Virus record (IMG/VR): IMGVR_UViG_3300013126_000104
Coordinates: 1-36,353 of that record
Direction: 5' to 3' (one strand)
Source: a virus
DNA length: 36,353 nt
Shown here: in pieces, positions 1 through 36,353 of the stretch
Numbering within the stretch: position 1 is the first letter of the stretch
Layout of the letters: the number at the start of each line of letters is the position of its first letter
The notes under the pieces: generated by a model
Database searches by the model: none
Seen by the model: the letters and a program-made list of their open reading frames with translations, nothing else
What the model was told of the DNA's origin: nothing
Position numbers and translations under genes: made by a program

Positions 1-791
1 GGTCCATAAACCATCTCCGAACCAAAAACCCTATCAAGGTCAACAGAATACTTATCGTGAATAACAGGAACCAAAGACTGAATCAAATCATTCTTAGTTC
101 TCTGAGCAGTCCAAGCACCAATATGCTGCTTATACAACATCTCAGGAATATGAAACATTTTAGTACCCAAAGCAGTACGCAAAATTAAATCATAATCATC
201 AGCAACAGACAAATCAACATCATGCCCACCAATAGCAAAATACACCTTAGATTTCCAAACACGAACATGATTAGGGACAGAAACAATATGCGATAAAGTT
301 TTACGATTTATCTCAGCACTAGACATAGCCCACACATTATTTACTTCATCCCAATAATCAGAACCATAACCAAAAGCCCAACCATCAGGATAACGACCAC
401 TAGCACCACTAATAAGTATCTCAGACCAGTCCGAATACACAAAACCCACCGTATTGTCCACGCTAAAAGCCTGATTAACTTTCTCTAAACAAGTAGGCAT
501 CAACTCATCATCATGGTCTAATTCGAGCAAATAATCACCCAACGCTAAACCAAACGCCATGCGTTTGGCGTAGCCAATATTTCCACCACTAGGAGTATTG
601 GGTCTAAAGTAGCGAATAACATATCGTTCATCTGCACAAAAGCCATAAACTTGATTATAAACATAATCTGTTGTTGAGTCATCATAGATGACCCATTCCC
701 AATCAGTAAATGTTTGAGCCTTTAAAGATGCCCATGTTCTGGCAAGGACAGGTGCGGGCGTGTTGTATGTCGTAGTGATTATAGAAATCAT
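1..791 (-). CDS. Family 2-like glycosyltransferase, cut by the window edge
   Basis: The frame is open from an ATG at 791-789 down to position 1 with no stop. The start reads MISIITTTYN, the usual first strand of a GT-A fold. Acidic pairs follow at D37-D38 (VIYDDS) and in a DxD-like ELDHDDEL around residues 90-96, the expected nucleotide-sugar and metal site. The enzyme probably transfers a sugar to a host surface or virion glycan. If the window is joined end to end the frame adds two residues and stops at 36349-36347, giving about 265 residues. It directly follows the tail fibre genes, so a role in virion or host-surface glycosylation is likely. The family is clear; the substrate cannot be read. 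Confidence 0.8.
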   Translation of the reverse strand, partial: MISIITTTYNTPAPVLARTWASLKAQTFTDWEWVIYDDSTTDYVYNQVYGFCADERYVIRYFRPNTPSGGNIGYAKRMAFGLALGDYLLELDHDDELMPTCLEKVNQAFSVDNTVGFVYSDWSEILISGASGRYPDGWAFGYGSDYWDEVNNVWAMSSAEINRKTLSHIVSVPNHVRVWKSKVYFAIGGHDVDLSVADDYDLILRTALGTKMFHIPEMLYKQHIGAWTAQRTKNDLIQSLVPVIHDKYSVDLDRVFGSEMVYG

Positions 792-1094
792 TTATTCATT
801 TTCTAATGTAATCCAAGATGCAGTTTCAATATCAAGAATTGAATCATCTGTTGGCTTTGGTGGAATAAAAATGTCAAATTCTTCATTATAAATAAATCCG
901 ATACCAGCATAATTACCCCTAAAAGGAACACCACCCAAAAAATGTTTATTATTTTTAGTATTATAAGATGTTTTAATCCATGTTCCACCAATATTGTTTA
1001 TGAGCCAACCATAACCTTCATCTAATTCTTCATTATTTCCTACTGTTACATCTACAACAATATTATTGTTATCAATTTTTGCCCAATGTGCCAT
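792..1094 (-). CDS. Small conserved phage tail-associated protein
   Basis: A 100-residue protein beginning [18 protein letters not shown]. This beginning resembles short proteins often found beside tail fibre genes in environmental phages, recognised from memory only. There is no signal peptide, membrane segment or catalytic motif. It is rich in aromatic residues, Asn and Gly, as in a beta-rich virion part. Its stop abuts the glycosyltransferase start and its ATG overlaps the end of the polyglycine protein, so it belongs to the late minus-strand operon. A fibre accessory or assembly part is the best guess; the function is unknown. Confidence 0.6.
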   Translation of the reverse strand: MAHWAKIDNNNIVVDVTVGNNEELDEGYGWLINNIGGTWIKTSYNTKNNKHFLGGVPFRGNYAGIGFIYNEEFDIFIPPKPTDDSILDIETASWITLENE

Positions 1095-1840
1095 TAATCA
1101 CCTACTGCGCTTTTTAAATAACGAACAATAACTATTCCAGAACCACCATTTCCACCTTGTTGGGTGTTTTCTGCATAATCGCCTTCTCCCCCAGAACCAG
1201 AATTACTAGCACCATTTGCAGGGGTGGTAAAAGAATCTAATGCTGTTCCTCCAACTCCTCGTGTTCCTTGACTTAAAAAGTTAGTTCCAGCACCACCTAA
1301 TCTATTTGTGGCACTTGCTGAAGTACCAGCACCTCCACCACCTATTGCTCCAGTTGGATTAAAACCCGAATAATTACTATTAGAACCACCAGTTCCACCA
1401 CCATTAAAAGTGTCTGATGACACTTCTCCTCCTCCTCCACCTGTTACCGTAGAAACAGAACCAAAACTAGAAGAACCACCAGAAGAACCATTAGGGTTTT
1501 GACCGCCTCCACTATTACCACCTGTCCCACCACCACCAATAGTGACAGAATAAGAACCATTTAATGTAGTGGATGAATTATAAAAAGAACCTGCTGCACC
1601 ACCACCACCGCTTGTTGAATTGTCATCTGAAACGGATGCTCCGCCACCCCCTCCGCCAGCCAAAACAACAACAGTAGCAGTTAAATTAGCATCAGAAACA
1701 CTTAATGTACCATTAGAAGTAAAAGTTCTATAATAATACGTTGCATCAGAAGTTAAAGTACCACCAGTAACAGTTGGATAAGAAACACCCAAAACAGATG
1801 AAGCAACAATGCCAACATTAAAACTAGGCACTAAGGTCAC
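1094..1840 (-). CDS. Glycine-rich tail adhesin
   Basis: A 248-residue protein. A short N-terminal part of about 65 residues is followed by a long region dominated by GGGG and GGxGG runs separated by Ser/Thr/Asn-rich segments. It ends with a [10 protein letters not shown]-type strand shared by many polyglycine-rich phage and bacterial surface proteins. Such Gly runs form polyglycine-II sandwiches in tail-tip adhesins such as that of phage S16, so receptor binding is the likely role. The start overlaps the end of the collagen-like fibre gene by 17 bases in another frame, which suggests coupled translation. The Gly-rich fold is seen; the receptor is unknown. Confidence 0.7.
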
Positions 1841-3647
1841 CTACCAACACATAAGTATCAGCGGACAAACATACAAGAGTTGCAGAAGAATATCTAGCAC
1901 GAAGTTTTAATCCTGGAGTGCCGTTAAGTGTTGTGCTACTAGCACTAAAAGTAATAGAAGTTGCTGCCCCAATCCAAGAAAAGTCAATACGCCCGCCAGT
2001 AGGCAAATCAAGAGAAGCCCCAATAGTAATAGTCACAGCACCAGACGTTGTATCGATTGTCACCAACTTACCGTTATCAGATGTAGTTGGAGTATCAGAT
2101 GCACCAGTTATAGAACGAAGTGTTTGCGCTGTTGACCAACCACCAGAAGCACCCTGAGGTCCTTGTGCACCTTGTGCACCCTGAGGACCTTGACTTCCAG
2201 TAGCACCTTGCGGTCCAGTAGACCCTTGTGGTCCTATGTCTCCTTGAGGACCTTGTGGACCCTGCGGACCTTGACTACCCGTATCCCCTTGAGGTCCTTG
2301 AGGACCCTGACTACCCGTAGCACCAGTATCCCCTTGTGGACCTTGAGGTCCAGTAGCACCTTGAGGACCAGTGGCTCCTTGTGAACCGACATCTCCCTGT
2401 GCGCCCTGTGGTCCTTGAGGTCCAGTAGACCCCTGCGGTCCTATATCTCCTTGGGGTCCTTGCGCACCTGTTGCTCCTTGTGCACCTTGTGCACCCTTAT
2501 CCGCAACAAGATTCCAATCAGTAACCATAGGAGGAGCAGTATTTAAACTGCTAGAAATAATACAAATATAAGAAGAACCACTATATTCAACAACATCATT
2601 TAAAACATATGTTGTTCCAGAGTTCCATGCACCCTTCCAAGTAAAAGACGTACCATTAGAACCTTGAGGTCCTTGACTACCCTGTGCACCTTGCGCACCT
2701 TGTGCGCCCTGTGGACCAGTATCGCCTTGGGGTCCCATAGCACCAGCCATTCCTTGAGGACCAAAATCCCCTTGTGGACCTTGAGGACCAGTGGAACCTT
2801 GTGGACCTATATCTCCCTGAGGTCCTTGAGGTCCCTGTGCCCCTTGAGGACCTTGTGCGCCAGTCGAACCTTGAGGACCCGTTGCCCCCTGAGGTCCAAT
2901 GTCTCCTTGTGGACCCTGAGGTCCCTGTGCACCAGTAGCACCAATATCACCCTGAGGTCCTTGTGGACCAGTAGCACCTTGAGGACCAGTGGCTCCCTGT
3001 GAACCGACATCACCCTGTGCGCCCTGTGGACCCTGAGGTCCAATATCTCCTTGTGCGCCTTGCGCACCAGTAGCCCCCTGAGAACCTTGAGGACCTATAT
3101 CACCTTGCGGTCCTTGTGGACCAGTAGCACCTTGAGGACCAACTGCGCCTTGCGGTCCAACATCTCCCTGAGGTCCCTGAGAACCAACTGGACCTTGAGA
3201 ACCTGTCGCACCTTGAGGTCCCTGAGGACCCTGAGAACCTATATCGCCTTGTGGACCTTGCGGTCCAATATCACCCTGAGGACCTTGAGAGCCAGTGGCT
3301 CCTTGTGCGCCTTGCGCACCCTGAGAACCCTGTGCACCAGTAGCACCCTGTGGACCAATATCTCCCTGAGGACCTTGGGGACCCTGAGAACCCTGTGGAC
3401 CCTGTGGACCAGTTGTTCCTTGTGGACCCTGTGCGCCAGTGGCTCCTTGTGAACCAGTCGCACCTTGCGCACCCGTACTTCCCTGCGCACCAGTGGCTCC
3501 CTGAGGTCCCTGAGAGCCTTGTGGACCAACAGCACCCTGAACACCCTGAGGACCAACGTTCGCTGCCGAAACAATAGTTATACGGTCAGAAACAACACTA
3601 GAAGATTCCTCAGTATCAAGAGTAACTATAATATCAAGAATGTCCAT
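1824..3647 (-). CDS. Collagen-like tail fibre with an embedded carbohydrate-binding-like module
   Basis: A 607-residue protein. Residues about 1-32 form a short head, then Gly-X-Y triplets (mostly [12 protein letters not shown]) run to about 334. A non-collagen insert of about 50 residues follows ([11 protein letters not shown], then [13 protein letters not shown]), whose spaced W, Y and ND-V pattern resembles CBM5/12 chitin-binding modules. Triplets resume to about 499 and a beta-rich C-terminal domain of about 105 residues ends the chain. It is probably a trimeric fibre shaft with a sugar-binding bulge. Synonymous codons vary along the repeats, which limits recombination. The neighbours are other tail and adhesion genes. 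Confidence 0.85.
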
Positions 3648-3656
3648 GTTTACCTA

Positions 3657-3992
3657 TTATCGGGTAACGTCAGCAAGAACAGTAACTTTACCAGCCAAAA
3701 TTGTGGTAACAACACCAGCGTTGTTTTCCTCAAAATCCCAAAAAGCAGGTCCATCAGTTAAAGCAGCACTAGAAGTAGCAGAAAGAACACAAGTCACAAC
3801 ACCCGTGGTGTTGTTCTGGGTTGTTGTAAAAGAAGCAGCAATAGTAGACGAGTTCTTCTCGTAACGAATTTGCGCACGATAAGTACGCCCTGTAATATTT
3901 ACAGGCATAGAGCCATCGTTTGTGATAGTAATATTCAAAGTTAGAGTATCACCTCGCACAAATTTTAGATTATAATTTGCTGGAACTGCCAT
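3657..3992 (-). CDS. Ig-like or BppU-N-like tail protein
   Basis: A 111-residue all-beta protein. It begins with a hydrophobic strand and FVRGDTLTLNITI, then has ITGRTYRAQIRYE in the middle and a terminal strand VTVLADVTR. The RGDT followed by alternating hydrophobic residues, and the later aQIR element, resemble N-terminal domains of baseplate or fibre proteins such as BppU. It lies just upstream of the collagen-like fibre in the same late operon, so it may anchor or adapt the fibre. There is no enzyme motif. The family assignment is tentative; a structural role is likely. Confidence 0.55.
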   Translation of the reverse strand: MAVPANYNLKFVRGDTLTLNITITNDGSMPVNITGRTYRAQIRYEKNSSTIAASFTTTQNNTTGVVTCVLSATSSAALTDGPAFWDFEENNAGVVTTILAGKVTVLADVTR

Positions 3993-4016
3993 ATAAATAC
4001 CTCACCTGTTCTCTAG

Positions 4017-4169
4017 TTAGGGATTGTCATAATCCTGTTTAGGTATTTTTCTAACTTGAGGTTGACCATCACAGCAGTTATCCTTGAATTTACAACTAGG
4101 ACAAAGCCAGCGGGTAGCCTCAGGAGGATACTCACACCCACAAATAGGACACTCAATCAGTCTTGCCAT
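4017..4169 (-). CDS. Small zinc-ribbon protein
   Basis: Fifty residues starting at the ATG at 4169-4167 (MARLIECPICG); the open frame upstream of it lies inside the small terminase gene and is ignored. Two CxxC knuckles (C7/C10 and C23/C26) with a further C32-C33 pair form a treble-clef or zinc-ribbon fold. The 5' end overlaps the end of the terminase small subunit gene by 17 bases, so translation is probably coupled. Short zinc proteins commonly lie next to terminase genes and may help DNA handling or packaging, but no specific role can be shown. Confidence 0.6.
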   Translation of the reverse strand: MARLIECPICGCEYPPEATRWLCPSCKFKDNCCDGQPQVRKIPKQDYDNP

Positions 4170-4602
4170 CTTTAATTTTAATCTCTGTCCGTGACTCCAT
4201 CTCACGCACAGCCATACCCGAAATCAACTCCTCCAACTCAGCATCGCTGAGTTCCTTAGCAGGTTTAGACGAATGTTCCACATTAATCTGTGTAGGAGCC
4301 AAACGATTAGTAGCCTGAAGATACAGTTGAGCAGCCTTATTGTCCCCATCGAGCGCACGTTGATAGATGGTATCTAATAGTTTCTGGGTACGTTCGGGGG
4401 AACCTTGTAGGTCCTCAACTCGACGCTGCCATTCCTGCTTGAAATAGGGTTTCTTTTCCCATCGGCGTAACGTGGTTACGTCCATACCGTTCTCCTTAGC
4501 ATAGGCTTCTTTGGAGGCTGGTTCCCGCATGGGTGCGGGGACCACAAGCCAGTTTAAGTATTTTTCTTGGCGTTCATCCAAATATTTTGCGTCCATACCC
4601 AT
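4153..4602 (-). CDS. Terminase small subunit (probable)
   Basis: A 149-residue, mostly helical protein. Residues about 8-60 contain a helix-turn-helix-like segment (AYAKENGMDVTTLRRWEKKP), typical of small terminase DNA-binding domains. A central helical oligomerisation region is followed by an acidic Leu/Glu-rich stretch (ELSDAELEELI) and a charged tail. It is the first gene of the minus-strand late block, right behind a good promoter. Two ATG codons, at 4602 and 4596, are possible and no strong ribosome site separates them. The large subunit is about 4.6 kb away across the junction, an unusual split. Confidence 0.65.
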   Translation of the reverse strand: MGMDAKYLDERQEKYLNWLVVPAPMREPASKEAYAKENGMDVTTLRRWEKKPYFKQEWQRRVEDLQGSPERTQKLLDTIYQRALDGDNKAAQLYLQATNRLAPTQINVEHSSKPAKELSDAELEELISGMAVREMESRTEIKIKDGKTD

Positions 4603-4676
4603 AGTGTTTTTTGTTCTGTCCTTGCCTCTAGGTATTGGAGTTTTTTTCCAACATTATGTAGGGAACAAGGGGGGGG

Positions 4677-4706
4677 ATTATAGGGGGGGGTTACAGAAAA
4701 CTGTAA
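4677..4706 (-). promoter_or_regulatory. Probable late promoter with overlapping operator palindrome
   Basis: Read on the minus strand, a TTACAG -35 (4706-4701) is separated by 18 bases from a perfect TATAAT -10 (4682-4677), about 75 bases upstream of the small terminase start. The -35 is one arm of the perfect inverted repeat GTTACAG-aaaa-CTGTAAC at 4690-4707, which could be an operator. The spacer holds a run of eight C. This is the only clear promoter seen for the late block. Sigma specificity and activity are inferred. Confidence 0.6.
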
Positions 4707-4803
4707 CTGGTTACGAGCCGTGAGGCGAGTAACCTATGGTACTGTAATATGGTACAAGGAGATAAACCAAACCCTGCGGGTTTGGTTACAATAGCCGTTA
4801 GGC
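4690..4803 (+). promoter_or_regulatory. Array of four hairpins in the leader of the 4816 gene
   Basis: Read on the plus strand there are four consecutive stem-loops. (1) 4690-4707 has 7-bp arms and an AAAA loop. (2) 4709-4734 has outer stem GGTTAC/GTAACC, facing GA/GA mismatches, inner GCC/GGC and a GUGA (GNRA) loop. (3) 4765-4787 has 10 perfect pairs (AACCAAACCC/GGGTTTGGTT) around TGC. (4) 4792-4803 is AGCC-GTTA-GGCT. Tandem G-A pairs and a GNRA loop suggest selection at the RNA level. Hairpin 3 could also act as an attenuator, though no U run follows it. Confidence 0.6.
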
Positions 4804-4815
4804 TGGGACAAGAAA

Positions 4816-5121
4816 ATGAACAAGGAGTTTATTAATTCAATTCCAGAATGGTCCGAAATCAGGGTCCGTTGGATGGACGCTTACTGTCCAGCCTCAGGCT
4901 GGCACGAAACAGCCAACTACGAACCCAAGGACTCCACAGCCACCACAATCGGCAGGCTGTGGAAAAACTTCCAAGAAGACTACATTACGGTAGTGGGAAC
5001 CATTTTCGAATCTGAACTACCAGAACCCGAAACCATCGCAGACATAAACCACATCCCAATCAATTGGGTCACCTCTATAGAAATTATCCAACCACACAAC
5101 ACTGGAGAATACCATGCCTAA
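4816..5121 (+). CDS. Conserved phage protein of unknown function
   Basis: A 101-residue acidic protein starting MNKEFINSIPEW. It carries a VRWMDAYCPASGWH segment and a later TTIGRLW segment, a pattern seen in short conserved phage proteins that I cannot name. There are no membrane segments or catalytic motifs. It is the first plus-strand gene after the divergent late promoter and its end overlaps the next start by 8 bases. The ribosome site is weak and a structured leader precedes it, so expression may be tuned at the RNA level. Confidence 0.6.
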   Translation: MNKEFINSIPEWSEIRVRWMDAYCPASGWHETANYEPKDSTATTIGRLWKNFQEDYITVVGTIFESELPEPETIADINHIPINWVTSIEIIQPHNTGEYHA

Positions 5122-5230
5122 AGTAGGAAAAAAAGAATACCCATACACTCCTAAGGGGATGGCTACGGCTAAGAACGCAGCCAAGAAAAAAGGAATGAAA
5201 GTAACGTATGGCAGCAAAAAAGGCAAGTAG
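5114..5230 (+). CDS. 38-residue basic phage protein
   Basis: A short gene with ATG at 5114 and TAG at 5228. The protein begins MPKVGKKEYPYTPKGM and ends TYGSKKGK, with many Lys and few acidic residues. Similar tiny MPKVGKK-type proteins recur in environmental phages, recognised from memory. The start overlaps the end of the preceding gene and the end overlaps the next start by 23 bases, so the gene is embedded in a tightly packed operon. Nucleic-acid binding or charge neutralisation in the virion is plausible but unproven. Confidence 0.65.
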   Translation: MPKVGKKEYPYTPKGMATAKNAAKKKGMKVTYGSKKGK

Positions 5231-5633
5231 CCCATACAACAAACCTGCTTTACGGGAAAGATTAAAGAACCAGATAATGTCTGGTTCCAAAGGTGGACGC
5301 AGCGGGCAGTGGTCTGCCCGCAAAGCCCAACTACTAGCACAAGCCTATGAGAAGGCTGGTGGAGGATACAAATCAGGTCCCACCAAATCGCAACAAAATC
5401 TGAAGAAGTGGACTGGAGAGAAATGGCGTACCAAATCAGGTAAACCATCCACCCAAGGACCCAAAGCAACAGGTGAACGTTATCTGCCTGAAAAAGCCAT
5501 CAAATCATTATCGGCATCGGAATACCGTGCCACCAGTGAAAAGAAAAGGGCGGGGACAAAACAAGGTAAACAGTTCGTACCAAACACTTCTAAAGCACGG
5601 GCAGCAGGACGCAAAGCACGAGGAGCAAAATAA
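5208..5633 (+). CDS. Basic DUF5872-like protein
   Basis: A 141-residue, strongly basic protein. The central KKWTGEKWRTKSGKPS segment followed by GERYLPEKAIKSLSASEY matches my memory of the DUF5872 domain, which occurs in phages and large eukaryotic viruses. The Lys/Arg/Gly/Ser-rich ends look disordered. It lies between two other basic proteins and overlaps both neighbours by a few bases. A DNA-binding or packaging-related role fits the charge, but no activity is known. Confidence 0.65.
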   Translation: MAAKKASSPYNKPALRERLKNQIMSGSKGGRSGQWSARKAQLLAQAYEKAGGGYKSGPTKSQQNLKKWTGEKWRTKSGKPSTQGPKATGERYLPEKAIKSLSASEYRATSEKKRAGTKQGKQFVPNTSKARAAGRKARGAK

Positions 5634-5920
5634 TGGTAGCAAAAAAAGACCCACGACTAGCACGGGCAGGTGTCACAGGATACAACAAACCCAAAGCCAC
5701 ACCCAGCCACCCAACCAAATCCCACATTGTCGTCGCCAAATCAGGAGGACAAATCAAAACCATCCGATTCGGACAACAAGGCGTAAAAGGGTCACCCAAA
5801 AAAGCAGGAGAATCAAAAGCCTACGCCAGTAGGCGTAAACGCTTCCAAACACGCCACGCTAAAAACATTGCCAAAGGACCAATGAGTGCAGCCTACTGGG
5901 CAAACAAAGTAAAATGGTAA
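5633..5920 (+). CDS. Basic DUF6321-like protein
   Basis: A 95-residue protein with DPRLARAGVTGYNKPKATP near the start, KTIRFGQQGVKGSPKKAGE in the middle and the C-terminus MSAAYWANKVKW. This pattern matches my memory of DUF6321, which often travels with DUF5872 proteins. The charge is strongly positive. The start codon overlaps the preceding stop (taATGg). It is the last gene before a 1.1 kb gene-free region, so it probably ends an operon. Function unknown; nucleic-acid contact is likely from composition. Confidence 0.7.
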   Translation: MVAKKDPRLARAGVTGYNKPKATPSHPTKSHIVVAKSGGQIKTIRFGQQGVKGSPKKAGESKAYASRRKRFQTRHAKNIAKGPMSAAYWANKVKW

Positions 5921-6306
5921 CCCGCAAGGACCCATAAACAATTATAGGTGGCAGGGACAAACCCGTTCACAACCACACAAAGGTATCCCCAAACCATAAT
6001 CATAGCCTCTCTCTCCCTGAGCAGAAAGAATCATACACAGACATGCATGCACGCCCCCCCATGCCCCCCTGCGGTGTTTGTGCTGGTCGCACGAGGCATG
6101 CATAATCATTCACTGGCATGCATAATCATGCAAAAATTGACATAATCGGTGGAATCTGCTACGAGGCGCACACATGCACGGGTGCGACGGCGAACCCGAA
6201 CAGTCGGTGTCTGTTAAGTATGGATTATGGGTCGGTTTGCCAACGGTGCGTGCGGGGTACTGTGTGTGCATTATGCGTGTGTGGTACCGCACTGTGTGTG
6301 CAGGAA
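5921..6306. other. Gene-free stretch upstream of the structured RNA region
   Basis: No open frame here has a ribosome site or recognisable protein. The region contains C-rich runs near 6053-6067, one copy each of GCAGGGACA (5951) and CATAATC (5995), the three phased CATAATC words listed separately, and TG/GT-rich sequence from 6249. A hairpin at 6250-6292 pairs GTGCGG(GG)TAC with GTACCGCAC around a TGTGTG-rich loop. It could hold an origin or control region. Nothing here proves either. Confidence 0.4.
6095..6147 (+). repeat. Three CATAATC words at exact 20-bp phasing
   Basis: CATAATC starts at 6101, 6121 and 6141. The first two lie in an identical 15-base unit (GGCATGCATAATCAT at 6095 and 6115) and the third follows TTGA. 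Twenty bases is close to two helical turns, so a protein would meet all copies on one face. The arrangement resembles short iterons or operator arrays. The third copy forms a TTGACATAAT that could include a -35 TTGACA (6137-6142), but no good -10 follows. Confidence 0.5.
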
Positions 6307-6341
6307 AATTTCCCGTAGGGAAATTATTCGGATTTTTTTTT
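6307..6341 (+). terminator. Rho-independent terminator-like hairpin
   Basis: AATTTCCC-gta-GGGAAATT forms eight perfect pairs at 6307-6325. A run of nine T follows at 6333-6341 after seven bases. It would end transcription coming from the 4816-5920 operon before the structured RNA region. The gap between stem and T run is longer than ideal, so efficiency is uncertain. Confidence 0.5.
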
Positions 6342-6408
6342 CTCGTTCTGTGTGTGGGACTTCGTCCTGCGTGTGGAACTGTGTGTCAGTTGGATTTCAC
6401 CGATTGAC

Positions 6409-6437
6409 TTGCAATTGTTTTTGGGATGTGTTTCAAT
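6409..6437 (+). promoter_or_regulatory. Weak candidate promoter for the structured RNA
   Basis: TTGCAA (6409-6414) is separated by 17 bases from TTCAAT (6432-6437), each matching four of six consensus positions. Its position, after the terminator at 6341 and before the first strong helix at 6488, is what a separate RNA gene would need. The overlapping TTGACT at 6404 has no -10 partner at normal spacing. It is supported mainly by location. Confidence 0.3.
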
Positions 6438-6487
6438 GTTGGTCATCGGTTGCCGTTGGTGATTCACAGTCGCTAGCCAATGCCGAA

Positions 6488-6934
6488 CCTAGCCGTGGCT
6501 GGCGGTAACGCTTGCCACCTCATAGTTGCTAGGGCTCATCCATCCCGTGGCTCTCATGGTGAGGACGTTGATGGAGAGTAGGTAGTAGCGATGGTGCCAT
6601 TGTGTTCTCGGAGGCTACCTTGCGAGTCTTGGGCTTGTGAATCCCGAATGAGTGGGGCAATTCACGCCTAGACTGTCCCTGCCTAGTCACTTCGGTGCTG
6701 GGTACACGTTGAATCCCGTATGATTCAGACTCGCATTGCAAGAAAAAGGCTATGAAATAGCCACGAACGGCGGATTCGTGGTGATTATAGGTGATACCTA
6801 CGGTATCCGACAGGCTCCGTGTTCCTGATTCTTGAATAGGTTGTGAGTCACGACTAACATGCTGTTAGCATGTCGGTACCCATCCCGTGATGATGGGGGG
6901 AACCCACTGTGACACGTGGTTAAACGCTAGTCGG
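6488..6934 (+). ncRNA. Large structured noncoding RNA, GOLLD/ROOL-like or new class
   Basis: The plus strand folds into helices with almost no linkers. (a) 6488-6533: CCTAGC/GCTAGG closes an inner GTGGC/GCCAC stem and a GCG-GTAA-CGC GNRA hairpin. (b) 6535-6578: CTC-a-TCCATC pairs with GATGGA-GAG. (c) 6580-6620: AGGTAG/CTACCT. (d) 6621-6735: TGCGAGTCT/AGACTCGCA closes a multibranch with GTGAAT/ATTCAC, CAC-TTCG-GTG and GAATC/GATTC arms. (e) 6748-6762, 6763-6779, 6793-6807 (TAC loop), 6840-6854, 6857-6873 (7 bp) and 6875-6904. The GNRA and UUCG loops are canonical only on the plus strand, which sets the orientation. Known large phage RNAs of this type (GOLLD, ROOL) lie beside tRNAs; a tRNA-like element follows immediately. 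Class and exact ends are inferred. Confidence 0.65.
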
Positions 6935-6988
6935 GGACAATCCGCAAGGTGCGGTGTTGGTAGGCAGGTTCGATTCCTGTATTGTCCG
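6935..6988 (+). ncRNA. 54-nt minimal tRNA-like element 1
   Basis: The acceptor stem GGACAAT/ATTGTCC (6935-6941 with 6981-6987) has seven perfect pairs and G6988 as discriminator. A T arm GCAGG-TTCGATT-CCTGT (6964-6980) carries the canonical TTCGATT loop. Between them are only 22 bases: a CCGC-AAGGT-GCGG hairpin and TGTTGGTAG, which recalls a D loop. No anticodon arm is present and CCA is not encoded. It cannot decode. It may be a processing signal for RNase P/Z at the end of the large RNA, or a decoy. No upstream sequence offers a full-length tRNA partner. Confidence 0.65.
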
Positions 6989-6990
6989 CT

Positions 6991-7038
6991 ACTCCCTACG
7001 GGAGTTGTTCCATAATCCTACTTACTAGGAGGTAAGTA
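6991..7038 (+). promoter_or_regulatory. Leader hairpins with sequestered ribosome site for the 7041 gene
   Basis: ACTCCC-tac-GGGAGT (6991-7005) forms six pairs. Then TACTTAC-TAGGAG-GTAAGTA (7019-7038) puts the Shine-Dalgarno core in a six-base loop on a seven-pair stem, just before the ATG at 7041. CATAATC lies between them (7011). The second hairpin could display or restrict the ribosome site and is the best example of a pattern repeated at several genes. Confidence 0.6.
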
Positions 7039-7040
7039 TC

Positions 7041-7307
7041 ATGCAAGTAGCCGATGTAAAAGACGCTGTGTCATTCCTTAAGGAATGGGAAGACACTGGC
7101 GGTGACATAATCGAAGTGAACACGAATCCCAACGAACCTTGGTTCGAGGATGACGGTTCAGTCACGAAGATGACGTACACCGAGTACCACCTTTCAGGTG
7201 GTAGTGGCTATGCTGGCTGTTTGTCGGTGTGGCAGTTCAACGATTCTTCGAAGAAGATTCGTGAGTCATTCTTCACGGAATACACCGCCGACGATTACGA
7301 TTTTTAA
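7041..7307 (+). CDS. Small acidic protein between the two tRNA-like elements
   Basis: An 88-residue acidic protein (MQVADVKDAVSFLKEW) with a Gly-Ser-Gly-Tyr stretch in the middle and many Asp/Glu. I do not recognise the family and see no signal, membrane segment or metal site. The start is fixed by a perfect AGGAGG in the hairpin loop described above. The stop codon TAA lies inside an 11-pair hairpin. The gene is flanked by two tRNA-like elements, so its mRNA may be cut out of a longer transcript. Function unknown. Confidence 0.6.
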   Translation: MQVADVKDAVSFLKEWEDTGGDIIEVNTNPNEPWFEDDGSVTKMTYTEYHLSGGSGYAGCLSVWQFNDSSKKIRESFFTEYTADDYDF

Positions 7308-7316
7308 TCGTAATCG
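7292..7316 (+). other. Hairpin spanning the stop codon of the 7041 gene
   Basis: CGATTACGATT-ttt-AATCGTAATCG has eleven perfect pairs around a three-base loop, and the TAA stop (7305-7307) lies in the loop and 3' arm. No U run follows, so it is not a standard terminator. It could protect the mRNA 3' end after processing at the next tRNA-like element. Confidence 0.6.
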
Positions 7317-7318
7317 GT

Positions 7319-7372
7319 TGGGCATAAATGGCACAACGTAGTTGTGGCTAGGTTCAATTCCTAGCATGTCCA
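7319..7372 (+). ncRNA. 54-nt minimal tRNA-like element 2
   Basis: The acceptor stem TGGGCAT/ATGTCCA (7319-7325 with 7366-7372) has seven pairs including one G-U. The T arm CTAGG-TTCAATT-CCTAG (7348-7364) has five perfect pairs and a canonical-type loop. In between lies a single hairpin CACAAC-gta-GTTGTG (7332-7346) with six pairs. There is no anticodon arm and no encoded CCA. Its length equals that of element 1, and the same kind of hairpin (TCC-TACGG-GGA) follows it, so the two look like diverged copies of one module. Confidence 0.65.
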
Positions 7373-7375
7373 CTA

Positions 7376-7428
7376 TGTCCTACGGGGACAGAAACATAAT
7401 CCATTGGGGATTATGTTGGCATTACCAA
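7376..7428 (+). promoter_or_regulatory. Three leader hairpins before the MoxR-like gene
   Basis: TGTCC-tacgg-GGACA (7376-7390), CATAATCC-attgg-GGATTATG (7395-7415, eight pairs) and TTGG-catta-CCAA (7416-7428) follow one another without gaps of more than four bases. The second hairpin is built from the genome-wide word CATAATC and its complement. An ACGGAGG ribosome site follows at 7429-7435 ahead of the ATG at 7442. Confidence 0.55.
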
Positions 7429-7441
7429 CGGAGGTTCCATA

Positions 7442-8785
7442 ATGCCTGCAAGAAAAGCACCGACTATCCTAGCGGTTAGTCCTGACGGTTACGTCAATTT
7501 CCAAACGCCGACTGGTAAACAGTCAACGTTTCTATTCCACCATTGTGACAAAGTCACACGAATTGCTGCCACCAAGTTCCTTGGTGGTCGGTTCGTTGGT
7601 CGTCCACCAATGCACTTCAGTGACATTGAACTAGCCCAAGTGTTCCACATGGCTCACCTGAGTAGTTTCGGTCACAATTCGGATTACAGTCCGATGAAGT
7701 TCTACCCTGTGGGTAGTTCTGTCCCCGCCACTGTTCAACCTACGGTTGAACCTGTCTCTCAGGAGCCAATTATGTCCACCAAGTCCACCAAGTCGAACGG
7801 TTCATCTTTGGATGAATTGCTTGTCGGCACTATCACGAATGTCGTTAACGACATTCTTCAGGATTATCAACCGACAACAGTTTCCACTGTTGACCCTGTC
7901 CGTATGCAGGAGTTGGAACTTTGTGTCAAAGTTTTAACTGACGCTATGGATGAGCAGAATGAGACAATTGAGAAATTGTCGCAACGTTTGTTGAAGCAGA
8001 CACCAATTCAGTTGGTGGTCAACGGTGTCCCGTCGAAGCCAACACAGGGTGTTGTTCATAAACAGTACGGCAAGATTGCTAGCGCAATCAGTCTTGGACT
8101 GAATGTGTTCCTTGTCGGTTCGGCAGGGACAGGTAAGTCAACGATTCCCATGCAGATTGCGGAGCAATTGGGCTTGGAGTTTCGTGGTAACAGTTGTGGA
8201 ACAACTGACGCTAAGTTTGATTATGTCGGCTACCGTGATGGTCATGGCATACTACATTCAACGGCTTTTCGTGAGTCGTTCGAGAATGGTGGCTTGTATC
8301 TGTTGGATGAGATGGACAACGCCTCTGCCGATGTGTTGGTCACTTTGAACAGTGCGCTTGCCAATGGTGTCATGGCGTTCCCTGATGGGATGGTGAAACG
8401 TCACGCCGACTTCCGACTTGTTGCCACTGGCAACACTTGGGGCAACGGTGCCACGGCACAGTATGTGGGGCGTTCTGCCATTGACGGTGCAACCTTGGAT
8501 AGGTTCGTTCGAATCATGGTCGATGTTGACGAGAACGTCGAAGATGCAATGGTTGACGGTGTTCTGCCTTCAACAGAGTTGGCATTATGGAAGAACGTTG
8601 TCCGAACGGCTCGCAAGAATTGCGAAGCCAACGGTTTGCGTGTCATGGTGACTCCTCGTTCCATGAAGCATGGTGCTATGTTGATTGCTGGTGGTTTCAC
8701 CATGCAAGAAGCGGTGGACGCTACGTTCGGTGCTGGTTTGGACAAAGTCCAGTATGACAAGGTGTTGGCTGGTGTTACCCTCTAG
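7442..8785 (+). CDS. MoxR/CobS-like AAA+ ATPase
   Basis: A 447-residue protein. Residues about 1-200 are a poorly conserved N-terminal part with a likely disordered Pro/Ser/Thr segment near 95-122. The AAA+ core follows: Walker A GSAGTGKS (226-233), Walker B LYLLDEMD (286-293), sensor 1 ATGNTW (328-333) and an arginine-finger-like DRF near 353-355. Such ATPases act as hexameric chaperones that remodel or insert cofactors into partner proteins, often with a von Willebrand or CobT-type partner. The next gene is the usual phage partner. The stop codon lies in a hairpin loop. The target is unknown. Confidence 0.85.
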   Translation: MPARKAPTILAVSPDGYVNFQTPTGKQSTFLFHHCDKVTRIAATKFLGGRFVGRPPMHFSDIELAQVFHMAHLSSFGHNSDYSPMKFYPVGSSVPATVQPTVEPVSQEPIMSTKSTKSNGSSLDELLVGTITNVVNDILQDYQPTTVSTVDPVRMQELELCVKVLTDAMDEQNETIEKLSQRLLKQTPIQLVVNGVPSKPTQGVVHKQYGKIASAISLGLNVFLVGSAGTGKSTIPMQIAEQLGLEFRGNSCGTTDAKFDYVGYRDGHGILHSTAFRESFENGGLYLLDEMDNASADVLVTLNSALANGVMAFPDGMVKRHADFRLVATGNTWGNGATAQYVGRSAIDGATLDRFVRIMVDVDENVEDAMVDGVLPSTELALWKNVVRTARKNCEANGLRVMVTPRSMKHGAMLIAGGFTMQEAVDATFGAGLDKVQYDKVLAGVTL

Positions 8786-8794
8786 GGGTAACAC
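8772..8794 (+). other. Hairpin with the MoxR-like stop codon in its loop
   Basis: GTGTTACCC-tctag-GGGTAACAC forms nine perfect pairs and the TAG stop lies in the five-base loop. As at the 7041 gene, there is no U run. It lies 20 bases before the Shine-Dalgarno hairpin of the next gene, so ribosomes ending translation would open it. Confidence 0.55.
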
Positions 8795-8814
8795 TGGCCA
8801 TAATCGTTCAATTT

Positions 8815-8832
8815 AATAACTAGGAGGTTATT
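8815..8832 (+). promoter_or_regulatory. Shine-Dalgarno hairpin of the 8833 gene
   Basis: AATAAC-TAGGAG-GTTATT pairs six bases and exposes TAGGAG in the loop. One more T-A pair would include the A of the ATG at 8833. Loop sequence and geometry are the same as at 7019-7038 although the stem bases differ, which is what compensatory selection on structure would give. Confidence 0.6.
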
Positions 8833-9651
8833 ATGTCACAGGTTGTTGTTGACAAGTTCGACTCATTCGGTGAGTTGCTAGCGTATGCTAGAAATAATCC
8901 CCATACTAATGGGGAATCAAACGAGGCTGGTTCTCGTGATTGGTATGGTCAAACTAATAGTTTGAGTGAAGCGGTTCAACTTGCGTCCGATGGCTGGCAC
9001 GATGAACGTGCCACGTTGGACAAGATGTTGGCTACGTTGTCGGAGCAGATTGGTGAACGATTCTCCTTAGAGAATCGTGTCCAGTTGTCTGTTGTTGGTA
9101 GCGGTGTTCACATGGGGCGTTTCCTTGGTGGTCGTCCCGACCACATGATTGGGTTCCGCCGTGTCGCCACTGCTAGGCATGGTCGTATCGTGAAAGTGGT
9201 GCTGGATTATGGTGCTAACCATAAGTACGGTGCTGATTTCATGTTGCGCCGTGGTGTTACTGTCACCGCACTGGTGGAGGTTCTGAACGTTCTCGGTTTG
9301 TCCGTGGAATTATGGACTGAAACTAGTGTGAAGTTCGGTGAAGACATTCACACAACGTTGACCAAGATTCACGACCCTAGGGAGCCAATGGACATTGACT
9401 CGTTGATGTACGCTATAGCGGAGCCGTCGATGTTGCGCCGACTCACTTTCAGTGTTCGTGAAATGTCAAAGTTCGGCTTTCAGAAATGCAAGCGTGCAGG
9501 GTATGGTGGTTCTATTCCGATTACCCAAGGTGAAACCTTGGAGGCTGACATAATCATTAACCGCATGGAACATGGCGGGGACAGGAACATCGTGGATAGC
9601 CCTGTTGATTGGGTTATGCAAACTATCCGTGGCTTGGGGGTGTTGGACTGA
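8833..9651 (+). CDS. Partner protein of the MoxR-like ATPase (DUF7192-like)
   Basis: A 272-residue protein. The N-terminal segment RDWYGQTNSLSEAVQLASDGWHDE matches my memory of the DUF7192 family, which sits beside MoxR/CobS-like ATPases in many actinobacterial phages. The central part is a mixed alpha/beta region with a HKYGADFMLRRG element. No catalytic metal site is evident, though a degenerate CobT or von Willebrand-type fold is possible. It is probably the substrate-recognition or remodelled partner of the ATPase just upstream. The biological process served is unknown. Confidence 0.6.
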   Translation: MSQVVVDKFDSFGELLAYARNNPHTNGESNEAGSRDWYGQTNSLSEAVQLASDGWHDERATLDKMLATLSEQIGERFSLENRVQLSVVGSGVHMGRFLGGRPDHMIGFRRVATARHGRIVKVVLDYGANHKYGADFMLRRGVTVTALVEVLNVLGLSVELWTETSVKFGEDIHTTLTKIHDPREPMDIDSLMYAIAEPSMLRRLTFSVREMSKFGFQKCKRAGYGGSIPITQGETLEADIIINRMEHGGDRNIVDSPVDWVMQTIRGLGVLD

Positions 9652-9664
9652 TACAATGGGGGTG

Positions 9665-9745
9665 CCGACATAGCACCTCCACTGTGTCGGTTTACCTCCT
9701 AGGTAGGCGGTAGGCGTTGGTCATTACACTTCGCCTACCGCTTTT
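9665..9745 (+). terminator. Terminator region with an anti-Shine-Dalgarno segment
   Basis: A first hairpin CCGACATAG/CTGTGTCGG (9665-9690, one G-U) is followed by ACCTCCTAGG (9694-9703). A second hairpin GCGGTAGGCG/CGCCTACCGC (9707-9741, ten perfect pairs, 15-base loop) then runs into TTTT (9742-9745), a Rho-independent terminator. ACCTCCTAG is exactly complementary to CTAGGAGGT at the ribosome sites of the 7041 and 8833 genes. The region may yield a short 3'-derived RNA. Confidence 0.6.
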
Positions 9746-9764
9746 CCTATGTTAGGGGTTGATT

Positions 9765-9890
9765 ATGGTTCTGTTTGGTTTACTGTTGTTGCAGATGTTT
9801 GTTGCAGGATTATGGCTGGTGTGTCGTAATCCCCACGAAGAACGTGTGCGTCCTAGACGGCACACGAGGAAACACCACAAAATTATTTGA
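9765..9890 (+). CDS. 41-residue single-pass membrane protein
   Basis: ATG at 9765 and TGA at 9888, with an AGGGG ribosome site seven bases upstream. The protein begins MVLFGLLLLQMFVAGLWLVC, one clear membrane helix, followed by RNPHEER and a very basic tail rich in Arg, Lys and His. The topology is probably N-out with the basic tail in the cytoplasm. It lies right after a terminator and before a promoter-like element, so it may have its own control. Possible roles include superinfection exclusion or a takeover peptide; none is shown. Confidence 0.55.
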   Translation: MVLFGLLLLQMFVAGLWLVCRNPHEERVRPRRHTRKHHKII

Positions 9891-9914
9891 CAGTGACACA
9901 TCGTTGTGTTACTG
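9886..9914 (+). promoter_or_regulatory. Candidate promoter and hairpin before the 9971 gene
   Basis: A perfect TTGACA (9886-9891) is followed after 17 bases by TACTGT (9909-9914), a poor -10. The spacer and -10 form a ten-pair hairpin, CAGTGACACA/TGTGTTACTG, with one G-U pair and loop TCGT. Its 3' part (GTGTTA-ACT) recalls the better promoter at 13138-13165. It may be a promoter, an RNA hairpin after the preceding stop, or both. Confidence 0.4.
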
Positions 9915-9951
9915 TTTCGTTCTGCCAAGCACATAAGGTGTTTGGTGTTAT

Positions 9952-9968
9952 CACACTTAGGAGGTGTG
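9952..9968 (+). promoter_or_regulatory. Shine-Dalgarno hairpin of the 9971 gene
   Basis: CACAC-TTAGGAG-GTGTG pairs five bases with the ribosome site in the loop, ending three bases before the ATG at 9971. This site fixes the ATG at 9971 rather than any upstream in-frame TTG codon. Confidence 0.55.
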
Positions 9969-9970
9969 TT

Positions 9971-10597
9971 ATGTTAACCTCAGGGTTACTGTTCCCGAAG
10001 GGTGTTGGGGTTGAACCTCAACATGTAATCGTTGACGATTACAAATCTATTCAGTCACTCGTTGGTGGCAGGTTTGATTGTGTCCGTTGCAATGTTGTTT
10101 CACCTGATGGTGATGAACTTGTTGTTGTGGGTTATGTCCACGATGAGGGTTTGTTGTTGGACATGGAAACGAACTGGCTTGCTAGTGCGTTGTTCAGTCA
10201 GGAGATTCGTGGCGATGTTGTCATTGTTTCAGGTACTTCACCTGACGGTGATTATGACGGTGAGAATCATGACTTGCCTGAAAATCTTATTGAGTTCTTT
10301 CAGAACGAGTTCGTGTCGTTCTGCGCTAAGAATTACAACGAAGCAGCCATTCTTAATTTTATGATGGAGATGGCGGTTGAGGCTGGCATAATCTCGGAAC
10401 ACGAACTTGATTCGGTTTCTGATGAGTTGGCTAACTTGATTGACAACGCACAGTCACGAAGCAAGATGTCTGACGAGTCGATGGAAATTATGCAACGCTC
10501 ACTTAAGTGGGGTCGTGAACAGGTCATTGACGCTATTATGGAAGATGAAACAGAAAACTTTGATGATGAATTGTCCAAGTTTTTCGAGGAGCAGTAA
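9971..10597 (+). CDS. DUF3846-like protein with acidic C-terminal region
   Basis: A 208-residue protein. The N-terminal 100 residues (DDYKSIQSLVGGRFDCV, then HDEGLLLDMETNWLAS and GDVVIVSG) match the DUF3846 pattern, a small domain common in actinobacterial phages and plasmids. The C-terminal half is helical and very acidic, ending DDELSKFFEEQ. DUF3846 has no established activity; some relatives carry antirestriction-like names, but nothing here proves that. The acidic surface could mimic DNA. Its stop overlaps the next ATG. Confidence 0.65.
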   Translation: MLTSGLLFPKGVGVEPQHVIVDDYKSIQSLVGGRFDCVRCNVVSPDGDELVVVGYVHDEGLLLDMETNWLASALFSQEIRGDVVIVSGTSPDGDYDGENHDLPENLIEFFQNEFVSFCAKNYNEAAILNFMMEMAVEAGIISEHELDSVSDELANLIDNAQSRSKMSDESMEIMQRSLKWGREQVIDAIMEDETENFDDELSKFFEEQ

Positions 10598-10755
10598 TGA
10601 ATATACGTTTCGGTAAGGGCAAGTATGTCTGTCCGAAATGTGGGAACGTGGTGGAGGTGTTTGTCGCTATGACGGCACCTCCAACATGTTGGTCGCATTT
10701 AAATAAGGTCTCGGTTCCGATGGAACCGTTGAAGAAAAACAAAAAGAAATCCTAG
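10597..10755 (+). CDS. 52-residue zinc-finger-like protein
   Basis: The ATG at 10597 overlaps the preceding TAA. The protein has CPKC (C12/C15) and a later CWSH (C31/H34), a CxxC...CxxH metal site, and ends in a Lys-rich tail (EPLKKNKKKS). Its TAG stop (10753-10755) falls in the loop of the hairpin presenting the next ribosome site, so termination here and initiation at 10764 are probably linked. Small zinc proteins of this kind usually bind nucleic acid or a host protein; the target is unknown. Confidence 0.6.
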   Translation: MNIRFGKGKYVCPKCGNVVEVFVAMTAPPTCWSHLNKVSVPMEPLKKNKKKS

Positions 10756-10763
10756 GAGGGTTT
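10747..10763 (+). promoter_or_regulatory. Shine-Dalgarno hairpin of the 10764 gene
   Basis: AAATCC-TAGGA-GGGTTT pairs six bases with one G-U and abuts the ATG at 10764. The loop contains the upstream stop codon and part of AGGAGG. A ribosome finishing the zinc-finger gene would disrupt the stem, a standard coupling arrangement. Confidence 0.5.
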
Positions 10764-11003
10764 ATGTCTTTTAAACATAACATTGTTCATCTTGGTGGCA
10801 TTGACGTTTATGCCGATGTCGTAGATGATAAAATTGAATATCTGTCCATGCGTTTTAAAGGTGTGGAACTTCATTTCTACGGCGAAGAAGTCGAAGACTT
10901 GGTGTTGGCAGTTCGTGCTGTTCATCGTTTCTCCAATTCGTTGGAGAACAAAAAGGAAGACAACGTTCGTCCTATTATTAAAATGCAGGAGGTAACACAA
11001 TGA
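10764..11003 (+). CDS. Small protein of unknown function
   Basis: A 79-residue protein (MSFKHNIVHLGGIDVYADVV) with alternating hydrophobic and charged strands in the first half and an amphipathic helix around EEVEDLVLAVRAVHRF. I do not recognise a family. There are no metal sites or membrane segments. It overlaps the next gene by 4 bases in a chain of short genes (10597-12257) typical of host-takeover regions. It could be a small beta-alpha regulator. Confidence 0.5.
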   Translation: MSFKHNIVHLGGIDVYADVVDDKIEYLSMRFKGVELHFYGEEVEDLVLAVRAVHRFSNSLENKKEDNVRPIIKMQEVTQ

Positions 11004-11293
11004 AAGAAACAAAAGCATCCACACAACAAGACATATTAACGCATTGGATTATGCTTAATTCGTTTATTAACGGCATGTTAGAGTTCTATCATGCTGAACG
11101 TGACGATGATTATTGGGCTAGTGTTAAACTGCCTGAAGGCGCATATGTTGACGTAAACTTACATGTTTACGATGATGGATACGGTGCTAAAACAATTGCT
11201 ACTGTTTATCCCGTTAACGGTAAAGGTGAAGTTCAAACACAATACGGAATCACATTACGAGAGATTCCATTCGCATTAGGAGGTGAACAGTAA
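11000..11293 (+). CDS. Small protein of unknown function
   Basis: A 97-residue protein (MKETKASTQQDILTHWIMLN) with a helical N-terminus and a beta-rich C-terminal half containing VKLPEGAYVDVNLHVYDDGYG. An AGGAGG lies ten bases before the ATG. Both ends overlap neighbours by one to four bases, so translation is probably coupled. The family is not recognised and no motif suggests a role. Confidence 0.5.
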   Translation: MKETKASTQQDILTHWIMLNSFINGMLEFYHAERDDDYWASVKLPEGAYVDVNLHVYDDGYGAKTIATVYPVNGKGEVQTQYGITLREIPFALGGEQ

Positions 11294-11478
11294 TGTCTGT
11301 TCAAATTAACTCGGCTGGTTTCACGCCGAAAGAAATCAAAGCGTTCGCAACAGCCTACGAGGTGTTGTCTAGCGTTAAAACACCTAACGGTGTTATCAAC
11401 GAATCCATTCTTGTTGCGATTCTTACGAATCTGATTATGGAAGCAGGGTACTGCGACGACGTACAGGAGGTTGCTTAA
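11293..11478 (+). CDS. Small helical protein of unknown function
   Basis: A 61-residue, mostly helical protein (MSVQINSAGFTPKEIKAFAT) with a hydrophobic second helix (ESILVAILTNLIMEAG). It shares one base with the genes on either side (TAATG type overlaps) and has AGGAGG a few bases upstream. It could form a small dimeric bundle. Unrecognised. Confidence 0.5.
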   Translation: MSVQINSAGFTPKEIKAFATAYEVLSSVKTPNGVINESILVAILTNLIMEAGYCDDVQEVA

Positions 11479-12257
11479 TGTTTGAGTACGGTGATGATTG
11501 GTTGGGGTGTGGGCAAACTGCCCACGACCCTGACTGTTTGTGTGATGTTGTGTTGGATGAGAACCGTAATGTCACTTGGATTGGTGACGCTGTAAACGAT
11601 GTGTTTATGGGTTCTGAAATATGTGAGATTCGAGGTTATGGTGTTCCGTGGACTAGGGATAAGTTGGCTGATTATCTTTGTGATTTGCGCACGTTTAATG
11701 ATGTGTTGATTGCTCAACAACAAACGTTCGATTTCAATTATGCCAGTATGTATGATGTTCCAGCGATAACACCTGAGGCTAATGGGTTTATTCGTTATTC
11801 GATGATTGCTGAAAACGTGTTGAAATGTATGGAACGTTTTTCGTATCCGTTGACTTATATTCTTCGGAAACTTAACGTTTCCGCTGATGAGTTTATTGCT
11901 TCCGCTACACGCAACAGATGTCGTGATGGTTGGTCGTATCCAGAGTTGGATTCTTTGGAACAAGACATTATGGAACGTTTGAAACCGTGGGCGGAAATAG
12001 CCAATAGATATGGTATTTCTGTTGATACCCTGAAGGGTATTCGTAAATATTGGGAATCTAGATTGGAAGAATATGTTAGCAGGGACAAAGAAATAAAGTC
12101 TTACATGTATAAGTTGTGTCTTACGACAGATATGTCTCCTAAAGAGATATGTGATGATGTATATAATAAGTATGGTTTCTTGTTTTCCCGTAGTGCCATA
12201 TCGAAGTATCGTTCCCGTAACAAGATATTGGCTAAAAATAAACAGGCCAATCTGTGA
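11478..12257 (+). CDS. Putative helix-turn-helix protein
   Basis: A 259-residue protein. Two stretches look like helix-turn-helix units: PWAEIANRYGISVDTLKGIR (about 170-189) and a second around 218-246 with SPKEICDDVYNKYG then SRSAISKYRSR. The N-terminal part is acidic with several Cys (C11, C20, C22), possibly metal binding. The Lys/Arg-rich C-terminus fits DNA contact. It ends a run of small genes and lies before the nuclease-helicase-primase block, so it may regulate that block or aid replication. The family is not recognised. Confidence 0.5.
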   Translation: MFEYGDDWLGCGQTAHDPDCLCDVVLDENRNVTWIGDAVNDVFMGSEICEIRGYGVPWTRDKLADYLCDLRTFNDVLIAQQQTFDFNYASMYDVPAITPEANGFIRYSMIAENVLKCMERFSYPLTYILRKLNVSADEFIASATRNRCRDGWSYPELDSLEQDIMERLKPWAEIANRYGISVDTLKGIRKYWESRLEEYVSRDKEIKSYMYKLCLTTDMSPKEICDDVYNKYGFLFSRSAISKYRSRNKILAKNKQANL

Positions 12258-12267
12258 CATATCCATA

Positions 12268-12276
12268 TGCTATGAT
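12268..12276 (+). promoter_or_regulatory. Extended -10 promoter candidate
   Basis: TG-c-TATGAT (12268-12276) fits an extended -10 element and lies 29 bases before the ATG at 12306, right after the preceding stop. No good -35 is seen at 17 bases. It could start an operon of replication genes. Confidence 0.35.
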
Positions 12277-12305
12277 TGTCCTTGCTAACTTCTGATAGGA
12301 GAAAT

Positions 12306-13151
12306 ATGAGAATTGTAAAACATGATGATGGTGTGCGTGTGTATGTGCGTCAGTCTTGGTTGAACGATGTTGTTTTATGTCCTGAACGTTCACGTTTGGG
12401 GATTGTATCAAAGCATATGCGTTCGTCAACGGACTCGACCATTATGGGCACAGCCGTTCATACAGCCATCGAAGATGTTCTGAACAACCAGATTGACTTA
12501 AAGGACATGTCCACTAGGGCGATAGATGCGTTTCATAATCTTCAGAAAACTGAACCGTATCGTGAAACGAACATTGACCCTGATAAATATGAGGTTTTTA
12601 TTGACTCGATGTGTGAGTCGTTTAAGTCTGATATTTTGCCTAGTGTTGGTTTGGGTGGGCAAACTGAAAAACAGTTTGCTTATCCGTTGGGGTTCACAGT
12701 TAACGACCATGCTGTGTGGTGCGAAGGCACTATGGATTATGTTGACACGAACGGCGTTGTGTGGGATTGGAAAACCGCTAACCGTAAATACAATCAACGT
12801 GAAAAACAATCCACCAGTATTCAAGCAACGGTTTATTCGGGTGCGGTAGTTGATATGGGACTCACTGAGTTCCCTGTCAAGTTTAATTATGGTGTGATGT
12901 TACGACAGGTAAAACCTGTCGGACAAATTGTTCCAGTTCATAGAAACCTTAATCATATGAACTGGCTTAAATCGGCAGTTGAACCTGCGGTTACAACTGC
13001 TTTGATATTAGGCATGGACAAGAAATGGATACTGAACGACACAAGTAATTTGTGTTCAGAAAAATGGTGTTCATTTTGGTCGATATGCAAAGGTGCTTAT
13101 CTGTCCTCGCCTGATATCTATCCACAAACAGAAAGCGTTGACACCGAGTAA
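12306..13151 (+). CDS. RecB/Cas4-like PD-(D/E)XK nuclease with Fe-S cysteines
   Basis: A 281-residue protein. The ATG at 12306 has TAGGAGA upstream in a TTCT/AGAA hairpin (12290-12303). The core reads GTAVHTAIEDVL (H52), GTMDYV (D144), WDWKT (D154, K156) and a Q around 173, the RecB-family active site order. C25 plus C250, C255 and C261 match the four-cysteine iron-sulphur arrangement of Cas4 and AddB. It is probably a DNA end-processing exonuclease for phage recombination or replication. It heads the helicase-primase-RusA block. The family is clear; polarity is not. Confidence 0.8.
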   Translation: MRIVKHDDGVRVYVRQSWLNDVVLCPERSRLGIVSKHMRSSTDSTIMGTAVHTAIEDVLNNQIDLKDMSTRAIDAFHNLQKTEPYRETNIDPDKYEVFIDSMCESFKSDILPSVGLGGQTEKQFAYPLGFTVNDHAVWCEGTMDYVDTNGVVWDWKTANRKYNQREKQSTSIQATVYSGAVVDMGLTEFPVKFNYGVMLRQVKPVGQIVPVHRNLNHMNWLKSAVEPAVTTALILGMDKKWILNDTSNLCSEKWCSFWSICKGAYLSSPDIYPQTESVDTE

Positions 13152-13165
13152 TTGGGTGTTATACT
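13138..13165 (+). promoter_or_regulatory. Strong sigma-70-type promoter
   Basis: A perfect TTGACA (13138-13143) is followed after 16 bases by TATACT (13160-13165), overlapping the end of the nuclease gene. The first gene downstream starts at 13195. This is the best plus-strand promoter in the window and would drive the 13195 gene and probably the helicase, primase and later genes. Recognition by the host housekeeping sigma factor is inferred from the match. Confidence 0.65.
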
Positions 13166-13177
13166 TTCTACTGTCAA

Positions 13178-13192
13178 CAACCAAGGAGGTTG
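13178..13192 (+). promoter_or_regulatory. Shine-Dalgarno hairpin of the 13195 gene
   Basis: CAACC-AAGGA-GGTTG pairs five bases with the ribosome site in the loop, two bases before the ATG at 13195. It repeats the pattern seen at 7019, 8815, 9952 and 10747. Confidence 0.5.
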
Positions 13193-13194
13193 AA

Positions 13195-13617
13195 ATGGTC
13201 ACTAAAGACCAGTCCATTGTCATTCAGGTGGCAGCAAAGATTGCTGCCGAATTGACACCAAAAACAGATGATGTTAACGCAAACATCGTTGCCTTTTCAC
13301 AGGCTTTCGATGCGACCCGTGAAATCATTCTCGGAGTTCATGGATTCAATGAGTCCACAACTACGACACAATCAACACCGCAACAAGAAGTTGCGATGAT
13401 TCAGACAGCGTTCCCAAACGCAACCCCGTCAGGCGCAGGCTTCAGCGTCCGAATCAAGGGTAAGCAACACGGACCAATCCCCGAGTGGCTTCCAGCCATG
13501 TGTCAGGCTAAAGGCGTGACAGAAGTGTGGGACAACCGTGATGGTTTGTCTGTCAATCCGAAGCGTCCGTGGTTTAAGTCCACGACCAGCGAAGATGCTT
13601 TTTGGGCACCTCGCTGA
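13195..13617 (+). CDS. Putative single-stranded DNA-binding or accessory protein
   Basis: A 140-residue protein; the ATG at 13195 is chosen because of the AAGGAGG just upstream. The C-terminal half (GKQHGPIPEWLPAMCQAKG, then VTEVWDNRDG and PKRPWFKST) resembles a short conserved domain at the C-terminus of several actinobacterial phage proteins, some labelled ssDNA-binding, recalled from memory. The N-terminal half is helical. It sits between a nuclease and a helicase behind its own strong promoter, so abundant expression and a replication role are likely. The molecular function is not proven. Confidence 0.5.
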   Translation: MVTKDQSIVIQVAAKIAAELTPKTDDVNANIVAFSQAFDATREIILGVHGFNESTTTTQSTPQQEVAMIQTAFPNATPSGAGFSVRIKGKQHGPIPEWLPAMCQAKGVTEVWDNRDGLSVNPKRPWFKSTTSEDAFWAPR

Positions 13618-13631
13618 CCTGAAAGGTACAT

Positions 13632-14708
13632 ATGAACGCTCTGAATTATGCGGAGCGTTGGGAAGCATTAGGGCGGGGAGAAATCTCCCCGCCCGATGTT
13701 TTATCCAACGTCATTAAACAGCGGGCTTTTTATAGCCCTTTGGCTATCGCAGCCGATGATTATGTTCATTGGGCGCAACATCCCGAAGACCGTATCTATC
13801 TAGGTTTCAACGACATAGATGAACAGATGCGTGGTATCGCACCTAGCGAGATGTGTCTGATTAACGGTTATAGTCATAGCGGTAAAACTTTGTTTTTGTT
13901 GCAGATTTTGTTGGCTAATGCCGATAAGACGATTATATATTTTTGTCCAGATGAACCCAGAACTTTGACGTTGATTAAGTTGGCGTGTGTCACGCACGGT
14001 ATTGATGGCAACATTCTTGAACAGCAAGTAGCCAACAACGATTATGAGGCTATTGAGTTGTTGAAAGATACGGCTCAAAAGTATTTCCCCAAGTTGGCTG
14101 TGTTCGACCAAATGATGAATCTTAATGACATGGAGAAAGCGTTAGGTGAGGTTCGTGACGAACTAGGTCAGCCAGCGTTGATGGTGTTTGATTATCTAGA
14201 GTTGTTGCAGGGTGGTGGTGAAACTGTCCCCGACAAGGCTAATACGTTGAAGGCGTTCGGTAAACGCCACAACATTCCGTTGCTTGTGTTGCACCAAACC
14301 TCACGCACCGCAGGTGCGGACGGTAAGAAAATGACTATCTCGTCAGGTGCTTATGGTGGTGAACAACAAGCAACACACATTATAGGTGTGCGTCGTAAAC
14401 GGTTTGAGATAGAAGCGCAGATTCGTGATATCGAAGAACGGCTACCTAGGTCTAACAATACGGAACGTTTGCTTGAACGGCTGGATGCGTTGCGTTACGA
14501 GTTGCGTATCCACCAACATACGTTGACTGTTAACCTAGTGAAATGTAAACGTCCGTCATCGTCTTTGCTTGATGACGTAGATTTCGAAATTGAATATGGG
14601 ACAGGCAGACTGAACAGGTTGCTTGTCACCAATGTTCCTAAACAAGATGTTGATAATCCGTTCGATGAAGATGGAGAACAATTAACATTAGACCAGTGGG
14701 AGTGGTAG
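13632..14708 (+). CDS. DnaB/RadA-like replicative helicase
   Basis: A 358-residue RecA-fold ATPase. Walker A is GYSHSGKT (79-86), Walker B MVFDYLELL (184-192) and a motif 3-like VLHQTSR follows (219-225). The DnaB-type primase-binding N-terminal domain is absent; residues 1-60 are short and unusual. A DnaB C-terminal-like helicase is more likely than a recombinase because a primase gene follows two bases later. It would unwind the phage DNA fork. The first 20 codons carry two strong hairpins (13635-13659 and 13671-13694), so early translation may be controlled. Confidence 0.8.
   Translation: MNALNYAERWEALGRGEISPPDVLSNVIKQRAFYSPLAIAADDYVHWAQHPEDRIYLGFNDIDEQMRGIAPSEMCLINGYSHSGKTLFLLQILLANADKTIIYFCPDEPRTLTLIKLACVTHGIDGNILEQQVANNDYEAIELLKDTAQKYFPKLAVFDQMMNLNDMEKALGEVRDELGQPALMVFDYLELLQGGGETVPDKANTLKAFGKRHNIPLLVLHQTSRTAGADGKKMTISSGAYGGEQQATHIIGVRRKRFEIEAQIRDIEERLPRSNNTERLLERLDALRYELRIHQHTLTVNLVKCKRPSSSLLDDVDFEIEYGTGRLNRLLVTNVPKQDVDNPFDEDGEQLTLDQWEW
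13635..13694 (+). other. Two strong hairpins inside the helicase start region
   Basis: AACGCTC/GAGCGTT (13635-13659, seven pairs) begins just after the ATG. GGGCGGGGAG-aaat-CTCCCCGCCC (13671-13694) has ten perfect GC-rich pairs. The second is very like the hairpins at 30101-30127 and 30595-30618. Being in coding sequence, both would have to be opened by ribosomes. Confidence 0.6.
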
Positions 14709-14709
14709 C

Positions 14710-15612
14710 ATGGACAGCATGGTGCTAGACAACTTCATTACCTTGTTCAGAGGGCGAGGTGATGTGTACGGACATGAGGAAGGCAAATGCGTTAAAGAGG
14801 CGTTGACCCGTGATGTATTTACGCAACACCTAGAAGGTGTCGCACCTATCGGCGTGTACCCGATGGTTCCCCATAATGGCGGTCATTCCGTTATTTGGGG
14901 TTGTTCAGATATCGACATAGAAGATTTCGATGGTGCCAAGTCAATCCGTGACGCTTTAATGTCGGCAGGTGTTTATGCCTATATTGAAAAGTCACGGTCT
15001 AAAGGTTACCATGTATGGGTGTTTGCTACGGAACTTGTCCCCGCCTTGAATATGCGACGCATGTTCTTGGCAGCACATCAGGTTGCGAACTATCCTGCCC
15101 GTGAAGTCAACCCGAAGCAGGAACGTTTAATGCCACACCAATACGGCAACTACGTTCGACTTCCATATCCGAACTATCTAGACATGGAAACTAATCGTCG
15201 TCGTATAATCGACGACCATCAGAATCCGATTGTGTTGGAACATTTCATGGCTCACGCTTTGGAACATCGTGTCACACCACAGATTGTTGGCACACTCGCT
15301 AACTACTACAAGCCACCACAAACAAACGTTGTGTCTGTCGGAAACATTGAACTGTCAGAAACATTATCGGAAGCCTTGTATGCGTTATCACCACTAGGTA
15401 AGGTTATTTGGCGTGACGGTCCTTTGCAGGGTCGTGACAGGTCTTCCACGTTGGCTAAGTTGGCTCACGAATGTGCTAGGTCATCTATGTCACCATCAGC
15501 CACCAAGGTGGTGTTGATTGACGCAGACCTAAGATGGGGTAAATACATGGCTCGACCTAACGGTGAGATGGAGATTGACAAACTAGTAGCAAGGGCTTTC
15601 AGTGAACTATGA
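14710..15612 (+). CDS. Archaeo-eukaryotic-type primase
   Basis: A 300-residue protein with AEP-superfamily landmarks: the metal-binding SDIDIEDFDG (D67, D69 and nearby acids), SRSKGYHVW (95-103) for nucleotide contact, and VNPKQERL (133-140) followed by YGNYVRLPYP (145-154), a combination seen in phage and TOTE-type primases. It probably makes primers, possibly with polymerase activity. It follows the helicase by one base and overlaps the next small gene by ATGA. No separate phage DNA polymerase is present, so either host polymerase or this enzyme extends primers. Confidence 0.75.
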   Translation: MDSMVLDNFITLFRGRGDVYGHEEGKCVKEALTRDVFTQHLEGVAPIGVYPMVPHNGGHSVIWGCSDIDIEDFDGAKSIRDALMSAGVYAYIEKSRSKGYHVWVFATELVPALNMRRMFLAAHQVANYPAREVNPKQERLMPHQYGNYVRLPYPNYLDMETNRRRIIDDHQNPIVLEHFMAHALEHRVTPQIVGTLANYYKPPQTNVVSVGNIELSETLSEALYALSPLGKVIWRDGPLQGRDRSSTLAKLAHECARSSMSPSATKVVLIDADLRWGKYMARPNGEMEIDKLVARAFSEL

Positions 15613-15701
15613 ACCGTTTCGACTTTATCTTTGTAACCATCATTGCAATTATAATTATGATAGTATCGTATTATGGCAGTGAAAAAAAAGAAGACAACTA
15701 G
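15609..15701 (+). CDS. 30-residue membrane peptide
   Basis: The start ATGA overlaps the primase stop. The protein begins MNRFDF, then a hydrophobic segment of Ile/Val/Met/Ala (about 7-20), then YYGSEKKEDN. It overlaps the RusA gene by 29 bases in another frame. A tight stop-start junction on one side and a coding overlap on the other support a real gene, although it is very short. A membrane anchor or takeover peptide is possible. Confidence 0.4.
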   Translation: MNRFDFIFVTIIAIIIMIVSYYGSEKKEDN

Positions 15702-16029
15702 CCACACGCTAGTAGTCAGACAGAAACCCGTACCCAAGGGTCGTCCCCGTCTAGGTAGGCGTGGGCGTGTATTCACGCCACAAACGACACTGGATGCGGA
15801 AGCGTTTATCGCTGACGCATACGATGGACCACTATTTGAAGGTCCAGTAAAAATAGTTGTTGAGTTCTCACCAACCGAAACCGTGTTGACAATTATGGAA
15901 TACGACGGTTCTGTTTCCAAACTACGAGGAGACATTGACAACTATTTAAAGTTGTTGATGGACGGACTAAATGGTGTTGCTTGGCTTGACGATAAGCAGG
16001 TGCATTGTGTTGAGGTGATTAAAACATGA
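15673..16029 (+). CDS. RusA-like Holliday junction resolvase
   Basis: A 118-residue protein. After a Lys-rich start, KPVPKGRPR (18-26) matches the RusA DNA-contact strand. RGDIDNYLKLLMDGLNG (86-101) and LDDKQV (105-110) supply the conserved acids D87, D89, D97, D106 and D107 and K93. RusA cleaves four-way junctions and helps resolve recombination or replication intermediates before packaging. The length is normal for the family. It overlaps the preceding peptide gene and the following gene by 4 bases. Confidence 0.85.
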   Translation: MAVKKKKTTSHTLVVRQKPVPKGRPRLGRRGRVFTPQTTLDAEAFIADAYDGPLFEGPVKIVVEFSPTETVLTIMEYDGSVSKLRGDIDNYLKLLMDGLNGVAWLDDKQVHCVEVIKT

Positions 16030-16493
16030 CACGAGAAAACCTGTCTGATTATGATATTGGTCCACGCAGATACAACTTCCATGAGGATTTAAAGTTCGGT
16101 AAAAAAGGTGAAAAACTTGTTGAGGATTTTCTTGATGCTTTGTCTGACGGAGCCTTCGAGGTAAAGACTGACAGATACCGTAACGGGCGCATGGTTCTAG
16201 AAACCATGCAGAACCCTAGGAAAAAGAAAAACGATGATGGTTCTACGTTTTGGAAACCGTCAGGAATTAATGTAACACTAGCGAAATGGTGGGTGTATGT
16301 TTATACATTGGATAACAATGAAGGCGCATTTGTTGTGGTGTCGGTTGAACGAATCAAACGCTACATCGAAATACATAAAGAAAGCATGGACATTGTGGAC
16401 TTCGCTAAAGCGAGTTCTAATCCGTGCAAGGGATATTTACTCGAACCCGAACAAGTAATGGACCTACTAATCAACAAGGATTATGATGGGTAA
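16026..16493 (+). CDS. PD-(D/E)XK-like phage protein
   Basis: A 155-residue protein. KFGKKGEKLVEDFL (about 22-35) gives the family's helix with a conserved Glu, and FEVKTDRYR (about 44-52) the E-x-K strand of a restriction-endonuclease-like fold. A later NVTLAKWWVYV strand is common in this group. It could be a second resolvase or a nicking nuclease; the PD motif itself is weak, so catalysis is not certain. It overlaps RusA by 4 bases and the next gene by 11. Confidence 0.6.
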   Translation: MTRENLSDYDIGPRRYNFHEDLKFGKKGEKLVEDFLDALSDGAFEVKTDRYRNGRMVLETMQNPRKKKNDDGSTFWKPSGINVTLAKWWVYVYTLDNNEGAFVVVSVERIKRYIEIHKESMDIVDFAKASSNPCKGYLLEPEQVMDLLINKDYDG

Positions 16494-16875
16494 ATACCAT
16501 AATTCTAAATCTTACGCTTTCAATAAAGCCATACGAAATGCGGAACGGTCAGCATCGACAGAGATGGAACTACTGATGATTCCGTATGTGGATTCAAGCA
16601 TTGAAGACAGGTACCCTCCGCAAGACCTGTTGGATTGTGTGCGTGCCTGTTGGGAGAAACTGTCCCCGCAAGATAGAGAAATATTGGAGTTCATATTCGT
16701 TGAACGGTTAACGTTTGAAACGTTGGCTGAGAAACTAAACATCAAAGCCAAATCTTATGCGTGGCGCAAGACACGCATCGCATTGCAGAAACTAAAAATT
16801 TTACTGCTTGAAGATGAGCAGTTTATAGAAATCGCATTAAATAAAGGAATAAACATAAATGAAAACATGGAATGA
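16483..16875 (+). CDS. Sigma region 4-like regulator
   Basis: A 130-residue protein. Residues about 48-104 (CWEKLSPQDREILEFIFVER, then LTFETLAEKLNI and WRKTRIALQKLK) have the shape of sigma-70 region 4 or an ECF-type helix-turn-helix. No region 2 is visible, so it may act as an activator or co-factor rather than a full sigma factor. ATG 16483 and 16486 are both possible; the AAGGA spacing favours the second. It is a good candidate for switching on the minus-strand late block. Confidence 0.65.
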   Translation: MMGKYHNSKSYAFNKAIRNAERSASTEMELLMIPYVDSSIEDRYPPQDLLDCVRACWEKLSPQDREILEFIFVERLTFETLAEKLNIKAKSYAWRKTRIALQKLKILLLEDEQFIEIALNKGININENME

Positions 16876-17350
16876 GGCTGCATATGAAACAGTTTGTTTC
16901 ATCGCAGATATGGAAAAACTACCTGAAGAAGGGTCGCCACACAAAATGAATGTGGTGTCACAGTTTATTTCAACATGGATTACAGAAGACCAATGTGACC
17001 CTGACGATGAGGAACTGGTGACGGCATTATGTATTTTGGCAGCCCGTGAAGCGGTCTGCCGAATCTTGCAGTGGGGTTCATCTTTTAATCATAAAGAACT
17101 GGCGGAACTGCTATCCAGAAAGCAACATGATTATGGACATAAAAACATCAGCAACTTCGGGTTAGTTGGTATCGCTGTTCGTATGTGCGATAAAATCGCA
17201 CGACTTGAAAATCTTATGGGCAGGGACACACCTGCGCAGAATGAAACTTTGCGTGACACTTTGGACGATATCATCGGCTATGCTGTGATTGCAAAGATGT
17301 GGGAAGATGGAACCTTCCTACTTGAATTAGAAACGGAAAAAATACAATGA
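16859..17350 (+). CDS. Nmad1 (DUF1599)-like protein
   Basis: A 163-residue helical protein. QHDYGHKNISNFG (about 89-101), VRMCDKIARLENL (107-119) and LRDTLDDIIGYAVIAKM (130-146) match the nucleotide modification associated domain 1 pattern, related to MazG-like all-alpha pyrophosphatases. Such proteins occur in phages with modified bases or as nucleotide-pool enzymes. No other modification gene is recognised here, so a housecleaning role on dNTPs is equally likely. It overlaps both neighbours in the plus-strand operon. Confidence 0.65.
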   Translation: MKTWNEAAYETVCFIADMEKLPEEGSPHKMNVVSQFISTWITEDQCDPDDEELVTALCILAAREAVCRILQWGSSFNHKELAELLSRKQHDYGHKNISNFGLVGIAVRMCDKIARLENLMGRDTPAQNETLRDTLDDIIGYAVIAKMWEDGTFLLELETEKIQ

Positions 17351-17607
17351 GTGAAGAAGAATACAAAGCACAACTTGGTGAAGACGGTATCGGTAAACCA
17401 GTAACGATGAATGGTCATACTTTGTGGGTTAACGAAGAAATGATTATCTCTATGATTATCGGCTTAACAGTCGCACTAGAAACGGTGTTCCCTGACACGA
17501 ACATCGGTGAAATTACTACTCTTGTTTCAGAAGGCGTATATGAAAAAATCAAAGAAGAAAACGGACTTGGCAGTTCTGACGGAACTACTGACCAGCCTGA
17601 AGGCTGA
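17347..17607 (+). CDS. Small protein of unknown function
   Basis: An 86-residue acidic protein (MSEEEYKAQLGEDGIGKPVT) with a hydrophobic middle (MIISMIIGLTVALETVF) and an acidic Gly/Ser tail. The middle could be a buried helix or a weak membrane segment. The ATGA junction with the preceding gene and an out-of-frame overlap of 68 bases with the next show very tight packing. Unrecognised. Confidence 0.5.
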   Translation: MSEEEYKAQLGEDGIGKPVTMNGHTLWVNEEMIISMIIGLTVALETVFPDTNIGEITTLVSEGVYEKIKEENGLGSSDGTTDQPEG

Positions 17608-17701
17608 AGCAACAGAACTAGGTTTACCAATTGCACGCAGGCGTGACATTGAAGACGTTATGAAAGTTGTTGAACTAGTGGAAAAGAAACGAAAACCATG
17701 A
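17540..17701 (+). CDS. 53-residue basic helical protein
   Basis: The start is placed at ATG 17540 because AGAAGG lies six bases upstream; ATG codons further up lie deep in the preceding gene. The protein begins MKKSKKKTDLAVLTELLTSL and ends VVELVEKKRKP: two amphipathic helices with a basic turn (PIARRRD). It shares ATGA with the next gene. Small DNA- or RNA-binding is possible. The large overlap with 17347-17607 lowers confidence. Confidence 0.45.
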   Translation: MKKSKKKTDLAVLTELLTSLKAEATELGLPIARRRDIEDVMKVVELVEKKRKP

Positions 17702-17946
17702 GTGACTTTTTCGACCCTGACGACATGGAAGAAATGAACCAACGGTTCGAATCCATAATCAGAGAATCCAACGAATCCTACATTTTAGAGTTCACCATAT
17801 CAAAGCATTACGCCAAACAACTAGTGCGTGAATGGGTGGAAGCCTGTATGGGATTCGACGAATCCTATGATAAGTGTTTCAATGAATACTCGAACATAAT
17901 TCAAAATCTTATTTTTGCTATGAAAGCAGAAGAAGAATCAGAATGA
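17698..17946 (+). CDS. Small acidic protein ending the plus-strand block
   Basis: An 82-residue acidic protein (MSDFFDPDDMEEMNQRFESI). It is helical with two Cys (C70-region and the EACMG segment) and no known motif. Its TGA (17944-17946) directly abuts the TAA of the endolysin on the other strand, so the two opposing transcription units meet with no spacer and no visible terminator. Unrecognised. Confidence 0.5.
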   Translation: MSDFFDPDDMEEMNQRFESIIRESNESYILEFTISKHYAKQLVREWVEACMGFDESYDKCFNEYSNIIQNLIFAMKAEEESE

Positions 17947-18483
17947 TTATTCGGCATCCACTTTCTGCCAATGCCACGCCTCATACTCAGGGTTAGGTGA
18001 ACCATCAGGGCGTGTAGGTTTACCCTGAAGATAGAAACCAAACTTAGGTGCATTAGCGTCCAACCATGCAAACACTCGTGGGTCATGCACGTTTATGTCC
18101 ACCGCTAAACCGTAACCATGATTAGACGTACTTGGGGTCGCACTTGGCGACTTACCCTTTTTTAACCAATACTTGCGACCATCAAACTGTCGTGTTACCT
18201 GCGGTACACGACCAGTATTCTTAGGGCTGTAACGGTCCATAAACAACCTGTATTGAGTTTCATACGAACGATAACCGTTACCTAACAGCACTAGAGTAAT
18301 GCCGTCCGCTTTTGCGGACGCATACATTTCATTAAATGATTGTGCAGCACCTTTATATAATCGCCCACCAGCATCTGTTTTACGCAGTAACCTGCGTGGA
18401 ATTTTACCGTTTGGATATTTACCAAGTTTGGCGGGGACAACCAAACGTTTCACTGGATAGGTTAGTTTCTTTTTGCTAGCCAT
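17947..18483 (-). CDS. M15-type endolysin (D-Ala-D-Ala carboxypeptidase/L,D-peptidase family)
   Basis: A 178-residue protein with the VanY/M15 layout: GYRSYETQ (70-77), SNHGYGLAVDIN (120-131) with H122 and D129, and EAWHW (168-172) with E168 and H171, the zinc ligands and catalytic Glu. It would cut peptidoglycan stem peptides or cross-links for lysis. No cell-wall-binding domain is visible, only a Lys-rich N-terminus. It is the last gene of the late block and lies far from the membrane lysis candidates near 34 kb. There is no signal peptide, so it needs a holin. Confidence 0.85.
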   Translation of the reverse strand: MASKKKLTYPVKRLVVPAKLGKYPNGKIPRRLLRKTDAGGRLYKGAAQSFNEMYASAKADGITLVLLGNGYRSYETQYRLFMDRYSPKNTGRVPQVTRQFDGRKYWLKKGKSPSATPSTSNHGYGLAVDINVHDPRVFAWLDANAPKFGFYLQGKPTRPDGSPNPEYEAWHWQKVDAE

Positions 18484-18484
18484 A

Positions 18485-21400
18485 TTATCTTTCTTTTTCG
18501 ATTAAACCTTTTTTAACCATGTCTTTTAATGCGTCTGACACGTTGAACTGTCGTCTGATTAGTTCGCTACGTTCCATGCTTTCTGTTACTTCACGGGCTG
18601 GAATACCAAGCGTTGTCATCCAACTAGACAACATACGGTCCGAATATGATGCTTTACCACCAATGAAACCACCAGTTAAACGTTGCGCTTGAGCCAACGG
18701 AGGAACAGCAGAACCCATAGCGTACTGAGCCTTCTGACCTATTTCCAGTTTACCTGTTTCAGGGTTACGCCTACCAACACCGTCAATACCAACCTTGCTG
18801 AGTAGTTCACCAAAGAACGCTACCGCTTTGTCTGCGCCTTTGGCTTCCTCATATTTGTCAGAGAATGGAATGTCCAACGCTAATTGTTTATCTGCCAACA
18901 TCAACTCAACAGGCAACTTAACCAACGGCAACATTTGACCAATAGCCCTCTGAGGATTAATTAACTGTTCCATCGCCTGACGTAACCGCACCTGCGGTAA
19001 GTCGGGCGTTAAAACAAAGTTAGCCCCAATACCAATTGGTCCCATTTCTGAAATCCAACTAGGCATAATCAAATCAGGGTTAACAGGGTTTTGTTCTTGA
19101 ATCTTTTCATATGTTGCATACGCTGATGGTCTTGCCCACATTTCTACCATCTGCAACGGTATGTTGCGTGTGGTCCAAATCCAAAACGGAACCAACCGTT
19201 TAGAAGCCTCATCGAAACTAGACAAGTCGCTATAATCAAAATGGTATCTTGTGATACGAGCAACGGTTTCATCAAACGAGTAACCTTTGCGTAGCGAATC
19301 TAATGCCATTGGCATACGCACCGCACGTTCAACGTTGCGGTGCATACCATCAAAGAATCGTGTGTATGCGTTATTTACAACACGTTCAGCGAAACCACCT
19401 TTTTTGGTTAGCGAGGACAACTCATCAACCATACCATGACCTGTAACTTCTGTTGCTTCCCAAGCCTTGAGGTACAGCATTTTTTCTGCTCCATCCAAAC
19501 CAAGGTCGTCAACCCAATCAACACCTTGATTACGCATATACGCAAACGCAGCCTTAATACCGTCCAACATGTTGGTGGTTTCAACACCAGCAACATGATT
19601 CATGAACGTTGCAGACATAGCGTTACGCACACCAGTACCTAAAGTAGCCAAAGCATAAGTTTTAAAGAAACGAACATTCCAATTATAAAACTCACGCAAA
19701 GCCTTATAAATAGGACCCTTAGCACCCTGAGCAATTAACTTCTCTAACTGTGGTCGCCACAAGTCATACAACTCATCAGGAACCTGAACACCAAGATTCT
19801 CAATCTTTTCCCAACCACGCTGAATATCATCAACCGCTTTACCAAGAACACCCTTCTTAGCAAACGCTAAATCCTCAGAAATAGAAGGCAACTGGAAATA
19901 CTCCAACAACGCCAACTGCGCCTCATCAGCATGCAACTGCATCGTTAAGCGTTCATACGCCAACGCAAGATTCGGGTCCTGAATAGACTGCAACGACTCC
20001 ATCGTTCGTTGCACCCTGCTTGTCCACGCCCTAGATTCCTGACCAGCAATACCAGTTGGCGGTTCCTCCGCCAACACAGTACGCATAGCATCAACATCTT
20101 TACGGTAAACCTGACCAGTTTCATCGTTCCAACGATTAAAAGCACGCACCTTATCAAACAACGTAGGCAAACGTTCTTCCATCGTCGTAACCTTACGACG
20201 ATAAGCACCAGTTTCCTTTTCCATAATGCGGTCCAACCTAGACTGCAACTTCTGATACTCGACATCAATCTTCTTTTCCTTGCGGGCAAGGACAGAACGA
20301 ACCTCATCAGGTGTTGCATCCTTGTATGTTTTACCGCCATCCAAAGAAACACGAATCTTGCCAGTAGAATTAAAACGTTCCATCTGCTTCTGAGCAGCCT
20401 TTAATCGTTTCGTAGCCTGACCTTTTTCGGTACGAATATTTATGCCCAACTCTTTTATTTGTCGGGCTGTTTCTTCCGCCTGCACACGAACATTCTCTGC
20501 ATCAGCCAAACGACCAGTCACCTCAGCGAAACGCTGATGAGCCTCAAGGCTGGCAGTTTCATAATCCTTGTCAAGAACTGAACGAACAAAAGTACCTTGT
20601 TCACCCAAAGGTGTAACCTTGGATGTTGGGTTACCCATCAACTCCTCAATGGGCACACCCTTGCTGTAACTATAATCATTAGGAATTAAAACACTATAAG
20701 AACCAACAGCATCAGGGTTGTCGGCACCATACAGCACGCGGCTGGGCATAATCCAACCAACCTGTTCACCTTCACCACGACCAAGTTGAGTCATGTAACC
20801 AAGCATGTCGTCAAACATTTGATTACCAACAACATCAGAATCAGGAATTGCACGGCTAGCAGCAATTATTTGGAAATTCTCACGAATTTCGTCAAACACC
20901 GCACCCAACACCTCATCAGGAACAACACCCTCAGGGAAATCAATAGTGTCAGCATTATAAAGCATAATCATTAAAGAGTGAAGTTCAGGATATTGGTCCT
21001 CAATAAATGGGTCAACACCACCTTCACGCAACAAGTTTGCGTATTCATCAACAAACGTTGTACCATCAAGACCAGCCCTATCAAGTGCTTGACCAACCGC
21101 TAAATGAACCTCATTCTCGGGACTGAAAAACCAGTAATAACCATCAGGGTCACGCATATCAACCAAATCCTCAGTAGGAATAGCATGGACAGCAACCGAG
21201 TTAGGGTCATTCTTAAACGTTTCTCTATAAATAGCACTAGCATCTGGGTCAAACTCGTTAGCATCTGGGGCTATAATCTTCGAGTTCAACACCCTGAAAG
21301 GTGTCTGCTCACCAGCAGCAGGGTCAAACGGTTGTTCGCTTAAATCATCAAACGTTCCAAACAAGTAACCATCTTCCGTATAATCAGCACGCACACGAAC

Positions 21401-23782
21401 ATCGCCCATCTTAGATGACGCATCAATATGTTGAACAAGAATCTTATCCTCATCCAACAACTGCTGAACCACATTAGGGTCAGCACCCTGTGCAACCATC
21501 TCCTCATATTGACTTTGCAAAGCAGCACGACGCTTATTCAGGTCAAACAACTCCCTAGGTTTAGAAATACCCTTAGCACCCATAATCTTCTCATAAAGAA
21601 CAGTAGGGTCCTTAGGTATTCTCTTGGCATTAGGGAAAGTAGCCATGTAAATCTGTTGAAGATTTTTTGTTACAGCATAAACTTCTGTTTCATCCAACTC
21701 CAAAGCGGTTTTCATCATGGCAATTTCTTCCATCAAACCTTTATGCATCTCAAAAAACATGGCACGTTCACTAGCCTGACGACCAGCAGCCACATCCAAC
21801 GCATCAACCATCAACGTTTCAACACGTTGAATCTCTTTACGAAGTTTATCAATCTCTTTACGAGTAGCCTTAACACCTTCTTCTTTGCCAGCAATAATGC
21901 GTTCCATACGAGCCAACACCTGCTCAGCATTACCACGCACCTTGTCCCTGCCACGAGCAACCTTATTAATCAAAGCGTTACGTTGGGCAATAACAGCCTT
22001 ATGAACGACTGAAAGGCGTTCAACAAGTTCAGGGTCCATCTTCACACGTTGACCAATAACCTTGATAGCATCATCACCGAAGTCCATAGCACGACGGACA
22101 TACGCCTCACGACCCCTAGCCTTAGCCATGCTATAAGCATAACTATCAGCAATGCTTGCTATGTCGGTTTCAAAAAACTTAACATCTGGACCCAGACCGC
22201 TAACCTCAGAAAAGATTTTATTCATCTCATCAATGGTTCCTGTTTCCAGTTCCACACCCATAAATTCTTCGCCACGTTTAATTATGTTTCCTTGGTCGTC
22301 TTTAATCTGACCACGGTACTTACGGTGACGGGCTGCGCCAGTCACACCAGCCAATTCCTCAGCAGACAAATCCGCTTCCTTGAATAAACCTTTTCTTAAA
22401 CCACCATTTTTGGCGTAAATAAACTGTTTAGCCTCATTCGTTAAACGGTGGTGAATAAAGTCATCAATAACATTAATGCCCTTAACTCTTGCACCAAAAT
22501 CAACACCAAACTTGGTGTAGATTTCGTTAACCTCACGGACAATACCATCCTGCCACTGTTTATATTCGTCAGCAAACTGACGTTGAATAGGAGTAGCAGA
22601 AGCATAATCAACAGGGTTTTCTAGCAACCTAGCAACATTGTCCAACTCGCCAGCATCTTTAATATTGTTCAACAATTGTTTAACACCAGCAATGTTTTTT
22701 TGATACGCCATAGCAACAGCACCCTTGGCGTAACGTTTCGCTGTATTATCTGCAAGCAACGGAATAATCTTTTCAGATGTAACACCAAAAGCACGACCAA
22801 CACCAGCCTCAATAAACGGCTTAATTGACTTAGGAGTCAAAGCATGTCTAGCATAAGTAGCATACGTTGACCTAGCAATCAAGTCACCAGCCTTTGTTCG
22901 TGGCAAAGCAATCAAACCATACTTGCCAACAATCGCATCAGCCAACTTCTCAGTCTTAGGAATAACACGACCAGCGTAACGAAGACCATGTTTAATTCCC
23001 TCAGCCTCACGAATATGTTTCGGCACAGCCGAAACACCATAACGCACAACATCATCCAACTTGCTAGCCATCTCAGGATACTTAGCCAACATAGCCTTAG
23101 TACCAAACTTGGTAGCAAGGACAACACGACCAGCCTGACCCAAATAATTAACAGCACCAACACCAAAATATGTAACAGGGTCACCAAGAACGTCAACAGT
23201 AAAATCTAAAGGACCATCAATAAATTTTATACCAGTAGGTTGAAACTTGAAGTTCTCCTCCTGTCCCTGCTTAACAAAGTCACCCCAACTAGGACGGGCA
23301 TCAGTTTTAACATCACCAAACGGACTAATGACGTTTATGCCACCAACGGTGGCTAAACGTGTAGCATCAGCCAATTCTTTAACACCAGACTGAATCCAGT
23401 TACTAGCACGTTGACCGCCCTCAAGAACAGCACCAATACCTTTAACAGGCGCAAAAGCAACACTAGTAAGTTTCTTCCATAATCCGCCACCAACATCACG
23501 ACCCGCTGCTGCCTGCTTTAATATTTTTGCTGGTTCAGTGGAAGTACGCTGATTATACAAATTACTTCTAGCAATCTTCTGCAAACCAGTATTAACCGCT
23601 TTATCCAGTTCGGCTTTCTCTTGGTCCCTAGTAGATTTCTGTGATTTCAAATCAGACAACTTAGGCGCACGGCGTGCGCCACTATCAGATTCTTTGTCTC
23701 GCAAAAAATCATTTAAAGAATCATCAGCCCAAGGTCCTTTATCGTTGCTACTTGAACTAAATGGTGACCGAACAACAGCCAT
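18485..23782 (-). CDS. Giant internal virion (ejection-type) protein
   Basis: A 1765-residue protein, the largest gene. The N-terminus is disordered and charged (MAVVRSPFSSSSNDKG). Long amphipathic or coiled-coil stretches follow, for example around 590-700 and 1130-1230. A more globular C-terminal third holds Trp-rich segments such as WIWTTRNIPLQMVEMWARPS. Podoviruses carry proteins of this size inside the head that are injected to span the envelope. No transglycosylase motif was recognised. It follows smaller Gln/Ala-rich internal proteins. Role by context and architecture; no family can be named. Confidence 0.6.
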   Translation of the reverse strand: MAVVRSPFSSSSNDKGPWADDSLNDFLRDKESDSGARRAPKLSDLKSQKSTRDQEKAELDKAVNTGLQKIARSNLYNQRTSTEPAKILKQAAAGRDVGGGLWKKLTSVAFAPVKGIGAVLEGGQRASNWIQSGVKELADATRLATVGGINVISPFGDVKTDARPSWGDFVKQGQEENFKFQPTGIKFIDGPLDFTVDVLGDPVTYFGVGAVNYLGQAGRVVLATKFGTKAMLAKYPEMASKLDDVVRYGVSAVPKHIREAEGIKHGLRYAGRVIPKTEKLADAIVGKYGLIALPRTKAGDLIARSTYATYARHALTPKSIKPFIEAGVGRAFGVTSEKIIPLLADNTAKRYAKGAVAMAYQKNIAGVKQLLNNIKDAGELDNVARLLENPVDYASATPIQRQFADEYKQWQDGIVREVNEIYTKFGVDFGARVKGINVIDDFIHHRLTNEAKQFIYAKNGGLRKGLFKEADLSAEELAGVTGAARHRKYRGQIKDDQGNIIKRGEEFMGVELETGTIDEMNKIFSEVSGLGPDVKFFETDIASIADSYAYSMAKARGREAYVRRAMDFGDDAIKVIGQRVKMDPELVERLSVVHKAVIAQRNALINKVARGRDKVRGNAEQVLARMERIIAGKEEGVKATRKEIDKLRKEIQRVETLMVDALDVAAGRQASERAMFFEMHKGLMEEIAMMKTALELDETEVYAVTKNLQQIYMATFPNAKRIPKDPTVLYEKIMGAKGISKPRELFDLNKRRAALQSQYEEMVAQGADPNVVQQLLDEDKILVQHIDASSKMGDVRVRADYTEDGYLFGTFDDLSEQPFDPAAGEQTPFRVLNSKIIAPDANEFDPDASAIYRETFKNDPNSVAVHAIPTEDLVDMRDPDGYYWFFSPENEVHLAVGQALDRAGLDGTTFVDEYANLLREGGVDPFIEDQYPELHSLMIMLYNADTIDFPEGVVPDEVLGAVFDEIRENFQIIAASRAIPDSDVVGNQMFDDMLGYMTQLGRGEGEQVGWIMPSRVLYGADNPDAVGSYSVLIPNDYSYSKGVPIEELMGNPTSKVTPLGEQGTFVRSVLDKDYETASLEAHQRFAEVTGRLADAENVRVQAEETARQIKELGINIRTEKGQATKRLKAAQKQMERFNSTGKIRVSLDGGKTYKDATPDEVRSVLARKEKKIDVEYQKLQSRLDRIMEKETGAYRRKVTTMEERLPTLFDKVRAFNRWNDETGQVYRKDVDAMRTVLAEEPPTGIAGQESRAWTSRVQRTMESLQSIQDPNLALAYERLTMQLHADEAQLALLEYFQLPSISEDLAFAKKGVLGKAVDDIQRGWEKIENLGVQVPDELYDLWRPQLEKLIAQGAKGPIYKALREFYNWNVRFFKTYALATLGTGVRNAMSATFMNHVAGVETTNMLDGIKAAFAYMRNQGVDWVDDLGLDGAEKMLYLKAWEATEVTGHGMVDELSSLTKKGGFAERVVNNAYTRFFDGMHRNVERAVRMPMALDSLRKGYSFDETVARITRYHFDYSDLSSFDEASKRLVPFWIWTTRNIPLQMVEMWARPSAYATYEKIQEQNPVNPDLIMPSWISEMGPIGIGANFVLTPDLPQVRLRQAMEQLINPQRAIGQMLPLVKLPVELMLADKQLALDIPFSDKYEEAKGADKAVAFFGELLSKVGIDGVGRRNPETGKLEIGQKAQYAMGSAVPPLAQAQRLTGGFIGGKASYSDRMLSSWMTTLGIPAREVTESMERSELIRRQFNVSDALKDMVKKGLIEKER

Positions 23783-23785
23783 AAA

Positions 23786-24610
23786 CTATTTCTTATCCTT
23801 CTTTTTAGACATAGCCTTTAATAACTCAACAGCACCAGCCTTCTCAGGACTAATACCTTTAGCACGAGTTTTTTTTGCATATTCAGTTAAATAAATATTT
23901 TCTAATTGTCGTGCTTGCAAAGGATTAAATCCCCTAGCCTTACCTTGAGTTTCACCAAACTGCTTGGCTTTTTCACCCACACGCAACTGAGCCAACTGAA
24001 CAGCCGTAGTTGGCAAATCAGCCAACTCAGAAAAACCAGTAGCCTGCTTAATATAACCCTTAAAAGCACTACCTTCTTTTTCGGCGGACAACTTTTCACG
24101 TTGCTTTTGAAAAGCAGCAAACTGTTTTTTCTGTTTAGCAATCTCAGTGTCCATGTATTTGCTAGCATCTTTTTCTAACTCAGGCAACATAACAATCAGT
24201 TCATCCTCAGACAAACCAAACTGTTGCGCAGCAGCAGAAGGGTCAGCCATAATTAAACCAATATAATTCTGAACCTCAATAGGGTTACCACCAGATTCTT
24301 TAACACGACCAAAAAAAGCACGACTCAAAGGCTGATACTTTTCACCATACTGCTGATACTTAACCTCAATGTCGTTAATCAAACTTTCAGGTTCATAACC
24401 ATAATCAGGTTGAAAAGTTTCATACGGAGAAGTAGCCTTCTCCGATTCACGAATAAACTTACCTAAAGCCTCAGGGTCAGACAACAACATGCCAAGCAAC
24501 TGCTGTTCGGTAAAACCACCCGAACCAGTCAAATCCTCGGCACTGCCACCCTCACGCAAAAACGCAAGAATATCAGCAGCAGTCATTTCTTTTTTCTTTT
24601 TACTAGCCAT
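23786..24610 (-). CDS. Internal virion protein candidate
   Basis: 274 residues from the ATG at 24610 (MASKKKKEMTAADILAFL), which has GAGG at good spacing; an upstream in-frame TTG at 24616 is rejected. The ends are Lys-rich and the middle is helical, with a charged coiled-coil-like segment (EIAKQKKQFAAFQKQREKLS). It lies directly upstream of the giant internal protein and is probably packed in the head or at the portal with it. No enzyme motif. Confidence 0.5.
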   Translation of the reverse strand: MASKKKKEMTAADILAFLREGGSAEDLTGSGGFTEQQLLGMLLSDPEALGKFIRESEKATSPYETFQPDYGYEPESLINDIEVKYQQYGEKYQPLSRAFFGRVKESGGNPIEVQNYIGLIMADPSAAAQQFGLSEDELIVMLPELEKDASKYMDTEIAKQKKQFAAFQKQREKLSAEKEGSAFKGYIKQATGFSELADLPTTAVQLAQLRVGEKAKQFGETQGKARGFNPLQARQLENIYLTEYAKKTRAKGISPEKAGAVELLKAMSKKKDKK

Positions 24611-24639
24611 AATCAACCTCTATTTATAGGTGTTTTGTT

Positions 24640-25473
24640 CTATCTTTTAGGGTTACGATTACGACGCTTCTTAGGCACACCATACGTCGCAGCAGCCTCA
24701 GCCATAATCTGAGCAGCCGACTTCTGACCAGCCAACGCCTCCTGCAAACCAGCCATACCAAACTGCTGCTGAGCAGCCAAATCAGCAGCCACACCCTGCT
24801 GAGCCAAAGACTGCAACGCAGAAGCCCTAGAACCAGCACCAGCAGTCTGCAAAGCCTTCAGATAGCGTTCCTGCTCCTGATTCAACTGACGAGCCGACCC
24901 CTTCGCTAATTCAGCCATCTGACGATTAATCTCAGCCTGCTGAGCCGACACAGCCTCCGCCCGACCTGTCCCCGCACCATAAGCACCAAGAGCAGCAGAC
25001 AACCCCTGCTGTTCAGGAGTTAACTGAATAATAGGTGCCTCACTATAAGCCTGTGATGGGGTCATCGACCCCATATAATCAGAATAAGCCTGTTCAATCT
25101 GCCCACGACCAGTAGCCTGTTGTGCAGCCAAATTCTGCTGCAAAGCAGCCAACATATTCTGATACTGCTGCTGTGCCTGTGTACCATAATCACGCATCTG
25201 CTGCGCAGACTGCCTAGCCTGACGATAACCACGACGTTTCTCGCCAGCAGACAACCTAGAACCACCGCCTCCACCAACACCCAAACCAGCAGTCAAAGCA
25301 GCGATAATGCGTTCCAAATCAGAACCGCTAGTATCATCAACAGGTTCGGGAACACTTTCGCCAACATTCGGCATTTGGTTAGGTGGAATAAAAGCAGTCT
25401 CACCGATACCAGCAACCTGACTAGGACCAGCCTCGTAACGACCAGTCAACGGATTAAAAACAAGTCTCGACAT
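24640..25473 (-). CDS. Gln/Ala-rich internal virion protein candidate
   Basis: 277 residues. An N-terminal Pro/Gly-rich part (MSRLVFNPLTGRYEAGPSQV) leads to a GLGVGGGGGS linker near 65. Long Gln/Ala-rich helices (such as YGTQAQQQYQNMLAALQQN) follow and the tail is basic (PKKRRNRNPKR). This composition is typical of podovirus ejection proteins that line or exit the portal. The family is not named. Confidence 0.5.
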   Translation of the reverse strand: MSRLVFNPLTGRYEAGPSQVAGIGETAFIPPNQMPNVGESVPEPVDDTSGSDLERIIAALTAGLGVGGGGGSRLSAGEKRRGYRQARQSAQQMRDYGTQAQQQYQNMLAALQQNLAAQQATGRGQIEQAYSDYMGSMTPSQAYSEAPIIQLTPEQQGLSAALGAYGAGTGRAEAVSAQQAEINRQMAELAKGSARQLNQEQERYLKALQTAGAGSRASALQSLAQQGVAADLAAQQQFGMAGLQEALAGQKSAAQIMAEAAATYGVPKKRRNRNPKR

Positions 25474-25485
25474 AATAAACTCCTA

Positions 25486-25917
25486 TCAGTAACTTGTCAA
25501 ACTTTTAATATCAGCAGCAGTATTCATAATTGACCTAGTTTTATCCAAACGCAACTGAGCCAAATAATCCTCTAAGTCTGATTGCTGTTGCATTTCAACA
25601 GCAGCAATATCATTCAACGCATCCTGCATCGATTCACTTTCACGACCCAACTCACGTTGCAACGACTCAGCATAACTAGACAAACCAGCCCTAGTGATAC
25701 CTGACTGAACACTAGGACCAGTTAAACCACGACGACCAAACTGTGAAATAAGCGGATTAAAATTCCTAGAATATGTTTGTTGAATTTCTTGTTGGCGACG
25801 AGTTCCACGTTGCTGACCCAAGAAAGCAGCCTGCTGATTAGCGATACGTTGCTGTTCACGGCGTTTTTTGGCGGTGGCTTCAGCCACGCCATAATCACCT
25901 AAAAATACATCAGACAT
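25486..25917 (-). CDS. Small Gln/Arg-rich virion protein candidate
   Basis: 143 residues (MSDVFLGDYGVAEATAKKRR) with a Gln/Arg-rich helical N-terminal half, a short Gly/Pro turn (FGRRGLTGPSVQSG) and a charged coiled-coil C-terminal half. It resembles the next protein in composition and probably belongs to the same internal protein set. It overlaps the upstream gene by 8 bases. No recognised domain. Confidence 0.45.
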   Translation of the reverse strand: MSDVFLGDYGVAEATAKKRREQQRIANQQAAFLGQQRGTRRQQEIQQTYSRNFNPLISQFGRRGLTGPSVQSGITRAGLSSYAESLQRELGRESESMQDALNDIAAVEMQQQSDLEDYLAQLRLDKTRSIMNTAADIKSLTSY

Positions 25918-26125
25918 TTTTTACCTTCTTCTTCAATTCATCAACCTCTGACCGTAATCTAGAAAGTTCACTATAAACAGCGTTAAATGTTTGACGCAAC
26001 ACAGCCTCATTAACACGCCAATATTCAGAGTTCCCCAACGTTCCGTTGGCGTCATCCCAAACATATTCCAAAGGCGAGGACAAAAACGGTGAGCCTTTAG
26101 GGTTGTTAGTCTGTGACACGTTCAT
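25910..26125 (-). CDS. Small coiled-coil virion protein
   Basis: 71 residues (MNVSQTNNPKGSPFLSSPLE). An extended N-terminal half with EYVWDD and EYWRVNEA precedes a clear coiled coil (LSRLRSEVDELKKKVKNV). It lies between the collar fibre and the internal proteins, so it may be a tail or portal plug accessory. The family is not recognised. Confidence 0.45.
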   Translation of the reverse strand: MNVSQTNNPKGSPFLSSPLEYVWDDANGTLGNSEYWRVNEAVLRQTFNAVYSELSRLRSEVDELKKKVKNV

Positions 26126-26127
26126 AA

Positions 26128-26955
26128 TTAAGCCTTGATAATGTAGTTCAAAACAATGTATGGTTGCAGGTTGTTGTGCGCTGCACCACCACCAGCATCA
26201 GACTGGTTAACTGTGTGTCCGTGGTCGCCACTGGTATCCATAGTGTGGCTATGTCCAGCAGATGCTGTAGCAATATTTCCGTTTGTTGTTCCAGTGCTGG
26301 GTGATTCAGCAAATCTTGAACCGCCGTGAGAGTGGACAGCGGTTGAAGTAGTAGAACGTGAAGGAACATCATGTGTGTGGTCACCACCTGAAATACTGTG
26401 ACCATGACCTCCATTATTTACAACACCAACACTGTGACCGTGGCTTGGCATTTCCGATGTTGTTAAAGTATGTGTTTTAGCACCACCAGTTTCACCCAAA
26501 GCATCAAACTCTGTTTGAGTAGAATCAAACCCAACAGGAACACGACCCTTTAGGTTCGGAACACGAAAGTGTGTAGAACCAGCCCCACCGCTTCCATTAG
26601 TGTTAGCACCGTAAGGAAACTGTGTTCCATTTGCTGTCAAAACATTATATAATGCTGTGTAACTAGCAATCGCAACTTCAGAACCATCACACAACATCCA
26701 GCCCGTTGGTGCGTTAGCACCAGCATACTGATTAATAGAACCAGTAGGAGCCAACTTCTCTAACAAAGCATCAGCAACCTTAGCCTCGGTAATAGCATCA
26801 TCGGTAATAGAAGCAGTAGTAGCCTTGACCGTGCCATCAACTTGAACAAGGTTTGTTTCAATAAAGTTTTTAACCGTTGTAAAGTTGGCGTTAACATCAG
26901 CAGCAATAGCCCGTGCGCCAGCAACAAACGAATTAGGAATAGTTAAAGTAGCCAT
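26128..26955 (-). CDS. Phage tail collar-domain fibre
   Basis: 275 residues. The N-terminal 65 residues form a short helical anchor (GARAIAADVNANFTTVKNF). Then comes the collar-domain signature: APTGWMLCDGSEV (about 82-94), FRVPNLKGRVPVG (about 128-140), and a His-rich tail with repeated SHGHS, GHTHD and HSHT motifs that bind metal in similar fibres. It is probably a short tail fibre or tail-tip protein contacting the host. It is the third possible adhesion system, separate from the collagen-like and polyglycine proteins near 1-4 kb. Confidence 0.8.
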   Translation of the reverse strand: MATLTIPNSFVAGARAIAADVNANFTTVKNFIETNLVQVDGTVKATTASITDDAITEAKVADALLEKLAPTGSINQYAGANAPTGWMLCDGSEVAIASYTALYNVLTANGTQFPYGANTNGSGGAGSTHFRVPNLKGRVPVGFDSTQTEFDALGETGGAKTHTLTTSEMPSHGHSVGVVNNGGHGHSISGGDHTHDVPSRSTTSTAVHSHGGSRFAESPSTGTTNGNIATASAGHSHTMDTSGDHGHTVNQSDAGGGAAHNNLQPYIVLNYIIKA

Positions 26956-26957
26956 AA

Positions 26958-28640
26958 TTAACCAGTCACCCTCTTAGAAGTAAATTTATATCCAATACTA
27001 TTAATACCCCATTGTTCACCAACAGGACCCTCAAACAACAACTGAACCGTTTTACATAAACCAAGATTACGTCCCTTGACAATTCGTGAAGACTCAGGGT
27101 TAGCAGCCCAATAAGAACCATAATCAGAAGCAGGCGAAGCCTGATTCCAAAAATCTTCATCCCAAGAAAAACCAAAAATTTCTGGTTGATTCAAATTAAA
27201 ACGACGCTTCTCACTTGATTCATCAAAATCATGGTAAACACCAACAATAATAGTTTGTTCATCAACTGATTCTTTAATAACAAAATCAGGACGACGAAAC
27301 ATTTTGCGTTGCATATATGTCCCCGCATCAAACCATTTCGTGCGGTAATAAGAACTAAAACCAGTTTCAGTACCAGAAATATTATCCAAAGCAGTATTAT
27401 ATAAATCAACACTAAGAAGCGCATTAGTCACAGGATGAGCCACAACATACAACGGGTCGCTACTGGCATTTAAAAAGTCACATCCGCTGATGGTTCCATA
27501 ACCATCTGCGGTAGAAAACTGAAGAAAAGCCCCCAATTGCGGGTCATAAACAAAATTAACAGTAGATACACTAGGAGATGCCGTCTTAGAGTACGGCAAA
27601 GAAATCCAAACACGTTTACGAATATAAGCCACAGAAATAAACTCTTTAGCACCAATATTGACATAATTCAAATCAATCAACGAACGAATAGGACCAGTCA
27701 AGTCACGCAACTGCGACCCATCATAATAGTAAAAACCATTTTCATTAGACCAAAAGAAAACACCATTTTCACTGACAGCCATATAATTATGGTCAGTGCA
27801 ACCAATGTGTGTGCTAATTTCAACAACATTAAAAGTATTAGTGTCGTAACCAACCAAAGCAAAAATAGCGTTAGGTTTAAAAATAACCAACTGACCGCCG
27901 ATAGAAACAATGCCGGTAATGCCGTCCCCGCCAGCAATAACATCAATATAATCATCATACGCCCAGTTCGTTGGAATACCTTCCAACGACCAACGCAACC
28001 TATTAGGGTACTGATACACCGTAGTAGAAGGATTGCTATCAATAGGTTCAGAAACATATGCAGCAAACATCTTATTAGCATGGACAGCGAGATGTTCAGC
28101 CTGAGGTAACACAACTTGAGCAGTAGTTGGGGTTGTTTGCCAAGGATGAGGGTTTTGACCAGTACGAGTAATTACAGTCGCATAATTATCGCCAGTAACC
28201 CAAGAATAACCACCAGTAGTACCAGAAGCACCAGTAGCAATATACAACTTCTTACCCCAAGCGACAGCACAAGGTCCGTGGTCGCTAGTAGTTGTTACAG
28301 CATTACCAGAAGAATACTCAAGACGAGTCATATTTCCACCAGAAGAATGATAAATATGGTCTTCAGTAGTAAAAATAATTCGAGAAGAATCACCATAAAA
28401 AGGCATAACTTTTCGTGGTTTCCAAGTAGTGCTAAACGAGTTAATAGTTGCAGAACCATGCAACAAATAACCATTATCAGGATTTAAACGGCGCATAGCA
28501 CCACGACTAAAAACACCACCCCTAGGGTCAATTTCCACGTTCATCATCTGCGGAGATTCATTATCCGCTAACTGAAACTGGTCAGACCTAAGGTTTAAAC
28601 CACCAGAAAAATCTTTCTGCTCAAAAACATTAATAGACAT
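26958..28640 (-). CDS. Podovirus-type tail or stabilisation protein
   Basis: 560 residues, mostly beta. The N-terminus (FEQKDFSGGLNLRSDQFQLA, then DNESPQMMNVEIDPRGGVFSR) is a start I associate with tail tube or stabilisation proteins of environmental podoviruses. Repeated strand motifs with aromatic and Gly residues suggest a propeller-like fold around the tail axis. It follows the adaptor gene by 2 bases and precedes the collar fibre, the normal order for a short tail. Exact ring position unknown. Confidence 0.6.
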   Translation of the reverse strand: MSINVFEQKDFSGGLNLRSDQFQLADNESPQMMNVEIDPRGGVFSRGAMRRLNPDNGYLLHGSATINSFSTTWKPRKVMPFYGDSSRIIFTTEDHIYHSSGGNMTRLEYSSGNAVTTTSDHGPCAVAWGKKLYIATGASGTTGGYSWVTGDNYATVITRTGQNPHPWQTTPTTAQVVLPQAEHLAVHANKMFAAYVSEPIDSNPSTTVYQYPNRLRWSLEGIPTNWAYDDYIDVIAGGDGITGIVSIGGQLVIFKPNAIFALVGYDTNTFNVVEISTHIGCTDHNYMAVSENGVFFWSNENGFYYYDGSQLRDLTGPIRSLIDLNYVNIGAKEFISVAYIRKRVWISLPYSKTASPSVSTVNFVYDPQLGAFLQFSTADGYGTISGCDFLNASSDPLYVVAHPVTNALLSVDLYNTALDNISGTETGFSSYYRTKWFDAGTYMQRKMFRRPDFVIKESVDEQTIIVGVYHDFDESSEKRRFNLNQPEIFGFSWDEDFWNQASPASDYGSYWAANPESSRIVKGRNLGLCKTVQLLFEGPVGEQWGINSIGYKFTSKRVTG

Positions 28641-28642
28641 AA

Positions 28643-29350
28643 TCAGCCAAGACTTTTACCAAGACGTTGCAACCAGCCTTTTTCGGAAGGCATATTGCGT
28701 GCCATACCACCAGACAAAACCACAGGATGATGAGCCACAGGTTCCATAACATTTTTTCGTGCCAACGCAACACCCTCATCAAAAGACTGCTTATAAAGTT
28801 GCGCCATAGTCGGGTCTTCCAACTGTTGATAAATACGACTGCACGCATAATAAACCAAAGGAAAATGCAAATTAGGACTAGCATCAACATCGCCCTCATC
28901 AGTTTGCCAATCAAACGGCTCACGATAACCACGACACACCAAAGTACGATTAGACTCAGGCTTAGGATACAAATGAATCTGACCAGCCCACACCGAATAA
29001 AACAACGGGTCACCATTCGTGTCATAAGCACCAATATAGGTAGCCTCAGCCTCATCATAACCAACATTAGCCAAACGAACACCAGTATTAGTGTTATCAA
29101 CAATACTGGAAACCTGAGAAAGAGTGTCGCTAGTTAAATCAGCAATCGTATATGCACGAACCCCTGTTCGTGCCTGAAAACTAAAAGACACCTCAAGAAA
29201 CGTCCAACGCTTCTCAAGGTCTAAAATACGGTAATAACCGTCACGAATATATAAATCCAAAACAGAATCTGAAACATCATCCTCATCCAAGTCGGTAATA
29301 TCACGAACAGTTTGACGCAGAGTATCTGCGTTCATAGTCACATAAGCCAT
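28643..29350 (-). CDS. Head-tail adaptor (connector) protein
   Basis: 235 residues. The helical N-terminal part (DTLRQTVRDITDLDEDDVSD, then YIRDGYYRILDLEKRWTFLE) followed by beta strands (GDPLFYSVWAGQIHLYPKPE and GYREPFDW) matches gp6/T7 gp11-type adaptors that dock below the portal. It lies between small head proteins and the large tail protein, as expected. Its start overlaps the preceding stop by one base. Confidence 0.65.
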   Translation of the reverse strand: MAYVTMNADTLRQTVRDITDLDEDDVSDSVLDLYIRDGYYRILDLEKRWTFLEVSFSFQARTGVRAYTIADLTSDTLSQVSSIVDNTNTGVRLANVGYDEAEATYIGAYDTNGDPLFYSVWAGQIHLYPKPESNRTLVCRGYREPFDWQTDEGDVDASPNLHFPLVYYACSRIYQQLEDPTMAQLYKQSFDEGVALARKNVMEPVAHHPVVLSGGMARNMPSEKGWLQRLGKSLG

Positions 29351-29634
29351 TATTCACCGTCCTGTTCCGAAATCACATCTTCAACTTTAGATTTAAAATC
29401 AATACCAGCCGACCTAAGATGACCAGCACACATGTCCTGTCCCCGCACTTTGTTGCCTTCACAGGTGTCATTGTTGGCTGAACACTTATTGCCACGCCCC
29501 ACATAGGGGCGTGATGGTGGTGCTATACGGGCATCAGAAACCTGATTACGGCGTGAAGAATACTGTGGCTCCCCATACAAAGCATGGGCAGGGACAGCAT
29601 TGGGATTATAATTGTAAGCAGTTCTATCAACCAT
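29350..29634 (-). CDS. Small Cys/His protein
   Basis: 94 residues. An extended Pro/Tyr-rich N-terminus (MVDRTAYNYNPNAVPAHALY) precedes KCSANNDTCEG...DMCAGHLRS, in which C51, C58, C69 and H72 form a likely zinc site. Similar short Cys-Cys-Cys-His proteins occur in actinobacterial phages. It lies in the head-tail gene run, so it may be a small structural or assembly part. It overlaps both neighbours by one to eight bases. Confidence 0.5.
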   Translation of the reverse strand: MVDRTAYNYNPNAVPAHALYGEPQYSSRRNQVSDARIAPPSRPYVGRGNKCSANNDTCEGNKVRGQDMCAGHLRSAGIDFKSKVEDVISEQDGE

Positions 29635-30076
29635 TATATATAGCCAGTTTGTTCCTATTTTGAACGTCTAGTGTTTGTTCCTGCAATCTTGCATCAGCAT
29701 CAAGTTTATCTAGTTTTTTCTTAGCAGCAGCAATAGCATCTTTTTGTGAAGTACGGGGAGCCTTCTTTGCTGGCAACTTAGGAAACAAAGGATTAGAATT
29801 TTGTGCCGATGCAGCAGGATTTACAGGGGGCTTGGGTGGAGTCAACTTAGGATAAGTTTTTTTCTCTTTAGACATGCGCTTTGTATATTCAGCCATTTTA
29901 GGTGAATTTGGTGTTGACCTACCAGCAGACTTCTTAATCGACTTTGCTGCTTCGGCTCTTGTAGCCAACCGAGAACTACCACCAGTACGCCTAGCAACAC
30001 CCTTGGCTGCTTTACTAGCACCCTTAACTACTTGTTCAGCAATTTCCCGAGCAGTCTCTTTCTTTCCTTTAGCCAT
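29627..30076 (-). CDS. Basic Lys/Ala-rich protein
   Basis: 149 residues, strongly basic and low complexity (MAKGKKETAREIAEQVVKGA). A Pro-rich middle (KLTPPKPPVNPAA) and a helical C-terminus (AIAAAKKKLDKLDADARLQE) follow. Histone-like composition suggests DNA contact inside the head or a scaffold-type role. It lies after a GC-rich terminator-like hairpin. The family is not recognised. Confidence 0.45.
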   Translation of the reverse strand: MAKGKKETAREIAEQVVKGASKAAKGVARRTGGSSRLATRAEAAKSIKKSAGRSTPNSPKMAEYTKRMSKEKKTYPKLTPPKPPVNPAASAQNSNPLFPKLPAKKAPRTSQKDAIAAAKKKLDKLDADARLQEQTLDVQNRNKLAIYNG

Positions 30077-30100
30077 TATAGTTCCAATCTATAATAAATA

Positions 30101-30127
30101 TGGGCGGGGGCGAAACACCCCCGCCCA
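30101..30127 (-). terminator. GC-rich hairpin between head genes
   Basis: TGGGCGGGGG-cgaaaca-CCCCCGCCCA has ten perfect pairs. It follows the 30153 gene on the minus strand and is followed by an AT-rich stretch without a clean U run. It may lower transcription downstream of the capsid genes or stabilise the upstream mRNA 3' end. It is similar to the hairpins at 30595 and 13671. Confidence 0.5.
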
Positions 30128-30152
30128 CATCAATTGTTTATATTATTATGTA

Positions 30153-30557
30153 TTACTTACGGTAAACAGAAACCGCAGATGCGCTGGTAACAACACCAAC
30201 AAACGTACCTGAAGATGCAGCAGCAACAGCAGCCGAACCAACAATAGTAACGGTTGTTCCACCAACAAGTGTCACAGCATGTGTTTCTGCTGCAAGGTTA
30301 ACAATTGTGAACTCGAAAGAAGTTCCAACTTCTTCATCGGTGAGTAGTGTCAGCAACTGCGCAGCAGTAGCCGTAGTAAGGTTGCGTGCAGCCGTTGGGG
30401 TAATCGTGAACAACTTGCTTTCAACAAGTTGAGCAGCGGTCAACGTAGCAGCAGCGTCTGTCAATGCAACAGCAGTAACTTTTTCTCGTGCTGTAACATA
30501 CGATTCGATACGCTTACGGCTGATTGCACCATCGGTGTCATTTGACTTAAGTGGCAT
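30153..30557 (-). CDS. Putative head decoration or fibre protein
   Basis: 134 residues. A short polar start (MPLKSNDTDGAISRKRIESY) is followed by Ala/Thr/Val-rich strands (AAATLTAAQLVESKLFTITP, then VTLVGGTTVTIVGSAAVAAA), like beta-rich decoration proteins. It lies immediately after the major capsid gene and is set off by hairpins on both sides, so it may be made in large amounts. There are no Cys. Role inferred from position. Confidence 0.5.
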   Translation of the reverse strand: MPLKSNDTDGAISRKRIESYVTAREKVTAVALTDAAATLTAAQLVESKLFTITPTAARNLTTATAAQLLTLLTDEEVGTSFEFTIVNLAAETHAVTLVGGTTVTIVGSAAVAAASSGTFVGVVTSASAVSVYRK

Positions 30558-30594
30558 TATGTTCTCCTATTATAGAAATTTGAATATGGTTTGT

Positions 30595-30618
30595 GTGGCG
30601 GGGATTTCTCCCCGCCAC
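30595..30618 (-). terminator. GC-rich hairpin after the major capsid gene
   Basis: GTGGCGGGGA-tttc-TCCCCGCCAC has ten perfect pairs and lies 11 bases past the capsid stop on the minus strand. No U run follows, so partial termination or mRNA protection is more likely than full termination. It is a near relative of the hairpin at 30101-30127. Confidence 0.5.
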
Positions 30619-30628
30619 CAACAAACTA

Positions 30629-31561
30629 CTAGGCGGTTGCGCCAGTAATTTTGCCTTGCTTCTCACGGTTACGCACAGTAAGGTTTCCGTAGCACATAAT
30701 CAACGCATAACGTGCGTCGATATCTTCTGGGCTGACGAAAGGTGTCTGTGCAAACCACTTGCTTGAGTGACCCACCAAGGTGAGGTACTTGCTGTTCAAA
30801 AAGAACATGGTTCCGCTAGGTGCGTGGACATCGTATGCCACAGGTGCAGCCTTGAACAACAGGTTCTGGAAACCAGCATCTGCTGTACGGTTGTCTGTGT
30901 AACGAAGTTGTGGTTGAAGAAGGTCTTCATACTTCTCGTACAGAGTCTGAGTGGTCAGAATCATGTCGGGGTGGTCGTTACCAACTGAAACCGAGTTGTA
31001 AGCAGTAGCCATCTTCAGGAACGTAAGAGTTCCAGCCGAGTTCTGCTCGTATGAGTTCCAGTAAGAGTTCGTTGCACCGTCGATGCCACCAACAGAGTTG
31101 CCGTTTTCGATAAGGTTGCCAAGACCGTTCCAGTCTTTGCCACCATTACCTGTGCCATCTGCGAAGAACATTTGGTTGAAACTTTCACGCATTGACTCCT
31201 CAGCCTGCATAATCTTGGCTTCAAGGAGGTTGATGATTGCTTCTTCACCGTTGTTCTTGGCTTCTTCAATACCGCTGATTGAGATAGAAGCAGCGTACTG
31301 CTTCCATTCAAACTCGGCAGCCGTGATACCTGTTTGGGGTGTCAAAGCAATTGAATCATAGCCAGAGTATGAACCAACAGTGCTGTTCGTGCCATAAATC
31401 AATGGCTCAACAATTTTGGTTCCACCATTAAGCATACGGATACGTCCACGGTCCATAAGGAACCAAGTAAGTGGGCGTGCGGTAAACACGTTGTCGGTCA
31501 ACTGGTCACGATAGTTCGCAAGCGTAGTTGACAACAGCGTGTCGAAATTTGGGTTCGACAT
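30629..31561 (-). CDS. Major capsid protein
   Basis: 310 residues. The N-terminus (MSNPNFDTLLSTTLANYRDQ) leads to ARPLTWFLMDRGRIRMLNGG, a mixed alpha/beta body with EEAKNNGEEAIINLLEAKIM as a spine-like helix, and a C-terminal segment with FVSPEDIDARYALIMCYGNL. Size, order after the scaffold gene and composition fit an HK97-fold capsid protein. A strong AAAGGAGA ribosome site precedes the ATG. It forms the icosahedral shell. Context gives most of the certainty. Confidence 0.75.
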   Translation of the reverse strand: MSNPNFDTLLSTTLANYRDQLTDNVFTARPLTWFLMDRGRIRMLNGGTKIVEPLIYGTNSTVGSYSGYDSIALTPQTGITAAEFEWKQYAASISISGIEEAKNNGEEAIINLLEAKIMQAEESMRESFNQMFFADGTGNGGKDWNGLGNLIENGNSVGGIDGATNSYWNSYEQNSAGTLTFLKMATAYNSVSVGNDHPDMILTTQTLYEKYEDLLQPQLRYTDNRTADAGFQNLLFKAAPVAYDVHAPSGTMFFLNSKYLTLVGHSSKWFAQTPFVSPEDIDARYALIMCYGNLTVRNREKQGKITGATA

Positions 31562-31576
31562 TATATGTCTCCTTTA

Positions 31577-32368
31577 TTATAGGTTAGCGTTGAGTTTGCT
31601 TTTAGCAGCAACCCAAGCGTCATACACAGACGTAATCGGTCCCATCGGTTCATTCGTCGTAGAAGAAGTAGCAGACGAACCACCATCCACAATAGATGCA
31701 GCACGTTTCGCTTCAATGATGCGCTGTTCTTCTTCTGACTGCTTCTCAGCAGCCATACGTTGAATTTCCCGTTGAGCCATTACCTTGTCAAATGCAATCT
31801 GCTTATAGGTTCCTTCTAAATCGGTTGTGCCTAACCGCAAAGCAGCAGTCACAACCTCGTTAACATCGAAATCTTCATACCTTGTCTGCAAACGAGAAAT
31901 TTCCTTTTCAATCTCTTGCTGAGACTGCATTTCCTCAAAACGGCTTATACGCTGGTCAATTTCACGCAATTTGGCAGTTTGAGGGTCATAATCCTCGTCC
32001 ATGCCATAATTGTCTGCCACCATATCGGCAGCAGCCTGACGGGAAATCCCATAATGACTTGCAAGCAAGTCAATAGTCGCAGAAGGGTCCCGTTCCAACG
32101 CTGCCTGAAGTGCAGAAGCAAACTGCAATTCCTGACGTTGTTGGGCGAGTTCCTGCGTTTTACGGGTGTAATCCGCCTGACGTTGATAACCAGAAATAGC
32201 CTCCGTTAAAGGAATGGAAATTTCCTCACCATCAACTTTAATGGGTACATGATAATTCGCATACTCATCAATTGATAGCACAGGGGTACTTGGGGTTTCG
32301 TTTGCCTCACCTACATCGGTTGACCCTACTGGTTCCGTTACTGGTTCTGGCGTGAGTTCATCACTCAT
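31577..32368 (-). CDS. Scaffolding protein
   Basis: 263 residues, acidic. A disordered N-terminus (MSDELTPEPVTEPVGSTDVG) is followed by YHVPIKVDGEEISIPLTEAI (the conserved short strand of many scaffolds), then Gln/Glu-rich helices (RKTQELAQQRQELQFASALQ) and a Ser/Thr-rich linker before a basic C-terminal helix. It lies between portal and capsid genes, the classic scaffold position, and would guide capsid assembly and then leave. Confidence 0.75.
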   Translation of the reverse strand: MSDELTPEPVTEPVGSTDVGEANETPSTPVLSIDEYANYHVPIKVDGEEISIPLTEAISGYQRQADYTRKTQELAQQRQELQFASALQAALERDPSATIDLLASHYGISRQAAADMVADNYGMDEDYDPQTAKLREIDQRISRFEEMQSQQEIEKEISRLQTRYEDFDVNEVVTAALRLGTTDLEGTYKQIAFDKVMAQREIQRMAAEKQSEEEQRIIEAKRAASIVDGGSSATSSTTNEPMGPITSVYDAWVAAKSKLNANL

Positions 32369-32422
32369 TTAATTATATCTCCTGAGTCCAAAAGGTTGCT
32401 CTATATATGTGGATACTGTTCC

Positions 32423-34126
32423 CTACATCATACCTTCGACGGGCGGAACGCCCATCTCAGGTGCTGGTGCGGGGACAGAAGGGGGCATGCCACCAGCCTG
32501 AGGCATTGGCGGGGCAGGCGGAGGAGGAGCCGTAATAAACTTTTCAGGGTTCTTAACGCCAAAACCGTATTGCAAAACATACGTCGCCAACTCTTGCATA
32601 TTGACAATACCTGTCCCTGCAAAAGGAGCCATAGCGTCAACAACCTGAAGGGCTGTCTGGCGACGCAATGATTCGTTGGTTGGTTGCGTTGAGCCACCAA
32701 CCACCTCAAAGTCAAATTCGCCTTGAAGGAAATCACGGTCATATTCAATCCAGACAGGTTCACCATCTTTGCCAAAAATACGGGCAACATGTTGACCAGT
32801 CATAAACTGTTGAGCCAAAATAAGCATACGGTAGCCAACCTCAGAAATGGCTCGTTCTACAATAGCCAACTTATCTGCTGTTCTAGCATTGGCTGCGTCA
32901 CGGATAGCACCAACTTCTGTGGCTGTACGGCGAATCTCAGAAACAGCACCAGTCATATATTCAGGCAAACCAGAAACACGTTCAATATCGTTCGTGATAG
33001 TTCCTGTGTAATTATATAATTCAGGTGGGTTAATCAACGCAGGGAACGGGGCAACAATGCCACCCAAAGGTTCATCTGAAATAACAGGAACCATAACATT
33101 GTCTTCGTCGGACTGCAAAGCAGTCCTGCCGTACTGGTCAAAAGCCGACTCTTTATATAAATACTTTCTAGAGAAACGTTTACGGTGGTTAACAATCTGT
33201 GTACGAGTTTCGTTAAGTTCACGTTGCAAAGGTTCAATTTGCTCAACGTCACCAATAGGGTAAAAAACGTCAGGAACAGAATAGTTAGCGACAAACACAA
33301 AAGGATGCCCAAATGAATACGGCATCTTTGTTGGCTTTATAAGGAACGAATCCCCGCCTTCAGCAAAAACAGACATAGTATTCGTTTTGATATCATAATA
33401 CTCCCAAACCTCTGCATAGCCATACGAAGAATCATAAACCTTACGTTGGCTAGGTTCATCTGCGTAACGGCTAACAGCCATCACACCAACAGCCTCACGA
33501 GCCGTTTTAGAGTAACGCTTATCTGACTTTACTTCCTTAATAGGACGACGGATACGCTGCGCAATCCATTTAATATCAGACATAAAAGTAGCATCAGGGT
33601 CAACAAAAACATCAAACGGAGAAACACGTTCGGCAAAAGGTGAATCTTCCAAAATAACACTACTAGTAGTTGACTCACCACCCAAAACATCGTCAGAAAT
33701 GTCGGTGTCCTCGCCAATTTGTTCTTCTTCAACAAAACGATATCCAACCTTAATCCAGCCATGCCCCATAATAATCATATCTTTAACGGCACGAGAAAAC
33801 TCAGAACGAATATCATGGTAACGCCACCAATAGTTAACAACAGCCTCAGCAACCACTGCATGCGCAGCATGCTCAGGTTTAGTAGCGTTAACAACAACCT
33901 TAGGGAAGTTAACAGAAATACTAGGAACAATAACGTTTACAGTCGCAAACACGATGTTGACCAGCATGCGGTCCTCATCGCTATAATAATCATAATGCTT
34001 GCCTTTATACAGGTCAACCATTCGTCGCCAAATAGAATCATACTGTTCACTTTTACGCCACTTCTTAGATGAATCAAGGCGTTGGCGATATAACCGCAGT
34101 TGGTCGCTAGCAGACATTTTAGCCAT
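32423..34126 (-). CDS. Portal protein
   Basis: 567 residues. It begins MAKMSASDQLRLYRQRLDSS with SIWRRMVDLYKGKHYDYYSD nearby, and its middle has VKDMIIMGHGWIKVGYRF and a long helix segment (EQIEPLQRELNETRTQIVNH). It ends in a Pro/Met-rich tail (PPPPAPPMPQAGGMPPSVPA). Order and length fit a dodecameric portal for DNA entry and exit. The start overlaps a membrane-protein frame by 190 bases. A GAAGAAG stretch serves as a poor ribosome site. Confidence 0.8.
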   Translation of the reverse strand: MAKMSASDQLRLYRQRLDSSKKWRKSEQYDSIWRRMVDLYKGKHYDYYSDEDRMLVNIVFATVNVIVPSISVNFPKVVVNATKPEHAAHAVVAEAVVNYWWRYHDIRSEFSRAVKDMIIMGHGWIKVGYRFVEEEQIGEDTDISDDVLGGESTTSSVILEDSPFAERVSPFDVFVDPDATFMSDIKWIAQRIRRPIKEVKSDKRYSKTAREAVGVMAVSRYADEPSQRKVYDSSYGYAEVWEYYDIKTNTMSVFAEGGDSFLIKPTKMPYSFGHPFVFVANYSVPDVFYPIGDVEQIEPLQRELNETRTQIVNHRKRFSRKYLYKESAFDQYGRTALQSDEDNVMVPVISDEPLGGIVAPFPALINPPELYNYTGTITNDIERVSGLPEYMTGAVSEIRRTATEVGAIRDAANARTADKLAIVERAISEVGYRMLILAQQFMTGQHVARIFGKDGEPVWIEYDRDFLQGEFDFEVVGGSTQPTNESLRRQTALQVVDAMAPFAGTGIVNMQELATYVLQYGFGVKNPEKFITAPPPPAPPMPQAGGMPPSVPAPAPEMGVPPVEGMM

Positions 34127-34311
34127 AAAACTTCTTCTTCTTCATAAAGAAATGTTTCAGCAGCACGATACAAAAAGTTCAACACAGCAGCCAAACCAGA
34201 AGCAGCAGCAACCTTCCAAGCAGACACATCAAACACCGCTGCACTAACAGGGGTGCTAAGGGCACCAAAAACAAACGTAGCAACAGCCCGTTTAATAGCA
34301 TCAAAATACAT
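33937..34311 (-). CDS. Holin-like membrane protein overlapping the portal gene
   Basis: 125 residues from the ATG at 34311 (MYFDAIKRAVATFVFGALST); longer starts lie inside the preceding gene. Hydrophobic segments occupy about 8-28 and 33-46, then AETFLYEEEEV. Up to here (about residue 60) it resembles short holin-type proteins. The frame then runs on inside the portal gene to 33937, giving a Cys/Ile/Met-rich tail. Either this is a real overlap or the true end is earlier through a sequencing error. A lysis role is inferred. Confidence 0.45.
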   Translation of the reverse strand: MYFDAIKRAVATFVFGALSTPVSAAVFDVSAWKVAAASGLAAVLNFLYRAAETFLYEEEEVLWLKCLLATNCGYIANALIHLRSGVKVNSMILFGDEWLTCIKASIMIIIAMRTACWSTSCLRL

Positions 34312-34510
34312 CGTGACTTCCTTTATGTTTATGACCATCATCCATATGGTCATCCAATTTATCATCTATCTTATCAATCTTAATAACTAGGTGTTCAAGC
34401 AAACCCCTAGATTCGGCATGTTGTTCGGTGTTTTCCCGACGCAACCGTTGAAGAATAACCACCACAGGTCCTGTGATGACTGCCACAACGATGGGAACCC
34501 ACCAGTCCAT
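34301..34510 (-). CDS. Small membrane-anchored coiled-coil protein
   Basis: 69 residues. One membrane helix (MDWWVPIVVAVITGPVVVIL) is followed by an Arg-rich turn, a coiled coil (HLVIKIDKIDDKLDDHMDD) and a His/Lys tail. The shape fits a small holin, antiholin or spanin-like accessory. It overlaps the next membrane protein by 11 bases, suggesting a lysis pair. No lipobox was found. Confidence 0.5.
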   Translation of the reverse strand: MDWWVPIVVAVITGPVVVILQRLRRENTEQHAESRGLLEHLVIKIDKIDDKLDDHMDDGHKHKGSHDVF

Positions 34511-34513
34511 GAG

Positions 34514-34741
34514 TTATACCCAACGACTTCCGACAGGCGAAACATCATAACCGTTAATCTTCGCATCTTCCACTGTTTTACGCTGACGTTCACCAAGAGT
34601 AGGTCCGTGAAAAGCCTCACGCCCATAACGGAACCCAATTTGAACAGTTTTAATGTGACAAGCAAAACAAATCGGTCCCCGACGAGGAACGTCGGCGGAC
34701 TCAAAGCCCTTACCACATTTTTCGCATAAAATCATCATCAT
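34514..34741 (-). CDS. Zinc-finger protein beside the large terminase
   Basis: 75 residues. CEKC (C6/C9) and CFACH (C25/C28-H29) form a zinc knuckle, followed by FRYGREAFHGPTLGERQRKT and VSPVGSRWV. I recall this layout from proteins next to terminase genes in phages. Three adjacent ATG codons (34741, 34738, 34735) make the exact start uncertain and no strong ribosome site helps. HNH catalytic residues are absent, so it is probably a packaging accessory rather than a nuclease. Confidence 0.6.
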   Translation of the reverse strand: MMMILCEKCGKGFESADVPRRGPICFACHIKTVQIGFRYGREAFHGPTLGERQRKTVEDAKINGYDVSPVGSRWV

Positions 34742-34764
34742 AATACCAATCTTGTTCCCTAGAG

Positions 34765-36353
34765 TTAGGAATGGGTCGTTTTTCGTATATTATGCGCCCC
34801 AATAGGGGTCTTATCGCCCCCACCATCAGTAAATAGGTGCTGTTCCCACCACAAAAAACTATTTGCGGGGACAACCGTGTCAGTTCGGTACTCTGGAAGC
34901 CAAACATACTTCAACATTTGATTAGCGATAGCCAAAGACATAACCCTGTCGTCATGGGGAGAACCACCAGTTCTACCGTTCTGCTTACGAACATACGTCC
35001 GCAACTCGGCAATAGTACGGTCACAATAAATAGACAAATCACCATCACGAATAACAGCCGACAACTCATCAATCGCCAACGGTTTACTAGTGACGGTAGT
35101 ACGCCAACCCAAAGCCTCAGTTTGCTCAGGCAAACGCTGACCCAAACGACGCTGACGATACAAATTCTTGTAACCATTACGCTGAGCAGCCTTAAGAGCA
35201 GTCAAACCGTGGTTGTTGCTTTCAATAGCCACCAACGCTTTATTATAAAACCAACCCAACTCGGAACACAACTCACCAAACAAATCAGGTTCAATATGTC
35301 CATGCCAATGAGCCACAACATCACCAGTAGTAGCATTAATTATATGAGCAGAACTATAATCACCATGCTTTAAACCTTCAGCAACGTCAGCCCCAATAAC
35401 ATAAACCCCCTCAGGGTCAGGAAACTCCCACACACGCAACTCGCCTTCCTCAGAATGGCGAAACTCATAATTCAAATCAGAATAAACATGCAAATACCCG
35501 ATAACAGGGTCAATCGTTTCAATCATATCCAACATGTCAATATCGAACACGGGATTACCTGACTTAACAAAAGCCTCCTCAGGGAACCTAGGATATTCTT
35601 GATGCAACTGCCAAGACTGCATATTTCTAGCCTTGGACTCATACCAGTCATCATCACGGTCACCAGCAGACCAAGGAAAGAAAATACCTTTAAACTGGTT
35701 GGCTCCAATTTGGGAGCCAACCCACAAAGTATGAAAAAAGTTACCAGAACCATTAGCAGTAGACAAACCAATAACACGACCACCAACGTCAGCAACAGGT
35801 TCAATACTAGCCCACGCTTCCTCAGGATTAGGCAAAAACGCCCATTCGTCCACTATAACCAAATATACAGACTCACCACGAGCAGGGTCAGACCCACTAG
35901 GAAGCGACTCAATACTAGATTCATTATCAAAAACCATTTTCAACTGATGTTCCGTTAACTGCTTAGGTCCACGTTCCTTCATCCACTGAGGAAGAAAACG
36001 ATAACCATATTTAGATTTCTGAAGCAACTTCATCGCCTCACGTTCCGTTCGGCTTAACATAATCACAAAACGGTCATTAAAAAAAAACGTCAACCAAAAC
36101 GCATAAGCAGCAGCCAACGTAGAAAACCCAATCTGCCTAGCCTTAAGAACAATAGTGTAACGTTCATTCATCCAACAATTAACAGTATCAATCTGGGCAT
36201 CACGCATCTTAAACAAAATCTTGCCACGTTCAGGATGTTTAATATGCCAATAATTCTCAACAAAATAAACAAAAGCCTCTAACTGCTCCTCAGCAGTACC
36301 ATCAACAGGACCACGACACTTACGCCACTCCCGTTCATTAATCAACTCATTTA
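34765..36353 (-). CDS. terL: Terminase large subunit, start lies across the window junction
   Basis: The visible frame reaches the window end without a start better than TTG at 36345. Joined to position 1 it gains an ATG at 7-5 with GGAG eight bases upstream, making about 531 residues. Numbered from the TTG: KARQIGFST (68-76, Walker A region), YLVIVDEWAF (161-170, Walker B), STANGSGN (195-202, motif III), then the nuclease part with GADVAEG (D320), AIESNNHG (373-380) and a late SPHDDR. It is the packaging motor and headful or site-specific nuclease. It follows the glycosyltransferase with a short overlap. Confidence 0.9.
   Translation of the reverse strand, partial: NELINEREWRKCRGPVDGTAEEQLEAFVYFVENYWHIKHPERGKILFKMRDAQIDTVNCWMNERYTIVLKARQIGFSTLAAAYAFWLTFFFNDRFVIMLSRTEREAMKLLQKSKYGYRFLPQWMKERGPKQLTEHQLKMVFDNESSIESLPSGSDPARGESVYLVIVDEWAFLPNPEEAWASIEPVADVGGRVIGLSTANGSGNFFHTLWVGSQIGANQFKGIFFPWSAGDRDDDWYESKARNMQSWQLHQEYPRFPEEAFVKSGNPVFDIDMLDMIETIDPVIGYLHVYSDLNYEFRHSEEGELRVWEFPDPEGVYVIGADVAEGLKHGDYSSAHIINATTGDVVAHWHGHIEPDLFGELCSELGWFYNKALVAIESNNHGLTALKAAQRNGYKNLYRQRRLGQRLPEQTEALGWRTTVTSKPLAIDELSAVIRDGDLSIYCDRTIAELRTYVRKQNGRTGGSPHDDRVMSLAIANQMLKYVWLPEYRTDTVVPANSFLWWEQHLFTDGGGDKTPIGAHNIRKTTHS

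Follow-up and report, generated by a model that had tools for sequence, protein, structure and literature searches.

A large ornate phage RNA ending in a tRNA-like domain, with hammerheads in the same place in relatives

Introduction

What does a phage encode in the gene-free stretch ahead of its early operon? We analysed a virus record of 36,353 bases (the window), which carries genes for a portal, a major head protein, a terminase and a collagen-like tail fibre on the minus strand, and a rightward operon for an AAA-ATPase (phrog_249), an exonuclease, a DnaB-like helicase and a primase. The virus is a tailed phage. Between a phrog_7595 gene (5633-5920) and an 88-aa ORF (7041-7307), an original prediction had placed a large ornate plus-strand RNA that ends in a tRNA-like element and could be either a divergent GOLLD or ROOL or a new class. 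To our knowledge, RNAs that are both large and ornate form a very small group, to which the phage RNAs GOLLD and ROOL belong. Here, we ask whether the RNA exists, to which class it belongs, and how its 3′ end might be made.

A structured RNA at the head of the early operon

The locus comprises the following features, of which the tRNA-like domains are described further below. Relatives carry L numbers; L002 and the window are the only two members of their clade (clade B), with 56% identity in the RNA body.

6307-6341, plus strand: terminator-like hairpin AATTTCCC-GTA-GGGAAATT (6307-6325), read by eye, and a T run (6333-6341) at 7-nt distance
6409-6437, plus strand: sigma-70-like promoter element TTGCAA-17-TTCAAT, which immediately precedes the RNA's conserved 5′ end
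6439-6934, plus strand: noncoding RNA body of ornate structure, about 495 nt long, supported by its fold, the helices of L002, about 40 family members and covariation in clades A and C
6488-6533, plus strand: GNRA-capped two-part hairpin with a GUAA loop
6539-6575, plus strand: bulged stem (6535-6578) with outer helix 6539-6544/6570-6575
6621-6735, plus strand: three-branch domain with UUCG, local fold -45.1 kcal/mol
6857-6897, plus strand: two hairpins, ACATGC/GCATGT and CCCATC/GATGGG
6991-7005, plus strand: small hairpin after the first tRNA-like domain
7041-7307, plus strand: 88-aa ORF that opens the early operon, without a PHROG match; its L002 counterpart shares 53% identity
7442-8785, plus strand: AAA-ATPase gene (phrog_249), which is also the next gene in relatives

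We find that the plus strand of 6470-6990 folds with a minimum free energy of -204.9 kcal/mol, against -182.4 +/- 6.3 in dinucleotide shuffles (z -3.58), and not one of 100 shuffles reached so low a value; the minus strand is weaker (-170.2, z -2.73). The local helices that had been predicted at 6488-6533, 6535-6578, 6580-6620 and 6621-6735 all form in local folding. Most are also seen in L002. The outer helix of the GNRA-capped hairpin (6488-6493/6528-6533) is kept there with a compensatory change. That of the bulged stem reads TCCATC/GATGGA in the window and CCTAGT/ACTAGG in L002 (four of six pairs doubly changed), around a conserved CTC-TCATGGT-GAG cap. The closing helix of the three-branch domain (6621-6628/6728-6735) is TGCGAGTC/GACTCGCA in the window versus ACAGACAC/GTGTCTGT in L002, with five of eight pairs doubly changed. 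Compensatory changes also occur in the two hairpins at 6857-6897, and two of six pairs are doubly changed in the small hairpin at 6991-7005. The stem at 6580-6620 folds in the window, but no counterpart was found in L002.

Across the hand-paired local helices, including the tRNA-like domains, the window and L002 share 73 pairs, of which 20 are compensatory, four one-sided and none broken; hand pairing carries a selection bias, so these counts are taken as support and not as a test. A free two-sequence alifold of the same pair has an energy that beats column shuffles (z -6.4), with compensatory changes not above those in shuffles (32 vs 28.6 +/- 3.8). Nor could a structure-weighted alignment establish the pair's long-range fold. 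Since neither approach settled the fold, we rely on local helices and on the larger clades. Two long-range helices of the minimum free energy structure (6616-6624/6943-6951 and 6728-6735/6842-6849) are strong in the window and have no L002 counterpart; we do not claim them.

No protein-like conservation was detected in 6400-7035, in line with the prediction that the region holds no plausible protein. Reading frames of more than 25 residues there match only the 3′ part of L002, apart from short chance hits. The L002 matches are alike on both strands and thus reflect DNA conservation. Helices kept by compensatory change, together with the lack of a conserved protein, characterize the region as an ornate structured noncoding RNA.

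The 5′ end of the RNA

The hairpin and T run at 6307-6341 would end transcription arriving from upstream. A similar pair is present in L002 and L097. The prediction that the RNA region begins after a terminator is thus borne out by eye, but a consensus scan for plus-strand terminators did not flag this hairpin. Further downstream, relatives of all clades carry a TTG[AC]NN-16..18-TANNNT-like element at the same distance as the window's promoter-like element, wherever the shown sequence reaches far enough; a generic promoter scan did not list the element at 6409-6437. In most relatives, the 5′ end of the RNA reads GGCAUCG or similar. The RNA most likely starts near 6439-6446. The predicted extent of 6404-6988 is therefore corrected at its start, while the large RNA itself stands.

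Other signals lie at either side of the locus. Upstream of the RNA, a DNA block at 6025-6073 (GAATCATACACA ... CCCCCCATGCCCCCC) is 80-88% conserved across clades whose RNAs can hardly be aligned, and is possibly a replication origin or a genome-end signal. At the far end of the operon (9650-9950), the 272-aa gene is followed by a strong hairpin with a T run behind it (about 9705-9748). Past this hairpin, near 9888, comes a new promoter-like element with TTGACA. Both are also present in L002.

Relatives and covariation

The same locus occurs in about 40 distinct IMG/VR sequences from four clades, with RNAs of about 400-630 nt. Related contigs were reached via the ATPase gene, and further ones via a conserved 20-mer and other patterns. 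Profile searches assign 20 distinct sequences to clade A, two to clade B (the window and L002), 10 to clade C and seven to clade D, and place L053, L055 and L057 as divergent sequences close to clade A. The RNA bodies are so different that the clades hardly find each other by sequence. Most relatives nevertheless share one plan, in which a gene-free stretch lies between upstream structural genes and the ATPase operon. Within it, the elements are ordered as promoter-like element, 5′ end, body of 400-630 nt, 3′ element, small hairpin, ribosome-binding site and gene.

Covariation is strong in both clades tested. The consensus of clade C (eight sequences) has 115 pairs, 95.7% of them paired, and that of clade A (16 sequences) has 106 pairs, 96.6% paired. 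Double-change cells number 89 in clade C, where shuffles give 28.6 +/- 4.5 and slid controls 11 or fewer, and 218 in clade A, where shuffles give 73.4 +/- 6.8 and slid controls 39 or fewer; both structures were derived from the same alignments as tested, which favours them, yet the difference is still large. Of the five measures applied to clade A, the one for further pair types was not clearly above shuffles (51 of 500). The helices shared by the window and L002 agree with this picture. The outcomes named beforehand as speaking against the original prediction (a lack of covariation, helices no more stable than shuffled controls, protein-like conservation) did not occur. We therefore consider the existence and structure of an RNA of about 500 nt well supported.

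Not every relative of the operon carries the RNA. L164, L166, L171 and L188 have the operon and no large RNA, which makes the RNA an accessory module. In L166, L171, L178 and L188, which lack the large RNA, repeated GTGNGCGTCAAAGA-like units precede the ATPase gene instead; these are perhaps repeated promoters or protein-binding sites. A canonical tRNA-Asn (GTT) lies just upstream of the RNA locus in L003 (4759-4834) and L007 (2509-2584), and is also visible in L021.

Searches for known families

In Rfam 15, at the gathering score and among weak hits, the RNA matches no family in either the window or its relatives, and the GOLLD and ROOL covariance models give no hit in 5900-7460 at E up to 5. 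The Rfam hits in relatives are type II hammerheads, one tRNA-Asn in each of two relatives (L003 and L007) and chance hits. No match was returned when the RNAs of the window and of clades A and C were compared by BLASTN with 50,697 phage records (GenBank phages). An exact 20-mer from the 3′ part of the window RNA occurs in IMG/VR only in the L002 contig. A clade A 20-mer gave 11 hits in 84,980 genomes; none matches the RNA profiles and we put them down to chance. RNase P RNA and a group I intron were considered by eye and have no Rfam support.

Of the two classes offered by the original prediction, a new class within the large ornate phage RNAs is the better option, given that no GOLLD or ROOL relationship is detectable. 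Our literature search found no paper on this RNA, although large surveys of phage structured RNAs could contain it, and no description of its 3′-end device, a tRNA-like domain or a hammerhead.

tRNA-like domains at two joints of the operon

The predicted terminal tRNA-like element is real, and the window holds a second one that had been missed:

6935-6987, plus strand: tRNA-like domain 1 (53 nt), with a 7-bp acceptor GGACAAT/ATTGTCC, a D-like arm CCGC-AAGGT-GCGG and a T-arm GCAGG-TTCGATT-CCTGT
7320-7371, plus strand: tRNA-like domain 2, with an acceptor GGGCAT/ATGTCC, a hairpin CACAAC/GTTGTG and a T-arm GCTAGG-TTCAATT-CCTAGC, followed by ACTA

Domain 1 has neither an anticodon arm nor CCA, and its tail reads GCTA in place of NCCA. 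Compared with L002, it shows four compensatory pairs and none broken; the GG of its D-loop is missing in L002. Domain 2 sits between the 88-aa ORF and the ATPase gene, shows seven compensatory pairs and none broken against L002, and belongs to a type found in 17 IMG/VR contigs. A simple scan of the whole window returns exactly these two domains, both on the plus strand, in the gaps between RNA and ORF and between ORF and ATPase gene; the same scan gave one hit in 10 Markov-shuffled windows.

The 3′ element is fuller in clade A, where it comprises an acceptor, a D-arm (loop with GG), a long arm replacing the anticodon arm, and a T-arm. Clades B and C as well as L097 have a compact version. Behind the acceptor, nearly all domains carry the tail R-C-[U/G]-A, and CCA never occurs there; the domain thus looks unfit for aminoacylation. 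ARAGORN finds no canonical tRNA in the window, and neither ARAGORN nor Rfam gives a tmRNA hit. The plan of mascRNA (acceptor stem, a single extra hairpin and a T-arm with a 7-nt loop) is seen at 7320-7371, while domain 1 has its D-like arm as the hairpin. A mascRNA model scores the domain of L058 at 22.3 bits (E 2.3), a weak hit at chance level.

Hammerheads at the same joints

The relatives contain 18 distinct type II hammerheads, which all have intact catalytic cores and lie on the operon strand; the window has none. They were recognized by a CUGANGA / GAA / A-U core with a cleavable H17, closed stems I and III and an open stem II. The Rfam model RF02276 matches two of them in L066 and one in L127 at 23.8-29 bits. 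As these scores fall below the 37-bit gathering score, type II hammerheads like these are likely under-annotated.

Hammerheads and tRNA-like domains exchange at two joints. At the 3′ end of the RNA, clades A, B and C, L097, L136 and L137 have a tRNA-like domain, whereas L005 and L138 have a hammerhead. Ahead of the ATPase gene, a tRNA-like domain occupies the gap in the window, in L002 and in part of clade A; its counterpart in L003, L005, L007 and L136-L138 is a hammerhead. That two such unlike elements swap at the same joint suggests that they serve one purpose, and what hammerheads are known to do is cut.

Type II hammerheads with nearly identical cores lie between phage genes in L003, L004, L005, L007, L010, L021, L023, L025, L042, L043, L066 and L136-L138, and their pattern occurs in 78 IMG/VR stretches. 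Many of the phage contigs that carry them measure 36-39 kb, with several copies per genome.

Another RNA motif, a three-way junction absent from the window, lies directly before the ATPase gene in L009 (about 5920-5975), L023 (about 3928-3981), L028 (about 3915-3968) and 48 IMG/VR contigs, at the site used by a hammerhead or tRNA-like domain in other relatives. It consists of P1 (GG..CC), a joint UG, a covarying P2 of 8-9 bp, a joint AUUAGR, P3 (UGUYCG-UGAA-CGRACA) and a joint G. Among its 25 distinct sequences, P1 and P2 covary, and the R of AUUAGR varies in step with the Y-R pair within P3, much as a base triple would. Rfam searches of loci holding the motif gave no hit to it. This undescribed motif is possibly a new self-cleaving ribozyme or a ligand-binding leader.

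Proposed processing signals and alternative explanations

How, then, does the RNA relate to the genes behind it? Starting from the structure, conservation, architecture and element exchange observed at the locus, we favour, as a fairly probable reading, a noncoding RNA gene at 6439-6934 with its own promoter, whose tRNA-like domains are processing signals for host RNase P. The domains most likely mark cleavage sites, and the enzyme is probably host RNase P, by analogy with mascRNA for MALAT1. Transcription would start from the RNA's own promoter at the head of the rightward operon and read on into the 88-aa ORF and the ATPase gene. Host RNase P would recognize the acceptor stem stacked on the T-arm and cut 5′ of each acceptor, at about 6934/6935 and 7319/7320. 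The first cut would give the RNA a defined 3′ end and free it from the mRNA as a stable RNA; the second would divide the mRNA at the joint between its genes. The same job would fall, at the same places, to a hammerhead ribozyme in relatives. We infer that the released RNA acts in trans.

An acceptor stem and a T-arm form a minimal RNase P substrate, and hammerheads cut RNA. RNase P is proposed for this reason, and also because it processes phage RNAs, mRNAs and MALAT1/mascRNA. Its substrates include the tmRNA precursor, 4.5S RNA, the phage M3 and C4 RNAs and T4 gene 32 mRNA (PMC11143913), as well as MALAT1/mascRNA (PMC12016569). Against RNase P, the tails of the tRNA-like domains lack the second C of the RCC that the bacterial enzyme prefers. 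Against the processing proposal as a whole, the position between promoter and first gene equally fits a cis-acting leader.

Such a leader is the main rival. The RNA would then be the 5′ leader of the early operon, either an antiterminator of the put/EAR/LOOT type or a regulator of the ATPase operon, and the tRNA-like domains would merely stabilize or insulate the 5′ end of the mRNA. The RNA lies directly between promoter and first gene with no terminator between, and it is always found in the same operon. However, its size and ornateness exceed those of any phage antiterminator RNA known to us, the hammerhead in which it ends in L005 and L138 would separate it from the genes, and L164, L166, L171 and L188 keep the operon without it. 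On balance, we regard a cis-acting leader as unlikely, though a serious contender. Less probable still is a role of the domains not as cleavage sites but as decoys or mimics, bound by host proteins that interact with tRNA, for example to shield the RNA or to titrate a tRNA-targeting defence. A conserved acceptor and T-arm elbow without anticodon arm or CCA would suit such a role, which leaves the hammerheads at the same place unexplained.

Two further readings concern the class of the RNA. A tmRNA-like molecule, with a tRNA-like domain and a large insert, would be aminoacylated and act on ribosomes; the D-arm, the long arm replacing the anticodon arm and the T-arm of clade A recall this arrangement. 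We consider it very improbable, since the tail is NCUA or NCGA instead of CCA, the clades do not all share the G3-U70 alanine determinant, tmRNA searches with ARAGORN and Rfam were negative, and the acceptor strands in the window are 39 nt apart and do not enclose the RNA. A very divergent GOLLD or ROOL would likewise be phage-borne, hundreds of nucleotides long, ornate and near tRNA-like sequence. Neither model hits the window or its relatives even at E up to 3-5, and members here measure about 400-630 nt while many GOLLDs exceed 800 (PMC12286853), so that we give this reading scarcely any credence.

Our preferred reading remains a separate RNA gene with RNase P processing signals. We see about even chances that it exemplifies a broader new class: large ornate phage RNAs whose 3′ end and operon joints are made by interchangeable cutting elements, namely mini tRNA-like domains cut by RNase P, hammerheads and perhaps the three-way-junction RNA.

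Comparison with known systems

About 40 distinct sequences of a further ornate RNA class are enough for consensus structures and experiments, and they include natural swaps of the 3′ element, which make the processing hypothesis directly testable in vitro. If the hypothesis is true, tRNA mimicry and ribozymes would be equivalent phage tools for cutting transcripts. The locus would then be a phage counterpart of the MALAT1/mascRNA device, in which natural replacements show that cleavage is the selected function.

GOLLD and ROOL, likewise large and ornate, are encoded by phages and prophages near tRNAs and contain extensive covarying helices (PMC12286853). The window RNA resembles them as a large ornate phage RNA with extensive covarying helices. 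In contrast to both, it has no Rfam match, is shorter, ends in its own tRNA-like domain or, in relatives, a hammerhead, and heads an early operon. GOLLD is often longer than 800 nt and located by tRNA islands, whereas the window RNA measures about 495 nt in a window without a canonical tRNA.

Type II hammerheads are found in phages and bacteria, and arrays of them that cut polycistronic phage-type RNAs have been described (PMC3088659). The relatives studied here carry such ribozymes between genes too, with the difference that they alternate with tRNA-like domains at the same position. The M3 RNA, the P1/P7 C4 antisense RNA and T4 gene 32 mRNA are phage transcripts cut by host RNase P (PMC11143913); unlike the site proposed here, these substrates do not form the 3′ end of a large ornate RNA. 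For MALAT1/mascRNA and MEN-beta/menRNA, RNase P sets the 3′ end of a noncoding RNA at a mini tRNA-like structure (PMC12016569). The window RNA is similarly a noncoding RNA with a mini tRNA-like 3′ structure at which cleavage would occur. It differs from these systems in belonging to a phage and its bacterial host rather than to vertebrates, in sharing no sequence homology with them, and in having a second copy of the tRNA-like structure between protein genes.
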